From positions 1,612,001 through 1,676,000 of the forward strand of contig NZ_CP082161.1 in the NCBI RefSeq assembly GCF_023101665.1: a stretch of DNA of 64,000 bases. The letters are read 5' to 3'. A program made the translations under genes and the position numbers. Source of the stretch: Bradyrhizobium sp. 195. Lineage in GTDB: Bacteria > Pseudomonadota > Alphaproteobacteria > Rhizobiales > Xanthobacteraceae. Each line of letters begins with the position of its first letter. Position 1 is the first letter of the stretch. Positions 1-64,000 of this stretch are shown here, one piece after another. The notes under the pieces were generated by a model. The model did no database searches and had not been told where the DNA came from. It worked only from the letters and a program-made list of their open reading frames with translations.

Positions 1-921
1 CCGTACGCCGGGGGCGCCATTACGTTGGATCTTGACAAGGCGAAGAAGTCGATTGAAATCCATATCGCTCAGCCTTTGAAGCTAAGCGTGGAAGACGCCG
101 CCGCCGGCATCCTCCAGCTGGTTGAACGCAACATCCTTCACGCGGTGGAACGTTCTTCTCTCGAGAAGGGCTACAATCCGAGGAGTTTTACGCTTGTGGC
201 GGCCGGTGGCGCGGGGCCTCTGCATGGCTCAGCGGCAGCTCGACTGCTTGGTAGTTCAAGCTTGTACGTGCCGCGTCTTGCGGGCGTGTTCTGCGCCTTC
301 GGCATGTGCAATTCGGATCTTCGCCATGACCATCTGCGAAGTTGGCTGCAGGACCTTGACAGCAAGACCGCTTCGTCACGAGACGCGCTTGAGCACGGGT
401 TCCAACAGATTGAGGCGGCGGCCGGCGAAATCCTGACACGGGAAGGCTTCAAGGGGACTCGCGCAGTTCTCCGGCGTGGCTACGATCTGCGCTACTTCGG
501 CCAACAATGGACAGTTGCTATTGAATGTCCTTCGACCGATCCGGCAATCGTTCGCGCCAACTTTGAGACCGCTTATGAGCGTCTATTTGGATACGTGCAG
601 GCCGGTGGGGCAATTGAGATCGTAAACCTGCGCGTTGCGGCGATTGGCAGGCTGGATCCGCTCGAGATCACTGGCGCTCGCCCAGCTGCTGAAGATCCGG
701 TGCCGCAGTCCCGACGGCACGTGTGGATCGATAGAGAGACTGGATTTGCCACTATCCCTGTCTATGACGGCACAATCCTTACGCCGCGTCAGCGACTGGT
801 TGGCCCTGCGGTGATCGAGGAGGCCACCACCACGATCTTCGTCGGCCCAGGCGATCGGGTCACGATGACTGAAGCGGGTAATTATCACGTGTCCATCGCT
901 CACGCCGGCGCTCGAGCATAA
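1..921 (+). CDS. hyuA: Hydantoinase/oxoprolinase A subunit, 3' part (5' end outside window)
   Basis: The reading frame is open from base 1, so the gene begins upstream of the window; about 306 C-terminal residues are visible. The sequence matches the C-terminal half of HyuA-type N-methylhydantoinase/oxoprolinase/acetone carboxylase subunits, including the VAAGGAGPLHG stretch (around 190-230 nt) typical of the ATP-dependent, actin-like fold of this family. These cytosolic enzymes open cyclic amides such as hydantoins or 5-oxoproline with ATP, working with a B subunit. The B subunit follows after a 119-bp gap on the same strand, supporting an operon. The substrate cannot be told from the sequence. 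The frame looks intact to its TAA stop. Confidence 0.88.
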   Translation, partial: PYAGGAITLDLDKAKKSIEIHIAQPLKLSVEDAAAGILQLVERNILHAVERSSLEKGYNPRSFTLVAAGGAGPLHGSAAARLLGSSSLYVPRLAGVFCAFGMCNSDLRHDHLRSWLQDLDSKTASSRDALEHGFQQIEAAAGEILTREGFKGTRAVLRRGYDLRYFGQQWTVAIECPSTDPAIVRANFETAYERLFGYVQAGGAIEIVNLRVAAIGRLDPLEITGARPAAEDPVPQSRRHVWIDRETGFATIPVYDGTILTPRQRLVGPAVIEEATTTIFVGPGDRVTMTEAGNYHVSIAHAGARA

Positions 922-1040
922 GGCGATGAAGGAGCAAGGGCTGTGACTGGCGAGGTTGTGGCCGGCGGACCGAATGGCGAGCTGAATGTAGATGCAGATG
1001 GGCTCGTCCGCCAGTTGGCGCAAGAATGATAGGTGAAACC

Positions 1041-2774
1041 ATGAGCACTGCGGCGACTAACGATCCTGTTCTGTTGGCCATTCTGCAGAAGCAGCTTGAC
1101 CACATCAGTGTGCAGATGGGCGCAATTATGACCCGCACGGCGCGCAGCCCCATTTTTAGCCAGAGCCACGACTTTTCTTGCTTCATAAGCAATGCAACGG
1201 GAGAGACGGTCGCGCAGGCAGACGGACTGCCGGTTCACTCCGGCGGCGGCGGTTTCGCCGTTCGCGCCGTTCTTAGGGATTTTGCGGACCAGATCGAGGA
1301 TGGCGACGTCTTCATACTCAGCGATCCGTATGTTGCCGGCGGCAACCATCTGCCCGATTGGACTCTCATCCGTCCGGCATTTTTCGGTGGCGAGTTGGTA
1401 GGATTCTGCAGCAACCGTGCTCATCAATCCGATATTGGAGGCGGCGCTGCTGGGACCTACAATTCGGCTGCTACCGAGATTTTTCACGAGGGAATTCGGC
1501 TGCCTGTTCTCAAACTTATAGAACGAGGCAAGCGTCGAGACGACCTCTGGAGAATGCTGCTGTTGAATTCTCGTTGCCCGGATCTGATGGAGGGTGATCT
1601 CGGAGCGATGCTGGGTTCCACGCGCGTCGGCGCCCATCGGATGGCCGAGATCGTCGGTCAGCTCGGTGTCGAGACGGGAACGTCATATCTGACGTCTCTT
1701 CTGGATTATGGAGAACGGAGAATGCGCCAAGCGATCTTGGCGCTTCCGAACGGCACCTGGGAAGGTTTCGACGTTAGCGACACGGACTGCTTCGAAAGCG
1801 TCGATGTTGAGACGCGAGTGAAGGTGACCATCGCAGGCGACCGTATCGCGTTCGATTTCACCGGCACTTCGCCGCAAATCAAAGGATTCAAGAACAGCGG
1901 CATCGCCAACACGCACTCGTCCGTCTACTGCGCTCTTTCCTCATTCTTGGATCCCGATATTCCACATAATGAAGGTGTCTATCGTTGCGTAAAAATCATT
2001 GCTCCGGAAGGCACGATCGTAAATGCCTTGCCGCCGGCTCCAATGACGATGAATACCGTTTTTCCAGCGATTGATATCATGAACGCTTGTTGGCGTGCGT
2101 TAGCACAGGCGGAGCCAAGTCGCGCATGTGCGGGCTGGGGCAAGTCCGTCCATAGCAGCTCGGCCGGAAAGAAGGCGACGGGCGAGGTCTTCGTCCTCTA
2201 CCATTGGCACGGCAGTGCAGGCGGCGGAGCGGTGAACGGGCGCGATGGTTTCCCGACGAGCAGCCATCAGATGACACTAGGCGGAATGTTCATTCCTAAT
2301 GTGGAAACCTATGAGCAGAGTTATCCGATCCGCATCCATCGTTATCAGATGCGCACCGATTCTGCGGGCGCCGGCCAATATCGGGGCGGGACAGGGGTCG
2401 ACTATGTTGCTGACGTCTTGATCGGCGGAGAGCACGCGCTACGCAGTGAGGGCGCTCGTAAACCGACGGGCGCAGGCGTCAATGGCGGGCTTTGGGGCGC
2501 CAAAGGCTCACTGAAAGGCTTCGATTTGGCGACGGGGGAGGAGTTCTATTGCCCGCAATACGGAGTCCAGCAAGTCAAGCCGTTTCGCATCGTCATCGAA
2601 TCGTCCGCGGGAGGCGGTTGGGGCGATCCTCACAAGCGGGATCCGGGTGCAGTCCTGCGCGACATCCGTGATGAACTCGTTTCACCAGAAGCTGCTCTGG
2701 CCGTCTATGGCGTCGAGATTTCAGCAGACCGCAAGTCGATCGTCTCGACCAAATCAAGGCACCGAGAACACTAG
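1041..2774 (+). CDS. hyuB: Hydantoinase/oxoprolinase B subunit
   Basis: This 577-residue protein matches the HyuB family, the partner of HyuA in ATP-dependent hydrolysis of cyclic amides. Recognisable family segments are the N-terminal block with SHDFSCFI, the ILSDPYVAGGNHLPD block around residue 90, the SNRAHQSDIGG block around 125, and the glycine-rich C-terminal SSAGGGWGDP motif near residue 525. The ATG at 1041 is chosen because an AGGTGAA ribosome-binding sequence lies at 1031-1037; an ATG five codons upstream has no such site. Length is normal for the family (about 520-600). With the preceding A subunit it should form the two-component cytosolic enzyme. The exact substrate (hydantoin, oxoproline or other) is unknown. 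Confidence 0.9.
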   Translation: MSTAATNDPVLLAILQKQLDHISVQMGAIMTRTARSPIFSQSHDFSCFISNATGETVAQADGLPVHSGGGGFAVRAVLRDFADQIEDGDVFILSDPYVAGGNHLPDWTLIRPAFFGGELVGFCSNRAHQSDIGGGAAGTYNSAATEIFHEGIRLPVLKLIERGKRRDDLWRMLLLNSRCPDLMEGDLGAMLGSTRVGAHRMAEIVGQLGVETGTSYLTSLLDYGERRMRQAILALPNGTWEGFDVSDTDCFESVDVETRVKVTIAGDRIAFDFTGTSPQIKGFKNSGIANTHSSVYCALSSFLDPDIPHNEGVYRCVKIIAPEGTIVNALPPAPMTMNTVFPAIDIMNACWRALAQAEPSRACAGWGKSVHSSSAGKKATGEVFVLYHWHGSAGGGAVNGRDGFPTSSHQMTLGGMFIPNVETYEQSYPIRIHRYQMRTDSAGAGQYRGGTGVDYVADVLIGGEHALRSEGARKPTGAGVNGGLWGAKGSLKGFDLATGEEFYCPQYGVQQVKPFRIVIESSAGGGWGDPHKRDPGAVLRDIRDELVSPEAALAVYGVEISADRKSIVSTKSRHREH

Positions 2775-3007
2775 CCACAGGGGAATACCGGCGGATCGCA
2801 CAATGTGAAGACGGTTATCGCTCGGCGCTGCTGTAAAGCAGCCGCCGACTCGAGTTCGTTTTGGGCGATTTCTTTGGGGGCGATCTTTTGATGTGCGTCG
2901 CAATTTCCTCCCGCGACGGATCATCACTGGCCGCCCTTGTTTGGGGCGGCCGTTTTTCGCCCGAGGAGCTCTCGGCTCCGTACGTAGATCAAATTGGACG
3001 ACCGGTA

Positions 3008-4273
3008 ATGAGCAGATCAATCTATAGTGGTCCCGTATTCGACATGGCCCGGCAGCAATTTGCGCAGGTCGCCGATCACCTGCAAATCCAAGAGATGGAC
3101 CGGGACCGATTACTCTACCCGAAGCGAGCCGTAGCCGTATCCTGTCCGATCCACAGAGACGACGGTCGCACCGAAGTCTTTCAGGGCTACCGAGTGCAGC
3201 ACCACCTCACGTTGGGGCCGACCAAGGGCGGAACGCGCTTTGCGCCATCGGTGGACATCGGCGAAGTCGCCGCCTTGGCGGTCTGGATGAGTTGGAAATG
3301 TGCGTTGGCGGGACTTCCCTATGGGGGAGCCAAGGGAGGCATTACCGTCGACCCTTACGGCTTGTCTCCGCGCGAACTCGAGGCGCTCTCGCGGCGCTAC
3401 ATGCAGGAGATGATCCCGTTCGTCGGTCCGCACACCGACGTGATGGCCCCCGATCTAGGCACCAACGAGCAGGTCATGGCGTGGTTCATGGATACTTATT
3501 CCATGTATCAGGGCAAGACGATCAACGAGATCGTCACCGGAAAGCCAGTCTCAGCCGGAGGCACGCTTGGTCGCCGCGAAGCGACCGGCCGTGGGGTAGC
3601 GTACCTCGTCGGCCGTGCGCTTGACCATCTTGGGATCCGAGCGGACAGCGCCACAGCCATCATCCAGGGGTTTGGCAATGTTGGGTCCGTGACGGCCTAT
3701 TGCCTCGCCGACAGAGGCGTCAGGATCATCGGCGTCAGTGATCATACCGCAGCTTACCATGATCCCGCTGGCCTGGATCTTGCCGGGTTGGAGCGCCATA
3801 TGGCCAAACACGGGCAGCTTGCCGGCTTCTCCGCTCAGGCCCTCATTGAGCCGTCCGAGCTGTTGGTCCGAAAGTGCGATGTTCTGGTGCCGGCCGCGAT
3901 CGAGCGGATCATCACCGGCGAAAGCGCGTCCCGAGTTGATTGCCGCATCCTCGCCGAGGGCGCCAACGGTCCAACTACGCCGGAAGCCGACGCCGTCCTA
4001 CAGCAACGGGGCGACGAGATCTTCGTGCTGCCCGATATCCTGTGTAATGCTGGAGGAGTTATTGTCAGCTATTTCGAATGGGTACAGGATCTGCAGCGGC
4101 TGTTCTGGGAGGAAGCCGAGGTATTCGATCGTTTGTACCGAATTCTCGAACGCTCGTTTCAGCAAGTCATCGCTCGCGCCAAGCGCGATCGCATCTCGAA
4201 TCGCATGGCGGCCATGGCGATTGGCGTGAGTGTCGTACAGTCAGCCAAGCGGGCCAGGGGGCTTTTTCCGTAA
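3008..4273 (+). CDS. gdhA: Glu/Leu/Phe/Val dehydrogenase
   Basis: A 421-residue amino-acid dehydrogenase that interconverts an L-amino acid and its 2-oxo acid with NAD(P)H and ammonia in the cytosol. The substrate-binding domain shows KGGTRF (near residue 73) and LPYGGAKGGI with the catalytic-region lysine (near residue 101). The dinucleotide-binding domain shows GFGNVG around residue 222, and LAEGANGPTTPEAD follows near 320, all characteristic of glutamate dehydrogenase-type enzymes. The ATG at 3008 gives the usual family length; the frame is open back to 2861, but the extra 49 residues do not resemble the family. Specificity between glutamate and branched-chain substrates is not settled. 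It stands alone, 233 bp after hyuB, on the same strand. Confidence 0.9.
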   Translation: MSRSIYSGPVFDMARQQFAQVADHLQIQEMDRDRLLYPKRAVAVSCPIHRDDGRTEVFQGYRVQHHLTLGPTKGGTRFAPSVDIGEVAALAVWMSWKCALAGLPYGGAKGGITVDPYGLSPRELEALSRRYMQEMIPFVGPHTDVMAPDLGTNEQVMAWFMDTYSMYQGKTINEIVTGKPVSAGGTLGRREATGRGVAYLVGRALDHLGIRADSATAIIQGFGNVGSVTAYCLADRGVRIIGVSDHTAAYHDPAGLDLAGLERHMAKHGQLAGFSAQALIEPSELLVRKCDVLVPAAIERIITGESASRVDCRILAEGANGPTTPEADAVLQQRGDEIFVLPDILCNAGGVIVSYFEWVQDLQRLFWEEAEVFDRLYRILERSFQQVIARAKRDRISNRMAAMAIGVSVVQSAKRARGLFP

Positions 4274-4585
4274 TGGAGCCCCTCATCAATCTTTTCGCCA
4301 AAGATTTGGTGCAATCAATTGCAAGAGCGACCCAGGCCAACTCTTGTGCGCAATTCCAGAACTCATCTGCGGCGGGAGCTACACTTTAGTGATAGATCGA
4401 AGGCAAGCAAGTCGGTACGCGACTCGCAATCTTCCTTCTCACGATGCGGAGCTTGCGGTCTTCAGCGGCGGCCCCCGCGCCAATGCCGATTGACCAAGGC
4501 ATATGCTTGCTTCGAAGCGACGGTCGCACCCAGCCGTGTGCAATTCGGCCCCTCCTGCCGTTGATATATCCGTGGAGAGCATTGA
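4274..4585 (+). other. Intergenic stretch, no gene seen
   Basis: About 310 bases between the dehydrogenase and the tandem metallo-beta-lactamase gene. Short open frames exist but none has a family resemblance or a ribosome-binding site. It probably holds the promoter of the downstream gene. Confidence 0.5.
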
Positions 4586-6460
4586 ATGTCTCTGATTAAA
4601 CACTCCGAGAACCTCTTTGAGTTTCGAGACACTTGTAACGTTTACATCCTGAAAAGCGGCGCGGACTGCCTGTTGATCGATACAGGGTCCGGCGCCGTTA
4701 TGCAGCATCTTGCCGACATCGGTATCGAGCGAGTCGACTGGGTTCTGCATACCCATCACCATAGGGATCAGTGTTGGGGAACGCCTATTGTTCAGAAGGC
4801 GGGGGCGCGAGTTGCCGTACCGGAATTCGAGCGTCACCTGTTCGACAATGTCGAGGCGCATTGGCAGACCAAGCGACTCTATGGCAACTACAACGATAGC
4901 AACCAGTTCTTCTCACTAGGGACCAATCTTCCGGTCGATGCAGTCCTGGAAGATTACGGCATCTTTGCGTGGAAGGAGTATGAGTTCCGCATCCTACCGG
5001 CCAAGGGTCATACATACGGCATGATCAGCCTGATAGCAGAGGTAGACGGCGGGAAAGTCGCGTTTATCGGCGATCTGATGACGAGCGGGGGGAAGCTCTA
5101 TCAACTTCACGCAATGGAGTATAGTTATGGCGACCTGCTCGGCATTGAATTTACAATGCAGTCGATCCTCGCCCTGAAAAAAGAAAATGTCGATGTCGCC
5201 TATCCATCGCATGGTCCGCCCATTTGTGAGGTGAGCCGGGACATTGGAAGGCTTGAAACGAGGCTTGAGGCACTTGCTCGGATAGGCAGGCTTTTTACCT
5301 CGGGCTGGAGTACCAGTGGAAAGGACCTGCAGACGATCCGCGAGAGCAAGCTCCAGCCGATTACGGAGCATCTGCTGTGGGCCGGCCCCTACACCTGTTC
5401 CAATTTCTACATCGTGCTGAGTGGAAGCGGCCACGCAATGCTGATTGACTACGGACTGACTTCTTCCGCTCATCTCCATTTTTCCAACGATCACGGTGGA
5501 TATCAAGCTCTACGTTTCGTTCAGCATCATATCGATCAGCTGCGCGACGACTACGGGGTACGGGATATTGAACTCGTCGTTCCCACGCATATTCATGACG
5601 ACCATGTTTGCGGAATACCGTTCCTCCAACGACAGTTCGACACGCAGTGCTGGGCTCTCGATTGCGTCGCCGAGGTCATTTCTGATCCCGCTGCGTGGAC
5701 AAGCACGCCCTGCTGCTTCCACAAACCGATCGAAGTGCAACGGCTTCTACGTGACGGTGAGGCATTTCATTGGAGAGGATTCGACTTCGAGATTTATCAC
5801 GCCCCAGGTCAAACAGAATACCACGCAGCTATCTTGGGTAAGATCGATGGAAAGCGGATCGTCTTTGGTGGGGATAATCTGCTTCTCTTCAATCCTCAGG
5901 CCGGGGGGATTGAGCGGGAGATCGCCATCCAGTCTACGGTCATGCGCAACAGCTTTCAGTTGGAAATGCATCGGCGCTGCGCGAGCGTGATACGGGCGGC
6001 GAACCCTGATCTCGTATGCCCCGGACACGGGGAGCTGATCCCCATGGATCGGTCGAGGGTCGCCGAGTACATGGACTACATCAAACGCAAGGAGGTCGCA
6101 TTCCGCAATGTCGTCGATGAACCTGCAAACCATTTCATCGACCTATTCTGGGCACGAATGCTGCCATATCTCTCAAAAGCGCGCCCAAACAGCGAAGTCG
6201 CTTACACGATCAAGATTCGTAACAACCTTGAGCGCACGGCCGTGTTCAGCGCCCGCTTGCTACCGGCATTTAGGTGGACCGCGCATGGAGGCGTGGAAAG
6301 CATCACGCTTGAGTCTGGCGAGCGGGGCGACATAGTGCTCAGTGCGACTGCACCATCTCAGGCCGATCCGCGGCGAAGGCTGATGACCGCCGAGATCCTG
6401 ATTGACGATGTATCGCAGGGACCGCTCTGTGAGGCTCTGGTCTCGACCTCGGCAGACTAG
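4586..6460 (+). CDS. Tandem two-domain metallo-beta-lactamase fold hydrolase
   Basis: A 624-residue protein with two successive metallo-beta-lactamase (MBL) folds. Domain 1 (about residues 10-220) has HTHHHRDQ at 55-62, PAKGHTYG near 142, IGD at 161-163 and PSHGPP near 209. Domain 2 (about 265-490) has THIHDDH at 334-340, APGQTEYH near 406-413, GGDN at 428-431 and CPGHGEL near 480. Domain 1 lacks the final His of the HxHxDH motif (Gln instead) and domain 2 has Gln where PGH is usual. A C-terminal tail of about 110 residues looks like a beta-rich accessory domain. Known MBL hydrolases cleave thioesters, lactones, phosphodiesters or sulfates; the substrate here is unknown. No signal peptide is seen, so it is probably cytosolic. 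It is flanked by gdhA and etfBA on the same strand. Confidence 0.8.
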   Translation: MSLIKHSENLFEFRDTCNVYILKSGADCLLIDTGSGAVMQHLADIGIERVDWVLHTHHHRDQCWGTPIVQKAGARVAVPEFERHLFDNVEAHWQTKRLYGNYNDSNQFFSLGTNLPVDAVLEDYGIFAWKEYEFRILPAKGHTYGMISLIAEVDGGKVAFIGDLMTSGGKLYQLHAMEYSYGDLLGIEFTMQSILALKKENVDVAYPSHGPPICEVSRDIGRLETRLEALARIGRLFTSGWSTSGKDLQTIRESKLQPITEHLLWAGPYTCSNFYIVLSGSGHAMLIDYGLTSSAHLHFSNDHGGYQALRFVQHHIDQLRDDYGVRDIELVVPTHIHDDHVCGIPFLQRQFDTQCWALDCVAEVISDPAAWTSTPCCFHKPIEVQRLLRDGEAFHWRGFDFEIYHAPGQTEYHAAILGKIDGKRIVFGGDNLLLFNPQAGGIEREIAIQSTVMRNSFQLEMHRRCASVIRAANPDLVCPGHGELIPMDRSRVAEYMDYIKRKEVAFRNVVDEPANHFIDLFWARMLPYLSKARPNSEVAYTIKIRNNLERTAVFSARLLPAFRWTAHGGVESITLESGERGDIVLSATAPSQADPRRRLMTAEILIDDVSQGPLCEALVSTSAD

Positions 6461-6673
6461 GAGGTCGCTCGCAGGCGTAATCTGCAGATGACGCGGCGCC
6501 GTCCTCCCGCGGGGTAGACGTGGTGGCAGGCCAAAGCAGCGCTGCGCTGGATCTTGCCCGAGGTCCGCTTAAGCTCTGCCTCAACGATGGTAAGAGTGAA
6601 AAGCTGGCCCGGCTGGTGTGAAATTCGCACTGCTGGTCAGAATCGCAAGCACAAGCGAAAGTTAGGAGGATCG
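6461..6673 (+). other. Intergenic region upstream of etfB
   Basis: Noncoding as far as I can see; an upstream extension of the etfB frame (from 6554) lacks family similarity. A strong TAGGAGGA ribosome-binding site lies at its end, about 6663-6670. Confidence 0.4.
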
Positions 6674-7423
6674 ATGAAGGTCTTGGTGCCGGTAAAGCGG
6701 GTGGTCGATTACAACGTCAAGGTCCGCGTCAAGGGCGATGGATCAGGCGTTGAACTCGCCAACGTCAAGATGTCGATGAACCCGTTCGACGAAATCGCGG
6801 TCGAGGAAGCCCTGCGCCTGAAAGAAGGTGGCAAGGCCACCGAGGTCGTGGTGGTCTCCATTGGACCGGCGCAGGCGTCGGAGACGATCCGCACCGGTCT
6901 TGCGATGGGTGCCGACCGCGGCATCCTCGTGAAGGCCGACGGTACCGTCGAGCCGCTGGCGGTCGCGAAGATTCTCAAGAAGATCGCCGACGAAGAGCAG
7001 CCGGGCCTGATTATTCTCGGCAAGCAGGCGATCGACGACGACAGCAATCAGACCGGCCAGATGCTGGCCGCGCTGCTCGGCTGGTCGCAGGCGACATTCG
7101 CCTCGAAGCTCGAGGTCGAAGGTTCTGACTTCAAGGTCACCCGCGAAGTCGACGGCGGCCTCCAGACCGTCAAGCTGAAGGGACCGGCGATCGTCACCAC
7201 CGACCTGCGTCTCAACGAGCCGCGCTACGCGTCGCTGCCCAACATCATGAAGGCCAAGAAGAAGCCGATCGCGGAGAAGACCGTCGCCGATTACGGCGTC
7301 GACGCCACCGCGCGTCTCGAGGTTCTCAAGACGACGGAACCGGCGGGCCGCAAGGCGGGCGTCAAGGTCAAGGACGTCGCCGAGCTGGTGTCGAAACTCA
7401 AGAACGAAGCCGGGGTGCTCTGA
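6674..7423 (+). CDS. etfB: Electron transfer flavoprotein beta subunit
   Basis: A 249-residue EtfB. With EtfA it forms the soluble FAD/AMP heterodimer that accepts electrons from acyl-CoA and related dehydrogenases and passes them to ETF-quinone oxidoreductase. Family landmarks are the N-terminal [17 protein letters not shown], the [18 protein letters not shown] segment, the GADRGILV region and the nucleotide-binding [15 protein letters not shown] block near residue 117. The ATG at 6674 follows a strong AGGAGG site. It overlaps etfA by one base (TGATG), so the two are translationally coupled. Base composition is distinctly richer in G and C, with third-position C or G in most codons, than in the flanking island genes. 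This suggests recent acquisition from, or close similarity to, a chromosomal housekeeping copy. Confidence 0.95.
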
Positions 7424-8358
7424 TGACGACGCTTCTGATTGCCGAACACGACAACGCGTCGCTGAAGGATGCGACCAACAAGGCGCTGACCGCGGCCGCC
7501 GCGCTCGGCGCGGATGTCGAGGTGCTGGTCGCCGGCGAGAACGCCAAAGCCGCGGCAGATGCGGCCGCCAAGCTCGCAGGTGTGAAGAAGGTGCTGCTCG
7601 CCGATGGCGCGCTTTACGCGCACGATCTCGCCGAGCCGCTGGCTGCGCTGATCGTCTCGCTGGCGCCCGGCTACGACGCCATCGTCGCGCCCGCGACCTC
7701 GCGCTTCAAGAACGTGATGCCGCGCATCGCAGCCCTGCTCGACGTCATGCAGGTTTCGGAGATCATCAAGGTGGTCGCGCCCGACACCTATGAGCGTCCG
7801 ATCTATGCCGGCAATGCCATCCAGACGGTGAAGTCGAAGGACGCCAAGAAGGTCATCACGGTGCGTACCTCGACCTTCGCCGCCGCGGGTGAAGGCGGCA
7901 GCGCGCCCGTCGAGAGCGTGGCTGCAGCGGCCGATCCCGGCCTGTCGTCCTTCGTCGGCGAGGAAGTCGCGAAGAACGACCGCCCCGAGCTGACCTCGGC
8001 CAAGATCATCGTCTCCGGTGGCCGCGCCATGCAAAGTCGCGAGAACTTCGCAAAGTACATCGAGCCGCTCGCCGACAAGCTGGGCGCCGGCGTCGGTGCC
8101 TCGCGCGCGGCGGTCGACGCCGGCTATGCGCCGAACGACTGGCAGGTCGGTCAGACCGGCAAGGTGGTGGCCCCCGAGCTCTATGTCGCGGTCGGCATCT
8201 CCGGCGCGATCCAGCATCTGGCCGGCATGAAGGACTCCAAGGTGATCGTCGCGATCAACAAGGACGAGGACGCGCCGATCTTCCAGGTCGCCGATTACGG
8301 CCTGGTCGCCGACCTCTACCAGGCGGTTCCGGAGCTTACCGAAGAAATTAGAGGATAG
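7423..8358 (+). CDS. etfA: Electron transfer flavoprotein alpha subunit
   Basis: A 311-residue EtfA that binds the redox FAD of the ETF heterodimer. The C-terminal FAD domain is clear: IIVSGGR near residue 200, [11 protein letters not shown] near 225, [23 protein letters not shown] from about 243, and [10 protein letters not shown] near 280. Length is normal for the family. It starts in the ATG overlapping the etfB stop. As with etfB, the gene is richer in GC than its neighbours. The frame is intact, so the pair is probably functional. Possible electron donors are flavin dehydrogenases outside this window. A long open frame on the opposite strand (7291-8394) is a by-product of the GC-rich codon use and is not annotated. 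Confidence 0.95.
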
Positions 8359-8652
8359 GTTCGTAACGCTGCACGCATGAGCAGCCGGCATCAAGATGCG
8401 CGCTCATCCGGTCGCATCAGGAAAACACACGCCGGTCAGAACCTGAATCCATGGAGTTCGAATGCACGAATTGAACGACATCAGAAAAGTAGCCGTTTTT
8501 TTAACCTGAATGAAGCTACGGGCGGAGAGTTCAAAGGCTGGCGTATTGGACGTCCGAAACATTCTTAAGACGACACAGGCCCCTTTTAGCATCGAGTGGA
8601 AACTAAGGGAACGGTGCGCTGTGCGTTTCGCGTGCAGAACGAAGCACCGAAC
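8359..8652 (+). other. Intergenic region after etfA, nothing recognised
   Basis: About 290 bases without a recognisable gene or an obvious terminator hairpin. It separates the etf operon from decayed transporter genes on the other strand. Confidence 0.4.
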
Positions 8653-9000
8653 TTAATCCCATACTGGCAGCCGAGAAAGCTCAAATATAGCGATCTGCAA
8701 CGATAACTCTAGCAACGCTAGTGGTCGGCTTGTTGTCGAAGCAAATGATCCACTTAGCTCCGGGATCAATTGATATTTCTCTTTCAAAGTCCGAAGCATC
8801 TGAAGGGCATGGCAGAGCTGGCGCCGCTGCGATACCGGTAGACAATACGACGTCGGTCTGCCGGCCTCAACCAGCGCGTGCAGCCTTCCCAGCGAGTTGG
8901 GGCTCTCCTGCACTACCTTAATCCCGGTCTTCTTGGTGAAAGGTGCGAGCCGGCAGTCCGACCGTAGCCGCGCCCACAACACGACCACGATTGATCATCT
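8653..9000 (-). pseudogene. Polyamine-type ABC transporter binding protein, fragment
   Basis: On the minus strand the segment reading FTKKTGIKVVQESPN...LHALVEAG resembles the N-terminal mature part of PotD/PotF-like periplasmic binding proteins, in which a PF-x-KKTGIKV segment and a KLKALVEAG-like segment are common. The similarity fades after about 60 residues and no full-length frame exists. The region preceding it in the same orientation is the ATPase remnant of the same transporter type. I read this as a degraded binding-protein gene; the end point is uncertain. Confidence 0.5.
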
Positions 9001-9018
9001 CCATCCCTCCGATATGAA

Positions 9019-9720
9019 CTATGCCACCGGCCACAGGTTGGCGGGATCCCACGAAACAACCACACGTTCGTTCTTCGCGAAGGTCGAACCGAGGAACGGC
9101 ACTGCAGCAGGGACTCTCCTCCTTCGACCAGATGATAGCGCACCATCTGGCCGATAGATCGCCTCGACGACGCGCGCAGCCTTGCCCTCGCCGTTGGCCG
9201 CGAGGCATATGCGCTCGGGGCGCACTACGCCACTGCGGCCATCCTGCAGTCCGATGAAATTAGCGATGCCCAGAAACTCCGCAACGAAACGATTGGCGGG
9301 CTTCAGATAGGATTCGGCCGGCGTCGCCACCTGCTGCGTGCGTCCTATTTCCGAGCACCATGATGCGATCGGAAAGCGACAGCGCTTCCTCCTGATCGTG
9401 CGTCACCAGGATCGTGACGCCGAGGGTACGCTGGAGTTGATTCATCTCGATCTGCAACGCCTCACGCAGCTTGCGGTCGAGCGCGCCCAGCGGCTCGTCG
9501 AGGAGCAGGATATCCGGTTAGAAAACGAGCGCGCGCAACGCGCTGTTGCTGGCCGCCCGAGAGCTGCGAGGGATGTCTATCGCCGAGCCCTTCCCAGCCG
9601 CACCAACTTCAAAGCCTCGACTGCGCGGTCGCGTGCGAGTGAGCTGAACACGGCTCCGGATCGCCGCTTCGACCAATCGCCTACTGCTGCGACGACTGCT
9701 GAGCCCACCCATCGATAAAC
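9019..9720 (-). pseudogene. Spermidine/putrescine-type ABC transporter ATPase, decayed
   Basis: Translation of the minus strand in two or more frames gives a PotA-like ATPase. It shows an LSGGQQQRVA signature (about 9540-9570), a Walker [16 protein letters not shown] block (about 9470-9510), then [21 protein letters not shown] (about 9355-9420), and the C-terminal [18 protein letters not shown] and VVRPERI segments (9200-9325). At least one in-frame stop sits near 9520, right after the signature, and frame changes occur near 9330 and 9570. The Walker A half is missing. It is therefore a 5'-truncated pseudogene, followed by remnants of the binding-protein gene. Confidence 0.75.
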
Positions 9721-10251
9721 TGCATTCAGCTTGTTCGGAGCAATTTTGCGACATGCCGGGGCTCAGACGAGGGCGCACTGTCTTACGAACGACTGCTCCT
9801 AACTACCGGCGGCACGTTGAAGGTTCCGCATCTCCGCAATCGGTGTCGACGAGCGTTCGGGCGCGCGCGTCTAGAGCGCCACGGTTGAGCGTACCGACGC
9901 GAATGAAAGGACGCTCAAAGGTTGTGCTCCCCTATAGATGGATGCAACTCGCCGATTGATGATCGTCGGTGTCGGCACCGTGCCGAACTTGCGCGATCTG
10001 CGGGATCCGCCTTCTAGAACGAGCATCGTGCTGGACGAAACGCTGATCACCTGCGCTTCGGAAACGCACGGGGTAGGCAACTCCTGTTCGTTTCCGCATC
10101 TCCTCTACGGTTGGGGCCTATCCGAAGTCTGACGCAAACGCGCGGGTTGAGGACCATAGAAACATATAATCCATATTGACAAGCCTTGGATCACATGATC
10201 CGATTGAGCAGACGGTTGGACTGGTCACAAGGCCGAAGATTTGGAGCGCGC
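9721..10251 (+). other. Region without recognisable genes
   Basis: About 530 bases with only short open frames on either strand and no family resemblance. It lies between the decayed transporter genes and the chimeric oxidoreductase gene, and probably consists of gene debris. A GGAG ribosome-binding site for the next frame lies at 10243-10246. Confidence 0.35.
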
Positions 10252-10968
10252 GTGAAATCAGAGTTCGATCATATCGTGATTGGCTCAGGTTCGGGCGGGA
10301 GTGTCGTAGCCTCCAGGTTGTCTGACGATCCGAATTTGTCGGTGGTCGGCTTGCTAGCTGTCTGCACTTCAAGCTGCGGTCGATTGGGGCGTGTCTTGCA
10401 CATCGAGGGCAATTTTTCGGCGCCACAAGGCCTGCATTTCGCGCCCGAGGATTGGCGCGCGCACCAGTCCGAAACTCCCGCCGGCGGCATGACGTTGATG
10501 GGTATCCACGTCTTGGATGCGATGATTGGTCTCGCTGGTCCCATCGCAGGCGTAAGAGCAAGGTCACGAAAGCAATTCCTCCAGATAGATATGGACGATA
10601 CCACTGACGCCCAAATCGAATTTGCAAGCGGATGTACCGGTTACCTAAGTACTGTGACGGCAACCGCGCGGAATTGGAGGTTGCAGGTATTCGGAACGAC
10701 GGGCTGGGCCGAGATGCACGGCTATCAGCAACTTACGTTCGCGCCAGTTGGCCAGGATACGGAAACGACGCGGTTCGATGCCGTAGATACCGAACGCGCA
10801 GAGCTCGAAGCTTTCGCGAAATTCGTTCTCAATCGGACAGAGTATCCGATTCCTATCGATGATGTCGTGAGGGGCATCGGCGCGCTCGAAGCGATTTTCA
10901 AGTCAGTAAGGGAAGATCGTTTCGTTACAGTTGATTCCGAGAGAGGTCGGCTTGTCGACCCCTTGTAG
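10252..10968 (+). pseudogene. Chimera of GMC-oxidoreductase N-terminus and Gfo/Idh/MocA C-terminal half
   Basis: The open frame starts with a GTG at 10252 behind a GGAG site. Its first 35 residues (FDHIVIGSGSGGSVVASRLSDDP) are the FAD-binding N-terminus of a GMC oxidoreductase. From about residue 45 the sequence switches to the C-terminal half of a Gfo/Idh/MocA sugar-type oxidoreductase: GGMTLMGIHVLDAM near 80, GTTGWAEMHG near 155, then the terminal FAKFVLNRTEYPIP...GIGALEAIFKSVRED segment. The NAD-binding N-terminal domain of the second family is absent, as is most of the GMC enzyme. The frame is open throughout, so a 238-residue protein could be made, but neither parent activity should survive. 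I treat it as a fusion pseudogene produced by deletion. Confidence 0.75.
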
Positions 10969-11254
10969 AAACAAACTCGTCCGACGCTCGGTCCCCGAAG
11001 TCCGAGGCGGTCGCAAGAACACATTGTCTGGGAGGGAGACGTGATCGGACCTTCATGTCGATTTGGCAGCGCGAGCTCTGACTCAGCATTTCGTGTTTGC
11101 GATCGCCATCGTGCGTTGGCGGCAGCCGCGGTTTCCGGCGTACAAAATGAGGGGCGAGGTCTTGGGCCTCAATGATTGCAGACCGTGGGCTGTGTTTCCC
11201 GCGTCGAATATTTTGCGTCTTCTTGTGTCAACGTCTAATCCGGAAAGGATATCC
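10969..11254 (+). other. Upstream region of the transporter operon
   Basis: About 285 bases. The frame of the next gene is open back to 11063, but the extension lacks a signal peptide or family similarity. The region probably contains the promoter of the ABC transporter operon. Confidence 0.4.
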
Positions 11255-12523
11255 ATGTCTGAAAGATCTTTCAGCACGATCGTGCGCATCGGCGCGGCCG
11301 CCGCCCTGTCGCTCGGATTGGGAATGGCTTCGGTCGCAGCGCAAAGCCGTCCCGCGCTCAAAGTGGCGGTGATCGAGAGCCTGTCAGGAAGTCAGGCTGC
11401 CACAGGCTCACTCTATGTACCCGCCGCACAATACGCGATTGACCGCTTGAATGCTGCCGGCGGCTACAATGGTCAGCCTATTCAACTCTTGACATACGAC
11501 AATCAGGGCACGCCGACGGGCGCGTCAGCGCAGGTAACAGCCGCCATCGGCGACGGCGTTAGCGTTATCATTCAGGGCGCGTCGTCGGCAATTGCCGGCC
11601 AGATCACCGAGGACGTGCGCCGGTACAATCTTCGCAACTCGAAACAACCCGTTATCTATCTAAACTCGGCCGCGGAGGCACGTGAGCTTACCGGTGAGAA
11701 ATGCCACTTCTATCATTTCAAGTTCGCGCTTGACGCCGAAATGCGGCTTCGAGCGGTCGCCAAGGCGATCCATGACGGGAAAGTCAGAGCTTCCAATGTT
11801 TTCTCAATCAACCAGGATTATTCCTGGGGCCGGGACATGGAGGCGGCCATCAAAGGCCACGCCAACGAAGGCGGCTATAAGGTTGTTGACGCTGTCTTGC
11901 ATGATGTCAATCGCATCCAAGACTTTACTCCGTATATCGCCCGTATCGGAGCAACAAACGCGGACAGCGTGATTACCGGCAACTGGGGCACGGATCTTGC
12001 CCGCCTTATGCGCGCTTCGGCTGATTCCAAGTTGAAAGCCCAGTTCATCACGATGTTCCTCGATGTTCCGGGAATTATTACGAGCGCAGGCGATGCCGCA
12101 GAGGGCCATATCTTTCTCGATGTCTTCAACGCTGAAGCTAACGGCGAGCGTGGCATCGCATTTCAAAAAGATTTCTTGGAACGGACCAAAGCACCGACGC
12201 TGGCGAACAATGCAGCCCACACGGCCTTATCCCTGCTGTTCCTGGGTGAAGCTCTCAAGCTCGGTCCGGCAAATGGCTCCATTGACATGAAAAAGATTGC
12301 GGAAGCCATGGAGAAGGTGACCTTCGGCAGCCCGGCAGGAAAGATCACCATGCGAGCCGACGATCATCAAGCGCTGCTTCCAATCGCGATCACGAAAGTC
12401 TCACGTGACGCTATGATCAAGGTCGAGAATTCGCCGTTCGGCTTCAAGCCGTTGGTCAAAATCGAGGGGCCGGACGCGATCACGCCGCCTCAAAGTACGT
12501 GCAAGCTACAGCGACCATCCTGA
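11255..12523 (+). CDS. Branched-chain amino acid type ABC transporter substrate-binding protein
   Basis: A 422-residue periplasmic binding protein of the LivK/peripla_BP_6 family. An N-terminal signal peptide (hydrophobic core AAAALSLGLGMASVA, predicted cleavage after AAQ near residue 30) is followed by KVAVIESLSGSQAATGSLYV, the typical start of the first lobe. It should capture a ligand in the periplasm and deliver it to the permeases encoded just downstream. The ATG at 11255 follows a GGAAAGGAT ribosome-binding site. The ligand is not determined; members of this family bind branched-chain amino acids, amides, urea or aromatic compounds, and the neighbourhood does not decide. Length fits the larger aromatic/amide-type binding proteins. 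The frame is intact. Confidence 0.88.
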   Translation: MSERSFSTIVRIGAAAALSLGLGMASVAAQSRPALKVAVIESLSGSQAATGSLYVPAAQYAIDRLNAAGGYNGQPIQLLTYDNQGTPTGASAQVTAAIGDGVSVIIQGASSAIAGQITEDVRRYNLRNSKQPVIYLNSAAEARELTGEKCHFYHFKFALDAEMRLRAVAKAIHDGKVRASNVFSINQDYSWGRDMEAAIKGHANEGGYKVVDAVLHDVNRIQDFTPYIARIGATNADSVITGNWGTDLARLMRASADSKLKAQFITMFLDVPGIITSAGDAAEGHIFLDVFNAEANGERGIAFQKDFLERTKAPTLANNAAHTALSLLFLGEALKLGPANGSIDMKKIAEAMEKVTFGSPAGKITMRADDHQALLPIAITKVSRDAMIKVENSPFGFKPLVKIEGPDAITPPQSTCKLQRPS

Positions 12524-12614
12524 CGCAACTCGCTGCGGACACGGTGCGCGCCGGTTGACCAAGCGCGTTCGATGTTACCAAGCGACTTTGTGCCGTAACT
12601 TCTTGGAGGTGCCA

Positions 12615-13556
12615 ATGGAAATGTTCGCCGTCTCTCTGCTCAACGGCACTATTTATGGCTTGTTGCTCTTTATGATCGCGGCGGGCCTGACCTTGATCTT
12701 CGGCATGATGGGCGTGCTCAACTTTGCTCACGGCTCATTCTACATGCTTGGCGCTTATGCGGGGTACGTTCTGTCAACGCGGGTCGGCTTCTTTCCGGGT
12801 CTCGCGGTTGCCGGCTTGATCGTTGCGGCGATTGGCGCGATCATTGAACGATACATGCTGCGATCGGTCCATGTACATGGACACGCGCACGAGCTGCTGC
12901 TGACCTTCGGTCTCCTTTTCGTCTTTGATGAGGTCGTGAAGTGTTTCTTTGGCTACTTCCCTGTCAGCTATCAAGTCCCGGAGGTGCTCAGTGTTTCGGC
13001 CTTTTGCATCGGTTCATTGGCGTACCCGGCCTATCGGCTCTTTATAGGGCTGGTCTCAATAGGATTGTTCGGTGTTCTGGTCTTCATGCTTCGTTTCACT
13101 CGGGTGGGGTTGGTGGTGCGCGCTGCCGTGCACAAACCAACCATGGTCGAAGCGCTGGGTCATAACGTTCCACTGGTCATGTTGTTGGTATTCGCCGTTG
13201 GCGCGGGGATGGCTGGTTTGGCAGGCGCAGTCGCCGGCGCTTTCTATCCGACCAGCCCGGCCATGGCGTCCGAAATCGGAACAATCGTATTCGTGGTTGT
13301 CGTGGTGGGAGGCTTAGGTTCTTTGGGCGGCGCCTTTATAGCCTCGCTGCTGATCGGCATTTTGACCACGCTTCTTGTTGGAATCGATACAACGCTAGCT
13401 GACGCGCTCGCGTTTTTTGGGCTTGGAAACTGGGGAAAAGACATCGGCGGTTTATTGACGGTGCCACTTTCGGCGAGCGCTGGAACTCTGCCGTTTGCGC
13501 TGATGCTGCTGGTTCTTCTGCTGCGTCCTGCCGGCCTCATGGGTGAAAGGACCTGA
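12615..13556 (+). CDS. livH: ABC transporter permease, LivH type
   Basis: A 313-residue inner-membrane permease with about eight hydrophobic segments. Family features are the N-terminal LLNGTIYGLLLFMIAAGLTLIFG and MGVLNFAHGSFYMLGAY blocks and the cytoplasmic loop VVRAAVHKPTMVEALGHNV near residue 185, corresponding to the EAA-like loop that contacts the ATPases. The ATG at 12615 is preceded by TTGGAGGTG. It follows the binding-protein gene by 91 bp and is 2 bp upstream of livM, in the usual order. It forms the translocation channel with LivM. Confidence 0.92.
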   Translation: MEMFAVSLLNGTIYGLLLFMIAAGLTLIFGMMGVLNFAHGSFYMLGAYAGYVLSTRVGFFPGLAVAGLIVAAIGAIIERYMLRSVHVHGHAHELLLTFGLLFVFDEVVKCFFGYFPVSYQVPEVLSVSAFCIGSLAYPAYRLFIGLVSIGLFGVLVFMLRFTRVGLVVRAAVHKPTMVEALGHNVPLVMLLVFAVGAGMAGLAGAVAGAFYPTSPAMASEIGTIVFVVVVVGGLGSLGGAFIASLLIGILTTLLVGIDTTLADALAFFGLGNWGKDIGGLLTVPLSASAGTLPFALMLLVLLLRPAGLMGERT

Positions 13557-13558
13557 GC

Positions 13559-14857
13559 ATGACTGTAACAGACTTGAACATTGAGCAAACCAACCGGACG
13601 CGTGCAAGGAAAGCGCCGGGTATCGGTTTACTCTTGATGATCGGCGTCACGGTTCTCCTGTTTACTTTACCCCTCTTTATTTCACCGGTGTTTCTGAATT
13701 ATGCGATCAAAATGATGGTCGCGGGCCTGTTCGCCCTTGCATTCAATCTGCTGTGGTCACATGCGCGATTGCTGTCGTTCGGACATGCCGCCTACTATGC
13801 GATCGGCGCCTTTGCCGTCATTCACGCGCTCACTCTATCCGAGCATGGCGGTCTGGCCGTTCCGACGCCGTTAATCCCGATCGTGGGCCTGCTTGCGGGC
13901 GCGCTTGCCGGGCTTGTAGTCGGTTATCTCGCTACCATTCGCGGCGGCACGTATTTCGCCATGATCACCCTGGCTGTTGGCGAATTGCTGTCTTCCATTG
14001 CTCCCAAATGGCAGGCCGTCTTTGGTGGAGAATCGGGGCTATCGTCCATGCGGATGCCATGGGCCGGAATCACATTCGGCACTGTCGGAGAGGTTTACAT
14101 CGTCGTCCTGATTTGGTGCCTTTTGGGTCTGCTGCTGCTGCGCTGGTTTCCAGCAACGCCTCTCGGGCAGATCGCGGTTGCGGTTGGCGATAATGAGAAG
14201 CGTCTCCAGTTCTTGGGCTATCGGACGCACGCTGTAAAATCGGTCGTCTTTTCGCTTTCCGCCGCGGTGTCGGGCCTTGCTGGTGGCTTGATCGCATTCA
14301 GCATGGAAAGCGCCAGCTTCGAACTATTCGGAGGTGCCAATTCGGCAATGCCGGTCATGCACGCCTTCCTGGGCGGCGCAGACGTTTTCCTGGGACCTCT
14401 TGTGGGAGGCATGGGGCTGACGCTTTTCGCGGAGTTGGCATCAAACGCCACTCGGCTTTGGCTCTTATATATGGGCGCGATCTTCGTCACCGTCGTGATG
14501 TTCGCCCCCGAGGGGTTGGCCGGAATCATCTCACGTCATACCAAGCTCAATCTCGCGTCTTGGCGCTTGCTCGTCGCGGACTACGCCATGTTTCTTTGTG
14601 CGTGCGTCGGGCTTGTGCTGAGCAGCGTCTGGATGGCCGAAATCGGTAATCGGTTGATGGGCACATCACCCATCGCCAAGCTCGCGCCGGATGGAACGCT
14701 GACCCTCTTCGATTGGACATTCAGTGCAACATCCAAACCAATCTGGTCGGCGGCCATTGCGTTGTTGGTCCTCTGCCTTTTCGGAGTCATTGTCGCGACG
14801 AAACGGGCAAAAGTCACATGGTTTGCAATGAACAACAGCGGGGACAGTCTTCAGTGA
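13559..14857 (+). CDS. livM: ABC transporter permease, LivM type
   Basis: A 432-residue permease with about ten membrane segments. Its central part matches LivM: LFALAFNLLWSHARLLSFGHAAYYAIGA near residues 58-85, the YFAMITLAVGELL segment near 130, and the ATPase-contact loop AVGDNEKRLQFLGYRTHAVK near 215. The C-terminal extension of about 100 residues, with two more hydrophobic segments, is longer than in the E. coli protein but not unusual in alphaproteobacterial members. It starts 2 bp after the livH stop and its stop overlaps the livG start, indicating tight coupling. It pairs with LivH in the inner membrane. Confidence 0.9.
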   Translation: MTVTDLNIEQTNRTRARKAPGIGLLLMIGVTVLLFTLPLFISPVFLNYAIKMMVAGLFALAFNLLWSHARLLSFGHAAYYAIGAFAVIHALTLSEHGGLAVPTPLIPIVGLLAGALAGLVVGYLATIRGGTYFAMITLAVGELLSSIAPKWQAVFGGESGLSSMRMPWAGITFGTVGEVYIVVLIWCLLGLLLLRWFPATPLGQIAVAVGDNEKRLQFLGYRTHAVKSVVFSLSAAVSGLAGGLIAFSMESASFELFGGANSAMPVMHAFLGGADVFLGPLVGGMGLTLFAELASNATRLWLLYMGAIFVTVVMFAPEGLAGIISRHTKLNLASWRLLVADYAMFLCACVGLVLSSVWMAEIGNRLMGTSPIAKLAPDGTLTLFDWTFSATSKPIWSAAIALLVLCLFGVIVATKRAKVTWFAMNNSGDSLQ

Positions 14858-15630
14858 TCGGGACGAACAGCTATGAGGGAATCGCGCTCGCTGCACGCAA
14901 CGTGTGGAAGTCCTTTGGACCGACCGAGATTATTCGAGGAGTCAACATCGATATACGACAAGGAGAGCGGCATGCCTTAATTGGCCCGAACGGCGCTGGC
15001 AAATCTACGATGTTCAATCTCCTGTCGTCGGCTTTTGCGCCGACCTCTGGCGCGATTCTTTTGGACGGGACCGTCATAAATGGCCTCGAACCTGCAGAGG
15101 TCAATCGACGAGGACTAGCCAGGTCCTTCCAGATTACCAGCATCTTTCCGCGTCTTACGACCTTTGAGAACCTACGCATCGGTGCATTCGCCCGCTACGG
15201 CATCCGTTTCAATATTTTCTTCACAGCCAACCGGCTCAGAAAGGCGAATGAAGAGGCCGACCGCCTGCTTCGCCTTGTTCGGCTTGAGCGCGTAGCATCC
15301 GAACTGGCGGGCAACTTGGCATACTCCGATCAACGTGCTCTCGAGCTCGGGCTCACCCTGGCGACAGACCCTCGGGTCATACTGCTCGATGAACCGACGG
15401 CAGGTATGTCGCGGGAAGAGGCGGAATATGCGACGTCTTTAATCCGGGCCGTCACAGAAGGGCGGACGCTCCTGATCGTGGAGCACGATTTGGACGTGGT
15501 CTTCTCGCTCGCCGACCGCATGTCTGTGCTTGTACATGGCCAGATCATCGCCAGCGATACGCCAGCGGAAGTCAAACGAAACACGGAAGTGCAGGAAGCA
15601 TATCTTGGTCAGGAAGCGGCGGCATGTTAA
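14854..15630 (+). CDS. livG: ABC transporter ATP-binding protein, LivG type
   Basis: A 258-residue cytosolic ATPase. Walker A is GPNGAGKST (about residues 46-54), the Q-loop region follows in ARSFQITSIFPRLTTFENL, and Walker B is VILLDEPTAGMS near 178 with the switch His in IVEHDLDVVF near 210. The LSGG signature is replaced by LAYSDQRALELG, as is common in this subfamily. The start is a GTG at 14854 that overlaps the livM stop (GTGA); the frame is open further upstream, but that part is inside livM and has no family similarity. It also overlaps livF by a few bases. It energises the LivHM channel as a heterodimer with LivF. Confidence 0.9.
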   Translation: MIGTNSYEGIALAARNVWKSFGPTEIIRGVNIDIRQGERHALIGPNGAGKSTMFNLLSSAFAPTSGAILLDGTVINGLEPAEVNRRGLARSFQITSIFPRLTTFENLRIGAFARYGIRFNIFFTANRLRKANEEADRLLRLVRLERVASELAGNLAYSDQRALELGLTLATDPRVILLDEPTAGMSREEAEYATSLIRAVTEGRTLLIVEHDLDVVFSLADRMSVLVHGQIIASDTPAEVKRNTEVQEAYLGQEAAAC

Positions 15631-16325
15631 GCGTGCACGGTCTCAGAGCGGGCTACAATGGCATGAACGTCCTCAATGGGGTCAACTTCGATCTGAGCGG
15701 CGCTGAAATCGTAAGTCTCGTCGGTCGTAACGGATCCGGGCGCTCAACGATGATGCAGGCGCTGCTGAGGATCGTAAAGCCCAGCGCCGGCGAAGTCATT
15801 CTCAATGGCTGTTCTGTCGATAATCTCAAGACGTATCAAATTGTTCGCGCGGGTCTGTCCTACGTTCCCGAAGAGCGGCTCGTGTTTCACAACCTGACGG
15901 TCCGCGAGAATATGATGCTCGGGATCCAGCGCCGACGAAATGCTGTCGCCACATGGCACCCCGATGAGTTTTGGTCGATCTTTCCGAACCTGGCGACGCG
16001 TCGCGACGTCGCCGCCGGCGCGCTCTCAGGCGGCGAGCAGCAGATGCTGACGATGTGCCGATCGTTGCTGGGCAATCCCGACGCCATTCTTATCGATGAG
16101 CCCACAGAGGGGCTCGCACCTAAGATTGTTGAGGCGGTTGTAGGGTTGATCTTGGAGATGAAACGACGCGGTATCGGCGTCGTTCTCGTCGAACAAAAGC
16201 TTACCGTGGCGCTCAAAATCAGTGATCGCGTGACTGTCATGGGGCATGGGACAATTGTCTTCGAAGGCAGCCCGCAAGAACTCCGCACTCGCGATGATGT
16301 TCGGCGGAAGTGGCTGGAGGTATGA
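15624..16325 (+). CDS. livF: ABC transporter ATP-binding protein, LivF type
   Basis: A 233-residue ATPase. Walker A is GRNGSGRST (residues 33-41), where the usual GKST lysine is Arg: the text reads N-G-S-G-R-S-T. That change would be expected to weaken nucleotide binding. The signature LSGGEQQML is at about 135 and Walker B is ILIDEPTEGLAP at about 155, with VLVEQKL for the switch region. Its start overlaps the livG stop by seven bases. The last 55 residues are duplicated in degraded form at 19290-19457. An IS5-like element begins about 65 bp after the stop. Apart from the Walker A lysine the protein looks intact. Confidence 0.9.
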   Translation: MLSVHGLRAGYNGMNVLNGVNFDLSGAEIVSLVGRNGSGRSTMMQALLRIVKPSAGEVILNGCSVDNLKTYQIVRAGLSYVPEERLVFHNLTVRENMMLGIQRRRNAVATWHPDEFWSIFPNLATRRDVAAGALSGGEQQMLTMCRSLLGNPDAILIDEPTEGLAPKIVEAVVGLILEMKRRGIGVVLVEQKLTVALKISDRVTVMGHGTIVFEGSPQELRTRDDVRRKWLEV

Positions 16326-16388
16326 TGAGTTTCTGCATGATGGACGGCGATTGCGGAGACTATGGCGTCATAACTGATCGCATCTTTG

Positions 16389-17910
16389 GTCGTCCGTTAA
16401 GAAGCTGATTTGAGGGCTGACTCAACGCAGATAGCTGCGATGAGTGCGGTCAGGATGAGGCGCCAAAAATCCCTGAGCCATGCGAGGATTCGGCGGAAGT
16501 TATGGCCGACCGCTGAGAGGACGACGTTGGCGGCATCGCCGGCGCGGCCTTTGAGGTAGCAGCGGCCGAGGTGGCCCTCGGCCTTGAGGTGTCCGATGAT
16601 GGGCTCGATGGCGGAGCGACGGCGCAGCTCGCGCTTGATGACACCGAAGACGCCGCGCTTCTGGCCGGAGATGAAGACACGACGGGGATTTTGTGCGTCG
16701 TGGCCGCGGTAGCCCTTGTCGACATAGGCCCGCTCGATCGCGCAGCCGGTGAGTGCCTCGGTGCGGTCGATGACGTCCCGCAAGGTGTGACCGTCGTAGG
16801 GGTTGTCGGGTAGCGCCCTGGCGTGCAGCACGAACAGGCCATCGGGAGCCCGGCGGTTGTTGGTGACGATGGAGGCCTTCACGCCGAACTCGTAAGGCGC
16901 GGCGGCCTTGCCTTTGCCGATGCATTCCACCTCCGGGGCATGGAAGGAATAAAGCTTCCAGCCGCGCTGGCGCTGCTGTTGCGAGCGGATCTGCGTGGCC
17001 CGGCCAAGCGGGAGGGCGAACGCTTCCTCCAGTGCTGGCTGGCCCTCAATCTTGCGGCGGATGTCGCGGATGATCCGGCCCAGCCGGCCGCGCAGGATAC
17101 GCAACTGCCGCTGATGCCGCCTGAACTGTTTGGCATAGGCGTAGCGGCCCGCCATCATCGCGGCGGCCTTGGCGATGCGAGCATAGGATTGCCGCAGCCT
17201 GACGCCGTGCCTGATCGCCAGGCGGTTGAGCCCCTTTATGGCCGCATGCAGCAGCTTGGCATCGGTCGGAAAGGTGATGGCCTTCGGCTGCACCGTGGTA
17301 TCGACCGTGACCCGCTTGAGGTCTTGGCCGCGCAACGCGCCAGCCTCGTGCGCCACCCGCAGGCTCTCGGCCAGCAGCAGCTCCAGTTTGTCGCCGAGCC
17401 GCTTGCGCCAATGGCTCAGGTCGCTTCGCTCGTGCGGAAAGACGTGCTGGAAAAACTCTTCCCCGGTAAAGAACTGGAAATACGGGTCGTGGATCCAGCG
17501 CTCGCACACACCCTCATCGGACAGCCCGTAAATGTGCTTGAGCAACAACAGCCCGATCATGAAGCGCGTCTCGATCCCGGGCCGGCCGTTCTCGCTGTAG
17601 AGCGGCGCGATCTCACCGTCGATCCACTCCCAATCGATCTTGCCCGCAAGCAGTGCCAGCTCGTGCTTCATGTTGATGATCTGGTCCAGCCTGGCTCGGA
17701 ACAGATCGTTCGATCCCGTCGTCTTGTGCTTCTTCGGCCGCATCGTTCCCTCCGATGCACCACAGAATCATGGTCCGAAAGCAAAGGGAATCCAAAAACG
17801 AAATTGCAGGGTTCAGGGGTCTCAAGCCGCCAGTCCCTGCAATCTCAAATGCCGCCAAATCCGAAAAACAGACTCCCGCTCAGTCGCTTAGAGCCTTGTT
17901 CACGGACGAC
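16389..17910 (-). mobile_element. IS5-like insertion sequence
   Basis: A single long transposase frame is flanked by imperfect inverted repeats. The left end (16389 onward) reads GTCGTCCGTTAAGAAGCT; the right end read inward from 17910 gives GTCGTCCGTGAACAAGGCT, matching at about 15 of 18 positions with one gap. The element is about 1.52 kb. No clear direct repeat of the target was seen (flanks ATCTTTG and TCTTTAC share TCTTT but are not directly aligned). It landed just downstream of livF and may separate the operon from genes that once followed it. Confidence 0.75.
16397..17743 (-). CDS. IS5-family-like transposase
   Basis: A 448-residue transposase with an N-terminal DUF772-like domain (ETRFMIGLLLLKHIYGLSDE near residue 60, FFPHERSDLSHWRKR-type block near 105) and a DDE domain. 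The first Asp is in KRVTVDTTVQPK (about residue 147), the second in RAYVDKGYRGHD (about 345), and a Glu lies in EPIIGHLKAEGHLGRCYLKG (about 395). It is intact and almost fills the element. It catalyses cut-and-paste of the element. Group assignment within IS5 is by eye; IS1182-like elements share part of this organisation. Confidence 0.88.
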   Translation of the reverse strand: MRPKKHKTTGSNDLFRARLDQIINMKHELALLAGKIDWEWIDGEIAPLYSENGRPGIETRFMIGLLLLKHIYGLSDEGVCERWIHDPYFQFFTGEEFFQHVFPHERSDLSHWRKRLGDKLELLLAESLRVAHEAGALRGQDLKRVTVDTTVQPKAITFPTDAKLLHAAIKGLNRLAIRHGVRLRQSYARIAKAAAMMAGRYAYAKQFRRHQRQLRILRGRLGRIIRDIRRKIEGQPALEEAFALPLGRATQIRSQQQRQRGWKLYSFHAPEVECIGKGKAAAPYEFGVKASIVTNNRRAPDGLFVLHARALPDNPYDGHTLRDVIDRTEALTGCAIERAYVDKGYRGHDAQNPRRVFISGQKRGVFGVIKRELRRRSAIEPIIGHLKAEGHLGRCYLKGRAGDAANVVLSAVGHNFRRILAWLRDFWRLILTALIAAICVESALKSAS

Positions 17911-18184
17911 TCTTTACCCGAGACAATAAAACCACCGCCGAGCGCCGAAACCGGGCGGTATTCGTACGGTTCCATATTGGCGCTGATTATCCGGATACGT
18001 TATCGCGGGACTTAGGGCGCGACAGAATCGTCCAGGCTTCATTCTCATCGTACTGCACAGGGAACCAGCGGCGAGGCCATCGTTATGCATGGTGTCATCG
18101 TGGGTGATGTGTGCTCAAGGCAAAACGTGCGCTGCCGAGGTTTTCGAAGCCACCTGAAGCGTCGGCGCTGCTACGCGACGAACC
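17911..18184 (+). other. Debris between IS element and etfB fragment
   Basis: About 270 bases with no recognisable gene, lying between the IS5-like right end and decayed catabolic genes. Confidence 0.35.
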
Positions 18185-18257
18185 GTCAACTGCAACGTCA
18201 AGTTGCGGCGACAAGAACGACGGGGCGGGCGTAGAACTGGCCAACGTGAAGATAGAC
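18185..18257 (+). pseudogene. etfB N-terminal fragment
   Basis: About 70 bases align with the intact etfB (6710-6775): NCNVKLR corresponds to DYNVKVR, and after a frame change [11 protein letters not shown] corresponds to [11 protein letters not shown]. Everything downstream of this is unrelated. It is a remnant of a second etfB-like gene, directly upstream of a decayed SDR gene. Confidence 0.65.
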
Positions 18258-18338
18258 GCGCTCGTTCTTAAACAATTCGCGCACGTAGTGGAAGAGTGGG
18301 CGGCTCGCGAGGAGGCTTGAAGCACGCGTACTGCGGTT

Positions 18339-19080
18339 AAAGGGAAGCGCGTCATCATTACGGTCGGAGCGGGCGGTATTGGACAAGCCGTGATCAGGCA
18401 ATTGGTCGCTGCTGGAGCCGAAGTCGCGACCTGTGACATTTCCGAGGAAGGTATCCATCGAGCGCCTCCGCAAGGAGTTCCCTGGAAACTACAGTGATGT
18501 CGTCGATGTGGGCAAGGCAGCTATGCAAACGCGCCTTCTAGAAAGCGCGATTGAGCGTTCAGCGGAGTCGACGCTCTTGTGAATAATCCGGCATTTCGGG
18601 CCCAACAGCGCGTATCGAAGACGTGGATATTTCCGACTGGAGCAATGTCTTTCGTATGAACGTTGAGAGTCATTTCGTCGCCTGCAAGGTCGTCGTTCCC
18701 CACTTACGGAAGCAGCGTGACGGATCGGTGATCTTTGTCTCGTTAACAGCCGGGCGACTCGGCTTCGCACTCCGCACTCGTTATTCCGCATCAAAGTGGG
18801 CACTGGTCGGACTGATGAAAACGTTGGCGATTGAGGCCGGTCCGGATGGCGTGCGCGTCAATGCCATCATGCCGGAGGTCGTCTACGGCGAGCGAATAAA
18901 GCGCGTCATTGCGGCGAAGGCAGAAGCGGAGAACTTGCCGTATGACGAGATGGAGCGGCAATGGCTTAAGCTGGTCTCTTTGCGGCGGATGATTCCGCCG
19001 CAGGAAATTGCGGAGATGATCCAGTTCATAGTCTCTGATGCAGGCGGGCCAATCGCTCAGCCTATGCGGCAACCAAGAAA
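18339..19080 (+). pseudogene. Short-chain dehydrogenase/reductase, frameshifted
   Basis: Read across three frames this is a classical SDR. The cofactor motif TVGAGGIGQAV is near 18360-18390, then VATCDISEEG, then VDALVNNPAF (an NNAG-like motif) near 18575. After that, a continuous frame from 18623 carries a Ser in VSLTAGRLG, Tyr-x-x-x-Lys in RYSASKWALVG (near 18780-18810), and RVNAIMPE near 18860. Frame changes or stops occur near 18495 and 18600. The enzyme would have been a NAD(P)H-dependent oxidoreductase of unknown substrate. The C-terminal end becomes unreadable around 19080. Confidence 0.8.
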
Positions 19081-19289
19081 CTTTGCGCTAAGCAGGAAGG
19101 CCGCCGGAGTTCCGGCCGCCCCTTGACGGCACCAAACCGGATCAATTGTGAGAACCGTCTTGAAGCATCCAACGAAATACGCCAACGTCGGCGAACAAAT
19201 TGCAGCTGCTTTGCCCGTCACGGTATCACCGTCGCCTTCGGTCATCGCCCCAAACTGGCAAAGCGGTTGTGGCGGCGAAGCAGGTCTTT

Positions 19290-19457
19290 CGTGAAGCGCC
19301 GCGGCGTCGGTATTGTTCTCGTCGAGCAGAAGCTTACGGTCGCGCTAGAGATCAGTGGTCGCGTAACCATCATGGGCCACGGCAAGATCGTTACGAAGGT
19401 ACGCCCAACGAGCTGCGCTCTCGTGAGGACGTCCGGCGCCAATGGTTGGAGGTATGA
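19290..19457 (+). pseudogene. livF 3' fragment (second copy)
   Basis: This stretch is about 80 percent identical by eye to the last 160 bases of livF (16165-16325): GIVLVEQKLTVALEISGRVTIMGHGKIV followed, after a frame change, by GTPNELRSREDVRRQWLEV and a stop at 19455-19457. The rest of the gene is absent. It shows that a second, related transporter operon once lay here with aroE immediately downstream. Confidence 0.8.
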
Positions 19458-19460
19458 CGC

Positions 19461-19879
19461 ATGCGCGTAATCGACGGCAACACGAAGATCTATGGCATTA
19501 TCGCCGATCCCATCGCTCAGGTAAGAACGCCGCATTCAATGAATGAGATCATGGCCGACCGCGGGAGCGGGGCAGTCTTCGTTCCATTTCATGTCCGACC
19601 TGGCGATCTACCGACATTTGTGCCGGGCCTCAAAGTATGGCGTAACCTGCCGGCTTCAACCCTGACAATCCCACACAAGGAAGCCACGTTGGCACTGTGC
19701 GATCGGTTGGGCCCGATAGCCAAGATCTGAGGCTCGGTAGATGCGTTGCGTAAAACGTCTGATGGGGCTTGGGAAGGAGAGACTTTTGATGGCCTGGGAT
19801 TTGTAGCAGGACTGAAATCTCAGTCGCTCGATCCCGCTGGCGCAAGCGTTTATATTCAAGGAGCGGGTGGGGCGGCGAA
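19461..19879 (+). pseudogene. aroE: Shikimate dehydrogenase, truncated with internal stop
   Basis: The first 89 residues match AroE: IYGIIADPIAQVRTPHSMNEIM (the Ser-containing shikimate site) and the catalytic-Lys segment STLTIPHKEATL near residue 70. A TGA at 19728-19730 then interrupts the frame, after which the same frame continues as GSVDALRKTSDGAWEGETFDGLGF and reaches the NADP-binding start GAGGAA. At that point the gene is cut by the end of an IS66-type fragment at 19880. It begins 3 bp after the livF fragment stop. AroE reduces 3-dehydroshikimate to shikimate; this copy is dead. Confidence 0.85.
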
Positions 19880-20262
19880 GTAAGCGGTGTTTTGACCGCA
19901 CCTTTTCCTGAAGATTACGATCGGCGAGTGTGACGATCTCTGAATCGGAGAGATCGTGTTGTGTCTACGCTTGACCATACGCTTAAGCCGGAGGCAACGA
20001 CGGCGCGCCGGCTTGAGGTTATCACGGGAACGGGCCGTCGCCGGTGGTTCTCGGCAGACGACAAGGCCCGGATGATTGAAGAGACGCTTGTCCCGGGTGC
20101 GGTGGTGTCGGAAGTTGCGCGGCGGCATGGGCTTGCGCCGCAGCAGCTGTTCACGTTGCGCCGCCAGGCACGGCAACCTGCCGGGGCGGACGCTGCCAGC
20201 GAGGCGCCGCAGTTCGTGCCTGCGGTGGTGGAAGCGGCATTGCCGCAAGGCGCAGTTCGCCG
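19880..20262 (+). mobile_element. IS66-type element, 5' fragment with tnpA remnant
   Basis: It starts with an IS66-like terminal sequence GTAAGCGGTGTTTTGACCG at 19880. The frame from 19961 encodes a TnpA-like helix-turn-helix protein: RRLEVITGTGRRRWFSADDKARM, then SEVARRHGLAPQQLFTLRRQ and the FVPAVVEA segment. It breaks off at about 20262, where sequence of an IS110-type transposase begins. tnpB and tnpC of this copy are missing. This fragment truncates aroE. Confidence 0.8.
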
Positions 20263-20306
20263 GCGGGCCGTTTTGATACTGCACCGGAGCCGACAATCAC
20301 TGGTGC
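20263..20306 (+). pseudogene. IS110-type transposase fragment, left part
   Basis: These 44 bases encode AVLILHRSRQSLVR, matching the EQQAVLxLHRxRxLLVRQRT segment of IS110-family transposases. The coding continues on the other side of the IS66 element at 22775. Only a piece of the transposase is present. Confidence 0.65.
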
Positions 20307-20319
20307 GTAAGCGTCGTTT

Positions 20320-21849
20320 TCAGGCCACGGCTTTGAAGTCTTGACGGTGGTAGGCCCAGGGAAGCAACTGGTCGATCTCGCTGTTCGGATGGCTGTTGAC
20401 GATCCTGGTGAGGACGTCGGTGAGGTAAGCGAGTGGGTCGACGTCGTTCAGCTTGCACGTTTCGATCAGAGACGAGATAGCGGCCCAATGCTCGGCGCCA
20501 CCGTCGGAGCCCGCGAACAGCGCATTTTTCCGATTGAGCGCGATCGGACGGATCGAGCGTTCGAAGGCATTGTTGTCGAGCTCGATACGGCCATCATCGA
20601 TGAAGCGCGTCAGTCCCTCCCAGCGCGAGAGAGCATAGCGGATAGCCTCCGCAAGCTTGCCCTTCTGGCTGATCAGACCGAGTTTTGCGCGCAGCCACTG
20701 CTCGAATGCGTTGGCGAGTGGCTGGCTTTTCTGCTGCCGGATGAGACGCCGCTCCTCGGCGCTGCGACCACGGATGTCCTTCTCGATGGCGTAAAACTCG
20801 GCAATGCGCTTGAGCGCCTCGCTCGCAATGGGCGCCGGGCCAGGGGTGGCAAGTTCATAGAAGTTGCGCCGCATGTGCGCCCAGCAGAACGCCAGCTGGA
20901 CGTCGCCGCGCTCGGCGAGCTTGCGGTAGCCGGCATAGCCGTCGACCTGCAGGATCCCCTTGAAGCCGTCGAGATGAGCGATCGGCCGCTCGGCCTTGCG
21001 GTCGGGTGCATAGACATAGACGACGCCCGGTGGATCGGCGCCGCCCCATGGCCGGTCGTCAGCGGCATAGGCCCAGAGCTGGCCGGTCTTGGTGCGGCCG
21101 CGGCCGGGATCGAGCACCGGCATCGTCGTCTCGTCGGCAAACAGTTTTGATCTCTGCCTGAGCTTGCCGAGCAGACGCTCGTGCAGCGGACGCAGGTGCC
21201 AGGCGGCATGGCCGACCCAGTCCGCCAACGTCGAACGATCGAGATCGATGCCCTGGCGGGCGTAAATCTGGGCCTGCCGGTACAGCGGCAGATGATCGGC
21301 ATATTTGGATACCAGCACTTGGGCGATAGTGGCCTCGGTCGGCAATCCGCCCTCGATCAGCCGGGCCGGAGCAGGCGCCTGCACGACACCGTCTTCGCAC
21401 GATCGGCAGGCGTATTTGGGCCGCCGGATGACGAGCACCCGGAACTGCGCCGGCACCATGTCCAGCCGCTCGCTTCTATCCTCGCCGATCCGATGCAGTT
21501 CGCCTTTGCAACAGGGGCATGTCCTGTCGTCGACATCGACGACGACCTCGATCCTCGGCAAATGCTGCGGCAGTGCTCCACGATTAATGCGGCGCTTGCG
21601 AGCCCGCGCCGCGCGGGCATCAGGCGCGCTTTCGTCCTGCTCTGCCTCACCGGATGCTCCGACCTGCTCGACGTCTTCCAGACCCAGCAGCATCTGCTCC
21701 TCGGGCAGCGTCTCGGCCCGGCGGCCAAAGCGATGTCGCTGCAGCTCCTTGATGATCTGACGCAGCCGTTCGCTCTCGCAGCGCTCGGCGAGCAGCATCG
21801 CTTTCAGCGTCTGAAGGTCATCAGGCAGGGCGTCGCTCGGCACCAACAA
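20320..21849 (-). CDS. tnpC: IS66 family transposase TnpC
   Basis: A 509-residue transposase. It has an N-terminal leucine-rich helix (LKAMLLAERCESERLRQIIKEL), a HRFGRRAE motif, a zinc-finger-like CPCCKGELHRIGED near residue 115, and a second CxxC in YACRSCEDGV. The catalytic domain shows DETTMPVLDPGRGRTKTGQLWAYA near 240, VDGYAGYRKLAERG near 300, CWAHMRRNFYE near 320, and ELDNNAFERSIRPIALNRKN near 425. All are typical of IS66 TnpC. The frame is intact. It ends inside the terminal repeat region of the element. Confidence 0.93.
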   Translation of the reverse strand: MLVPSDALPDDLQTLKAMLLAERCESERLRQIIKELQRHRFGRRAETLPEEQMLLGLEDVEQVGASGEAEQDESAPDARAARARKRRINRGALPQHLPRIEVVVDVDDRTCPCCKGELHRIGEDRSERLDMVPAQFRVLVIRRPKYACRSCEDGVVQAPAPARLIEGGLPTEATIAQVLVSKYADHLPLYRQAQIYARQGIDLDRSTLADWVGHAAWHLRPLHERLLGKLRQRSKLFADETTMPVLDPGRGRTKTGQLWAYAADDRPWGGADPPGVVYVYAPDRKAERPIAHLDGFKGILQVDGYAGYRKLAERGDVQLAFCWAHMRRNFYELATPGPAPIASEALKRIAEFYAIEKDIRGRSAEERRLIRQQKSQPLANAFEQWLRAKLGLISQKGKLAEAIRYALSRWEGLTRFIDDGRIELDNNAFERSIRPIALNRKNALFAGSDGGAEHWAAISSLIETCKLNDVDPLAYLTDVLTRIVNSHPNSEIDQLLPWAYHRQDFKAVA

Positions 21850-21923
21850 ATCAGATCATATTCGCCGGAACTTTGCGACGATCTCGACCGCCCTGATTCA
21901 CTTCGCCGCAGTGCTGCCAACAG

Positions 21924-22259
21924 CTATCCGGGCTGCGTTGGCTTTGCCGTCTCCCGTGCCTCATGGACACGCCGCCCCGACAATTGAGCCGCCGACAAAC
22001 GCATCACGCCGTCTTCGATCTTCGGCCAGCGGAAGATGCCGTCCTCCAAGCGCTTCGCAAACAGGCACAGACCCGTTCCATCCCAGAAGATCAGCTTGAT
22101 CCGGTCCGCGCGTTTGGCTCGGAACACATAGACCGTGCCCGAGAACGGATCGGCCAGCATGCGCTCGCGCACCAGTGTGGCTAACCCTTCGGCGCCCTTG
22201 CGGAAGTCGACCGGCTTGGTCGCCACCATCACCCGAACCGGACCCGTTGGGCCGATCAA
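21924..22259 (-). CDS. tnpB: IS66 family accessory protein TnpB
   Basis: A 111-residue protein of the IS66 Orf2 (TnpB) family: PVRVMVATKPVDFRKGAEGL near the start, FSGTVYVFRAKRADRIKLIFWDG in the middle, and RLEDGIFRWP toward the end. Its start overlaps the tnpA stop by four bases, suggesting translational coupling. It is required with TnpA and TnpC for transposition of IS66 elements; its biochemical role is not settled. Intact. Confidence 0.93.
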   Translation of the reverse strand: MIGPTGPVRVMVATKPVDFRKGAEGLATLVRERMLADPFSGTVYVFRAKRADRIKLIFWDGTGLCLFAKRLEDGIFRWPKIEDGVMRLSAAQLSGRRVHEARETAKPTQPG

Positions 22260-22717
22260 CGGCTCGCCTTCAGCGCCCGGACGATGGCTGCGATCGTGTT
22301 GGCGTCCGCGCCGCGGCTGGCCCGGATCGTCACCCCGTCGACCTCAACTTCGATCATTCCGACATCGGCCTCGGACTTGCATCGCGGTGCTTTGCGCCGC
22401 CGGCGAAGCGCGGGCGTCGATGCGTCCACATCGACCACCGCCGGCACAAACTGCAATTCTTCCGCTTCAGATTGCCTGGCCGCAGCTTCTCTCAGTAGAC
22501 GGCGCCAGCCAAACAATTGCTGCGGCGACAGACCATGGCGCCGAGCCACGGCACAGACTGACTCCCCACTCGTCTCGATCTCCGCGACAATCCGTGCCTT
22601 GTCCTCGTCGCTCCACTTCCGCCGCCGACCAGCTCCAGTGAAGACTTCCAGCCGCCGGACCGGCTCCATGATAGCACTATGCACTGTGTCCATTCTAAGC
22701 CCAACGGTCAAAACCAA
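22256..22717 (-). CDS. tnpA: IS66 family accessory protein TnpA
   Basis: A 153-residue IS66 Orf1 protein with a helix-turn-helix: RRRKWSDEDKARIVAEIETSGESVCAVARRHGLSPQQLFGWRR. It ends with the conserved segment IEVEVDGVTIRASRGADANTIAAIVRAL. The start may be internal (ATG at about 22669, preceding EPVRRLEVFTG). It overlaps tnpB and belongs to the same transcription unit. Intact. Confidence 0.9.
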   Translation of the reverse strand: MVLTVGLRMDTVHSAIMEPVRRLEVFTGAGRRRKWSDEDKARIVAEIETSGESVCAVARRHGLSPQQLFGWRRLLREAAARQSEAEELQFVPAVVDVDASTPALRRRRKAPRCKSEADVGMIEVEVDGVTIRASRGADANTIAAIVRALKASR

Positions 22718-22774
22718 ACCGCAGACTCGCAGATCAGCACGTCATCCGGAAGGTGGCCGCAAAACATCGCTTAC

Positions 22775-22930
22775 GCTGGTGCGCCAGCGTACCAATGTTG
22801 AGCAATGCACTGCGCGGGCACCTGGCCGAACTCGGCATCGCGTCGGCCAAGGGGCGCAACGGGACAGCGGAGTTACTAAGGATTATCGATTGTCGGAGGC
22901 GAGAGATATACAAGGAACCGAAGTTTGAGC
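22775..22930 (+). pseudogene. IS110-type transposase fragment, right part
   Basis: Continuation of the IS110 fragment: LVRQRT, then after a frame change LSNALRGHLAELGIASAKGR, the segment that in IS110 transposases follows the LLVRQRTQ motif. Only about 50 residues are present and the frame is broken. Confidence 0.65.
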
Positions 22931-23497
22931 TGGCGGCATGAGGCATGCCGACAACGAGATGGCAACACCAATAGGCGAGGGCACGATTTAATGCAGATAC
23001 GGTCGTTCCGGGAATCGGGAGAACCCGCTTTCAGACGGTCCACGCCCGGTGGGCGAGGTCGAACATCGCGAAGGCGGAAATGATGAGGCTTGCCCCGGGA
23101 GGACGACGCTCGCACTTGGACACCAGACTCAGTGTGCGTGGCTTGAGGATGGGCATGTGACCCGATGAGGCAATTTTCGCGCCTTATTACTCGAGCGTGG
23201 CGGACTTCGGTCCGCCTGCGCGGACGCGCTCTTGTGTCACATACCAGATTAGGTAAGCATGAAGATCAGCCACCGTGCTGTACATAGCCGATCCGCGCTG
23301 GAAGATCGTGGTCGCCGTCTGCGCGAAGAGAACCACGATGTGGTTGCCGCGGCGCCTTGATCTGCTTTGATTCCGCTCGACGGCCAAATAGAAGAAAAGC
23401 GTAATGGAGTTTTCTGTGATTGCAGCTCTGGCCGCCCAACTAAAGTTTCTTCCTTCTGGATCAGCCATGAGAAGGCTCAGTACCGGCGTCGGTTGCG
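22931..23497 (-). other. Region with no assignable gene
   Basis: About 560 bases. A minus-strand open frame of 93 codons (23187-23468) contains the segment ATTIFQRGSAMYSTVADLHAYLIWYVTQE, which has a protein-like composition, but I do not recognise it and see no ribosome-binding site. It lies just downstream of the aminotransferase gene. It may be a relic of another mobile element. Confidence 0.35.
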
Positions 23498-24607
23498 CTA
23501 ATCAGAGATGTCTTTCAGTGCTTCCGCCAAAAGCCTATTGTCGTCTTCAGTGCGGCTTGCGATGCGCAAGAATCGTTTGCCATTCTGAAGCGTCTTGCCG
23601 CCACTGTGCCTGATCAATATCCGTCTATCCTTTAAGAGTTTTGAGGCGATCACGTCTCCATCCGGCCAATCGGGCGGGAGTTCACAGAACACGAAATTTG
23701 CGTCGGGCTTCAGAACTCTCATTCCGTCGATGCGGCGCAGGTCTGCGTATAGTTTGTCCCTGTCGCTGCCTACCCTCACCCAACTCTGCTTTGCCGCGTG
23801 CGCCAGGTGAGGAAGCTTGCTTAGAAAAAACTCAGCAAACGTATTGACATTCCACGTGGGGAGGGCGGCTCTAATTTCGTCCATCGTCTGTACATTTGCT
23901 GATGCCGCATACCCCATCCGTAAACCGCATGTCCCGTAAATCTTTCCCAGGCTTTTGAGAACGATCACATTGGGAAATTCGAGCAAGTGATTTTCCAGGC
24001 TCGCACTTCGCCCGAGCTCACTAAACTCGATAAATGACTCATCGATCATTAGGAGTTGCTGTTGAGCTCGAAGCGCGGAAGCGAGATATAGTAAATCCGC
24101 ATAGGGAACCATCCGCGAAGTGGGATTATTCGGCGATATCACGATTGCGCCGTCGACACCATTTGTACGCGCAAATGCTGCATAGCGGTGCACATCGAGT
24201 TCAAAATCTGGCGGTGCCAGGAAAAAGCGTGACAACCGCCCGGGCAAGGCGGTGGTTTCATAGGGATTGAAGGTTGGGACCGGGACAGCAATCCTCATAC
24301 CCAGTCGGCCAAGGAGGATGGGAATCAGTTCAGCCACGCCATTGCAAATGACAAGATTATTCGCCGGCGTCTTCACCGCATCCGCAAGAAGCTGGACCAT
24401 CTGCGCATTAGGAGAGGGATAGCAAGTAATAAGCCCCGGTAGAGCGTTCTTAAGTTCGTCAAGGAACGCCTGCGGTGGAAAATACGGATTTACCAGAAGG
24501 ACGAAGTCCTTGATGTCATATTTCCAATAGCCGCCGGGGAATCGGTTGACCAGGTCAGAGACCTCGTCCGACCTAAGGGATACGTCCATTTGTGCTGCGC
24601 TGTTCAT
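23498..24607 (-). CDS. HisC/CobD-like PLP-dependent aminotransferase (phosphonate locus)
   Basis: A 369-residue fold-type I aminotransferase. The cofactor motifs are complete: ICNGVAELI near residue 88, SPNNPTS at 158-164, MIDESFIEF with the PLP Asp at 189, and the Schiff-base Lys at about 222 in KSLGKIYGTCGLRMGY. A phosphate-handling Arg is likely in GLRMGY, and a C-terminal RHSG/FLRIASR segment provides the carboxylate Arg. HisC-like enzymes act on phosphorylated amino compounds. Beside PEP mutase this suggests transamination of phosphonopyruvate to phosphonoalanine, or of a derived aldehyde to aminoethylphosphonate. It is last in a four-gene minus-strand array, 231 bp after the CDP-alcohol transferase. 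Family assignment is firm; the substrate is inference. Confidence 0.87.
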   Translation of the reverse strand: MNSAAQMDVSLRSDEVSDLVNRFPGGYWKYDIKDFVLLVNPYFPPQAFLDELKNALPGLITCYPSPNAQMVQLLADAVKTPANNLVICNGVAELIPILLGRLGMRIAVPVPTFNPYETTALPGRLSRFFLAPPDFELDVHRYAAFARTNGVDGAIVISPNNPTSRMVPYADLLYLASALRAQQQLLMIDESFIEFSELGRSASLENHLLEFPNVIVLKSLGKIYGTCGLRMGYAASANVQTMDEIRAALPTWNVNTFAEFFLSKLPHLAHAAKQSWVRVGSDRDKLYADLRRIDGMRVLKPDANFVFCELPPDWPDGDVIASKLLKDRRILIRHSGGKTLQNGKRFLRIASRTEDDNRLLAEALKDISD

Positions 24608-24838
24608 GAGTGCGACTAGCTCAACGTTTCAGGACAAACGAAAATTGCAAGATGGTCGCGATCTCTCGACAAGCTCCCGGCGAACAAGTATCGAGCAGTG
24701 CCGGTCCGTGCGGAAATGTTCTCGAACAAGTCTGGGGCACGCCGCGGTTCGCGAGACTACACGTCATCATGTGACCTGCATGGAGTGAAGCCTGCAAGCC
24801 CGAGAAGGCCATTCGCTGGATCATACTTCCATCCGCAA

Positions 24839-25450
24839 TCAAAAGGAGCGACTGGCTAAAACCACCGATGACGCGACGGCGAAGATGCTTATTGCCGTGT
24901 ACATTGTTGCGCTGAGTGGTGGCACGCGAAAAGGCGCGACATGCGCTATAGCGAGCAGCAAGAAGGCAATGTTCACGACGTCAGGAAATGCTTCGGCAGG
25001 AATAAGAGACTTAAAAAGAAATAGAAGCGCCAGGAGCGGCACGTCGTATGACAAGGGGACACCCAAGAAGCGTCCGTCACGCGACCTGCCAAAGTTCGCA
25101 AAGTAGCTAAGCCTTATTGCTCCCGTCACCAGTAGAGCGGTTGCGATCGCAAGCGCGACTTGTGAAGCTTGGCTGACTTGTACCACAACTACCGCAGGCA
25201 CAACGGCTCCATAGACGATATCTGCAAACCCGTCGAGGCTCGCTCCCATTTTTGCGACATCTGGATCGCGACCTTTGGTGCGACCTGCCACAACCCCGTC
25301 CAGGTGGTCCGATAGAACAGCCCAAAGCGCTGCTGCCACAGATAGCTCAAGGCGGTCAGAGAGAGCTAAAAACAGGCTGGCGGAGGAAAAGAGAAGACCT
25401 GTGATCGTTATCGCGTTCGCTGGATCCCAAAGGTGTTCAGCATTGAACTC
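24839..25450 (-). CDS. CDP-alcohol phosphatidyltransferase domain
   Basis: The coding sequence carries the CDP-alcohol phosphotransferase signature: SDHLDGVVAGR followed, after about ten residues, by MGASLDGFADIV, i.e. DxxDG...G...D...D with one extra residue before the Arg. Several hydrophobic segments follow, as expected for this inner-membrane family. The expected N-terminal NAITITGLLF segment lies upstream of the first canonical start (GTG at 25339) but in the same open frame, which extends back without a stop to the TGA of the preceding nucleotidyltransferase (25451-25453). No in-frame ATG, GTG or TTG exists between. An ATG at 25441-25443 behind GAGGTGAG is one frame off. So the domain is either read through from the upstream gene, frameshifted, or starts unusually. 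Confidence 0.78.
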   Translation of the reverse strand, partial: EFNAEHLWDPANAITITGLLFSSASLFLALSDRLELSVAAALWAVLSDHLDGVVAGRTKGRDPDVAKMGASLDGFADIVYGAVVPAVVVVQVSQASQVALAIATALLVTGAIRLSYFANFGRSRDGRFLGVPLSYDVPLLALLFLFKSLIPAEAFPDVVNIAFLLLAIAHVAPFRVPPLSATMYTAISIFAVASSVVLASRSF

Positions 25451-26251
25451 TCACCTCGTTTGCAAATCACGTCTCGCCGCGTAGGTATTCGTTCGGTCCT
25501 TGAAAATGCGCTCGGCAATCTCCAGATCGTCAGCATTATCAATTTCGTACCAGCTGAGGCCATCGCATCGCGCCGCTGCGAGCTGTAGGCCTCGCCTCTC
25601 TATCAGATAACTCAAAAGTTCTTCGGTGTAGGTCTGCCTAGCTCCAGCGGCGATGATATCGTCCAGCGTCGGAACGATCGTTGCCTTGAGTGTCGGCGCC
25701 GAAAGCCGTAGGAGGTTCATCGTCTTGAAAAGCTTTGGGCCATCCGCAACAAGATTTGCCGCGGTTTGCATCAATCGAAAACCTGAGATGAAGCAGTTCT
25801 GCGACAACAGAACGGCCGACCCTTCCATTGAATCATCGAAGGGAACGACTGCAGCGACGTCAGTCCCCCGGCAGGCCATCAAGTGTCGCAGCGCATCCTC
25901 TTCGAAAAAGACGTCGCCCTCGAGAAGAAAGCAATCTCCGGAGAGGAGAGCGTCGCGCGCCAGCCACAAAGAATAGGCGCTTCCGGTGCGGTCGAAGACC
26001 GTCGACTCGACATATTTGATTTTGAGTTCGCCAAAGTGGCTACCGCAGGCATATTGAATGGCGTCTTTGCGGTAACCTACCACGATCGTCACCTCTTCCA
26101 CGCCGACAGATTCCAGATTGTGCAGAGCGTTGTGAAGAATCGAAGTGCCGTTGACCTCGACCAGCGACTTCGGCCGCAGATCTGTCAGAGGACGCAGGCG
26201 AGAGCCGCAGCCAGCGGCGAGAATGACGGCGTTCTTGGGAGCATCGGTCAC
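25451..26251 (-). CDS. LicC/PntC-like nucleotidyltransferase (probable CTP:phosphonate or phospho-alcohol cytidylyltransferase)
   Basis: A 266-residue MobA/LicC-type nucleotidyltransferase. The N-terminal NTP-binding motif is LAAGCGSRLRPLTDLRPKSL (residues 11-30) with the activating Lys at 28. VGYRKDAI near 57, LLEGDVFFEED near 108-118 with metal-binding acidic residues, and WYEIDNADDLEIAE near the C-terminus follow the LicC/PntC pattern. Such enzymes couple CTP to phosphocholine or, in PntC, to 2-aminoethylphosphonate. Between PEP mutase and a CDP-alcohol transferase the likely job is to form a CMP-activated phosphonate in the cytosol. It is separated from the downstream transferase by one TGA in the same frame. 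Fusions of cytidylyltransferase and CDP-alcohol transferase are known (for example in di-myo-inositol phosphate synthesis). Confidence 0.85.
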   Translation of the reverse strand: MTDAPKNAVILAAGCGSRLRPLTDLRPKSLVEVNGTSILHNALHNLESVGVEEVTIVVGYRKDAIQYACGSHFGELKIKYVESTVFDRTGSAYSLWLARDALLSGDCFLLEGDVFFEEDALRHLMACRGTDVAAVVPFDDSMEGSAVLLSQNCFISGFRLMQTAANLVADGPKLFKTMNLLRLSAPTLKATIVPTLDDIIAAGARQTYTEELLSYLIERRGLQLAAARCDGLSWYEIDNADDLEIAERIFKDRTNTYAARRDLQTR

Positions 26252-26615
26252 CGTTTAGTTCCTTTTTCGTCGCGCCTCAAAGGTGAAACACCCATCGACT
26301 TCTTCGGCGCCAGCTTAGGCATGTTGAAGCGACATCAGGTCTGCCGGAGCCATCTGAAAATGGGGCCCAAGCGTGAAGGCAGACAAATGGTCCTCGTCGG
26401 TCCTTTCTCCAGAGAGAAGGGAGGCGCTGGATCCGCTGCCTCGAGCTGCCGAGATGGCAAAGTGCGCATTTCGGTTGAGTGAGGCGTGCTACGCCATCTA
26501 AGGACATCTCAGTGCAATGATTAGGCATTTGAGATTGCAGTCGAACCTGGCCAGCTAGGAAGTCCAGGACAGTAGGTCCTCGACAACGAATATGCGCTCC
26601 TGTGTCGACGAAACC
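26252..26615 (-). other. Gap between PEP mutase and nucleotidyltransferase
   Basis: About 360 bases with no recognisable gene on either strand. The gap is large for an operon, so either a small gene was lost here or a second promoter serves the downstream genes. Confidence 0.4.
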
Positions 26616-27557
26616 CTATTTGCGCAGTTCAGCGTCGGGCGGCAAATATCGCGTTTCCGCACGGGCGAGTTCGTCGTACTTGAACAGTTCGAAGACTTCC
26701 TCGAGAGTAGCAATGTGCGGCTCAATGCTCGCGGTGCTTTCCTCAGCGATGATGCGGCCGCAGACTTGACGCATTGCCGCTATTGCCGCTCGCATAGACT
26801 GGTTGGCCCAGATCACCGTTGAGATGCTGGCTTTGCGGTATACAGAGATTGGTGTTCGATAGTATTTCGTCGGAACGATCACGACCGGCAATCTGTTCTG
26901 CCAAGCGCGCGCGAACGAAAGGATTTCGTCCGCGGTGCTCCCTCGCGAATGAATGAGGATCGCATCGGCTCCCACGTCGGCGTAGGCGTGAGCGCGCGAA
27001 AGTGCTTCGTCCATCTCATGCCCAGCGATCAACGCCTCGATCCTTGCAACCAAGATCAAGTCGTCCGCGACTGTGTCCTTCACTGCCCGGAGGCGGCCAG
27101 AGAATTCGTCGATATCGGCGAGGGGGTGCCGATGCCCAACAAACGAGTTCATCTTCGGAAAGCAGCTGTCCTCGAGCGCGACGCCGGCTGCTCCACGCTG
27201 ACGGAGCCTGCGTGTCACGAGGCGCGCATTGTTGAAATTCCCGAAGCCGCCATCTCCGTCAACGAGCACAGGTAGTTCGCTCGAGTCCACGATCCGCTCG
27301 ACTACGTCTACGAGTTGGCTCCACGACGCTTCGTTGGCATCGCGGTAGCCCAGGGAGCAGGCAACAGACAGGCCGGACGCCCAGAGGCCTTTGAACCCTG
27401 CGCGCTCAGCGATTGCGGCGGAGAGACCATCATGCGCTTCCATGAGGAACGATAGCTCTCTGCGGCAGCAGATTTCGGCGCGCAGCATGTCAGCACGTGA
27501 AGAACCGGCGGATTGATCAGGGCCGTTGGCGAGAACAGATGGTAATCGGTCTTGCAT
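26616..27557 (-). CDS. pepM: Phosphoenolpyruvate mutase
   Basis: A 313-residue member of the isocitrate lyase/PEP mutase superfamily. PEP mutase rearranges phosphoenolpyruvate to phosphonopyruvate, the entry step to nearly all natural phosphonates. Seen motifs: GLWASGLSVACSLGYRDAN (active-site Asp side), LVDGDGGFGNFNNA with the metal-binding Asp pair, the gating-loop motif EDSCFPKMNSF, ARIEALIAGHEMDEAL with the conserved Arg, and DAILIHS with the conserved His. The gating-loop consensus is EDKxxxKxNS; here the first Lys is Ser while the second Lys and Asn remain. The ATG at 27557 is preferred because an AAGGA site precedes it; a TTG nine codons upstream is possible. No phosphonopyruvate decarboxylase gene is visible nearby. 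Confidence 0.9.
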   Translation of the reverse strand: MQDRLPSVLANGPDQSAGSSRADMLRAEICCRRELSFLMEAHDGLSAAIAERAGFKGLWASGLSVACSLGYRDANEASWSQLVDVVERIVDSSELPVLVDGDGGFGNFNNARLVTRRLRQRGAAGVALEDSCFPKMNSFVGHRHPLADIDEFSGRLRAVKDTVADDLILVARIEALIAGHEMDEALSRAHAYADVGADAILIHSRGSTADEILSFARAWQNRLPVVIVPTKYYRTPISVYRKASISTVIWANQSMRAAIAAMRQVCGRIIAEESTASIEPHIATLEEVFELFKYDELARAETRYLPPDAELRK

Positions 27558-28159
27558 GCCAATTCCTTGTGATGACCGGCCCAACGTGTAGACCGGCCGA
27601 TTTGATCAATCGATAGGTGACATGCTTGCGTCATCTAGATCAATTACGAGGGTTGGTAGTTGACCGGGCCCGCAAACCTGTTCCGTGTCGGAGTGCTCAA
27701 GAGTCATTGCTAAGCTCCGCCGGTCATTTGAGTGATGGCGCAAATGGAAAGCACAGCTGTGCTCTGGTCTAGGCGCCGACGACTGCATCATCGATCTTGC
27801 ATTTGTCGACACGGTTTTGAGACTGCGCGATCTGCGCGAAGGCTTCTGAAGTCGATGGCATCTAGAGAGTTCGGGCTTAAGCAAGTTAGGGCGCGAATTC
27901 ATTGTGGACGCGCGCCTTCAAGGTTTGGGGAGGGCGCAGTGCGCCAAATTCTGATCCCCGCAGCGGCGGCATACCATCGCGACCGACGCTTTCTAAGGGC
28001 GGGAGACGCCTCGGTCGCATACTCAGAAAATTGGTGGCTCAGTTCCCCGAACTTGAGGCGAGCTCTTCAGCCAGCTTTAATGCGAGGATCGGAATGATGT
28101 TCGCGCTGGGGGGTATTATGGAGTCGCTTCCTTCGGGGCATCGAAGCACGGCGCGGTTT
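27558..28159 (-). other. Region upstream of pepM, no gene recognised
   Basis: About 600 bases containing presumed promoter sequence of the phosphonate locus and otherwise only short, unrecognisable open frames on both strands. Confidence 0.35.
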
Positions 28160-28510
28160 AGTTGAGCCGGAGATTCGGCGGAAACCCGGCGACACTGGGC
28201 GCTGGCCGACGCCGCGTCGTCCTGGGCGAAGGCGGTGCGATGAAGGCGGAGACGACGCGCCGCCCGCTCTTGCCGCGTGCGCCAGCGCGTTGCGCATGAA
28301 GTGCGCGCGGCAGCGCTGCCAGGTGGCGTTGAGCACTTTGGCGACGGTGGCCTTGATGCCCTCATGGGCGTCGGTCACGACCAGCTTGACGGCGCAGCTG
28401 CGGCGGGCGAGCTTGCTCAAAAACGCCGTCCAGAACGTCTCTGCTTCGGAGGGACCGATATCCATGCCAAGAACTTCGTGCAGGCCGTGGCGCGCGTCCG
28501 GGCGGCCTTT
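28160..28510 (-). pseudogene. IS256-family transposase fragment
   Basis: The minus strand encodes LGMDIGPSEAETFWTAFL, then AVKLVVTDAHEGIKA, then VLNATWQRCRAHFMRNALAHA, the central part of IS256/mutator transposases with a catalytic Asp in VVTDAHEG. After a frame change near 28250 the sequence continues as VVSAFIA and TAFAQDDAASASAQ. N- and C-terminal parts are missing. Confidence 0.85.
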
Positions 28511-28664
28511 CTCTACTGAGCTACACCATCACTGGCGACGTGCCCCCCGGTGTTGCCCTACGCAGGGAGATCGCGAATGAAAAAGATAAGTTAAATCAAC
28601 GAAATGGGCCTGCTGTGTCCTTAGTTGTGTCTCAATCCGCAGAGGCCCGCGTCGCCTAAATAAT

Positions 28665-28913
28665 TTGTATGGGTTAGGGGCGAAGACTGATGAGGCGCGT
28701 AACTGGATACAAGTCGGTTGGGCGCTACTGCCAAACTTTCAGGAGGATGTTGGCAGCAGGCCGATCACCGCTGAACTTACCGACAACCTATCACTGGAAG
28801 AAAGCATTGCAGCGCTAGACAACTACACCCTATGGGCAAAGTTGGCTCTTGCTGAGGGTGACATCATGCAACGTGGAAGAGACGAATTCAGAGAAGCAAA
28901 TTCAATGTGGTGA
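28665..28913 (+). CDS. Small hypothetical protein
   Basis: An 82-codon open frame whose product (LSLEESIAALDNYTLWAKLALAEGD in its C-terminal half) has amphipathic helical composition. I do not recognise the family, and no clear ribosome-binding site precedes the ATG. It stands alone after the IS256 remnant. It could equally be a chance open frame. Confidence 0.35.
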   Translation: MYGLGAKTDEARNWIQVGWALLPNFQEDVGSRPITAELTDNLSLEESIAALDNYTLWAKLALAEGDIMQRGRDEFREANSMW

Positions 28914-29133
28914 GAACCGCGGAGACGGCCACACAAAGTTCTTATGGAAACGTGCAACCTATATTCAATCACACCACCAACCGAGCCGCCATCCTCGCGC
29001 TCTTCAAAGTGGTCAATCGCTACGTGGGCAACTTGCAGCCCATGCCGGGCGTCTTCCCCAGCTATCCTGCGCCTGTGATCCGTAACCAACCGAAGCCTAG
29101 GACTGAGACGCGCGCTGAACTTTCACGCACGCT

Positions 29134-29364
29134 TCATTTGTCTGTAGGGCGCCGCGGTCTTTCCTGTCCTGCCGCGTGCGAGGTTCGGCTTGTGACGGCT
29201 TCAAACACCGCAATACGCCGGTCGAGTTGCCATAGCTCGATGTCGTTGGCATCAACTAGCTGCTGAGCACGTTCCCGTGCTTCCTGCTCGTCGGCACACT
29301 GCAAATTGGCCACGCTTATAACGTGGCGGTCCTGATCCAAAAGGTAAGCTCGGTAGTGCGCCAT
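29134..29364 (-). CDS. Small conserved rhizobial hypothetical protein
   Basis: A 76-residue protein beginning MAHYRAYLLDQDRHVISVANLQCADEQEARERAQQL, a pattern I recognise as a common family of short Bradyrhizobium proteins of unknown function: an N-terminal beta-strand pair, then a helix rich in Ala, Glu and Arg, then ELWQLDRRIAVFE. The internal ATG (29364) is chosen because family members start with MAHYRAY. The function is unknown; it is likely cytosolic. Confidence 0.6.
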   Translation of the reverse strand: MAHYRAYLLDQDRHVISVANLQCADEQEARERAQQLVDANDIELWQLDRRIAVFEAVTSRTSHAAGQERPRRPTDK

Positions 29365-29471
29365 CCAACCCCCCAAGGTCCGCGCTCATCCATCAGTGTC
29401 CGGTCGATGTGCTCGGGTTGTTCCTTCAAATTGACCGGGCCCAGACCCTGGCTGGCTTGATCATCGGACCA

Positions 29472-29708
29472 TCACCTCGATCCTTCAATGAGCTTTCTCC
29501 AGCCGAGCGCATCGTTCGCCGTCAGAAGCGAACCGCCAAGCGTTGCCAAGTAGTTTGGCAATTCGCAATCGGGACGCGCGTTCATATTGCCGACAAACGA
29601 GGCGACGGAGTTCTTAAGATCCCCTCGGTCGAGATGATCGAAAGCCCGCTGCTTGCACCGCTCGACATATTTGTCGCGCGTCATCTCAATTAATAGGGAA
29701 CGTTCCAT
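29472..29708 (-). CDS. Small conserved rhizobial hypothetical protein
   Basis: A 78-residue protein starting at the ATG at 29708, which is preceded by GGGAGG at a good distance. The segment EMTRDKYVERCKQRAFDHLDRGDLKNSVASFVGNMN is typical of a small rhizobial protein family of unknown function. Helical, no signal peptide or membrane segment, likely cytosolic. The longer frame upstream has no family similarity. No operon partner is evident. Confidence 0.65.
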   Translation of the reverse strand: MERSLLIEMTRDKYVERCKQRAFDHLDRGDLKNSVASFVGNMNARPDCELPNYLATLGGSLLTANDALGWRKLIEGSR

Positions 29709-30263
29709 TTCGCCTCCCAACCGATGACTGCTTCCAATAGTGAAGTTGGAGCGGAGTGGATTTGGCCCGTCTGTTCGAAAGGCGACAAACGGATGCGCTT
29801 TTGGTCGCAAGTGTGGGAATTAGGACACAGACACACATCGCGACCGCACTGTCGGCGCCGGGCGGAGTCCAAGCCAGATACCCGGGCCGCATCTTGTCTA
29901 TGGTTTTCTGACGACTACGCCGAATGCGGTAGTCGCGCCGATCCATCCGAAGGCGATGCCGGTGATCCTAACGACGAACAAGGGCGCGATGTGTGGATGC
30001 GCGGCTCCGTTGGGGTAACGCGGACATGCGGCCGCCCCTCTGGAATTACGCATCAGACACCCGTTACACTTCCAACTTCAATTCGACCTGGTGCTGGCCT
30101 GTGTTTGTACCAGAAACCGCGGAACCTCGAAATCTCGGGTGAGTTACAGAACCGAAGAGGATTTGGGTAAGCGGTAATGCAATCGTGCGCGCAATAGCAT
30201 GCTGGATTTCTGTTTATCCGTAAGTCCCTCTTTATTGGGCAGTATTTGAACAGTGAGGTGACA
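29709..30263 (+). other. Region with no recognised gene
   Basis: About 550 bases. A 148-codon plus-strand open frame (29724-30170) shows no motif and has Arg/Pro-rich composition typical of chance frames. The end of the region holds the promoter of the small secreted protein gene at 30264. Confidence 0.35.
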
Positions 30264-30536
30264 ATGAAAGCATCCCTTCTTCTTACTGGCGCGCTCATCG
30301 TCGGATGCGCCGCCCCAACACTCGCTGATGAGTTCTACGTCGTGCAAGGTCCTAGCCACAACTGCACGATTACCTCCACGCGCCCGGCGGACAAGGAAGT
30401 CGTGACGCAGATCGGTCCGATGGCCTTCAAGAGCCGCGTCGAAGCTGAAGACCGCATCAAGCAGACCAAAGTCTGCGAGGAAGGTACCGTTGGTAGCAGC
30501 ACCAGCAGCACGACCGTTATCAAAGAGAAGCAATGA
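30264..30536 (+). CDS. Small secreted/periplasmic hypothetical protein
   Basis: A 90-residue protein with a clear signal peptide (MKASLLLTGALIVGCAAPTLA, cleavage before DEF). The mature part includes YVVQGPSHNCTITSTRPADKEVV and a conserved-looking VEAEDRIKQTKVC. It has two Cys residues that could form a disulfide in the periplasm. The ATG at 30264 follows GAGGTGAC. Similar small exported proteins are common in Bradyrhizobium; their function is unknown. A GC-rich hairpin follows at 30571-30592. Confidence 0.7.
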   Translation: MKASLLLTGALIVGCAAPTLADEFYVVQGPSHNCTITSTRPADKEVVTQIGPMAFKSRVEAEDRIKQTKVCEEGTVGSSTSSTTVIKEKQ

Positions 30537-30570
30537 ATTTCTGATCGAATTCTGGCGAACTTCGAGAAAG

Positions 30571-30597
30571 ATCGCGCCCCGGTGGGCGCGACCTTAG
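30571..30597 (+). terminator. Possible terminator hairpin
   Basis: An inverted repeat TCGCGCCC / GGGCGCGA with a 4-base loop lies 35 bp after the small secreted protein gene. It has no long T run, so it is a weak candidate. Confidence 0.45.
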
Positions 30598-30615
30598 AGC
30601 AGTTGATCGAACATC

Positions 30616-30993
30616 TCAGAGAGCTGGAGTTAAATCTGGCGGCGCGCGAGATAGCCGACAGTCGCGAGCCGCACTAGCGCGGCTGATCTCGTGCGCAAGC
30701 CTTAGCGCATCGCACGGTTGCATCACTTCAATGCGACACGCAGCGGGCCATTCACCATCTGCCGCTTCGCTGAGTTGCCGACCAATCTCTTCATTGAGCG
30801 CCTTTGGACCCCAATTCGTACCGTCGCTTTTAACGATCCGTTTGGCGCGTTCGAAGGCATGGCTTTCGGCCGCATCATCACCGACGCGGATGGTTACATC
30901 AGAATCGAAGGGACAGACCGCAATTGCTCGAGTTGTCTCTGGCGCATAACGCACGGTCGCGGTGAGATCATCGGCGTACCCTTTGGGGGACAT
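30616..30993 (-). CDS. Hypothetical protein (rhizobial type)
   Basis: From the ATG at 30993 (preceded by GGGGACAGGAAG) the frame encodes 125 residues: SPKGYADDLTATVRYAPETTRAIAVCPFDSDVTIRVGDDAAESHAF, then AKRIVKSDGTNWGPKALNEEIGRQLSEAADGE. The composition is protein-like, and the segment ending EEIGRQLSEAADGE recalls short Bradyrhizobium proteins. The function is unknown. The open frame extends further upstream, but the extension is Arg/Pro-rich and is probably not coding. The C-terminal tail after DGE looks different and could be altered. Confidence 0.5.
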   Translation of the reverse strand: MSPKGYADDLTATVRYAPETTRAIAVCPFDSDVTIRVGDDAAESHAFERAKRIVKSDGTNWGPKALNEEIGRQLSEAADGEWPAACRIEVMQPCDALRLAHEISRASAARDCRLSRAPPDLTPAL

Positions 30994-31290
30994 GTACAGC
31001 TTCCTGTCCCCTCGACCCGAGGGAGACCTCGCACGCAGTGCGCCATGGCACGAGACGGATCGGCAGTTAGGGCGAGGCCCGGTGTGCCTTGGAGCCCGGG
31101 GCCTCATAACCTCAGCAGCCTGACAAGAGGTTGTTCGGCTACACGTCCAGCTTATCCGGAGTAGCCAATCTCGCTTTTGATGTTGCGCAAAGTCTGCCTG
31201 GGGCCAGCCGGCCCCTTGCGGCGGTTGGAGAGGACAGCGGGGCCGGCGTAAGCGCGAATTTCTCCGCACCTTTTGCTTTTGAGTGCTCTG

Positions 31291-31803
31291 ATGCATGAGG
31301 TGTCCACCAAAATAGGTGGACACCTTGTGATGGCAGCGGATGATCAGAAACTGCGGGTCAGGCTTGTTGGCCGGAACGGTCGCCGGCGCTACGAGGCGGC
31401 ATCGAAAGAGCGTCTTGTCACGGCCTGCCTTGAGCCTGGGGTTTCGGTATCGAGGCTTGCACTCGAACATGGGGTCAACGCGAACCTCCTTCGGAAGTGG
31501 ATCAAGAAGCACACCGCCACCAGGTCGCTGCCGCCGTCCTCACGCCCGGCGTTCATCCCGGTTCAGCTTGAGGGGTCCGCCGATCGAGCCCTGTCGCGGC
31601 AAGACAGCGTGGCGACGGTGGATTTGCCGGCGACTTGCGATGAAATGCGTGGTTCGGAACCCAAAGGGACTCCAGCTTTTTGTTCTCCGGCCAAAGTGAG
31701 CGTGTCGCTGCCGAACGGCGTGAAGCTCGCGCTGGAATGCGGCGATGTGGATGCATTGACGGCGATCATCGGAGCACTGGGCCATGTTCAGACTGGGCGG
31801 TGA
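31291..31803 (+). CDS. tnpA: IS66 family accessory protein TnpA
   Basis: A TnpA-type protein of up to 171 residues with a helix-turn-helix: NGRRRYEAASKERLVTACLEPGVSVSRLALEHGVNANLLRKWIKKH. It ends with VSVSLPNGVKLALECGDVDALTAIIGALG, the typical C-terminal segment. Two starts are possible: ATG at 31291 or ATG at 31330. The second lies directly behind a perfect 26-base dyad (31299-31324), which would place a hairpin in the leader. The 3' end overlaps tnpB by 20 bases. Intact. Confidence 0.88.
   Translation: MHEVSTKIGGHLVMAADDQKLRVRLVGRNGRRRYEAASKERLVTACLEPGVSVSRLALEHGVNANLLRKWIKKHTATRSLPPSSRPAFIPVQLEGSADRALSRQDSVATVDLPATCDEMRGSEPKGTPAFCSPAKVSVSLPNGVKLALECGDVDALTAIIGALGHVQTGR
31299..31324 (+). 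promoter_or_regulatory. Perfect 10-bp dyad at the start of tnpA
   Basis: GGTGTCCACC and GGTGGACACC flank a 6-base AT-rich loop. It could be an operator or an mRNA hairpin controlling translation from the ATG at 31330. It is not the terminal repeat of the element. Confidence 0.6.
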
Positions 31804-32137
31804 CCTGCAGGTCTATCTGCACCGTGAGCCGATCGACTTCCGGGCTGGCATCAACAGCCTTGCGGTCCTGGTCCAGGAGACGATGGCGCTCGATCCATTC
31901 ACTCCGGCGGTTTTTGCGTTCTGCAATCGCCGTTGCGACCGGATGAAGTTGCTGTTCTTCGACCGGTCCGGCTTTGTGCTGGTCCTGAAGCGGCTGACCG
32001 AGGACAAGTTCCGATGGCCGCGCCGCCAGGAGGCGGTCGTCACGCTGACGACCGAGCAATTGCACTGGATCCTTGACGGCATCGATATCGATGCGATGGT
32101 CCGCCATCCGGTGCGGCAATATCAGGTTGCCGGCTGA
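31784..32137 (+). CDS. tnpB: IS66 family accessory protein TnpB
   Basis: A 117-residue IS66 Orf2 protein: LQVYLHREPIDFRAGINSLAVLVQ at the start, then AVFAFCNRRCDRMKLLFFDRSGFVLVLKRL, and FRWPRRQEAVVTLT. Overlaps tnpA by 20 bases and precedes tnpC by 52 bp. Intact and needed for transposition together with TnpA and TnpC; its molecular role is unclear. Confidence 0.92.
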   Translation: MFRLGGDLQVYLHREPIDFRAGINSLAVLVQETMALDPFTPAVFAFCNRRCDRMKLLFFDRSGFVLVLKRLTEDKFRWPRRQEAVVTLTTEQLHWILDGIDIDAMVRHPVRQYQVAG

Positions 32138-32189
32138 GCTCTCGAGTTGAGCGGTTGACGCGTCGGTACGGTTCAGATTCAAGAATCCG

Positions 32190-33761
32190 ATGAATCGAAC
32201 CGGCGATCCGAGTGTTGAAGTGCTGTTGGCGCGCATTGCTGCGCTGCAGGCGGATAACCATCAACTCGCCGACCGCGTCGTCAAACTCGAGGAAGAACTG
32301 GCGCTGGCACGCCTGCATCGTTTTGCGCCACGCAGCGAAAAGCACGTCGATCGTCTCTTCAATGAAGCCGAGCAGGCCGCCGATGAGGATGACGCCGGCA
32401 GTGAAACGAACAATATCGCCGAACTTCCGGACACGGGCTTGCCACCCGTCGAAAACACAACGGGAAAGAAGCGCGGCCGCAGGCCGCTGCCGGCGAACCT
32501 GCCGCGTGAGCGCGTCGAGTATGACCTGCCCGACGATCAGAAGGCGTGTCCTTGCTGCCGTGGCCAGATGCATCGCATGGGCGAGGCTGTCACCGAGCAA
32601 CTTCATATCGAGGTGAAGGCGAAGGTTTTACAGAACGTACGCTTCAAATATGCGTGCCGCCATTGCGATCGCACCGGGATCAACGCCCCTGTCGTGACCG
32701 CGCCGATGCCGACGCAGCCGCTGCCGGGCAGCGTTGCCACGGCCTCAACGCTGGCGTTCGCGCTGGTTCATAAATATGTCGATGGCACGCCGCTCTACCG
32801 CCTGGCGCAGGCCTTCGAACGCGCCGGTGTTCCGGTCAGCCGCGGCGCTTTGGGTCGCTGGGTGATCGGCTCGAGCGAGAAACATCTCTCCCGCATCTAT
32901 GACGCCCTGAAGCTGCGGCTCAGATCGCAGCCTCTCATCCATGGCGACGAGACGACGGTTCAGGTCCTCAAGGAGAAGGACAAAAAGGCCACCAGCACAT
33001 CGTATATGTGGGCTTATCGCAGCGGCAAGGGCAGTCACGAGCCCATCGTTCTTCTGGATTATCAGCCGGGCCGCGGCCAAATCCACCCGCAGGCCTTCCT
33101 CGGCGATTACCGCGGCATCGTGATGAGTGACGGCTATACCGCATGGCGCACGCTGGAACTGGCCACCCACATCGGCTGCATGGCCCACTCCCGGCGGCGC
33201 TTTGTCGATGCCCTCAGGGCGAGGAAGAAGGGCGGCGGTCCGCCCGAGCAGGCGCTGCGGTTCTTCGACCAGCTCTACCGGGTTGAAAGGCAGGCGCGGG
33301 ACGGAATACCGGAGAAGGGTGAAACACAGGCCGACTGCATTCGCCGCTTCCGCCAGCAACATAGTGTCCCCATCCTCAATGCTCTCAAGGTATGGCTCGA
33401 TGACATGGCCCCGAAGGTCTTGCCTGACAGCAAGCTCGGCGACGCCGTATCCTACACCCGAAACCAATGGGAATATCTGACGCGCTACACCGGGGACGGC
33501 AGCATGCCGATCGACAACAATCTTCTGGAGCGCGACATCAGGGTTTTTGCAACTGGCAGGAAGAGTTGGTTGTTCAGCGATACCGTGGACGGAGCCAAGG
33601 CCAGTGCCGTCGTCTACAGCCTGATGCTGACCTGCCGCGCCTCACGTGTCGAGCCGTTAGCGTGGTTGCGCCACGTCCTCACCGAATCGCCTCAGCGCGC
33701 CGGCGACGCCGATATTACCGACCTGCTGCCCTTCAACTTCCACAAAGCCGCCACTGCCTGA
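32190..33761 (+). CDS. tnpC: IS66 family transposase TnpC
   Basis: A 523-residue transposase. It has an N-terminal coiled coil (VVKLEEELALARLHRFAPRSEKH), a Pro/Arg-rich linker, and a zinc-finger-like CPCCRGQMHRMGE near residue 118 with YACRHCDRTG after it. The catalytic core has HGDETTVQVLKEK near 250, SDGYTAWRTLE near 312, HIGCMAHSRRRFVDA near 330, and MPIDNNLLERDIRVFATGRKSW near 437. Complete, with its stop about 75 bp from the right end of the element. Confidence 0.94.
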   Translation: MNRTGDPSVEVLLARIAALQADNHQLADRVVKLEEELALARLHRFAPRSEKHVDRLFNEAEQAADEDDAGSETNNIAELPDTGLPPVENTTGKKRGRRPLPANLPRERVEYDLPDDQKACPCCRGQMHRMGEAVTEQLHIEVKAKVLQNVRFKYACRHCDRTGINAPVVTAPMPTQPLPGSVATASTLAFALVHKYVDGTPLYRLAQAFERAGVPVSRGALGRWVIGSSEKHLSRIYDALKLRLRSQPLIHGDETTVQVLKEKDKKATSTSYMWAYRSGKGSHEPIVLLDYQPGRGQIHPQAFLGDYRGIVMSDGYTAWRTLELATHIGCMAHSRRRFVDALRARKKGGGPPEQALRFFDQLYRVERQARDGIPEKGETQADCIRRFRQQHSVPILNALKVWLDDMAPKVLPDSKLGDAVSYTRNQWEYLTRYTGDGSMPIDNNLLERDIRVFATGRKSWLFSDTVDGAKASAVVYSLMLTCRASRVEPLAWLRHVLTESPQRAGDADITDLLPFNFHKAATA

Positions 33762-33837
33762 ACGGCCCGGTATCGCCCGATACTAGGGCAATCCATCAAA
33801 ACCGCCGGCGTCATCGTGCGGGGAAAATCGCGCTTAC

Positions 33838-33979
33838 GGGCCGGCGGTCCGATGGGCCGGCGGATCGGGACGTCCGCCACGCCCCGCACGCTAATCCCGA
33901 TCAGATGATCGCCGTGTTCACTTTGTGGTCGGAAGCAGGGTATTTGTAATGTTCCAGCAAAGGAACAGCGAGGTCGCCG
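33838..33979 (+). other. Flank of the IS66 insertion
   Basis: Short noncoding sequence after the target duplication, carrying the presumed promoter of the next small gene. Confidence 0.3.
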
Positions 33980-34183
33980 ATGAAGGACATGCCAGTCCGG
34001 CTGGAGAAGCTCCGCACCGACGCCGCCGAATGTGCCCTCATTCGTAATCTGGCGACGGACCCGAAAAAGCGGGAGCTGTTCGCGAAACCTGCCGAGCACT
34101 TGACCGTGCTCGCGTCCGAGGTTGAGCGGGCTCTTGGCGACAGCCATTCCGAGATCGCTCCTGACGTTCCGCCGGGAGCTTAG
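33980..34183 (+). CDS. Small conserved rhizobial hypothetical protein
   Basis: A 67-residue, mostly helical protein: RLEKLRTDAAECALIRNLATDPKKRELFAKPAEHLTVLASEVERAL. This pattern is common among short rhizobial proteins of unknown function. It lacks a signal peptide. An AGCGAGG stretch lies shortly before the ATG and could serve as ribosome-binding site. It precedes the CsbD-like gene by about 120 bp on the same strand. Confidence 0.6.
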   Translation: MKDMPVRLEKLRTDAAECALIRNLATDPKKRELFAKPAEHLTVLASEVERALGDSHSEIAPDVPPGA

Positions 34184-34305
34184 TCATCTTCCTTTTCGGG
34201 GGCTTCCTCGAAGGTCGTCCTATGCGGTGCGACACAATCGGCTTCACGTTCGAACTCGGCTCGTGCCGGCGCGTTGGATTGTCCTCCCAACCGGAGGAGG
34301 AAGCT

Positions 34306-34509
34306 ATGGATTGGAACCGCATCGAAGGAAACTGGAAGCAGGTAAAGGGCAAAGTGAAGGAGCAGTGGGGCAAGCTGACGGACGATGACTTAGACGCCAT
34401 TGACGGAAAGCAAGACCAGCTTGAAGGAAAGCTCCAGCAGCGCTACGGCTACCAAAAGGATCAAGCCAAAAAAGAACTCAACGATTGGTTTGGTCGTCAG
34501 AAGTGGTAG
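34306..34509 (+). CDS. CsbD-like stress protein
   Basis: A 67-residue protein of the CsbD/YjbJ family: MDWNRIEGNWKQVKGKVKEQWGKLTDDDL, then IDGKQDQLEGKLQQRYGYQKDQAKKELNDWF, which is the complete family pattern. The ATG at 34306 is chosen because a strong GGAGGAGG site precedes it and family members begin MDWN or MNWD. CsbD proteins are abundant, charged, cytosolic, and induced by general or osmotic stress; the molecular role is not known. A good terminator follows. Confidence 0.92.
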   Translation: MDWNRIEGNWKQVKGKVKEQWGKLTDDDLDAIDGKQDQLEGKLQQRYGYQKDQAKKELNDWFGRQKW

Positions 34510-34516
34510 CCCCTCA

Positions 34517-34545
34517 AAGCCCGCCGGTCCCGCGCGGGCTTTTCT
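34517..34545 (+). terminator. Rho-independent terminator after the CsbD-like gene
   Basis: Stem AAGCCCGC / GCGGGCTT followed by TTCTTCT, eight bases after the stop codon. Well placed and convincing. Confidence 0.8.
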
Positions 34546-34599
34546 TCTCGCGTCGTTCGACGATTGAGAAGCGACTAGGAGTTGTCCGATCACGCCACG

Positions 34600-34737
34600 T
34601 CAGGGACACGCTCCGAAAACAAACCGCAGAGCCAGAACGACCATCCCAGAGACAAGGCCGGCAATTGCCGCAAGAACCAAGTCAGGTCGCGCACTCGTAG
34701 TTACAACCCGCCTGACGAAATTTCTCAGCTCCCCCAT
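34600..34737 (-). CDS. Small putative membrane protein
   Basis: A 45-residue frame from the ATG at 34737: a basic N-terminal region (MGELRNFVRRVVTTSARPD) followed by one hydrophobic segment LVLAAIAGLVSGMVVLALRFVFG. This looks like a single-span inner-membrane peptide. No good ribosome-binding site is visible and I do not know a family, so it is tentative. Confidence 0.4.
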   Translation of the reverse strand: MGELRNFVRRVVTTSARPDLVLAAIAGLVSGMVVLALRFVFGACP

Positions 34738-35098
34738 CGTATTTACCAAGTGTCGCCCGGAACGAGAGAGAGATGCGCCAAGTCTAGGCATGTCAGCTCT
34801 TCTGGGTTGCATTCCCCAGCTTGCCATCGTTGCCATAGATATCGTTCGAGCGTGCAGCGACGTGCGTCCAGTGGATCAACATCATTGCACCGCTAGGTAC
34901 AACGTCCACGCTCTACTAGCCGCGACCGTCGGAAGCATCTCATCATCCATTGTCGCTCCCGTGCCCTGAAATTCCGGTTGCAACTCGCGATCATGTCGAA
35001 GGTTTCCATTTTTTCCCGAATTGGCAGTTCTACTAATGTCGTGATCTGCCGCAGGAACATGCGTCCCCAGTGCGCAATTGCTTTTACTGGAGTAGGCG
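34738..35098 (+). other. Region without recognised genes
   Basis: About 360 bases with no family resemblance on either strand. Confidence 0.3.
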
Positions 35099-35299
35099 AT
35101 GAACAATCCTGACTTGGAAGTGCTATTCCGAGCTGTGCAGGATGCTCGGCATATCATCAGAGAGTGTGTGATTTCCAACTCATTCGATGCGGCACACACG
35201 GTGGAGCGCCTGCATGCCGTTCTGGACAGAGATGAGGTGATCCACGTACTCGACCGCGTGAGCTGTCAACCTGTGGCCCGGCTAACGGAGGAAGGCTGA
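35099..35299 (+). CDS. Small hypothetical protein
   Basis: A 66-residue protein: NNPDLEVLFRAVQDARHIIRECVISNSFDAAHTVERLHAVLDRDEVIHVLDRV. It is helical and acidic. A GGAG site precedes the ATG. The pattern is protein-like and recalls short Bradyrhizobium proteins, but the function is unknown and there is no obvious partner. Confidence 0.55.
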   Translation: MNNPDLEVLFRAVQDARHIIRECVISNSFDAAHTVERLHAVLDRDEVIHVLDRVSCQPVARLTEEG

Positions 35300-35436
35300 A
35301 CTAGCGCTGACGGCGGCGCAATTGCGGCAGCGGCCCGCAAAGCTGCGTCGATCAATCAAAGAGCGCCAGCGCGAAAGCGACTGGCATAGGCACAATTTGC
35401 CCCGCCACCAATCCATCTTGACCATTCTGAAGTGGC

Positions 35437-35634
35437 TTACCTGGGTGGTTGCCATCTTGGCAAGGTCAGCCACTCGGCTATCTGAGACGTGATTTCGTTC
35501 TGCCGGGCCTTCCTAAGCAGACTGCCTCGATTGTGTCCTGGCGGGCATGACCGCGCTTCCTCACGTAGCTGTTGAGCTTGTAGGTCAAGCTGAGCCTTTA
35601 ACGAGGCTTTTCGTATGAACAGCATGCGCGCCAT
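35437..35634 (-). CDS. Small conserved rhizobial hypothetical protein
   Basis: A 65-residue protein, MARMLFIRKASLKAQLDLQAQQLREEARSCPPGHNRGSLLRKARQNEITSQIAEWL. The REEAxxxPPGxxRxxLLRKARQ core is a recurrent pattern among short rhizobial proteins. Cytosolic, function unknown. Its neighbours are unrelated small genes. Confidence 0.55.
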   Translation of the reverse strand: MARMLFIRKASLKAQLDLQAQQLREEARSCPPGHNRGSLLRKARQNEITSQIAEWLTLPRWQPPR

Positions 35635-35834
35635 GACGCATAACCCATCTCTACGAACCTACCCGCCTGTGTAAACTCGGAGCTCGGTATGTTGGTTCTT
35701 AGATGGACCTCTCTGCGTTCGTGATCCGTTCGTTGGGACCATGAATAAGGCCCCGACGATATTGCACGCCGGGGCCATTCAAGATCATCAGGCCAGTTAC
35801 ATCCGCCGCGCCTTCAGATCACAAGCATCGTTGA
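35635..35834 (+). other. Intergenic region
   Basis: About 200 bases; nothing recognised. Confidence 0.3.
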
Positions 35835-36677
35835 TTACGACACTTGATCATGAGAACAAGTTTGCAACCGTGCAGCCGGAAACGGTTCACATTCGGCCCG
35901 GAAACGAGCCGCCTCTAGCTCGCTCTTGCGCCATTCGGCGCGGCGCCGATGCTCCATCGCCAACGCTTTTTGCGTCTCCACGTCCAAAATAATCTCGTCG
36001 ATCTCGACGGCGTCCAGCGTGCGTTTGATGCGCAAGACGGTAGACAGCACCATCATAAGATCGCCATAGGGCAACAGCAAATCGCGCGCCGCGATCTCGC
36101 AGTATGTGAGGAACGCGGCCATTGCTTCTTCGCTCTTGCAAATGAGCAGCGCCAGCTCGCGGGCTTGCCGCAGATCATCGGCCGCAGACGGAGTGTCGTC
36201 GTCACCCAACAGCATGCGCTCAGCGGCCCGACCGGCTACCAGCTCGATGCAATGGCTCTGCACATTCGCGAATACGTCAGAAACGGAACTGACGGCCTCG
36301 CCCGGTTCGGGCATCAGTGGGGCAAGTGCTTCCCGAACATCGGAGGCATCGCCGCGACCTTCCGCGAACGCTTCCTCGTGTCCCTCGCCCCAAACGCCGC
36401 CTTCAAAGCCCGAACCCGGGTCCACCGTGGCGCCGCCCAGCGGGTGGCCCTGTAGGCGCGCAGCCACGATATGGCCCGCCTCGTGAATTGCGACCCGGCA
36501 GTCCTGGTCGTAAGTGCGGCCGATTTTGGCGAGCAGCCTGTCGTATTCATCGACCTCCGCATTGGGGTCGCTGCCGTTATCGCCACCATCGACGTGAGCA
36601 GCGACCCCCGCGGCGCCGAGAGAGGTCGCAGGATGTATGGTGCCTTCCTCAGACGGAGTTCCTTCAGACATCATCAA
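35835..36677 (-). CDS. Stand-alone FtsH-type (M41-like) metallopeptidase domain protein
   Basis: A 280-residue protein with the zinc-protease motif AIHEAGHIVAARLQG (His65, Glu66, His69) in the form used by FtsH. It also has ELVAGRAAERMLLG near 145-158, matching the GGRAAE segment of FtsH, and PSAADDLRQARELA near 163-176, matching the GASNDxxxAT segment whose Asp is the third zinc ligand. No AAA ATPase domain and no membrane segment are present, so it is not an FtsH protease. Residues 1-45 are low-complexity and acidic. Its start overlaps the stop of the upstream coiled-coil gene (TGATG), so the two are probably translated together. Substrate and partner are unknown; an energy-independent or scaffold-fed protease is a plausible reading. 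Confidence 0.78.
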   Translation of the reverse strand: MMMSEGTPSEEGTIHPATSLGAAGVAAHVDGGDNGSDPNAEVDEYDRLLAKIGRTYDQDCRVAIHEAGHIVAARLQGHPLGGATVDPGSGFEGGVWGEGHEEAFAEGRGDASDVREALAPLMPEPGEAVSSVSDVFANVQSHCIELVAGRAAERMLLGDDDTPSAADDLRQARELALLICKSEEAMAAFLTYCEIAARDLLLPYGDLMMVLSTVLRIKRTLDAVEIDEIILDVETQKALAMEHRRRAEWRKSELEAARFRAECEPFPAARLQTCSHDQVS

Positions 36678-37261
36678 AAGCCTGTCATGGTGAGCGGCGG
36701 CTCAGCCACCCCGACCTTCGCAGGCACGAGTGCAGCGGGATCGCCTGCCGACCCTGCCGGATCGCGTCGGGCATCGCCTTCAGCTCCGCGAGGGTGAAGT
36801 TGGCGGCAACTTCGATCTGGCCCATGGTGTTCTGGAGGAAGCCCGCTTTCGGACAGGGCATCGGTAAGAGCACGCGACTGCTCAAGATAGCCCGGCAACG
36901 CAGCCTCGATGGCGGTCACCTGCTTTGCCAACTTGTCTGCTGCCGTAGCACGCTTAATACGCTCGCTTTCCGCAGCGAGCTGACGCTCGCCTTCCGCCTT
37001 CTGGTGCGCGAGAACGGCGAGGGCGTCGTCGATGCCCGCGAGATCCGAGGTTGCCGCGACCACGGCAGCCTGCTGCTTGTCGAGCTCCCGGTGATCTTCG
37101 AGGTCCGCCGACAGGAGGGTATCCCGGCGAGCCTGAATTGCCTGGTCCAGCGCCGCCTGCGCCGTGACGCGCTTGGCGACGAGCTGTTCGCCGCGCTTCG
37201 CAAGCGAGACGATGGTGGTTTCGAGTTGCTGCATGAGAGCTTTTCGGAAGGGGTTGCGCAT
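36674..37261 (-). CDS. Coiled-coil protein upstream of the M41-like gene
   Basis: A predicted protein of about 195 residues with a long heptad-rich region (QLETTIVSLAKRGEQLVAKRVTAQAALDQAI through YLEQSRALTDALSE). From about 36850 to 36740 the coding potential moves to a second frame (GFLQNTMGQIEVAANFTLAELKAMPDAIRQG) and then returns to the first for KVGVAEPPLTMTGF. This implies two compensating indels, or a continuous open frame that has scrambled about 35 residues. The start is uncertain: ATG at 37261 or 37234. The stop overlaps the start of the M41-like gene. I recognise no family; by context it may be a partner of the protease. Confidence 0.6.
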   Translation of the reverse strand: MRNPFRKALMQQLETTIVSLAKRGEQLVAKRVTAQAALDQAIQARRDTLLSADLEDHRELDKQQAAVVAATSDLAGIDDALAVLAHQKAEGERQLAAESERIKRATAADKLAKQVTAIEAALPGYLEQSRALTDALSESGLPPEHHGPDRSCRQLHPRGAEGDARRDPAGSAGDPAALVPAKVGVAEPPLTMTGF

Positions 37262-37689
37262 GAAACCAGTGTATGCCGCAGCAACATGATTTGCGTAGAC
37301 CGACGACGTGGAGGGCTCCACATCCGATGCAGTTACTTGTGGTGCGCTCCACATTTGTGAGGATTTTCGAGCGCTGGAGCGGCAGGGTGTGATGTCCGCT
37401 TTGCTCTTAAATGCTGGCCTTGCAGGTGCGTGCGAGCACTTCCGCTACGGGCCAACAGCTGGCAAAAGCGTTTCTCAATTCATCCACCTGGGCAGCGTCG
37501 ATCTGCGCGTTTTCGTGTATCGCGCTAATTTTTGTTGAACCGTCTGTTCTTCGCTTTAATAGAAGAATTAGAGTCAACTGTAGTTAGACAGCAGAACTGC
37601 TTGTTTGGCGGAGTGCGCGAACTATCTTGTTTGACGAGGTTCGGCGGGACCAGCAACTGAAGCAAAGAAGCTTGTGCGGAGTTCTCGCC
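37262..37689 (+). other. Intergenic region
   Basis: About 430 bases between divergent genes. No gene recognised; promoters for both sides are expected here. A GGAG ribosome-binding site for the PilZ gene is at 37677-37680. Confidence 0.4.
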
Positions 37690-37995
37690 ATGATTGAAAG
37701 GTCAATGGAACGTCGCGCTCTGCCGCGCGAGATCATCAATCTGCCGGCATTGCTCTCGTTCGATGGAATTATGGGGCTCCATCCGTGCGTAGTGCGCGAC
37801 ATCAACGCATTTGGCGCTCGCCTTTCCAGGCCCTATTACATATTCGCCAACGAATTTGATCTGTTGTTCAGCAGCCCTCACAAGAGGCTTGCCTGTCGAG
37901 TGGTATGGAGGCGGGCAACCATTTCGGGCGTGGTGTTCGTTGTGCTCCGCCGCGCATCAAAGCCAGTGAGTGCAAGCATCGTTCATCTTAGTTAG
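37690..37995 (+). CDS. PilZ-domain protein with altered C-terminus
   Basis: A 101-residue protein resembling small PilZ domains that bind cyclic di-GMP. ERSMERRALPREIINLPA carries the basic R-rich N-terminal switch, VVRDINAFGARLSRP matches the D-x-S-x-x-G-A-x-L motif (Asn in place of Ser), and LACRVVWRRATISGVVFV matches the C-terminal strand. The ATG at 37690 follows GGAG. The last 15 residues (RRASKPVSASIVHLS) read into an IS66 fragment on the opposite strand, so the natural C-terminus has been replaced. The core domain is complete, so binding may persist. It could sense cyclic di-GMP in motility or exopolysaccharide control. Confidence 0.7.
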   Translation: MIERSMERRALPREIINLPALLSFDGIMGLHPCVVRDINAFGARLSRPYYIFANEFDLLFSSPHKRLACRVVWRRATISGVVFVVLRRASKPVSASIVHLS

Positions 37996-38199
37996 CCGCC
38001 GCCAGGCCGTGACCAGATTGCGGTGAACATCATGTCGCCGAGCAACCTCGACGACACTGGCCCCAGGCGCGAGGCTCTCCTCCACGATCCGAAGCTTCTC
38101 GGCACTGGTCCATCGCCGTCGCCGCTCTGGACCGGATAGAACCGTTACCGTCGTCACGTTTGCTCATTTGTTTGCAAATTAATGAGCAAAGCATCTTAC
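37957..38199 (-). mobile_element. IS66-type element fragment with tnpA start
   Basis: The minus strand from 38157 encodes the first 60 residues of a TnpA protein: LSGPERRRRWTSAEKLRIVEESLAPGASVVEVARRHDVHRNLVTAWRR. An IS66-like end GTAAGATGCTTTGC is read inward from 38199. The rest of the element is absent; the fragment borders the 3' end of the PilZ gene. Confidence 0.8.
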
Positions 38200-38225
38200 G
38201 CTTGAGCACGATCCGGGAAGGCGGC

Positions 38226-38234
38226 CTTCACCGG
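38226..38234. repeat. Target duplication, left copy
   Basis: CTTCACCGG, repeated exactly at 39805-39813 on the far side of the IS4-type element. Confidence 0.9.
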
Positions 38235-39804
38235 CTTTCAATTACCCACAAATTCCCCCGTGGCGCCCAGCGCGATGTCGGTGAGGCGTGACAACCCGCG
38301 CCACATGACGGTATTGCCGGGCGGCGGATCGCTGGCGCGGGCGAGATAGCCGCCGAGCCGGGCAATCTTGATCAGATAGTGCGAGAGCGTTTTTTGTCTC
38401 GCTTTTGGTTTGTCGTTGATGAGGCGATCGAGTACGCCGATTTCAGTCGCGGTCAACGCGAGGGTTGGCGGTGCATCTGGAGCGGAACGGTTGAGCATCG
38501 TCATCCAGAAGACCCGCCAACTCAGGATGCAAAAAAGCGAGATCAGATTGGTCAGACGCTGGGCGGTCCTGAGCTTCGACTCCTCAGCTTTGCAGCCCGA
38601 TTTGAGGATCTTATGGAACACCTCGATCTTCCATCGCAAAGCATACCATTCGAGCTTCTCAATGGCGCCGGTGCGGGAGCTAACAGGCAGATCTGTGATC
38701 AGCTTCCACTCGATTTTCTTTCTGTTCTTCGGCGTCACGCGCTCTTCGGCATGGATCACCGTCAAGATCAGCGCCGGGTAGCGCTTCTGCTTTCCGATCG
38801 GTGGCAGGACGCGAATCTTGCGATACCTGATCTCAAGAACGGCCTGGTCGGGATCACCGTTGTTGTCTCTGACATCGATGCAATGCAGTCCTTTGACGGC
38901 GACCTCGTCCATTTCGTCAGCGATCGTGTGATCTCCTTCCCCAGCCAAACGATCAACGCAAGTCCTGATCACGAAGTGCGTTCCAGCTTCTTGAGCCGCG
39001 CAGAACAGCTCATAGATGTCGCTCTCGCGATCACCGACATGGACGCATCGTTCCGGATCGCCCAACAGCTTCGTGGATTGCCGGACATTGTCCAGCCACC
39101 GAATGCTCTCCTTCTTCTCGATGGGAACGCGCGTCGGATTAATCTTCTTTTTGAGCGCAGCGGTCCCCTTGAATTTCTTCCGGGTCCAGAATTTGACGGC
39201 TGTCAGTCCAAGCGGCAGCCCTTCAGTCGTCACCGCCAGGCTCGAGTGCATCAGGATGCCGCAAACCGTGTGCGATCTCAGGCGGCCCGCCTTGTCCCGG
39301 CCGCTGTTTATGCTCTTCGTGATCCCGATCGCGTCTGAGTTCTCTCTTTGATAGCTGAACTCGGTCGTATCATGGAGCACCAGAACCGGACCGCCGGTGC
39401 CGATCGTGCGCTCACGCGTCGATTGAAAGTGGCCAGCCAGAATGTCCGCTTCGCTGACCCGGTCATTAGAGAAGAAGCGATAGGCTGCCTTGGTATTCGC
39501 CCAATCCTGGCAGACGAGCGGAATACTTTGTCCCATGGCGCTTCCAATCTGCGTAAGCAGTTTGCGGAATCTGTCGCCGAGCCGCGCGTCCCTGAACTGG
39601 CATCCACTAATCTCTCGATCAATCCAACATCCACCGCCTACAAATCGCAAACCGCCTTTTGCCGATCGATCCCTCAACGTCAGTCCCATAGAGCACCCCC
39701 TCGCGAATCAGGTGCTCGCAAGGAATCACAAGTGATTCTTTCGATTCAAGATTTCGCCGATCAGCGGATCAGTTCGAGTGGACAACGTTATGGGTAATTG
39801 AAAG
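38235..39804 (-). mobile_element. IS4-family (IS50/Tn5-like) insertion sequence
   Basis: A 1570-bp element bounded by the inverted repeat CTTTCAATTACCCA (38235-38248 and, inverted, 39791-39804). It is flanked by the exact 9-bp direct repeat CTTCACCGG, as expected for the Tn5 group. It contains one intact transposase gene whose stop codon lies inside the left repeat. A remnant of a related element's end lies at 55193-55290. Confidence 0.93.
38238..39689 (-). CDS. IS4-family transposase
   Basis: A 483-residue DDE transposase of the IS50/Tn5 type. LGDRFRKLLTQIGSAMGQSIPLVCQDWANTKAAYRFFSNDRV in the N-terminal part is the family-specific DNA-binding domain. VLHDTTEFSY carries the first Asp, VHVGDRESDIYELF the second, and the YREK-like signature is YALRWKIEVFHKILKSGCKAEESKLR near residue 355 with the catalytic Glu. 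The gene is intact. The protein should carry out cut-and-paste transposition of this element. Confidence 0.94.
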   Translation of the reverse strand: MGLTLRDRSAKGGLRFVGGGCWIDREISGCQFRDARLGDRFRKLLTQIGSAMGQSIPLVCQDWANTKAAYRFFSNDRVSEADILAGHFQSTRERTIGTGGPVLVLHDTTEFSYQRENSDAIGITKSINSGRDKAGRLRSHTVCGILMHSSLAVTTEGLPLGLTAVKFWTRKKFKGTAALKKKINPTRVPIEKKESIRWLDNVRQSTKLLGDPERCVHVGDRESDIYELFCAAQEAGTHFVIRTCVDRLAGEGDHTIADEMDEVAVKGLHCIDVRDNNGDPDQAVLEIRYRKIRVLPPIGKQKRYPALILTVIHAEERVTPKNRKKIEWKLITDLPVSSRTGAIEKLEWYALRWKIEVFHKILKSGCKAEESKLRTAQRLTNLISLFCILSWRVFWMTMLNRSAPDAPPTLALTATEIGVLDRLINDKPKARQKTLSHYLIKIARLGGYLARASDPPPGNTVMWRGLSRLTDIALGATGEFVGN

Positions 39805-39813
39805 CTTCACCGG
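39805..39813. repeat. Target duplication, right copy
   Basis: CTTCACCGG, identical to 38226-38234. Confidence 0.9.
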
Positions 39814-40062
39814 GGGCTTACCAATCAAAGGGAGCGGTTTGCAAAGAAAGCGATGGGATACCGCAGCCTACACTACACGCGAACTCCAAAACGTTGACGG
39901 TCCCCCATGAGCTTCTGTTGCTGATCGCGAGTTTCAAACCGTTTGATGAGCTGCGTCTCGAAATTGCCTACCAAAACAAGGGGGCGACAGCATACTTGGT
40001 GTGGAGCAAGTATGCTTTGCGAGCGTCCGTCTGCCAGGCCGCTCACAGAGAAGGACAGTCGG

Positions 40063-40785
40063 ATGATTGCGCCGATTCGACGGAACTGGAATCCAAAAGA
40101 CTTTTTCGATGAGTTGACGCCGGCGATGTTCACGGCCGGACCATCGACTGTGCGCGCACGTCGGGACAAGTTGTGGCCAGAGTTGTATACTGAATACGAC
40201 GCGAGGCACTTAAAACAAGAATTGTTCAACCGAAATCTGATCGCCACCAACGAAGCTGAGGCGTTCATTAGTGCCTGGGCCGCGGATGAAGAGCGTCACA
40301 CCGATAGTTTCATCCGGATCATGGAGCTTGTCGCTGGTGAATCCGAAAAAGATCTTCGAGACAGATTGGAAGCTCGATCGCATAGCTTTTCTGCAATCAA
40401 TGAATACTTGAAGGACGAATTCACTCTGATCGTTATGATCGCATTTGATGAGATGTGTACTTGCCGCGCCTATGCTGCGGATAGAGCGTTCTATGCCGGA
40501 CTTGGCAGCAGCTTCCTTCGTTGCCTGAGAGAGGTGGTTGCCGACGAGGCAGTTCACTCGATGAACGCTGTTAGTGTTCTCCGTGCCCGTTACTGCGAGC
40601 GCATTCCCGAAATCGGCGAGATTCTCGACAGCCTAATCCGCAGCGTGGGCGATGATCCGGACTATACCGGCACCTTCGTACTGGATTACTTCGGCGGGAA
40701 TTACACGAAGCAGATGTTTGTCAACTGCCGCGCCGCTGTCCTGAGAAACGTCGCTAAGCCGCTAACAGCCGCAGTGACGGATTGA
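40063..40785 (+). CDS. Ferritin-like diiron protein, acyl-ACP desaturase-like
   Basis: A 240-residue helical protein with ferritin-type diiron motifs. Residues 73-79 are AADEERH, matching the ExxH motif of soluble acyl-ACP desaturases (AEENRH). IAFDEM at 127-131 supplies a further Glu at 130. ADEAVH at 160-165 matches the second ExxH (ADEKRH). A preceding helix at 50-68 (KQELFNRNLIATNEAEAF) can supply the fourth Glu. It is shorter than plant or mycobacterial desaturases (about 275-340). It may be an oxygen-activating desaturase, N-oxygenase or hydroxylase on a carrier-bound or free substrate. ATG at 40063 follows AGAAGGA. It stands between an IS4 element and a LuxR gene, without a carrier protein gene nearby. 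Confidence 0.72.
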   Translation: MIAPIRRNWNPKDFFDELTPAMFTAGPSTVRARRDKLWPELYTEYDARHLKQELFNRNLIATNEAEAFISAWAADEERHTDSFIRIMELVAGESEKDLRDRLEARSHSFSAINEYLKDEFTLIVMIAFDEMCTCRAYAADRAFYAGLGSSFLRCLREVVADEAVHSMNAVSVLRARYCERIPEIGEILDSLIRSVGDDPDYTGTFVLDYFGGNYTKQMFVNCRAAVLRNVAKPLTAAVTD

Positions 40786-41655
40786 AGCGTCGGCGCGCAA
40801 GTGGACAGACGAGCGTCTGCGCCTCATCTCCTGTCGGTGCCTCAGAATTGCATGTGTTGGTAGGTCAGAGCGGATTCGGCTCACAGAGGAGTCAGATAGC
40901 CTGCATGCGCTGTCCTGGAACTTTTCCGCTTGTTTTCAGGTTCCTGGCAAGCGACACGCAATAATGAGCGATTCAGCGGTGCCTTGCACAAGGGGGCACC
41001 GATCACACGTCAAGAGAAAAAGCCAATCAGGCAATCCTCACGAACAATTAAGCCAAATGGCGCTGTCGGCTTTCATCCTGATGTCGCGAATTCTTCAACG
41101 CACGCGCCCGCGGCATGTATCCCAATTCTCTCAAGTCATTGTCGTTAAACCCAATTTTTTGGAGCGGTGCAACTGGTACGACACTTGCTGTTCTCATCCC
41201 CAGGTTCTCTCGCTTCCGGAGATGCGTATGCAAAGTGCCCTCTGCAAGCAGAATTTCCGACTGCCGGCATATCGGGGTATCCCCCCGACGAACATCGTCA
41301 TGCACCACGAGGGCCGGTCGCGCTCAACCCTTAAGAATTGTTCGCCTCGGAGGCGTCCGACTAGGGCACCCAGACGCCGCGCATTGTTCATGCAAGGAGC
41401 CAAACTTGCGCGAGGAGCCTGTTGGGCTGCTCATCGACCGGGCTCTCGTGGGCGCCGGCGCGGTGAAGATCAGTTGCGGCCTGACGATGCAGATCCGTAG
41501 ATCGTGCACGACCGTGGCCCACGTCTTTTCATGCTCGCCGGCAAGCCGAACATCTGCGGTGACACCGGGCTCGTTGAGCTCGGGATCACGGAGCAGCTCG
41601 GCGACGGATTGGAACTCGCCGCCGCTTAAAACAAGCTCAATCGAGCGGCGCAATA
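40786..41655 (+). other. Long leader/intergenic region before luxR (copy 1)
   Basis: About 870 bases. The frame of the regulator is open back to 41115, but that extension has no family similarity. Sequence around 41165-41260 is clearly related to 61690-61790, upstream of the second LuxR gene, so the duplication includes the leader. A minus-strand frame at 41324-41653 (SIELVLSGGEFQSVAELLRDPELNEPGV) occupies a segment absent from the second copy; its nature is unknown. Confidence 0.45.
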
Positions 41656-41672
41656 CTGACCTTTTGGGTCAG
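41656..41672. promoter_or_regulatory. Dyad upstream of luxR copy 1
   Basis: CTGACC-TTTTG-GGTCAG, a perfect 6-bp dyad, 18 bp upstream of the start codon. Candidate operator for autoregulation or for a LuxR-type dimer. No corresponding dyad is seen before the second copy. Confidence 0.45.
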
Positions 41673-41690
41673 CCCGCTGAGGCGCCCAAA

Positions 41691-42434
41691 ATGGATCTTT
41701 TCAGCTTCACCGAATGCGCGACGCAAACGCAATCCCTCCGATCGCTTTTCGAGCTTCTTGTGAGCTGTGCCAGCGACGAAGGCTTCAGCGAAGTCTCTTA
41801 CGGAGCGCTCAATTTCGCGGAGCCACTTCGCCTACCGGAGTATCCGCCGCCCGCCGTGGCCGTTAAGTGGCCGCCCGAATGGTGTGAACGCTATTTTAAG
41901 CGAAAGTACCACAAAATCGATCCGGTGGTCCGGCGGACACCGACGCTTTCGCGGCCGTTTCTGTGGGATCAACTCGCCGACCAATATCAACTACAGCCCG
42001 ACGAAAGGCGCGTACTTGATGAGGCCAGAGAGGCCGGTCTCAAGCACGGCATGAGTGTACCATTGTTTGGGCCATTGGGTCGATTATCGGTCGTGTCGTT
42101 TGCATCTCAGTTCGACGATGCCGATCCTCAACATTCCAAAGGCCATCTCAACGCACTAGCCTGGCACTTTCACATCGCTTGTGTGGAGATCACACGCCCG
42201 GCGGAAGATAACTGCAATATGAGAGTTGCGCTATCACAGCGGGAACTAGATTGTCTACGGTGGGTGGCAGAGGGCAAATCGTCATGGGAAATCGGGAGGA
42301 TATTACAAATCAGCGAGAATACGGTGAACTTTCATCTTAAGAACGCGATGCGAAAGCTGGGCGCGACCAGCCGGATCCAAGCCGTCATTGTGGCGATCCG
42401 CCTCAATCTTATTTTTGATGTCCATGCTGCGTGA
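41691..42434 (+). CDS. LuxR-family transcriptional regulator with autoinducer-binding domain (copy 1)
   Basis: A 247-residue quorum-sensing type regulator. The N-terminal autoinducer-binding domain keeps the key residues: WCERYFKRKYHKIDPVV (Trp, Tyr, Asp-Pro of the acyl-homoserine lactone pocket), FLWDQL, and the EAGLKHGMSVPLFGPLG glycine block. The C-terminal GerE-type helix-turn-helix is LSQRELDCLRWVAEGKSSWEIGRILQISENTVNFHLKNAMRKL. The ATG at 41691 is chosen because the paralog at 61946 starts at the same position (MDLF). No luxI-type synthase gene is present, so it is a solo receptor in this window. A dyad lies just upstream. Confidence 0.9.
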   Translation: MDLFSFTECATQTQSLRSLFELLVSCASDEGFSEVSYGALNFAEPLRLPEYPPPAVAVKWPPEWCERYFKRKYHKIDPVVRRTPTLSRPFLWDQLADQYQLQPDERRVLDEAREAGLKHGMSVPLFGPLGRLSVVSFASQFDDADPQHSKGHLNALAWHFHIACVEITRPAEDNCNMRVALSQRELDCLRWVAEGKSSWEIGRILQISENTVNFHLKNAMRKLGATSRIQAVIVAIRLNLIFDVHAA

Positions 42435-43529
42435 GCATCTTGATGGACGATGATTGTATCGAAGCCAGTTTGCGTCTGAAAACTGCTGTGAAGACAAAAA
42501 TCGATCCTATGGGCAATCGTTCGTCAAGGCATTGAGCAAGCTCGACCTGCCATGTGACGAAGCCACTTGCTCCTAGCGCGCACGTTGTATACGGCAACTA
42601 CGTGCTTGGTCCCGGGCATGCTTTGGAGCGTTAAGTTAGAATCGGTCCGGCTAGGGAGTCCAGCATTTGCAGGTGTTCGTAGGACGTGAGGTTTTCAGTC
42701 GCCGATCGTGGCTGTAGGCGCCAATGAAGATCGGTTGTTTGATTCGAGCTGATCGGTTTGCTTCAGTAGATTTTTCTCGTGAGTTTAAAAATGCTACTGG
42801 TTCGAATATATGCTAACTTACAGGTATGAATCGATCAAAAGACCAGCTTGTAAACCCGGTCGACGAGCTCCTTCTGGAGGGGGGGCTGGTGGATTCGACG
42901 TGGCCGATGCGCCACGGCTACTCTGCCCAGCTTTCAAAGTTCTAAGTAAAATCAGGCTGGCACGAACAGCCCAAGCGTAGTGTCTTCCGGCGGCCGCGCG
43001 GCGCCCTAAGCTGGCAACAGGTATCCCTCCAGACAATCGTCCATTATTCGCCGCTTGTCATGGTGGGCGGACGGCGTTCGAACTAGCAAAGCTATGCGCA
43101 CACCTTCCGCAATCAACGACGCGCGTGCATCTCTATGGTCCAAAAGCGCGCCGCAATGGGTTAAAAAGCTGCCGCTGTCCCTCGACTATGCATGCCTGTA
43201 CGGTTCCTAAAGGGCCATCTGGACGCCCGAACGGATCATGAGCAGTATTGCGGTCGTAATGAATGTGAACATCAAGACAAGACGACTCGGATGTGGATCT
43301 CATGCTGGCCATGAGGCAATCATCGATCAAACAGACCGAGTTCTTGTTTCTGCAAGGCAATCTGGAAGGCTATCAGAGCGCCAGCGATCCGAATCCGCGC
43401 AGGTTGGATGATCTCGAGGGCAATCCAGGTGCTCAATCGCCGGGCCGCCTCTAGTTTCCTCAAATGTATGATTGCTGTCGACCGCGACGCTCTGACTCAG
43501 GAAGACTGGTTAGTGCGTGAGTCCGATCA
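42435..43529 (+). other. About 1.1 kb without recognisable genes
   Basis: Only short frames on both strands with no family resemblance. In the duplicated locus the corresponding LuxR-porin spacer is only about 0.5 kb, so this stretch and the following transporter gene are additional here. Confidence 0.4.
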
Positions 43530-44747
43530 TCAGTCTCTCGCCACGCGCTGCGGTGTCAGATTGGCGGCGCGGATGAATGCCGCAGCGAGCAAGGCTGAGA
43601 GAGCATAGCCGAGACCCGGCAATATCAGCGTGACCCTGTAGCCAAATCTCGCCGCGATAAACCCGCTCGCCGCGAAGCCTATCAATGCGAACGCCGACAT
43701 CACCGAAGTCAGGAACGTGACATCTGTCCCCGCCTTGCCTGGCCGGGCGAGCGCGAGAAACCAGTTTGTGAATGTAACATGCTGGACTGCGAGGGCCGCG
43801 AACACGATCCCAACGCTCGCGACGGCGCTCACGCGAACGCCGACATAGCGATCGATAATCGCAAGCGCTCCAAAACCGATGGCCAGGACTGCACAACCCC
43901 AGATCACGCCCCGGTTCGGCGCCATTCGGGTCAGGATCGCGCTGGTCACTGGCGCGATGATAGTATACGTGACTACGTTCGAGGGCGCTCCGATCCATCC
44001 GATATCTGCCGCGGCAAAGCCGAGATCGACGAGCCGCAACTGCACCATTGCAAACGCCAGCGCGATCCCGATAACGCCGGGCGCGATCAATGCAGCCGTT
44101 GTCCACATGCCGTTGTTGAGAAGGATCGGGAAGATAGACAGGCGCTGCGGTGAGCGCACTCGGTTCATGCAATGGAGCGGTTCAGGAATCGCGAACACCC
44201 ATCCAGCGAAAACGGCTAGCAGCAGCGCTAAGCCCAGCAAGGCCGGACGCCAACCGACAATCTCGATCAGCTGGAGGCAGACCGCGCCACCGATCACATG
44301 GCCGACGACCCGTCCCCAGCCCAGCAGCGCAGCGCCGAGCGGACGCTCGCCGGAACCGAGAGCTTCCGCTATGTAGCCCAATGTTGCGATCCGCTGTGTG
44401 GCGGCGACGGTCGCAAGGGCGAGAGAAACAAGAAAAACCGGCACGAAATCGGTCTTTGGGTTCAAAAATGCCATCGCTGCCAGCGCAGTGGTAGTGGCGA
44501 TTTGGGTCAACAGGATCCATGACCGCCTCAGCCCGAGACGATTGAGGCTCCATCGATCCACGACGGGGGCCCAAAGAAAGTTAACGATGAAGGCAAAGAA
44601 GACCGTGCCATACAAGCCGACCAGTTCCAGGCTGGCGCCGTTGCCCCGAAGGATCACCGGAATGGCCGAATAGATCAACGCGATCGCCAGATACTGCTGA
44701 CTGGCCAACGCAACCATCCCGATATGTGGCATGTAGCGACTTGCCAT
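43530..44747 (-). CDS. MFS transporter, AmpG/RhtX-like
   Basis: A 405-residue protein with about twelve hydrophobic segments. The N-terminal half (ALIYSAIPVILRGNGASLELVGLYGTVFFAFIVNFLWAPVVDRWSL, then GLRRSWILLTQ) matches the AmpG/RhtX/FptX branch of the major facilitator superfamily. There a W-A-P-x-V-D-R motif in loop 2-3 replaces the usual GxLaDRxGRR. Members import muropeptides or ferric siderophores across the inner membrane. The ATG at 44747 follows AAGGAAGAGG; upstream in-frame starts lack this. The gene lies between the duplicated LuxR gene and the broken porin. A siderophore or other small-molecule import role is plausible but unproven. Confidence 0.82.
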   Translation of the reverse strand: MASRYMPHIGMVALASQQYLAIALIYSAIPVILRGNGASLELVGLYGTVFFAFIVNFLWAPVVDRWSLNRLGLRRSWILLTQIATTTALAAMAFLNPKTDFVPVFLVSLALATVAATQRIATLGYIAEALGSGERPLGAALLGWGRVVGHVIGGAVCLQLIEIVGWRPALLGLALLLAVFAGWVFAIPEPLHCMNRVRSPQRLSIFPILLNNGMWTTAALIAPGVIGIALAFAMVQLRLVDLGFAAADIGWIGAPSNVVTYTIIAPVTSAILTRMAPNRGVIWGCAVLAIGFGALAIIDRYVGVRVSAVASVGIVFAALAVQHVTFTNWFLALARPGKAGTDVTFLTSVMSAFALIGFAASGFIAARFGYRVTLILPGLGYALSALLAAAFIRAANLTPQRVARD

Positions 44748-45544
44748 CAAGCCTCTTCCTTTTAAAGAGCAGTTTCGCATGTGCTTCGAGAGCGCGGTTT
44801 GGACAAGCAGTGGATCGTTCCAGCGCAGCAGCGCCTCAAACCGGACTATGATCCGAGCGTTGGCTGTACGGGGTGAGAGATCCGGGTGGCAGTTTCTACT
44901 TCGAATCAGTTCGCACACTGCGCCTGACCTTCATCTTGTCGAGCAGACCGACCGGCTAGAAACAGGTGGCGACGTCGCTATACATCGGCGAAGGATTAAT
45001 GAAAGACGACCGGCCGCAACCGTCGCCGGCCTGCGCGCCAACTTATCCTCTGACCAGCTCCACAGAACGGGCGTCAGCTTTATTGCTGGGCCAAGGCCTG
45101 CCGAATTGACCTCGCAGCTAGCGATGGGCGCAATCATCGCGGCTCCTGAAGAAACGAACTCCAGAGTCACATCAAACACTCCATTGCGCGCATCCGGTTT
45201 TTAGCCAAGCGCCGTGAAGCCGGCATCGTGACGGCGGTACGAAATGAAGCAAGCAGCGTGCCGCTTGAAAACTGAAGGTTCTCTAGTCGCCTCATGTTGC
45301 GCGGGCGCGTCAGATTGGAAACAACGATATCTCGAACCTGACAATCGTGTCGTTATCCTTGACCGTACACACCACGCGCATTTCAGAGGTGGAAGGCTGG
45401 GATCTGGCGCGTGCACCCAGTGTGCCGCTGCCGACGAGGCGCATATCGCAAGGCCCAGTGCAGAAGATCATGTCCCTTGCGTAACTTGCAAAGGCGGCGC
45501 TTCTGCAAAGGCGGCCAGTCAGCGCTGCGCGGAAGAGCACTCCG
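44748..45544 (+). other. Region without recognised genes
   Basis: About 800 bases between the transporter start and the porin terminator. Several overlapping short frames, none recognisable. Confidence 0.35.
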
Positions 45545-45573
45545 AAGAAAAAGCCCCGACCGAAGGTCGGGGC
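45545..45573 (-). terminator. Rho-independent terminator of the broken porin gene
   Basis: Read on the minus strand: AGCCCCGACC-TTC-GGTCGGGGCT followed by TTTTTC. It sits just after the porin reading frame, as in the intact paralog (63100-63130). Confidence 0.85.
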
Positions 45574-45576
45574 TCC

Positions 45577-46323
45577 TCAATCCGCCGCAAACGTGTTGAG
45601 ATCGCTATTTCTAACCACCGGAAACAGCTTGTAGTTAAGCCGAAGGGTTACCATATCGACATCCTGGTGAATGCGATCCGACCCGGCAGCGGGGAAGGTC
45701 ACGTTGCTCTCCGGGATGAACAGGTGATCATACTCGACGCCAACTGACCAGCTGGGGGCGAAGTTAACTTCCAGGCCAGCGCCTACGGCGCGCCCCAATG
45801 GACAATATCGCTTTTAGCAAGCTCCGCCCCAGTGACCGTCGAGTTGGTCTGGTCTGTGTTGCTGGTCACCACAGCACCGCGCTTGGCCCAAAGCAGCACG
45901 GTTTTGAAAGCGTAGCCGATCTGGCCGGTGAGCAAGCCGAACGCATCCGTCTTGGTTCGATTGATGTTCGACGGGAAAGCGGTGCTGATATTGGAGCCGC
46001 TGAACTCTGCCCAGTCGTCCAGGCCTTCAACGCCGTAGACCACATTGAACGTCTGCCAGCGATAGCCAATCTGGCCACCGATAGTGCCGGCGGTCATACC
46101 ATGGCAGCCTTCGGGAGTAACGCCTGCGAAATCCCAGCAGTTATGGCTCGAGCCCCAGCCGCCGTTAATGCCATATAGTAACCGGTCCAGTCACAGATCG
46201 CGGGAGCGACCGAGAGCTGCGGCGCGTTGGATTGGACAGGCTGTGGAGCGAGATCCGCGCAAAATGCGGGACCGCCGCGTTGATTGCGACGATGCTTGCA
46301 GTCAGAAGCGGCAAATTCTTCAT
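45577..46323 (-). pseudogene. Omp31-like outer membrane porin, broken (copy 1)
   Basis: Aligned by eye with the intact porin at 63151-63888. The signal peptide start MKNLPLLTASIVAINAAV (from 46323), the TIGGQIGYRWQTFNVVYGVEGLDDWAEFSGSN segment (46030-46080) and the C-terminal SWSVGVEYDHLFIPESNVTFPA...LNYKL segment (45610-45760) are all present but in three frames. Frame changes occur near 46250, 46100 and 45790, and the C-terminus is extended. The gene encoded an eight-stranded beta-barrel of the Omp25/Omp31 type. Sequence upstream of the start is also related to that of the intact copy, so the duplication covers the promoter. Confidence 0.88.
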
Positions 46324-46557
46324 TGGAGTGTTATTCCTCACTTGAACCCCGGCTCTGCGCGTCTTGGCAACATCATCGTGAATTGCTGTAACTTCAGCAC
46401 AACATTCCTCAGGAAGAAATCGCTCTAATCTCACGTTGCGTTAGGTACTGGAGCTAGAAATCCCGCCATCCAGAATGTTAGCGTTGATGCGCGTATTGGT
46501 TCAAGCACGTGGGAGTTAGCTGTCCAACTTGGAGGGCTGCTCGCATCAAAGAGCGGC
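46324..46557 (-). other. Porin copy 1 upstream region
   Basis: The part 46324-46420 resembles 63889-63985 upstream of the intact porin (shared CGCGTCTT-ACAACAT and GCTGTAAC blocks). The remainder up to the IS630 end is unrecognised. Confidence 0.5.
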
Positions 46558-47800
46558 TAGTCGCCCGATTCATTCAGATTGCGGGGTAGAGGTGCTTGAG
46601 TTTGATACGGGCATTGGAGGTTGAGAATTGCCAATTGGCCTTGGCGTGGTTTGCGTTGCGGTCGTGCTCCCATGCGGCGATTTCCTCAACGAGGGTCTGT
46701 TTATCGGCAATCCGACGATCGAGGCACTGGGACGTGAGGACGCCGAGTTCGGACTCGGCCAAGTCAAGCCAACTGCCGTGTTTCGGCGTGTAGTGCCATT
46801 CGAAGCGCTCGACCAGCCGCCTGGCCCGGCGGCTGGAAACGCTTCGAGTGATCCCTTGCCGTGGATGTTGAGATTGTCCTGGACCAGTACGACGGTCTTG
46901 GCGTTGGCGAAGTAGCGATCGGCCAGTTCCTTCAACACGTGAGCGTAGTCCACGGCGGTATGGCGATCGGTGACCTTGACGTGGCGCCAGCCTTCGAGCG
47001 GTGCAAACATCATGAAGATGTTGGCGGTGCCGTTGCGCTCGTACTCGTAATCGCAGCGGGCCGGGCGTCCCGGCTTCATTGGGATTGGCAGGCGCGTCTC
47101 GGCAAGGAACTGCTTGGAGGTCTCGTCCAGGCACACCAGTGGGTAATCGGCATCGCGTGGCCGCGTGTAGACCGTCAGCACGTCTTCCATGGCGGCTACG
47201 AACGCGCCATTGGCCTTCGGCGGGATGACCCAGCACTGCCGGCGATGGGCTGGAGAATGTTTTTTTTTAGCGCCCGCCCAATCGTCGAGTCACTGGCGTG
47301 ATCGACAATTTGGAGTTCCACGACTTTTTTCTCCAACAGCCGCAAGGTCCAGCGCGCGCGTCCCTTGGGCGGCTTGGAACAAGCCAGCGCAATCAGTTTG
47401 GCTTCTTTCTCGCCGTCAAAAATCCGGGCAACCGCCGGTGTGGCTCGTTGCTTGCGGCTCAACACAGCCTCGAAGCCTTCTTCCACCAGTTGCTTCCGGA
47501 CCCGGTAAACCATCGATGCGCTGGTCTCCAGCGCCTTGATGATCCGGTTGTCACTCCAGCCTTCACCGGCTTCCGACACATCGGCCTTCAACAATATCCG
47601 CGCCTTCAGCAAGCGCTGGGCCGCGCTCTTGCCTTTTCGTATCAACGCTTCGAGTAGCTCGCGCTCCTCAACGCTCAGCCGCACAACATACTTCTTTACC
47701 GAAATCTCCTTCGCAGCCATGATCCTCTCCGTCGCTTGCCTCGCGACGGAATCGAATCATGAAATCCATGTCCTTGCAAATTGATTGAAGCGAGCGACTA
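46558..47800 (-). mobile_element. IS630-family element
   Basis: Imperfect inverted repeats CTAGTCGCCCGATTCATTCA (left) and CTAGTCGCTCGCTTCAATCA (right, read inward) bound the element; the terminal TA fits the IS630 target preference. One transposase coding region on the minus strand fills it, with a slippery run between two frames and a later disabling frameshift. Confidence 0.85.
46574..47720 (-). pseudogene. IS630-family transposase, frameshifted
   Basis: The N-terminal part (47720 to about 47265) carries a helix-turn-helix: GWSDNRIIKALETSASMVYRVRKQLVEEGFEAVLSRK. It meets a run of nine A residues (47260-47268 on the plus strand as T), where a -1 shift joins RALKK to RRQCWVIPPKANGAFVAAMED. 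Such slippery sites are used by IS630 members for programmed frameshifting. The DDE domain follows: LVCLDETSKQFL and VVLVQDNLNIHGKGS. Near 46825 a missing base moves the frame again before the HYTPKHGSWLDLAESELGVL segment with the catalytic Glu. That second shift is probably inactivating. Confidence 0.88.
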
Positions 47801-48065
47801 GTGCAGATCTCGGCAAAGCACCCGAGAACGAAATGCGCGTCCACGGTCCGTGAGCAGCGGGTTGCGATCTTGGGCATCCTTGACTAACCTCGGAATCGCG
47901 TCGAAGGCATCAGACGCTTCCGAAGGTTGCCTGTCGGAACGACCCCCGAGCTGCGCAATCATGGGCTTGACGCATCGATGATGGGCCAGCGGACGGATAT
48001 CCAAGTCGATCTCAGTGATCATCGAATGCTGCCGCGCACAATCTCTGAGGTCAAACAACGCTCGC
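47801..48065 (+). other. Region without recognised genes
   Basis: About 265 bases between the IS630 element and a chimeric pseudogene; no resemblance noticed. Confidence 0.3.
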
Positions 48066-48328
48066 AGGTGCGTCCTTGTACGCATTGATCAACAATGCCG
48101 GCGTTTCGCCGAAAGCGCAAAATGGCGCGCCGCAGACATCGTTGACGACGTTGATCGAAACGTGGATGAGTGTGTTCCATCTCACTCTGGTGGCTGCGAT
48201 CCTGCTTGCGCAGGGCTTTTTTTGGCGAGCTAAAAGCCGCGGCAGGATCGATTGTCAACGTGACCTCAATCGCAGGCTCGCGGGTGCACCCGTTTGCTGG
48301 CAGCGCCTATACGACTTCGAAGGCGGGC
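48066..48328 (+). pseudogene. SDR fragment fused to fixA remnant
   Basis: Central part of a short-chain dehydrogenase: ALINNAGVSPKAQNGAPQTSL, then a frame change in a run of seven T (48217-48223), then GELKAAAGSIVNVTSIAGSRVHPFAGSAYTTSKAG with the catalytic Ser and Tyr-x-x-x-Lys. At 48328 the sequence changes to FixA-like. Both ends of the dehydrogenase are missing. Confidence 0.8.
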
Positions 48329-49120
48329 GCTCGTCGTCTGCATCAAGCAGGTTCCCGGCTCCGCGCAGATCCGCGTGCCCCCCGTGACCAACACCATCAT
48401 GCGTCAGGGCGTGCCGACGATCATCAATCCATACGATCTCTTCGCGCTCGAGGCAGCGCTGGAATTGCGCGATCGGTTTGACGGCGAAATCACCGTGCTT
48501 ACAATCGGGCCAATGTCATCCGAAGACTCCTTACGCAAGGCGCTGACATTCGGCGCCGATCGAGCCATTCTGCTCAGTGACCGCTGCTTCGCTGGCTCCG
48601 ATACTCTGGTAACAACTTACGCATTGGCAGCCGCCATCCGAAAAGTCGGTAAGGAGCATGGACCGCCCGACCTCATCTTTACCGGCAGGCAAACCATCGA
48701 CGGTGACACCGCGCAGGTGGGACCCGGCATTGTGAAGCGACTTGGCATGCTATAGCTGACCTACGTCGGCAAGTTTAGAGCACTAGATCCGACCGTGCGC
48801 AAATTGAAACGGAACGACGCGCCGAAGGCGGTGTCCAGGTTCTGCCTACCAGGCTGCTGTGTCTCATTACCATTCTCGAGGCCACCAACTAGATTCGCCG
48901 CGGCGCCATGGCGGATGCGCTACGAGCCGCCCGCGCGCCATTCGTGAAATGGAAGGCACAGGACGCGGGCGTCGAGGACCTTTCCAAGTGTGGTCTTAAA
49001 GGCTCGCCGACCGTGATCAAGCGGGTCTTCGCTCCCTCGGCGCGCGGTGACAAAGCGGGCGCTGCCTTCCGAGCAGCCGGCGCAAGCTTTGATCGACGCG
49101 ATCTTCAAGCACCAGCCTAG
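48329..49120 (+). pseudogene. fixA: fixA (electron transfer flavoprotein beta-like), decayed
   Basis: The frame from 48329 reads LVVCIKQVPGSAQIRVPPVTNTIMRQGVPTIINPYDLFALEAALELRDRF, then LRKALTFGADRAILLSDRCFAGSDTL and TGRQTIDGDTAQVGPGIVKRLGML. A TAG follows at 48753-48755 in a position where FixA continues with QLTYV. After a damaged stretch (48780-48890) the frame resumes as RRGAMADALRAARAPFVKWKAQDAGVEDLSKCGLKGSPTVIKRVFAP, the FixA C-terminal domain. FixAB delivers electrons toward nitrogenase in rhizobia and is distinct from housekeeping EtfB. This copy is clearly not functional. Confidence 0.88.
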
Positions 49121-49511
49121 CTTGAAGCGGAACTTGCCGCACGGGTCCGCGAGTAATCTGGGCAGCTTTGCGGGCGCTTTCAGGCATGCGCGTCGCTGCA
49201 CAACTCCGAGGCTCTAACCGCTCCTGGATGAAAACTCGACGGCAGGGCCGCGGCAAGCGCGGAACCGACAAGAGGAATTTCTCGGCGCGGGTCTTACGTC
49301 TTCAAGACCGCAGCCCGTCTGGAAGGATCTCGACGTAGGGAATGGGTGGTTGAGTCGGACTGCGTGAGGTTGCAGATTGACAAACTCAGACGACTGAAGT
49401 CCCGTATCGGCCAATACTAGGAAGATTAAGCGCGCACCCTCGTTTAGGACCCATCCCTCAAGAGCTAGTTCTGAATGAAGAACATCGTCGAATGGGCTTC
49501 ACACGTTGCCG
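49121..49511 (-). other. Region without recognised genes
   Basis: About 390 bases downstream of the PurF-like operon and of the fixA remnant. No convincing terminator was found. Confidence 0.35.
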
Positions 49512-50438
49512 CTAATTCTGCCGTGATTCGTCATCCCTTGAGGAAAGCGCAAGATGAGGCAAGGTCAATTCACCTTTGCCTTCGGCGAGACAGGTTTGAA
49601 ACTTTTGCGCGGCGGCAGTCAGAACTGGTACCTTCAACGCGGTTTCGTTCGCTAATCGCACGCCGCAGTCAATATCCTTTTTAGCGTTTCTGATCGATAT
49701 TGCCAAAGCATCCGGCTTTTCGTCCAACAAAAAGGCTGCAAAGTTTTGGAATATCCCGCTGTTGGGCGCGCCGCGACTGACCAAGGAGCGTAAGGTTGCA
49801 AGGTCGACGTCAATGGCATCGGCAAGCTGGCAAGCTTCGGCTACCACCGCCGCCATGCCCATCGTCATGCTATTATAGACAAGTTTGAGCTTATGGCCCT
49901 GTCCAATATCACCCACATGGACGATGTTCTCGCAAAATGCGGTAAGAACACGAGCCGCGATAGGAAACGTGTTCTGATCCGATCCAACGATGGCGTTGAG
50001 ACGCCCTTGCTCTGCTTGTTCAGGGCTTCGTGTTACGGGGGCATCTATGAAGTGCAATGCATGCTTTTTGGCCTGTTCGGCTAGAGTGAGGGTTGAAGCA
50101 GGATAGGACGTGGTGCAGTCAAGTATCAAACTCTGTCGGGGCAAACGTGCAAATAGCCCATGTTGCCCAAGGCAGACTTCCTCGACCTCGCAACTTGAGG
50201 GCAGGGATAAAACGACGGCACTTACATGCCGGGCCAATTCAGAAATTGCGGTGTGCTCATGAGCACCCATGCCAGTCAAGCGTTCCGCGCCAACACGGGT
50301 TCTGTTGACTTTGATATGCAGTTCAGTGCCATGGCGCAAAAGACTGATTCCTATGCCTGTTCCCATGCGCCCTGCGCCGATTAGGCCGATTCGTTGTCCG
50401 ACTTTCCCAGGCGTTGCAGTTGACGGAGTTTCAGTCAT
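49512..50438 (-). CDS. Beta-hydroxyacid dehydrogenase family protein (6PGDH/3-HIBADH-like)
   Basis: A 308-residue NAD(P)-dependent dehydrogenase. The Rossmann motif is GLIGAGRMGTGI (residues 18-29). The substrate motif near residue 131 reads DAPVTRSPEQAEQGRL instead of the usual DAPVSGG, and the catalytic-Lys motif is GQGHKLKLVYNSMTMG near 179. Members oxidise beta-hydroxyacids or reduce semialdehydes and imines. It is the last gene of a compact minus-strand operon, 11 bp after the HAD phosphatase. The changed substrate motif suggests a substrate outside the classical set. The frame is intact. Confidence 0.87.
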   Translation of the reverse strand: MTETPSTATPGKVGQRIGLIGAGRMGTGIGISLLRHGTELHIKVNRTRVGAERLTGMGAHEHTAISELARHVSAVVLSLPSSCEVEEVCLGQHGLFARLPRQSLILDCTTSYPASTLTLAEQAKKHALHFIDAPVTRSPEQAEQGRLNAIVGSDQNTFPIAARVLTAFCENIVHVGDIGQGHKLKLVYNSMTMGMAAVVAEACQLADAIDVDLATLRSLVSRGAPNSGIFQNFAAFLLDEKPDALAISIRNAKKDIDCGVRLANETALKVPVLTAAAQKFQTCLAEGKGELTLPHLALSSRDDESRQN

Positions 50439-50449
50439 GCTCTGCGTCG

Positions 50450-51133
50450 TTATGAGTTCTGAAAAAGACCACGCTCCTGCAGAATGGGCAGCAGCTTATG
50501 ATGGTCCTGGATGAGATAATCCGGCTGCGCCGCTCGCAGACGCGTCTCGGAAACAAATCCGCCCGTAATGGCTACGCTGATCAAGCCAAGATCGCGTGCA
50601 ATATCCGTTTCGACCGGCATGTCCCCGACGATGAAAGTTGAGCTGGGGTTCAGATTGTATGCCCGCATATACAGACGAAGCCGCTCTCCTTTGCTTATGC
50701 CTTTATATTGAGTAGCGCGGCTTTCAAACGCCAGAACCTCCGCGACACAATCTTCGATTCCATGTCGTCGTAATTGGGTAATAAGGGGGTCGACTATATG
50801 GTTACTGACAATAATGCTGGAAACGTCTTGTTGACGTGCCGTTTCCAAAATGCAGCGCGCGCCTTCGCGCAGATCGGCTTTACTCGCCAGCGGTTCGTAG
50901 GTGTCGTGAAAAATAGCGCTGTCATGGCTATCCACCGTTTCGATTTCGCTCTCCGACATTCCTAGATTGCGGAAAAAAACGGAAAGTGGGACATCGAAAT
51001 GATCCCGAAAAGTTTGCATATCGATGGCAGCTCGGCCGAAGCGACCCAAAATGGTGTTCGTTGTTTGTAGCAAGGCGTCGGCGTCGTCGAGGAGAGTGCC
51101 GTTCCAGTCGAATACAAGAGCAAGTTTCATCAT
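50450..51133 (-). CDS. HAD-superfamily phosphatase (phosphoglycolate phosphatase-like)
   Basis: A 227-residue HAD hydrolase. Motif I is DWNGTLLDD with the nucleophile Asp at 9 and Asn at the +2 position, where phosphatases usually have the acid/base Asp. Motif II is the Ser in IIVSNH, motif III a Lys in KGISKGERL, and motif IV GDMPVETD. A helical cap follows motif I (residues 15-85). The fold is that of Gph-like phosphatases acting on small phosphorylated metabolites. It sits 4 bp after the PurF-like coding region and 11 bp before the dehydrogenase, so it probably dephosphorylates an intermediate in the same short pathway. The Asp-to-Asn change makes phosphatase activity less certain. Confidence 0.85.
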   Translation of the reverse strand: MMKLALVFDWNGTLLDDADALLQTTNTILGRFGRAAIDMQTFRDHFDVPLSVFFRNLGMSESEIETVDSHDSAIFHDTYEPLASKADLREGARCILETARQQDVSSIIVSNHIVDPLITQLRRHGIEDCVAEVLAFESRATQYKGISKGERLRLYMRAYNLNPSSTFIVGDMPVETDIARDLGLISVAITGGFVSETRLRAAQPDYLIQDHHKLLPILQERGLFQNS

Positions 51134-51137
51134 GGCC

Positions 51138-51914
51138 TCATGCTGCAGACGTTTTCGTTGAGGTGAGATCGGAGATCAATCTATTCAAATTCTCGTCTGC
51201 ACGTTTTTGCCCGCCAGGGGTCGGCATCTCGAACGTAAACGCAGAAAGATCGATTCCCTCATGTCCCCGCGGCAGCAAGGAAAGCAGATCTTCAAAGGGC
51301 AAATACGTGATGGTAGCAGCGTTGATCGATAGAGCAATTTTGCGTTCGATCACCCGGAGCGTTTGCGGCGCGATCCTATGAGAGCGCAGGCTGTCCTGCC
51401 GCGTTTCGGGTGGCAGGCTTTTCCATATTTTCCAGAACCCTAGCTCATCTATGGTCTCGATACCCATGCCGTAGTAATTTGGTGCAACGATAGGCGGCGA
51501 ACCAATTGCCCAATGCACAGCCTTTGCCCCAGCGGCAAGGAGCATCTCCGTCACTGCGCGGCTTGTATCGCCACGAATAAGAGCTTCATCGGCTACGACG
51601 ATGATTCTATCCGCGACGTCGTTCGTTGCGACGCGGTACTTTTGCCAGATGAGCGATTTGCGTTCGCCAAGAGACCCGATAAGTGTGCGCTGAGAACGGT
51701 TTACTGCGATCACCTCGTGCCGTTGGACGAGTGCACTTTGCTGTTTGGCCAGCGATGCAAATAGACCGTCGGCATACGGTGTCCCGGTGCGCGGCATGGA
51801 AGAAACGATTATGGGAGCGGAGCTTGTTTCGACTGCTAATCGCGGCCAGACAATTCGGCCCAAGGCCATGCCTATATCATGACGAGTTGCTAGATGAGAT
51901 TGCCCTTGCACCAA
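51138..51914 (-). CDS. PurF-like protein, C-terminal phosphoribosyltransferase half
   Basis: This frame carries the C-terminal domain of an amidophosphoribosyltransferase-like protein. GQSHLATRHDIGMALGRIVW follows the PurF pattern, SSMPRTGTPYADGLF matches the V-P-D-S-G-x-x-A region, and RIIVVADEALIRGDTSRAVTEML matches the PRPP-loop region whose consensus is VDDSIVRGTTS. After that comes WAIGSPPIVAPNYYGMGIET, matching the SSPPI...YGID segment. The PRPP loop has Ala for the first Asp, so PRPP use is doubtful. The apparent TTG start at 51914 is not a natural gene start: the coding similarity extends upstream in this frame (ETLYLGNARTL) to about 51960, overlapping the end of the N-terminal half. 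The two pieces are one gene split by a frameshift. Confidence 0.8.
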   Translation of the reverse strand: MVQGQSHLATRHDIGMALGRIVWPRLAVETSSAPIIVSSMPRTGTPYADGLFASLAKQQSALVQRHEVIAVNRSQRTLIGSLGERKSLIWQKYRVATNDVADRIIVVADEALIRGDTSRAVTEMLLAAGAKAVHWAIGSPPIVAPNYYGMGIETIDELGFWKIWKSLPPETRQDSLRSHRIAPQTLRVIERKIALSINAATITYLPFEDLLSLLPRGHEGIDLSAFTFEMPTPGGQKRADENLNRLISDLTSTKTSAA

Positions 51915-52729
51915 CGTTCTTGCATTTCCCAGATAAAGCGTTTCGTAGGCGCAAAGCTTGGGCTGTGTCGAGCCTGGCCCACAAAGTGATCAAGGCAGTC
52001 TCCCGTTCTGCCGTTCACATGCTTGATGTGACTTGGCCGGATTTCGTCGACTCGGCCTTGTAGCCCAGAGAAAGCACTGTTTTCTGAGGCAAAAAGTAGA
52101 AAACCATCTTCGGTTTGCATGAATTCCAAAGGCCGCAAACCCCTGCGATTGCGGAAGGCGGTCAGATTTCCTAGGCCATCCAACAAGAGTGCACTGACGG
52201 CTCCGTCAACACCCTTATCAATGTCTTGAAAGACTTTCTCGTAGTTAACCGGCAGACCGTGCTGCCAATAATCTCTTTGACAAATACTCTCGATAAGCTT
52301 GAGCAAGAGCTCCGCATCGGTTTTGCTGCGGATGGAATGACCTTCGGCGTGCAGTTCTTTCCTAAGTTCATCAGCGTTGACCAGAGCCCCGTTTAAACAA
52401 ACCGTCAAACGGCGGCAGGAGGCTCTATGATTGTCAAAGGGCTGGAAGTCGGCGTCACTCTTCTCTCTGTGAGAGGGAGTGCGAACGTGTGCTATAGCTA
52501 CATGGGGTCTGAAATGCGCGTCCTGCTCAGTGAAATCAACACTTGCTAGTTTGCCTGCTGGCCGGCCTGACTTTGTATGTTGAAACCGTTCTTCATGCAT
52601 AAACGCGGCAACGCCGAACCCCTCCTGTCCACGGTTTTCAAGCTTCGGCACCATGTGCTTGAGCTGATCGTAAACCGTCCTTTGTGAGCGGCTTGAAGGC
52701 AATAGAAATGCGCCTGCAACACCGGACAT
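51890..52729 (-). CDS. PurF-like protein, N-terminal glutamine amidotransferase half (Ser in place of Cys nucleophile)
   Basis: A class II (Ntn) glutamine amidotransferase domain. After the initiator Met the sequence is SGVAGAF, where PurF has CGI/CGV: the N-terminal nucleophile Cys is Ser. Other glutaminase features remain: NRGQEGFGVAAF near residue 32, AIAHVRTPS near 78 with the Arg that binds glutamine, CLNGALVNADELR near 112 with Asn-Gly, SKTDAELLLKL near 135 with Asp, RNRRGLRPLEF near 192, and FASENSAF near 212. The frame ends after about 20 unrelated residues where the C-terminal half takes over in another frame (shift near 51965). It is first in the operon. Without Cys the domain may be inactive, act as a Ser-Ntn hydrolase, or simply bind a ligand. 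Confidence 0.82.
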   Translation of the reverse strand: MSGVAGAFLLPSSRSQRTVYDQLKHMVPKLENRGQEGFGVAAFMHEERFQHTKSGRPAGKLASVDFTEQDAHFRPHVAIAHVRTPSHREKSDADFQPFDNHRASCRRLTVCLNGALVNADELRKELHAEGHSIRSKTDAELLLKLIESICQRDYWQHGLPVNYEKVFQDIDKGVDGAVSALLLDGLGNLTAFRNRRGLRPLEFMQTEDGFLLFASENSAFSGLQGRVDEIRPSHIKHVNGRTGDCLDHFVGQARHSPSFAPTKRFIWEMQERWCKGNLI

Positions 52730-53155
52730 GCTATGTCTCCTTGACGGACGATGGATGTCGCCCGTTGCGAGTTGTTGTTTTCAACCCTGTCCGGTTGCAG
52801 ACATCCAATGTCTGGAACCGACACCGAGCGGAGGTAATCCGTCGGCTCGCGCGAAGCACATGGTTTTGCGCCTCAGCAAGCAAGCCTCGTACCAAGTCCT
52901 CTTTCGTGCGCATGAGGCTTCGCCGAGATTGGCAAATGAAGTGTGTGATTCGAAAAAGCCGCCCTGATCCGGCTGCCGGACTTACGAGAACGCGGCCGCC
53001 AAAATCAGCTTTGGTGGGATGGTGCCTGATGGGGCTATCCCGCAGTGCTCCGCCTGGAAGCCGCAGCAAAGAACGTTACGCGACTGTTGCCGCGGTGGGA
53101 ATGTCTTTGTCCAATCCTCCGAACCGTACGCTGAAGAACGAAGACGTTAAGTGAA
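52730..53155 (-). other. Upstream region of the PurF-like operon
   Basis: Presumed promoter region. Overlapping open frames on both strands show no family resemblance. Confidence 0.35.
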
Positions 53156-54331
53156 CTGGACGCCCCACCAAGGGACCGTCGGGCCCTGTTTGCTGATTGA
53201 ATTCGTGCGCGCTCCGATCTCCTTGACGTCAGGAAGCGAACAGCGCTGTCCGCCGTTGTTGCGGCTTTGAAGGGGTAGACGCTCCGTGACGGCATCGACG
53301 CGCAAAGTGAAGGCTATTGAAGCGTCACATAAATGAGGAGGCGTTTGTGAACGAAGCCGCGCGATTGGGCTAGACCTCACAGAATGTAGTTTCAGGCACA
53401 TGGCGCAGATGCGAGCGAGGTCGGCAAGGGGACCGTATCATGTTTTGACGCCCCTATGTTTGTTTTCAGCCGTGTCGTCTTGAAGACGTTCATGTCCGGC
53501 CCCTGACATCAGCGCGTAAAAGGTTTCCGCGCGCGCTCGCAAAGCACATGGTGTTGTTGTCTTGCAGCAAGACTAGCATAGCGGTTTTCGGCATGTTGAT
53601 TGCAGCGACGGTGAAAGACGCATTTCAAGAACAGCGGTGTCTCGCCGTCACGGCGGGTTAACGGTTTTGGATAAAGCCCAGACCCTTGTCAACGAGGTCA
53701 AGCGCCCGTCGACAAGCTTGTCGATATCGACCAACTACTAACCCTCAACATCGGTGGGGCGACCAAGCCAGCAATATGGATGCAATCGTTGAGCCAAGCC
53801 CGGAAGGCAGCGGAGCTGAGCATTCAGGAGGTGACTGCACGCGACTGAGCGCGTTATCATTCAAACACAGAAGTTTCTCGGTGAAAAGAGCGACAGCCGC
53901 TCGTTAGTAGCGCAAGTGCTGCAATTTCGTAACTACGATTGATCAAGGGCGATGTCATGTTGAACGCGGCGGAAACTGCTGGTGTAGCTGAGAGCGATTC
54001 CTCAGCTTCTAGCTGTCGCCGTTCTCTACTCAGCGATGGCGGATCGCCGGCGACGGTGAATCTGGAAACGCGGAGCGTTCGCGGCAAGGCGAGACGAAAA
54101 GATTCGCAAGGCTGGAAGAGCGCCGTTGCAAACCGCCGCGGATCGGAAGCCCTACGGGCTGTTCCGGCCGTGCCGGTGGCTCGATACCGGCACTGAGGCT
54201 GTCGCCGGAGTGCTCGGGCTGTTTCATTTCTATAGGAGAGATGGCCACCTTTACGCTGCTACACGTTGCCCTGCGAAGTCATCGCGCTTCCGGCCGCTTA
54301 ATCAAACGAATCCAGATATCAAGGACGTGCC
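53156..54331 (+). other. About 1.2 kb without recognisable genes
   Basis: Several short open frames on both strands; none could be assigned. The last part carries the promoter of the N-acetyltransferase gene. Debris of mobile elements is possible. Confidence 0.35.
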
Positions 54332-55144
54332 ATGGCATTTAAAATTGCGACCTATCTCGATCGGATCGGCCTTGCTCAAGTCCCGACAACGGTTGATGGC
54401 CTTCTTGCGCTCCAGCAGGCTCAAATGCGTGCGATCCCCTATGAGAACATTGATGTTCTGCTGGGCGATATCCCCGATCTGACTGAAAATGCGATCTGGG
54501 CCAAACTGATCGATGCCCGGCGAGGCGGCTATTGCTTCGAATTGAACAAGTTGTTTGGCTTGGCGCTCGGAGCACTCGATTTCACGGTCCAACCCATTCT
54601 TTGCAGGGTGCGCATGGGGACTCCGGAAGGTGGCCCACGCACACATCATGCATTGATCGTGACCATAGAGGGCTCCGAGTGGCTTGCCGATGCCGGCTTT
54701 CCCGGTCCGGCACCGATTGCACCGCTACGAATCGATACGGAGGAGCAGCAAATAGTTGGCGATGACGTGTTTCGGCTGCGGGCCGACCCGGCCAGTGGAG
54801 AGCTCGTGCTTGAACGCAAGAACGAAGATGAATGGTTCGCTCTTTTCGGTATCGACCGAGCCGTTGCCCTGCCACCAGATTTCGAGGGCGCCAACTTCAT
54901 CTGCGCACGCTGGGACCGTATGCCGTTTCCATCCGTCCTCATGATGAGTGTGTTGACATCCGAGGGGCGTGCAAACTTGCTTAACAAGAAGCTCAGATTG
55001 ACTCGCAGCCAACTTAAGGAAGCGCAAACACTCGAAACGAAGAGCGAACTGCAGCAGGTCTTGGCCAATGTCTTCGGGCTCCGACTGCCTCAGTACACCG
55101 TTGACTCGTTATGGGAGAAGCTTGGGTCGCGCGGAGTTGTATAG
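54332..55144 (+). CDS. nat: Arylamine N-acetyltransferase
   Basis: A 270-residue cytosolic NAT that transfers acetyl groups from acetyl-CoA to arylamines or hydrazines. The catalytic triad is visible: Cys68 in RRGGYCFELN, His106 in RTHHALIV and Asp120 in WLADAGFPG, matching the usual Cys69/His107/Asp122 spacing. The RGGYCFE motif is diagnostic. Length is normal (about 265-285). The gene is a single transcription unit, followed by IS remnants. NAT homologs also serve in natural product pathways, including macrolactam closure of ansamycins, so a biosynthetic role cannot be excluded, but no such pathway is nearby. Confidence 0.94.
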   Translation: MAFKIATYLDRIGLAQVPTTVDGLLALQQAQMRAIPYENIDVLLGDIPDLTENAIWAKLIDARRGGYCFELNKLFGLALGALDFTVQPILCRVRMGTPEGGPRTHHALIVTIEGSEWLADAGFPGPAPIAPLRIDTEEQQIVGDDVFRLRADPASGELVLERKNEDEWFALFGIDRAVALPPDFEGANFICARWDRMPFPSVLMMSVLTSEGRANLLNKKLRLTRSQLKEAQTLETKSELQQVLANVFGLRLPQYTVDSLWEKLGSRGVV

Positions 55145-55192
55145 GAAAGAAGGTGATCAAGCATTGCCAGCGCGGCGATAGCCTGTGCGGTC

Positions 55193-55290
55193 TATTTCAA
55201 TTTCCCATAACGTCGATCACCCGCGCTGATTGGCGAGATCCTAGTTGAAGGAATTACTTGTGATTCCTTGCTGAGCACCTGATTGGCGAG
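55193..55290 (+). mobile_element. Remnant end of an IS4-type element
   Basis: The reverse complement of this segment aligns with 39700-39804, the outer end of the intact IS4-type element. Shared are AATCAGGTGCTC, AAGGAATCACAAGT and, at the tip, AACGTTATGGG-AATTGAAA. The transposase coding sequence is not continuous with it, so only the end is left. Confidence 0.8.
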
Positions 55291-55316
55291 GCTGACGAGC
55301 CATGCCGGAAACCGTG

Positions 55317-55670
55317 CTACGCGCAGAACGCGCGTATCAACAGCGGAGGAAAATTCCACCCAGGGGTTGTCGATTGATCTTGCAGCTGATGACCGTTCGC
55401 AGGGCAACTGACGGATCGGCGCCTCGTGCCAAGGCACTCTTTGGACGGCCGCGATCCACCGGGCCGGCGCCCTCGCCGAAAATTGGTGATGGAGAAAATC
55501 AGAAGGGCGGCACATCGTGCGGGCTTGACGCCTCCACTTCTCCAGCCAAAGAGCGATATCCCACGTCCAGCCTTCCGCTCGTCAGGTTGACGGCGCTTTT
55601 TCACCTTCAAGAGCGGATTGACCTCGGGATTTTCGATCTTTTCCAGAAGCTTCCGGTAGTAGCTGATCAG
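55317..55670 (-). pseudogene. Truncated unknown gene after the SIR2-like remnant
   Basis: The minus-strand frame reads SLISYYRKLLEKIENPEVNPLLKVKKRRQPDERKAG, a protein-like, basic segment, and then becomes Arg/Pro-rich and ends near the IS4 remnant. It begins within a few bases of the end of the SIR2-like pseudogene, suggesting it was the next gene in the same operon. I do not recognise the family. Confidence 0.4.
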
Positions 55671-55675
55671 ACTGC

Positions 55676-56708
55676 CTCGTAGATTTCGCTTTTCTTGCCC
55701 GCCTCTGTCACTGACATGACGGCGTGCGAAAAAAATCCTTCAGCCGCTTGCCGAACAGGATGAGCGCACCGGCCGTCAGCTGCTCATTGTCGGGTCCGCT
55801 TACCAAAAGACCTTGCTCAGGCATAAGCGTGCGCAGGTGTCGCGCGTAACCGGCGCGCGCCCGAGTTTTTCGCAGTAATCCCGCAGGACGGATGGCGTTA
55901 GATCCGGATCGAGATCGTCAAGCGAAGCGCCTGCGACCACGCGTTCGTCAAACGCCTGCACCTGCGAAACTTGCGCAGACGCATCGCTAACGGCTGTGTA
56001 GCGGTCGTGCCCTACCAGGTCTTTGCCGAGGTCGGCAAATAGTTCGTCGAATCCATCTATCTTCAACAGGCGGAAATTTGTGCCGAGCCTCCGTGCGAGC
56101 GACTCGGCATAAGGACGCAGCGTTGCGCCATCACGTATGCACCCTTATATGTATGCCGTGAGGAAGTCGAGCCACCCTTCTTTGTTCTGTGCAAAGATGC
56201 CTTCCATGATCGATGGCTCGGCTCCGCGAGAGCCGATGAGAATGATCGGCGCGCCGTCGAGCACTGGCCTGAACAGTGATACGAGGTATCGGGAACGCCG
56301 ACTTCGCCGGCGGCGTTCTTGTCCGGAATATTGCTCAGCGCATCCGTGCAACCAGAAGAGCTGACATTTATTGAAGACGTTGAACTGGTCGTAATTACCG
56401 GGGGGCGGTTGACTTCGTGAACCATCACCGATGTGAGGCTGCCGCGCCTTCAGAGCGTCAGACAGAGACGCATCGAAATTCGTTGTCAGGATAGTGCGGA
56501 CCAATCCCCGCATCAAAAAATCTGAAAGGACCTGGCAGCCGCTGCAGATGTCGTTGTGCGGCCTTATCAGGTGCCTTGAGCAGGGGCGTAACGGGTCGAG
56601 ACTGCTTGCCCGGTTGGTACGAATCTCCTTGTGACCAGCGCACACCATTTGTTCCGAAGAACCTATGATCGGGGTTGCGGCTGACCACACTTTCCATTTT
56701 TGTCCCAC
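55676..56708 (-). pseudogene. SIR2-like protein, multiply frameshifted
   Basis: Read across frames this resembles SIR2-like (sirtuin-fold NAD-binding) proteins often found in antiphage systems. VRTILTTNFDASLSDAL (about 56450-56510) carries the TTNFD motif, and LFWLHG (about 56360) the His-Gly segment. PVLDGAPIILIGSRGAEPSI (about 56220-56270) follows, and after frame changes DGATLRPYAESLARRLGTNFRLLKIDGFDELFADLGKDL near 56040-56110. A final stretch DNEQLTAGALILFGKRLKDFF...YEAV ends at a TGA near 55676. At least three frame breaks exist and the N-terminus is missing. The protein would have cleaved or sensed NAD; this copy is dead. Confidence 0.7.
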
Positions 56709-56737
56709 CCAGCAGCCAACGATCCGACCCCTGCATC

Positions 56738-56920
56738 AGCTCCTACACCATCGGGGCGGTCAAACAAGTCGACCCGCTCCTGATCAAGTCGGCCCGGACG
56801 ATGGGGGCGACGCCGCAATAGTTATTCCGCAAGGTCATCCTTCCGGCGGCGCTTCCGAACATCTTTGTCCGCATTCGTCTCGCCAGCGCCTCCGCGATGC
56901 TGGTGCTGGTCGCATCGGTA
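56738..56920 (+). pseudogene. Nitrate/sulfonate/taurine-type ABC permease fragment
   Basis: About 60 codons read SYTIGAVKQVDPLLIKSARTMGATPQ, stop, LFRKVILPAALPNIFVRIRLASASAMLVLVAS. This is the EAA-loop region of SsuC/TauC-type permeases (ARTMGA...LPAALP). A TAG interrupts it near 56818 and both ends are missing. Confidence 0.8.
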
Positions 56921-56960
56921 ACCCGCGGTCGTAGGGGCCGCTATCGATCTAGGCCTGTGT

Positions 56961-57296
56961 TTGGATCTGACTACGGCTGCAGGTATCGCTCAGCTCAAGA
57001 TCGCCTACGACGAGCTCTTATCGATATCAGCGAAGGCCAAGTTCGAGCTTCCGCAAAACCACTCGGATGGTCTCCGCCGCAACTTTGATTGTGCTGTGAT
57101 CGAGATGTTCCATCGAATTCGACGGGACGCCGGAGAAGCTCTCGTTGACACAGTGCGAGGTATATTCATCGAGGGTGAGCGCATCTATCCGACCTCGGGG
57201 TTCTTCCAGAAAACTCACGTTCAGATCTGCGTTTGCAATCCGGACACGATCAAGGGCGCCTTTCGCGTTCCTGATAGCCAACTCAGGCGGTCATAG
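56961..57296 (+). CDS. Hypothetical protein, possibly partial
   Basis: A 111-codon frame with protein-like composition: LTTAAGIAQLKIAYDELLSISAKAKFELPQNHSDGLRRNFDCAVIEMFHRI, then IYPTSGFFQKTHVQICVCNPDTIKGAFRVP. I do not recognise the family with confidence. The frame continues upstream without an ATG into the permease fragment, so the true start may be lost. No ribosome-binding site precedes the apparent TTG start. It may be the remnant of a larger gene. Confidence 0.4.
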   Translation: MDLTTAAGIAQLKIAYDELLSISAKAKFELPQNHSDGLRRNFDCAVIEMFHRIRRDAGEALVDTVRGIFIEGERIYPTSGFFQKTHVQICVCNPDTIKGAFRVPDSQLRRS

Positions 57297-57381
57297 AGAG
57301 CGAGAAGCAACTGGGCCTGTCAATCGGGTCCGAACTTCTCTCGATCGCTCGCGCCATATCGACTCCGCATGATCCGCTTCA

Positions 57382-57730
57382 TTGGAGAAAATCGGTCCCG
57401 GCGAGGTGGAGGCGTTCGAGGTCTTGGACGATGCGGCGCGAGAGCTGATCCGCCAGCCAGCGACGTTCTTCGTCGCGTCATGTGCGCCTTCAGATGACGG
57501 ATCATCGTTCGATTGCGATATCTCTCACCGCGGCGGCAAGGCGGGCTTCATCGACGTGGCGGGCAACCAGATCACCGTTCCGGGCTTTGCGGGTAATTCC
57601 TTTTTAAACACGCTCGCCAATTTTGTGCCAAATCCCAGGGCGGGACTGCTTTTTGTCGACTTTGTTGTTGGCGATGTCGTAGTGCTTCAGGGGACGATCG
57701 AGTTACTCTGGAATGATCCAGGCGGCGATC
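57382..57730 (+). pseudogene. Pyridoxamine 5'-phosphate oxidase-like FMN-binding protein, truncated
   Basis: The N-terminal 115 residues match PNPOx-like flavin-binding split-barrel proteins: FFVASCAPSDDGSSFDCDISHRGGKAGFIDV (the HRGG motif), then VPGFAGNSFLNTLANFVPNPRAGLLFVDF and VVVLQGTIELLW. After about 57715 the frame becomes Arg-rich, and the other frames carry a different protein family. The C-terminal part is missing. Full-length relatives are often fused to ferredoxin/flavin reductase modules. Confidence 0.78.
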
Positions 57731-57990
57731 CCTCTCATCGGAGAGGTGGTCGAATTCCTCGGCATGGTCGAGGAAGGCAATCACGTGGCGGCCAAGCTTC
57801 GTTTCCATGGCCTGCACCGCAAGCCCCTGTTTGGCGTCCACCCTGCGGGTGCGATCTTTGGTAGTACGGAGCGCCCGTATTCACTTTCGAGGGACCGAAG
57901 GTGAAAGATCTCTGGGTGTTGGGCGATACTCACAGATTGATCGGCCGAATCGACCTCTCTGGCGCCGATGCGCCGGAGTTCACCAGTTGA
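57709..57990 (+). pseudogene. SnoaL-like ester cyclase/polyketide cyclase fragment
   Basis: Two frames together give VVEFLGMVEEGNHVAAKLRFHGLHRKPLFGVHPAGAI, then FEGPKVKDLWVLGDTHRLIGRI. This matches the second half of SnoaL-like ester cyclases (DxVaxxxxxxGTHxGxxxGxxPTG ... W.vxDtlgLlrQ). The 5' half is missing and one frame change lies near 57880. Confidence 0.65.
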
Positions 57991-59696
57991 GGCCTGCGCC
58001 AATTGGAGGGTGAGAAGGCCGTGGAGCTGCCACGGCCTTCCATTTGGGAAGATCAGGACATCGTCGGCATCACGAACTCGGCGCCTGCCCGGATGCCGGT
58101 CGGCCAACGGGTCGTGACGTCGCCTTGACTAGGATGTCCGGAAGCTCCTTCACTGAAATCGAGCTGTACGTCGCGCATGCGCTGGTCAGACCCGTGCGGC
58201 ATTCCGGCAGACAGAGTGTGGGATCGGCGCCCTCGCTGCAATCCTGATCACCTGTTTTCTGAAAGACGGGGTATTGACAGTATGAGGCTGATGAGCCCGA
58301 ATGTTAAGGCTTCCGAAAGCGGATCGAGGATCGTGCAGCGCAAGGATCGGCGAACAAGCCTCGCACTGCGCATAACCTCCGTTAGCATGCAGGCAATCGA
58401 ATAGACACGCCTGGCTCCAGCCATCATACGATCTTGGATTGCGGTTCTGCTTCGCAGTATCATCTGACTCATTTGCGTTTCAAATTATTTGAACTTAGCG
58501 CGTCGAAACGCGTGCCGCTGGCGGCACGCCGCTCCGTTCGGACGTCCCCGCCGAAGAAACGCATCTGTCGTAGTTCTCGAGCCGCGACACGCCGCAGCAC
58601 AACGTAAGAACTCGCGCTTCAGCTGCACCTTTGCCGAGGGGGCCGGCAGCGAATTCTGCAGGTGAGAGGTGATCCCGGGCGCGTGAATTGTTTAGCCCTC
58701 GCGGGCTATTGTCGAGCGCTTCTGGTCCGCAAGATCTGGTTCTGGTTGCCAGCAGGCGGGGTGCTCGAGCGAGTTGCGCGACGGCGCATGACTACTGCAG
58801 CTCTCTGCGGAGTGGGCCGTAGCAATATCCAGCCGCGCGCGCTCTCGTCGGCTGCGAAAACGCCGAGTGCCGACGCCGTAGCCGAGCCCACCGGCGGCGA
58901 CAATCGAAAAGACAATAAGAGCTGCCACCATCATCTCAAGCGCGCCTCGCAGATCCTAAATGTGCCGTGCCGGCATCTTGAGGCCGGAATTAGTCTCCGG
59001 AGAATCGAACCGCTAGTTAGTGCAACTTGACGCTAGGTACGATTCAAGCCTGTTAAGGGCCGCTCTCGATTTAGTCAGGTGTCGGTTCGTGTAAGTTGTG
59101 ATCATTCACCGTAGTGGGCCTGCGCAATTCTTTTGCACCACGAACTTGCATGACGGCCGCGTAACGAGCGCAATCGGTGCTGCAGATCAGGCTCCCCGCT
59201 TCGATATAAGTATAAGCGTGCCGCAACTAGGCCTCTCACTGGGAAGCTGCAAAAACAACGCCATGCGCGAGTTCATAAGAAGTGCAATTGTCGACGCACA
59301 TCGAGATCACCCCGATTTAACCGATTTGGCAAGGAGCCGACATGCAGCGTCTTTTGTCCGACAAGAAATCCGCCTGGTGCCGAGGCATCCGACCAATCCG
59401 GATTAATCCGCCTGCAGCGCGCTGCCCGCGCGTCTGGCCCAGCCTTTGCTGTAGTGATGGACCTAGAAGTGCATGAAGCTGACCACCGATTTTCGGGAGC
59501 GCGGTCCGGCGCGGTCTCACTGTGCGGTCGACCGCGCTTTCGATCTGGGAGGAGAGCTGCCCTAAGGTTGGGATATGATGACGAAAGAGGCCGTCGATAC
59601 AGAGTTCTCGAGTCGTCGCGCCGGAGACGAGTTGCAGATCGATAGTAGTGGGCATTCGCCGCGCATTTAAGCGACGCGATCCCAGATAGGAGAGGT
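57991..59696 (+). other. About 1.7 kb without assignable genes
   Basis: Short frames on both strands. A minus-strand frame (58692-58934) begins with one hydrophobic segment (MMVAALIVFSIVAAGGLGYGVG) and might encode a small membrane peptide, but the rest is Arg-rich. No other recognisable sequence. The final bases hold a GAGAGG ribosome-binding site for the next gene. Confidence 0.35.
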
Positions 59697-60941
59697 ATGG
59701 ATCGCATCGCCTGGGATGAACGCTGGCCAGAGCCCGATACGCAATTGTCTCATCTCGGTCGCGCGCCGGCTGAACACGCCGGGATGGTCAATGTTCCTGT
59801 CTATCGAGGCTCCACGATCGTTTCGGAAAACCTCGAAGACTGGGATAGACGCAAGCAGAATCCAGTGACGAACTACGGACGATTCGGCTCACCGCTGTCT
59901 CGTGCTCTCGAGGGTGCCATTTGTGAACTGGAGGGCGGGTATCGTTCGATCTTGTTCCCTTCGGGACTCTCTGCGTGCTCCCACGCGCTTCTCGGGATCC
60001 TGAAGGCCGGGGATCATGTTTTGATCTGCGATAACGTCTATGAACCGGTGAGGATGTTCGCGAACCAGGTTCTAACTAGATTTGAGGTCAAGGTGGAGTA
60101 CTTCCATCCCACACAGCCTTCGGATCTACTCGCGAAGATTGGGACAAAAACGCGAGCTGTGTACCTGGAGTCCCCGGGGTCCATGACGTTTGAGGTACAG
60201 GATCTGCCCGCGCTGTGCGCGATCGCACATCAATCGGGTGCGCTCGTGCTCATGGACAATACTTGGGCGACGCCGCTCTATTTCAAACCCTTTCTCCATG
60301 GCGTCGACATCTCGATCCATGCCGCGACCAAGTATATCGTTGGTCATTCCGACGCCCTTCTGGGCATTGCTACCGCTAACAAGGAGGCGTGGCCGCTCCT
60401 GCAGCCAAGCGCTCATCATTTCGGGGAGATTGCTGGGCCAGATGACATCTATTTAGCTCTTCGTGGACTGCGCACACTAGCCGTTCGCATGAGGCAGCAT
60501 TACGAAAATGGCCTGAAGCTGGCTCAAAGCCTGGAAGACCACCCGGCAGTGGGCCAGGTTCTACACCCTGCGCTCCCAAACCATCCCGGCTACAATATTT
60601 GGAAGCGGGATTTCTTGGGTGCAAGTGGCCTGTTCGGCGTCGTTCTGAAGCCTATGTCCAAGGCCCAGCTTTCGGTTTTCTTCCAGAAACTGCGCCTTTT
60701 TGGAATCGGATTGTCATGGGGTGGGTACGAAAGTCTTGTGCTGCCTGTCGATGATCCTCCACGAACGGAAGCAATGGTTTCATTTGATGGACCGTTGATT
60801 CGTATTCACGCCGGCATGGAGGGGCCGAGTGATCTCATTGCGGACATGCATCAGGCGCTGCGAGCCGCCTGCGAACACTGCGTGAGCGACGCTGCTTACC
60901 AGGATGAGAGCAGAGGCGGGTGGTTTCAAGGGCAGTATTGA
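59697..60941 (+). CDS. metC: Cystathionine beta-lyase family PLP enzyme
   Basis: A 414-residue Cys/Met-metabolism PLP enzyme. The Schiff-base Lys is at about 212 in HAATKYIVGHSDA. Other motifs are NYGRFGSPLSRALE near 59-72, PSGLSACSHALL near 88, YLESPGSMTFEVQDL near 156-170 and VLMDNTWATPLYFKP with the PLP Asp near 187. The pattern ATKYIVGHSD and ESPGS are typical of MetC, which cleaves cystathionine to homocysteine, pyruvate and ammonia. Related lyases and gamma-synthases share the fold. The ATG at 59697 follows GAGAGG. It stands alone in decayed surroundings yet is intact. In rhizobia that make rhizobitoxine this enzyme class is the toxin target, but no rtx genes are seen here. Confidence 0.88.
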   Translation: MDRIAWDERWPEPDTQLSHLGRAPAEHAGMVNVPVYRGSTIVSENLEDWDRRKQNPVTNYGRFGSPLSRALEGAICELEGGYRSILFPSGLSACSHALLGILKAGDHVLICDNVYEPVRMFANQVLTRFEVKVEYFHPTQPSDLLAKIGTKTRAVYLESPGSMTFEVQDLPALCAIAHQSGALVLMDNTWATPLYFKPFLHGVDISIHAATKYIVGHSDALLGIATANKEAWPLLQPSAHHFGEIAGPDDIYLALRGLRTLAVRMRQHYENGLKLAQSLEDHPAVGQVLHPALPNHPGYNIWKRDFLGASGLFGVVLKPMSKAQLSVFFQKLRLFGIGLSWGGYESLVLPVDDPPRTEAMVSFDGPLIRIHAGMEGPSDLIADMHQALRAACEHCVSDAAYQDESRGGWFQGQY

Positions 60942-61945
60942 TGGCGCGGAGGAGACCGATAAAAGCGACGCTTGGGGCGCGATGCTTACCGTACAACGAG
61001 CCACTATCGTCGCGAGATCACGCCCGAACTCGTCTCCGCCCGAAACGCGGCAACTGGAACCCGAGCAGAGATCAGTCGTGCAGACTGCGAGTTTTGGGCA
61101 TGTCGGCTGACACGGACCGATGATCTACAATTTGTAAAGCGGACTTATGGCCGTGCATCTGCGAGGTGGAGCACCAGTCCCGTGCAGGAGGACCATGCGC
61201 ACGGCTTCTGTCCGTCAATGTGCGTGAGCACAACGCCCATGATCTGCGGTCAGTTGGATGTCATTTAAGCCGCAGCTGCCATTGCCGTATTCGGATGATT
61301 CGCTCGCCCAAACATGTCCGGGTGCTTTTGAACGCGAGCGCTCAGCAATACGCGATCGCGCAACCGGGGATCTCCGGCGTTCCGTTCGGTACGGCGCGAC
61401 CGCCATGGCAAACGGGTATCGCAGCGGATGCATGCCATTTCTGCGTCTAATTGCCTCTGCGCCCTATGACGCGGGGGCTGGGTCTACGCTAGCTCGGCTT
61501 GGCCCCCGGGGCAGAGGCGGGAGGCTGACCAACGCGTAAACGATCGTTCGCGTACGTGCCGATGCAACATATATTCTTCAGCTAGCGCCAACAAGATTGT
61601 CTCTCTTGCGACGAATGTCCGAATTCTAGCAGTGAACGTCGCGTCTCCAGTTCTCCAGCACTCGTGCTTTTGCGGCACTGCTCTCAACGCCTCAGCTGGT
61701 ACGACATTTGCTGGACGCTTCAGGTCCGCCTCCTCCCGAAGAAGCGCATGCACAATGTTCTCTATCGAGCAACTATCCGATCTGAGGCAACTCGATTGCA
61801 GCTCATCACGAGAAGTATGATTGTCGCGTTCGGTCGCGCACTTCGCAAGCACGAGGAGGCTGAAGTGGCGCAGTGCCCCTGCCAAAATCGAACCACTCAA
61901 AAGACGCAGCACCGGTTTGCCTAAGTCGGTGGCGGGAGGCACCAA
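60942..61945 (+). other. Intergenic/leader region before luxR (copy 2)
   Basis: About 1 kb. Sequence 61690-61790 is related to 41165-41260, upstream of luxR copy 1 (shared GGTACGACA-TTGCTG and GCGCATGC-like blocks). No coding assignment. A GGGAGG ribosome-binding site lies just before the next ATG. Confidence 0.45.
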
Positions 61946-62662
61946 ATGGACCTATTTTGCTTCATCGAATGCGCAAAACAGAGTCGATCTCCCGAGGTGT
62001 TGTTCGATCTGCTTGTGAGCTGTTCGAGCGAACAGGGCTTCAGTCAAGTCGCTTACGTGGCGCTGACGGACGCGGAGCCAACCCGCCGGCCAGAGTATCT
62101 GCCAGCCGCGGTGACAGCGAACTGTCCTTCCGCGTGGTGCGAGCGCTATGCTGAACGCCGATACAATGCCATCGATCCCGTGGTTCGGCGTACGACGATG
62201 CAGTCGGCGCCGTTTCTATGGGATCAACTCGCTCACAAATATCAATTGCAGCCAAGCGAAATGCGTGTGTTGAACGAGGCCAAAGAGGCCGGTCTGAAGC
62301 ATGGCCCACTGTTCGGACCATTTGGACAGCTATCTGTCGCATCCTTTGCATCCAGGTTCGACGATGACGACCCTGAGTATCGTCTCAGTCGTCTCAACGC
62401 ATTGGCTTGGCAGGTTCATCATGCATTTGCAGAGATCGCGCCGTCATCGGAGGACAGATGCCATATGCAAGTGGCGCTATCAGAACGAGAAAAGGATTGC
62501 CTCCGCTGGGTGGAAGAGGGGAAATCATCCTGGGAAATCGGAGTCATCCTGACAGTCAGCGAGAATACGGTGAACTTTCACCTGAAGAACGCAATGCGAA
62601 AGCTAGAGACGAACAGCCGTACCCATTGCGTTGCTAAGGCGATTCGCCTCGGTCTTATCTGA
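61946..62662 (+). CDS. LuxR-family transcriptional regulator with autoinducer-binding domain (copy 2)
   Basis: A 238-residue paralog of the regulator at 41691, similar along its whole length. The ligand pocket residues are kept (WCERYAERRYNAIDPVV, FLWDQL). At the glycine block, however, it reads GLKHGPLFGPFG where copy 1 has GLKHGMSVPLFGPLG, a loss of three residues in a segment conserved among acyl-homoserine lactone receptors. The GerE-type domain is complete: LSEREKDCLRWVEEGKSSWEIGVILTVSENTVNFHLKNAMRKLE. A strong GGGAGG precedes the ATG. It lies convergent to an intact porin gene. No luxI gene is present. Ligand response may differ from copy 1. Confidence 0.9.
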   Translation: MDLFCFIECAKQSRSPEVLFDLLVSCSSEQGFSQVAYVALTDAEPTRRPEYLPAAVTANCPSAWCERYAERRYNAIDPVVRRTTMQSAPFLWDQLAHKYQLQPSEMRVLNEAKEAGLKHGPLFGPFGQLSVASFASRFDDDDPEYRLSRLNALAWQVHHAFAEIAPSSEDRCHMQVALSEREKDCLRWVEEGKSSWEIGVILTVSENTVNFHLKNAMRKLETNSRTHCVAKAIRLGLI

Positions 62663-63099
62663 CGTTCGTCGCCGCTGCCGCGTATTGGCCTATGCCGAAG
62701 TCACGAGCGAGCGATCTGATCAGCGTGACAACATGACAACAGCAGCGAGGACACGTTCAGCCCAAGGTGCAGAAGATGCTGTTGCCGCGAATAGCTGACA
62801 AGCCTGTCATCTCGATCGTCTTCGGGAGCATAGATGCGCATCCCGCCGAGGGTTGGTCGTGTTTTCGATGCGGGAGAGGTTCGCACGATTGCCTAAATCC
62901 GACGTGGACTGGCCATGACGGAAGACCATTCGCCGCATTGCTGACGCGCGTGCGATGACAGTGATCTTCAGCGCAACCGTGGTCGATTGTGGATGGCGCC
63001 ACTCTTCCAATATGGGAGCGGTTTTTGGGTTTGGATTGCGACGACCTAGTCGCCTGGGATAACAGTATTGCCTGATGCAGCAATCCCGCCCTCGCAAAA
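62663..63099 (+). other. Spacer between luxR and porin (convergent)
   Basis: About 440 bases with no gene recognised; it ends at the porin terminator. Confidence 0.4.
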
Positions 63100-63130
63100 A
63101 CAAGCCCCGGCCATGGGCCGGGGCTTTCGA
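63100..63130 (-). terminator. Rho-independent terminator of the porin gene
   Basis: On the minus strand: AAGCCCCGGCC-CAT-GGCCGGGGCTT followed by GTTTTTG. Strong GC stem and T run, about 20 bp after the stop. A similar hairpin follows the broken copy. Confidence 0.88.
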
Positions 63131-63150
63131 TCCGCGGTTCGTACTGCGGA

Positions 63151-63888
63151 TCAGTATTTCAGAAGAAACGGGCCGCCGAACTTATAGTTGAGCCGTGCAG
63201 TCAGAAGATCGAAATCCTGGCGGACGCGATCGGTTCCGCCTGCGGGCGCGGGGAAGTGCACCGCTCCGGGCTGCATGAATAGGTGGTCGTACTCGAGGCT
63301 GACCGACCAGCTCGGCGTGAAACCGTACTCAATCCCAGCTCCCAATGCACCACCCCAAAGAATGTGGTCGCTCTTCCCAAGCTGCGCGCCCGTGAGGGTC
63401 GAGCTAATCTGATAGGTATTGCTCGTCACTGCGGCACCACCTTTGGCGTAAAATAATACGTTGTCCACGGCATAACCGATCTGCCCCGTTACCACGCCGA
63501 ACGCATCAATCTTGGTCTGGTTGATATCCGCAAACGCTATGCTGTCATTCGAGCCAGTCAAATCAGCCCAGTTCCCCTGGCCTTCAACACCAAGCACGAT
63601 CTGGCCCATCTGCCTTCGATAGCCGATCTGGCCACCCACAGTACCGCCGGTCGCATCATGGCAGCCCTCAGGCGTGCCGCCATTGAAGTCCCAGCAATTC
63701 GAGCTTGAGCCCAAGCCGCCGTTCATGCCGATGTAGTAGCCGCTCCAGTCGTGGATCGTAGCTGCAACAGGCTGCGGAGCTTTGGTATAGAGAGGCTGGA
63801 CGGGCTGCGCAGCCAGATCCGCGCCGAATGCGGGCGCCACCGCGCCAAGCGCCACAATGCTTACAGTCGCAAGCAACAAGTTCTTCAT
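63151..63888 (-). CDS. Omp31-like outer membrane porin (copy 2, intact)
   Basis: A 245-residue outer-membrane beta-barrel of the Omp25/Omp31 family of Rhizobiales. It has a signal peptide MKNLLLATVSIVALGAVAPAFG (cleavage before ADLAAQ), then a proline-rich linker, and WSGYYIGMNGGLGSSS as the first strand. Repeated Gly/aromatic strands follow (GGQIGYRRQMGQIVLGVEGQGNWADL, TGQIGYAVDNVLFYAKGGAAV). It ends VSLEYDHLFMQPGAVHF...LNYKF then GGPFLLKY; the last residue is Tyr rather than the Phe usual for BAM recognition, after an atypical tail. The ATG at 63888 is preferred for the signal peptide; one four codons upstream is possible. Role: abundant structural porin-like protein. Confidence 0.92.
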   Translation of the reverse strand: MKNLLLATVSIVALGAVAPAFGADLAAQPVQPLYTKAPQPVAATIHDWSGYYIGMNGGLGSSSNCWDFNGGTPEGCHDATGGTVGGQIGYRRQMGQIVLGVEGQGNWADLTGSNDSIAFADINQTKIDAFGVVTGQIGYAVDNVLFYAKGGAAVTSNTYQISSTLTGAQLGKSDHILWGGALGAGIEYGFTPSWSVSLEYDHLFMQPGAVHFPAPAGGTDRVRQDFDLLTARLNYKFGGPFLLKY

Positions 63889-64000
63889 TTCTACTCTCAT
63901 GTCTTGAGTGCCCCGAGCCTCGCGCGTCTTAACAACATCCGCGCGAATAGCTGTAACTGCATCGCAACATTTGGGCCGAAAGGAATGCTTGAACCGAACC
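63889..64000 (-). promoter_or_regulatory. Porin upstream region, conserved with copy 1
   Basis: The region to the window end resembles 46324-46420 upstream of the broken porin (CGCGTCTT, ACAACAT, AGCTGTAAC blocks in the same order), so it probably includes the promoter and 5' leader. No specific promoter motif can be assigned. Confidence 0.45.

Follow-up and report, generated by a model that had tools for sequence, protein, structure and literature searches.

In the FR-900098 pathway, passages of two papers describe FrbH as a cytidylyltransferase-PLP decarboxylase and present CMP activation of an amino-phosphonate (PMC8976061, PMC6697681). Phosphonyl tailoring loci of the PntC type, as far as they are set out in passages of Rice et al. 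(2019), combine a PEP mutase with an NTP_transf_3 enzyme and follow a CMP-phosphonate logic. In Mesorhizobium loti R7A, the symbiosis island ICEMlSym carries pepM (msi327) and the aspartate aminotransferase gene aatA (msi326), and a pepM::lacZ fusion shows strong, NifA2-dependent expression in nodules, yet mutation of pepM causes no symbiotic defect (PMC3538637). In the phosphonoalamide pathway, the PEP mutase PnaD is pulled by an aspartate-aminotransferase-type enzyme, PnaA, while CobD and SMUL_1544 are decarboxylases of phospho-amino acids. Rhizopine mos/moc systems keep production and catabolic genes on one symbiotic replicon.

The locus described here lies in a 64-kb stretch of the Bradyrhizobium sp. 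195 genome (the window, meaning this whole stretch) and comprises the following features.

26616-27557, minus strand: PEP mutase gene (pepM, also aepX); an alternative upstream TTG start at 27584 is possible
25451-26251, minus strand: LicC/PntC-like cytidylyltransferase gene (NTP), with PF12804 and PF00483
24839-25450, minus strand: CDP-alcohol phosphotransferase (CDP-AP) reading frame, broken, with PF01066
23498-24607, minus strand: HisC/CobD-like PLP enzyme gene, an FrbH-type PLP domain as a separate protein, with PF00155

By description the locus is likened to FrbH, with which it shares both domain types, and its HisC-like protein clusters with the PLP portions of proteins of this layout; however, NTP and PLP enzyme are two separate proteins here and are joined by a CDP-alcohol transferase. 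PEP mutase, NTP_transf_3 enzyme and CMP-phosphonate logic are common to the window and the partly described PntC-type loci, but the window has no phosphonopyruvate decarboxylase (Ppd) and its mutase motif begins with EDS. As in the phosphonoalamide pathway, the mutase would be pulled by an aspartate-aminotransferase-like (AAT-like) enzyme in many sister loci, although CMP activation and CDP-AP set the window apart and no ATP-grasp ligase stands among the genes recognised at its locus. The likeness to M. loti R7A, again by description, is a pepM on a symbiosis island, whereas the window has neither an AAT-like gene nor an upstream NifA or sigma-54 consensus site. The arrangement suggests that the symbiosis island carries an operon for making a CMP-activated phosphonate, in which phosphonopyruvate exits by transamination and not through Ppd, a proposal that stands at about an even chance.

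Families, conservation and integrity of the genes

Gene families, synteny, selection, linkage to symbiosis genes and a frameshift could all be read directly from the genomes compared. The original prediction listed four minus-strand genes, of which profile matches confirm the PEP mutase, NTP and HisC-like PLP families, but the CDP-AP gene is not intact. In its 322-aa form the mutase scores 327.7 bits, above the TIGR02320 equivalog cut-off of 319.55, and also matches PF13714; its best PDB match is the PEP mutase 1m1b (316 bits, compared with 191 bits for phosphonopyruvate hydrolase). The gene is predicted to encode a PEP mutase, which would form phosphonopyruvate. Phosphonopyruvate hydrolase and methylisocitrate lyase were both rejected as identities on their lower scores. 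However, its motif reads EDSCFPKMNS where EDKXXXXXNS is expected, which counts against the proposed pathway. Among 77 ORFs fitting the pattern, 61 have EDS and 16 EDK, one of the latter being a hydrolase remnant (L052), and 9 of 10 Ppd-bearing loci have an EDK mutase, the tenth (L122) having EDS. The filter on EDKXXXXXNS that passages of Rice et al. describe for mutases (PMC6697681) would remove the window mutase.

The NTP protein matches PF12804 (59.4 bits) and PF00483 (48.5 bits), both over cut-off, and its best PDB match is LicC (1jyk), with a further match to the nucleotidyltransferase/class V aminotransferase 6pd1. Counterparts on sister plasmids are annotated as phosphocholine cytidylyltransferase family. 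At domain level it falls among the PntC/LicC-type cytidylyltransferases, and it would be expected to use CTP and a phosphonate.

Conserved synteny had been put forward as a check, and the first three genes do recur together: PEPM, NTP and CDP-AP are found in 44 of 79 related loci and PEPM with NTP in 57, CDP-AP being absent from 13 of these 57 within the stretch covered per locus. Mesorhizobium loti 582 has the order PEPM-AAT-NTP-HisC with no CDP-AP annotated adjacent; this layout and the 13 loci count against the proposed pathway. The HisC-like gene was not found without pepM among 195 Bradyrhizobium genomes. Values of dN/dS between 0.13 and 0.32, from within-Bradyrhizobium comparisons in which CDP-AP was compared among relatives only, indicate that the locus is more than a chance assembly.

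The 203-residue CDP-AP frame at 24842-25450 matches PF01066 with 30.5 bits (cut-off 22), and the columns DxxDG..A..G...D...D, which form the textbook CDP-alcohol phosphotransferase motif, are invariant across 10 aligned relatives, with a spacing to the second G that exceeds the textbook one. In this strain a one-base deletion near the start, seen against 9 relatives, leaves the expected ATG (25441-25443) out of frame, where it opens just 11 codons; the longest start-codon ORF in the CDP-AP frame has 166 aa and begins at an internal GTG at 25339. The gene is intact in all 11 HisC-type relatives compared (201-202 aa). The NTP and CDP-AP frames coincide in the window only because of this deletion, and an NTP-CDP-AP fusion was rejected since CDP-AP has its own ATG in a different frame in HisC-type relatives. 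A fusion search of 398 Pseudomonadota genomes returned two matches, one being Bradyrhizobium sp. 195 itself, and was uninformative.

The final transfer step is probably lost in Bradyrhizobium sp. 195, and the chance that the locus is here a decaying remnant without a final product falls only just short of even. The frameshift is unique to this strain among 12 compared, and the strain's own phosphonopyruvate hydrolase, 64 kb away, is truncated, its ORF having fused with aminotransferase sequence. However, the three remaining genes keep open frames and show dN/dS of 0.16-0.32 against relatives, the deletion may be a sequencing or assembly error, and the 166-aa CDP-AP ORF may still be produced.

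Exit from phosphonopyruvate and the proposed product

The proposed operon would work through steps whose substrates, order, product and purpose are all predicted from gene content. The PEP mutase would form phosphonopyruvate, and an aminotransferase would convert this to phosphonoalanine. A dedicated AAT-like enzyme is the candidate for this step in 25 of 44 sister loci; in the clade of the window it would fall either to the HisC-like protein or to a housekeeping enzyme. The LicC/PntC-like enzyme would yield a CMP-phosphonate, the HisC-like PLP enzyme would most likely decarboxylate the phosphono-amino acid or CMP conjugate in an FrbH-like manner to leave an aminoethylphosphonate group, and the CDP-alcohol transferase would move the phosphonate to an alcohol.

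That no Ppd accompanies these genes, as originally predicted, is borne out: tblastn with a Ppd protein found none in the window, none occurs in the 44 sister loci with PEPM, NTP and CDP-AP, and none scores above the family cut-off in the strain's own genome. Neighbours of about 400 aa were rejected as Ppd, the family search identifying them as aminotransferases. However, two split-gene Ppd relatives (142 + 62 and 122 + 55 bits) lie far from the locus in the same genome and count against the proposed exit. The aminotransferase step meets objections too: tblastn found no dedicated AAT-like gene within the window, and at E 1e-40 the AAT-like protein has a single match in the strain's own genome, with 34% identity. 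The Ppd layout is itself already known, as PMC10708946 reports pepM-ppd-pdh from a free-living Bradyrhizobium.

Whether the phosphonate would end in a phosphonolipid or a phosphonate-decorated cell-surface glycan is a tentative matter, possible but leaning towards doubtful. Such a product would suit the CDP-alcohol phosphotransferase family, for which PssA and archaetidylserine synthase are the best NCBIfam matches here, both scoring under cut-off, and most ppm clusters are predicted to serve cell-surface tailoring according to passages of Rice et al. (PMC6697681). However, no glycosyltransferase is named in nine annotated plasmid stretches, whose gene tables are incomplete, and several plasmid stretches carry transporters, an opine-dehydrogenase family gene, asnB or formyltransferase genes. 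Linked hydrolysis genes and, partly, uptake genes better fit a soluble compound.

Identity of the HisC-like PLP enzyme

The best NCBIfam match of the HisC-like protein is CobD (TIGR01140, 180.4 bits), followed by HisC (TIGR01141, 124.7 bits), both below their cut-offs of 290.55 and 276.55, respectively. It carries D-E-S-F and WNVN motifs; in the alignment D-E-A-F is seen in the CobD rows and D-E-A-Y in most rows annotated as HisC. In the tree the protein belongs to a clade of 30 rows (support 100/99), 15 of them long and 15 separate proteins, outside which both the CobD and HisC rows fall. Of the 15 long proteins, 11 have a recognisable NTP domain; none is recognised in the long proteins of AK83, NGR234 and M. 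mediterraneum or in the short A. vitis protein. The closest folds to the predicted structure (pLDDT 91.8) are the phospho-amino-acid decarboxylases CobD and SMUL_1544, although identity to these is about 24-28%. HisC-named chains follow close behind CobD (38.5 and 37.0), which counts against a decarboxylase; with CobD and HisC rows about 1-3 apart in Z, the fold alone cannot decide function and does not shift the odds.

The protein may nevertheless be a decarboxylase and not a transaminase. The original prediction cast it as the phosphonopyruvate transaminase, which would make phosphonoalanine itself the transferred headgroup; its Ppd-free exit by transamination is retained, but this role for the HisC-like protein is rather unlikely. 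In its favour, nine of the 44 loci have HisC only, with no AAT-like gene within the stretch covered, the closest own-genome AAT is the distant one noted above, and phosphonopyruvate hydrolase, a phosphonoalanine breakdown enzyme, is found in 8 of 12 HisC-type genomes (the Bradyrhizobium sp. 195 copy being truncated), which argues against an all-aminoethylphosphonate product, since the hydrolase would serve phosphonoalanine and not aminoethylphosphonate. However, the CobD score is higher, the HisC cut-off is missed, the D-E-S-F motif differs from that of most HisC-annotated rows as well as from that of CobD, and the predicted model is nearest CobD. Moreover, L125, L129, M. loti 582 and Rhizobium sp. 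007 carry an aspartate-aminotransferase-type gene together with the HisC-like gene.

Symbiosis islands and linked, probable breakdown genes

The presence of pepM follows that of nodC across the 195 Bradyrhizobium genomes (84 with and 111 without pepM; the genomes are related), and the phosphonate locus belongs to symbiosis islands. Among these related genomes, a phosphonopyruvate-hydrolase-like gene occurs in 37 of the 84 with pepM and 3 of the 111 without it; in 28 of the 37 it shares a contig with pepM (median distance 26 kb) and in 26 it lies within 70 kb. Scores are below the TIGR02321 cut-off of 374.4 bits in 36 of the 40 positive genomes (about 274-367) and over it in 4, and the protein of one genome (G013) scores 337 bits against the PDB hydrolase compared with 261 bits for the best PEP mutase. 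A 39%-identical mutase relative in the strain's own genome was rejected as a mutase, being the truncated hydrolase.

Genes that probably form phosphonoalanine and genes that probably degrade it thus lie close together. Their proximity makes a rhizopine-like exchange compound a rival to a surface phosphonate. Such a putative system would have production and catabolic genes on one symbiotic replicon, as in mos/moc, but its chemistry would be that of phosphonates. Bacteroids would make a phosphonoalanine-derived compound through the island pepM-NTP-CDP-AP-PLP genes, which free-living kin would re-import by a family-5 binding-protein ABC transporter. A type I phosphodiesterase would cleave its ester, and an aminotransferase and phosphonopyruvate hydrolase, from genes at a distance of 5-70 kb, would complete its breakdown; such a phosphonate rhizopine is unlikely, though conceivable. 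Among the PMC matches listed, which cover a small part of the longer sets, there is no account of this pairing, and PMC9927569 has no mention of the phosphonate terms looked for. It is improbable that NTP and HisC-like enzyme act on phosphoserine or phosphothreonine in CDP-ethanolamine-type chemistry beside an unconnected mutase: an Erwinia rhapontici plasmid stretch has an NTP-PLP fusion and CDP-AP with no mutase annotated, the window mutase finds no tblastn match in 19 kb of G251 and the closest folds include threonine-phosphate decarboxylases, but the HisC-like gene is not found without pepM in Bradyrhizobium and PEPM and NTP are paired in most related loci.

If the proposed Ppd-free operon is correct, symbiosis islands of many Bradyrhizobium strains, and of some in Mesorhizobium, hold a phosphonate pathway outside the EDKXXXXXNS filter, and many such strains also hold nearby genes expected to degrade phosphonoalanine. 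This points to an amino-phosphonate route through a CobD-like PLP enzyme, and makes testable the role of phosphonates in plant symbionts and the reason why M. loti pepM is strong in nodules yet its mutant has no defect (PMC3538637).

Upstream of the window mutase there is no nod-box, NifA, FixK or sigma-54 consensus site. All 5 Mesorhizobium loci have a sigma-54-like site and 4 of them have paired NifA-like sites, but the upstream region is 92% identical throughout, so conservation of the sites adds nothing. Across 80 upstream stretches, compared with shuffles that preserve base content only, 8 reach a sigma-54-like score of at least 13, where about 3 would be expected from the 3.6% of shuffles that do so, and 25 have NifA-like sites, where about 9 would be expected from 11% of shuffles.

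Genes of the locus

The best-supported reading of the locus is a symbiosis-island module for a transamination-driven, CMP-activated phosphonate, incomplete in the window strain. The PEP mutase (pepM) named in the original prediction is confirmed by a match above the TIGR02320 cut-off and by PEP mutase 1m1b as its closest PDB entry. Its motif is EDSCFPKMNS; among 77 ORFs with the motif pattern, 61 carry EDS and 16 EDK, the latter from 9/10 loci with phosphonopyruvate decarboxylase (Ppd; the exception, L122, has EDS), from Mesorhizobium, from a small number of further loci and from a hydrolase remnant (L052). Rice et al. describe EDKXXXXXNS as a filter (PMC6697681), which would presumably have excluded EDS-type mutases.

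The second gene is by family a LicC/PntC-like nucleotidyltransferase (NTP), as had been proposed. The third has the Asp and Gly residues typical of the CDP-alcohol phosphotransferase (CDP-AP) family, so that its assignment stands, but not as an intact gene: the expected ATG opens only 11 codons, nine aligned relatives have one extra base at the deletion site, and the protein is 201-202 aa long in 11/11 HisC-type relatives. The fourth encodes a PLP enzyme (HisC-like), whose step may be decarboxylation or transamination. Values of dN/dS for the locus genes were 0.13-0.32 in within-Bradyrhizobium comparisons (CDP-AP among relatives only); for HisC, comparison with the Mesorhizobium locus L125 was saturated and gave no value.

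Two locus layouts

Sister loci were taken from one genome-contig scan with the window mutase, as the best 79 distinct of 259 candidates, a sample biased toward close relatives and with two loci from some genomes; gene presence was scored by tblastn (E 1e-15, 60% coverage) within the stretch compared. Among these best 79, NTP occurs in 57 loci and PEP mutase, NTP and CDP-AP together in 44, the co-occurrence for which a search had been suggested. An aspartate-aminotransferase-like gene (AAT) is added in 23 of the 44, HisC in 9, both in 2 and neither in 10, of which nine have a different kind of PLP aminotransferase and the tenth, L079, has none of the kinds searched for.

The lack of a visible Ppd, noted earlier for the window locus, extends to its sisters: tblastn found Ppd in 0/44 of these stretches. 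All 10 Ppd loci (L087, L088, L089, L091, L093, L097, L098, L100, L108, L122) are without NTP and combine PEP mutase and Ppd with an O-methyltransferase and phosphonoacetaldehyde dehydrogenase, gene families that were assigned by family search. The layouts are thus mutually exclusive per locus, and both can share one genome (CSA112, loci L082 and L087). A pepM-ppd-pdh set is already on record for one free-living Bradyrhizobium (PMC10708946). The window's own genome has no Ppd at or above the family cut-off; two split-gene relatives below it lie far from the locus (G000:C1 being the window's contig):

G000:C1:3280477-3281533, split-gene Ppd relative
G000:C1:2924595-2925550, split-gene Ppd relative

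Symbiotic setting and expression

The window (G000:C1:1612001-1676000) belongs to a 9.14-Mb genome whose closest named relatives are Bradyrhizobium, and its contig also carries:

G000:C1:1678435-1679613, nodC copy 1, 2.4 kb beyond the window end
G000:C1:1692233-1693414, nodC copy 2, beyond the window end
G000:C1 at 1182435, nifH

The first nodC copy places the phosphonate locus ~39 kb from nodC. Transposase-like genes, presumably of IS66 type, flank the locus (window 20320-22717 and 31273-33761).

In M. loti R7A, whose pepM-aatA-asnB numbering suggests orthology to the window locus, PMC3538637 gives (column order as we infer it) 827 units for pepM::lacZ in wild-type nodules vs 7.7 in a nifA2 mutant, and 2456 vs 16 for aatA; in broth, both fusions stayed <20. 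Its authors also report that the R7A mutants still nodulated effectively and that they found no NifA promoter upstream of pepM/aatA. Among five Mesorhizobium loci (L125, L127, L128, L129, L130), we found a sigma-54-like promoter upstream of pepM in 5/5 and paired NifA-like sites in 4/5; neither kind of site was found upstream of the window mutase.

Linkage to nodulation and putative breakdown genes

The same 195 Bradyrhizobium genomes were searched for the mutase (84 positive), nodC (105), HisC (12) and phosphonopyruvate hydrolase (PPH; 40 with an E-value threshold of 1e-75, of which just four exceed the family cut-off). With shared ancestry ignored, nodC occurs in 76/84 pepM+ vs 29/111 pepM- genomes (Fisher p 2e-20) and PPH in 37/84 vs 3/111 (p 3e-13), or, among nodC+ genomes only, in 34/76 vs 1/29 (p 2e-5). 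The two genes share a contig in 28 of the 37 genomes having both, at a median distance of 26 kb and within 70 kb in 26. All 12 HisC genomes are pepM+, with 12/13 HisC copies ~3 kb from a pepM match and one at 17.5 kb; PPH occurs in 8/12 of them vs 29/72 other pepM+ genomes. The product may decorate the cell surface or be a soluble compound for exchange; the boldest reading compatible with this linkage is that it may be rhizopine-like, a phosphonoalanine derivative with production and breakdown genes on the symbiosis island.

For the one PPH protein examined, that of G013, the nearest PDB entry is phosphonopyruvate hydrolase 2dua. In 18 stretches from the 40 PPH-positive genomes, PPH is adjoined by an AAT-like gene in 13 and by the c26 family in 14. 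This 185-aa family without a Pfam match also occurs in L122 (11140-11697). Three stretches with PPH over the cut-off (L208-L210) have neither neighbour, and thus form a separate context. Among five stretches examined, the AAT-like neighbour is intact (399 aa) in L202 and L207 and shorter in L196, L197 and L206. A family-5 binding protein and transporter genes lie near PPH in 5/18 (G013, G092, G107, G034, G078); the others have an ABC ATPase match only (~30% identity) or nothing. In five Bradyrhizobium loci (L110, L112-L115), mutase and NTP are directly followed by genes for a PhnF-type regulator, a type I phosphodiesterase and a family-5 transporter; the regulator of L110, the one tested, exceeds the TIGR02325 cut-off. 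The window's contig itself carries, 64 kb from the window mutase, a remnant adjoined by binding-protein and ABC-transporter matches:

L052 7869-17521 (G000:C1:1565000-1584000), truncated PPH merged with aminotransferase sequence
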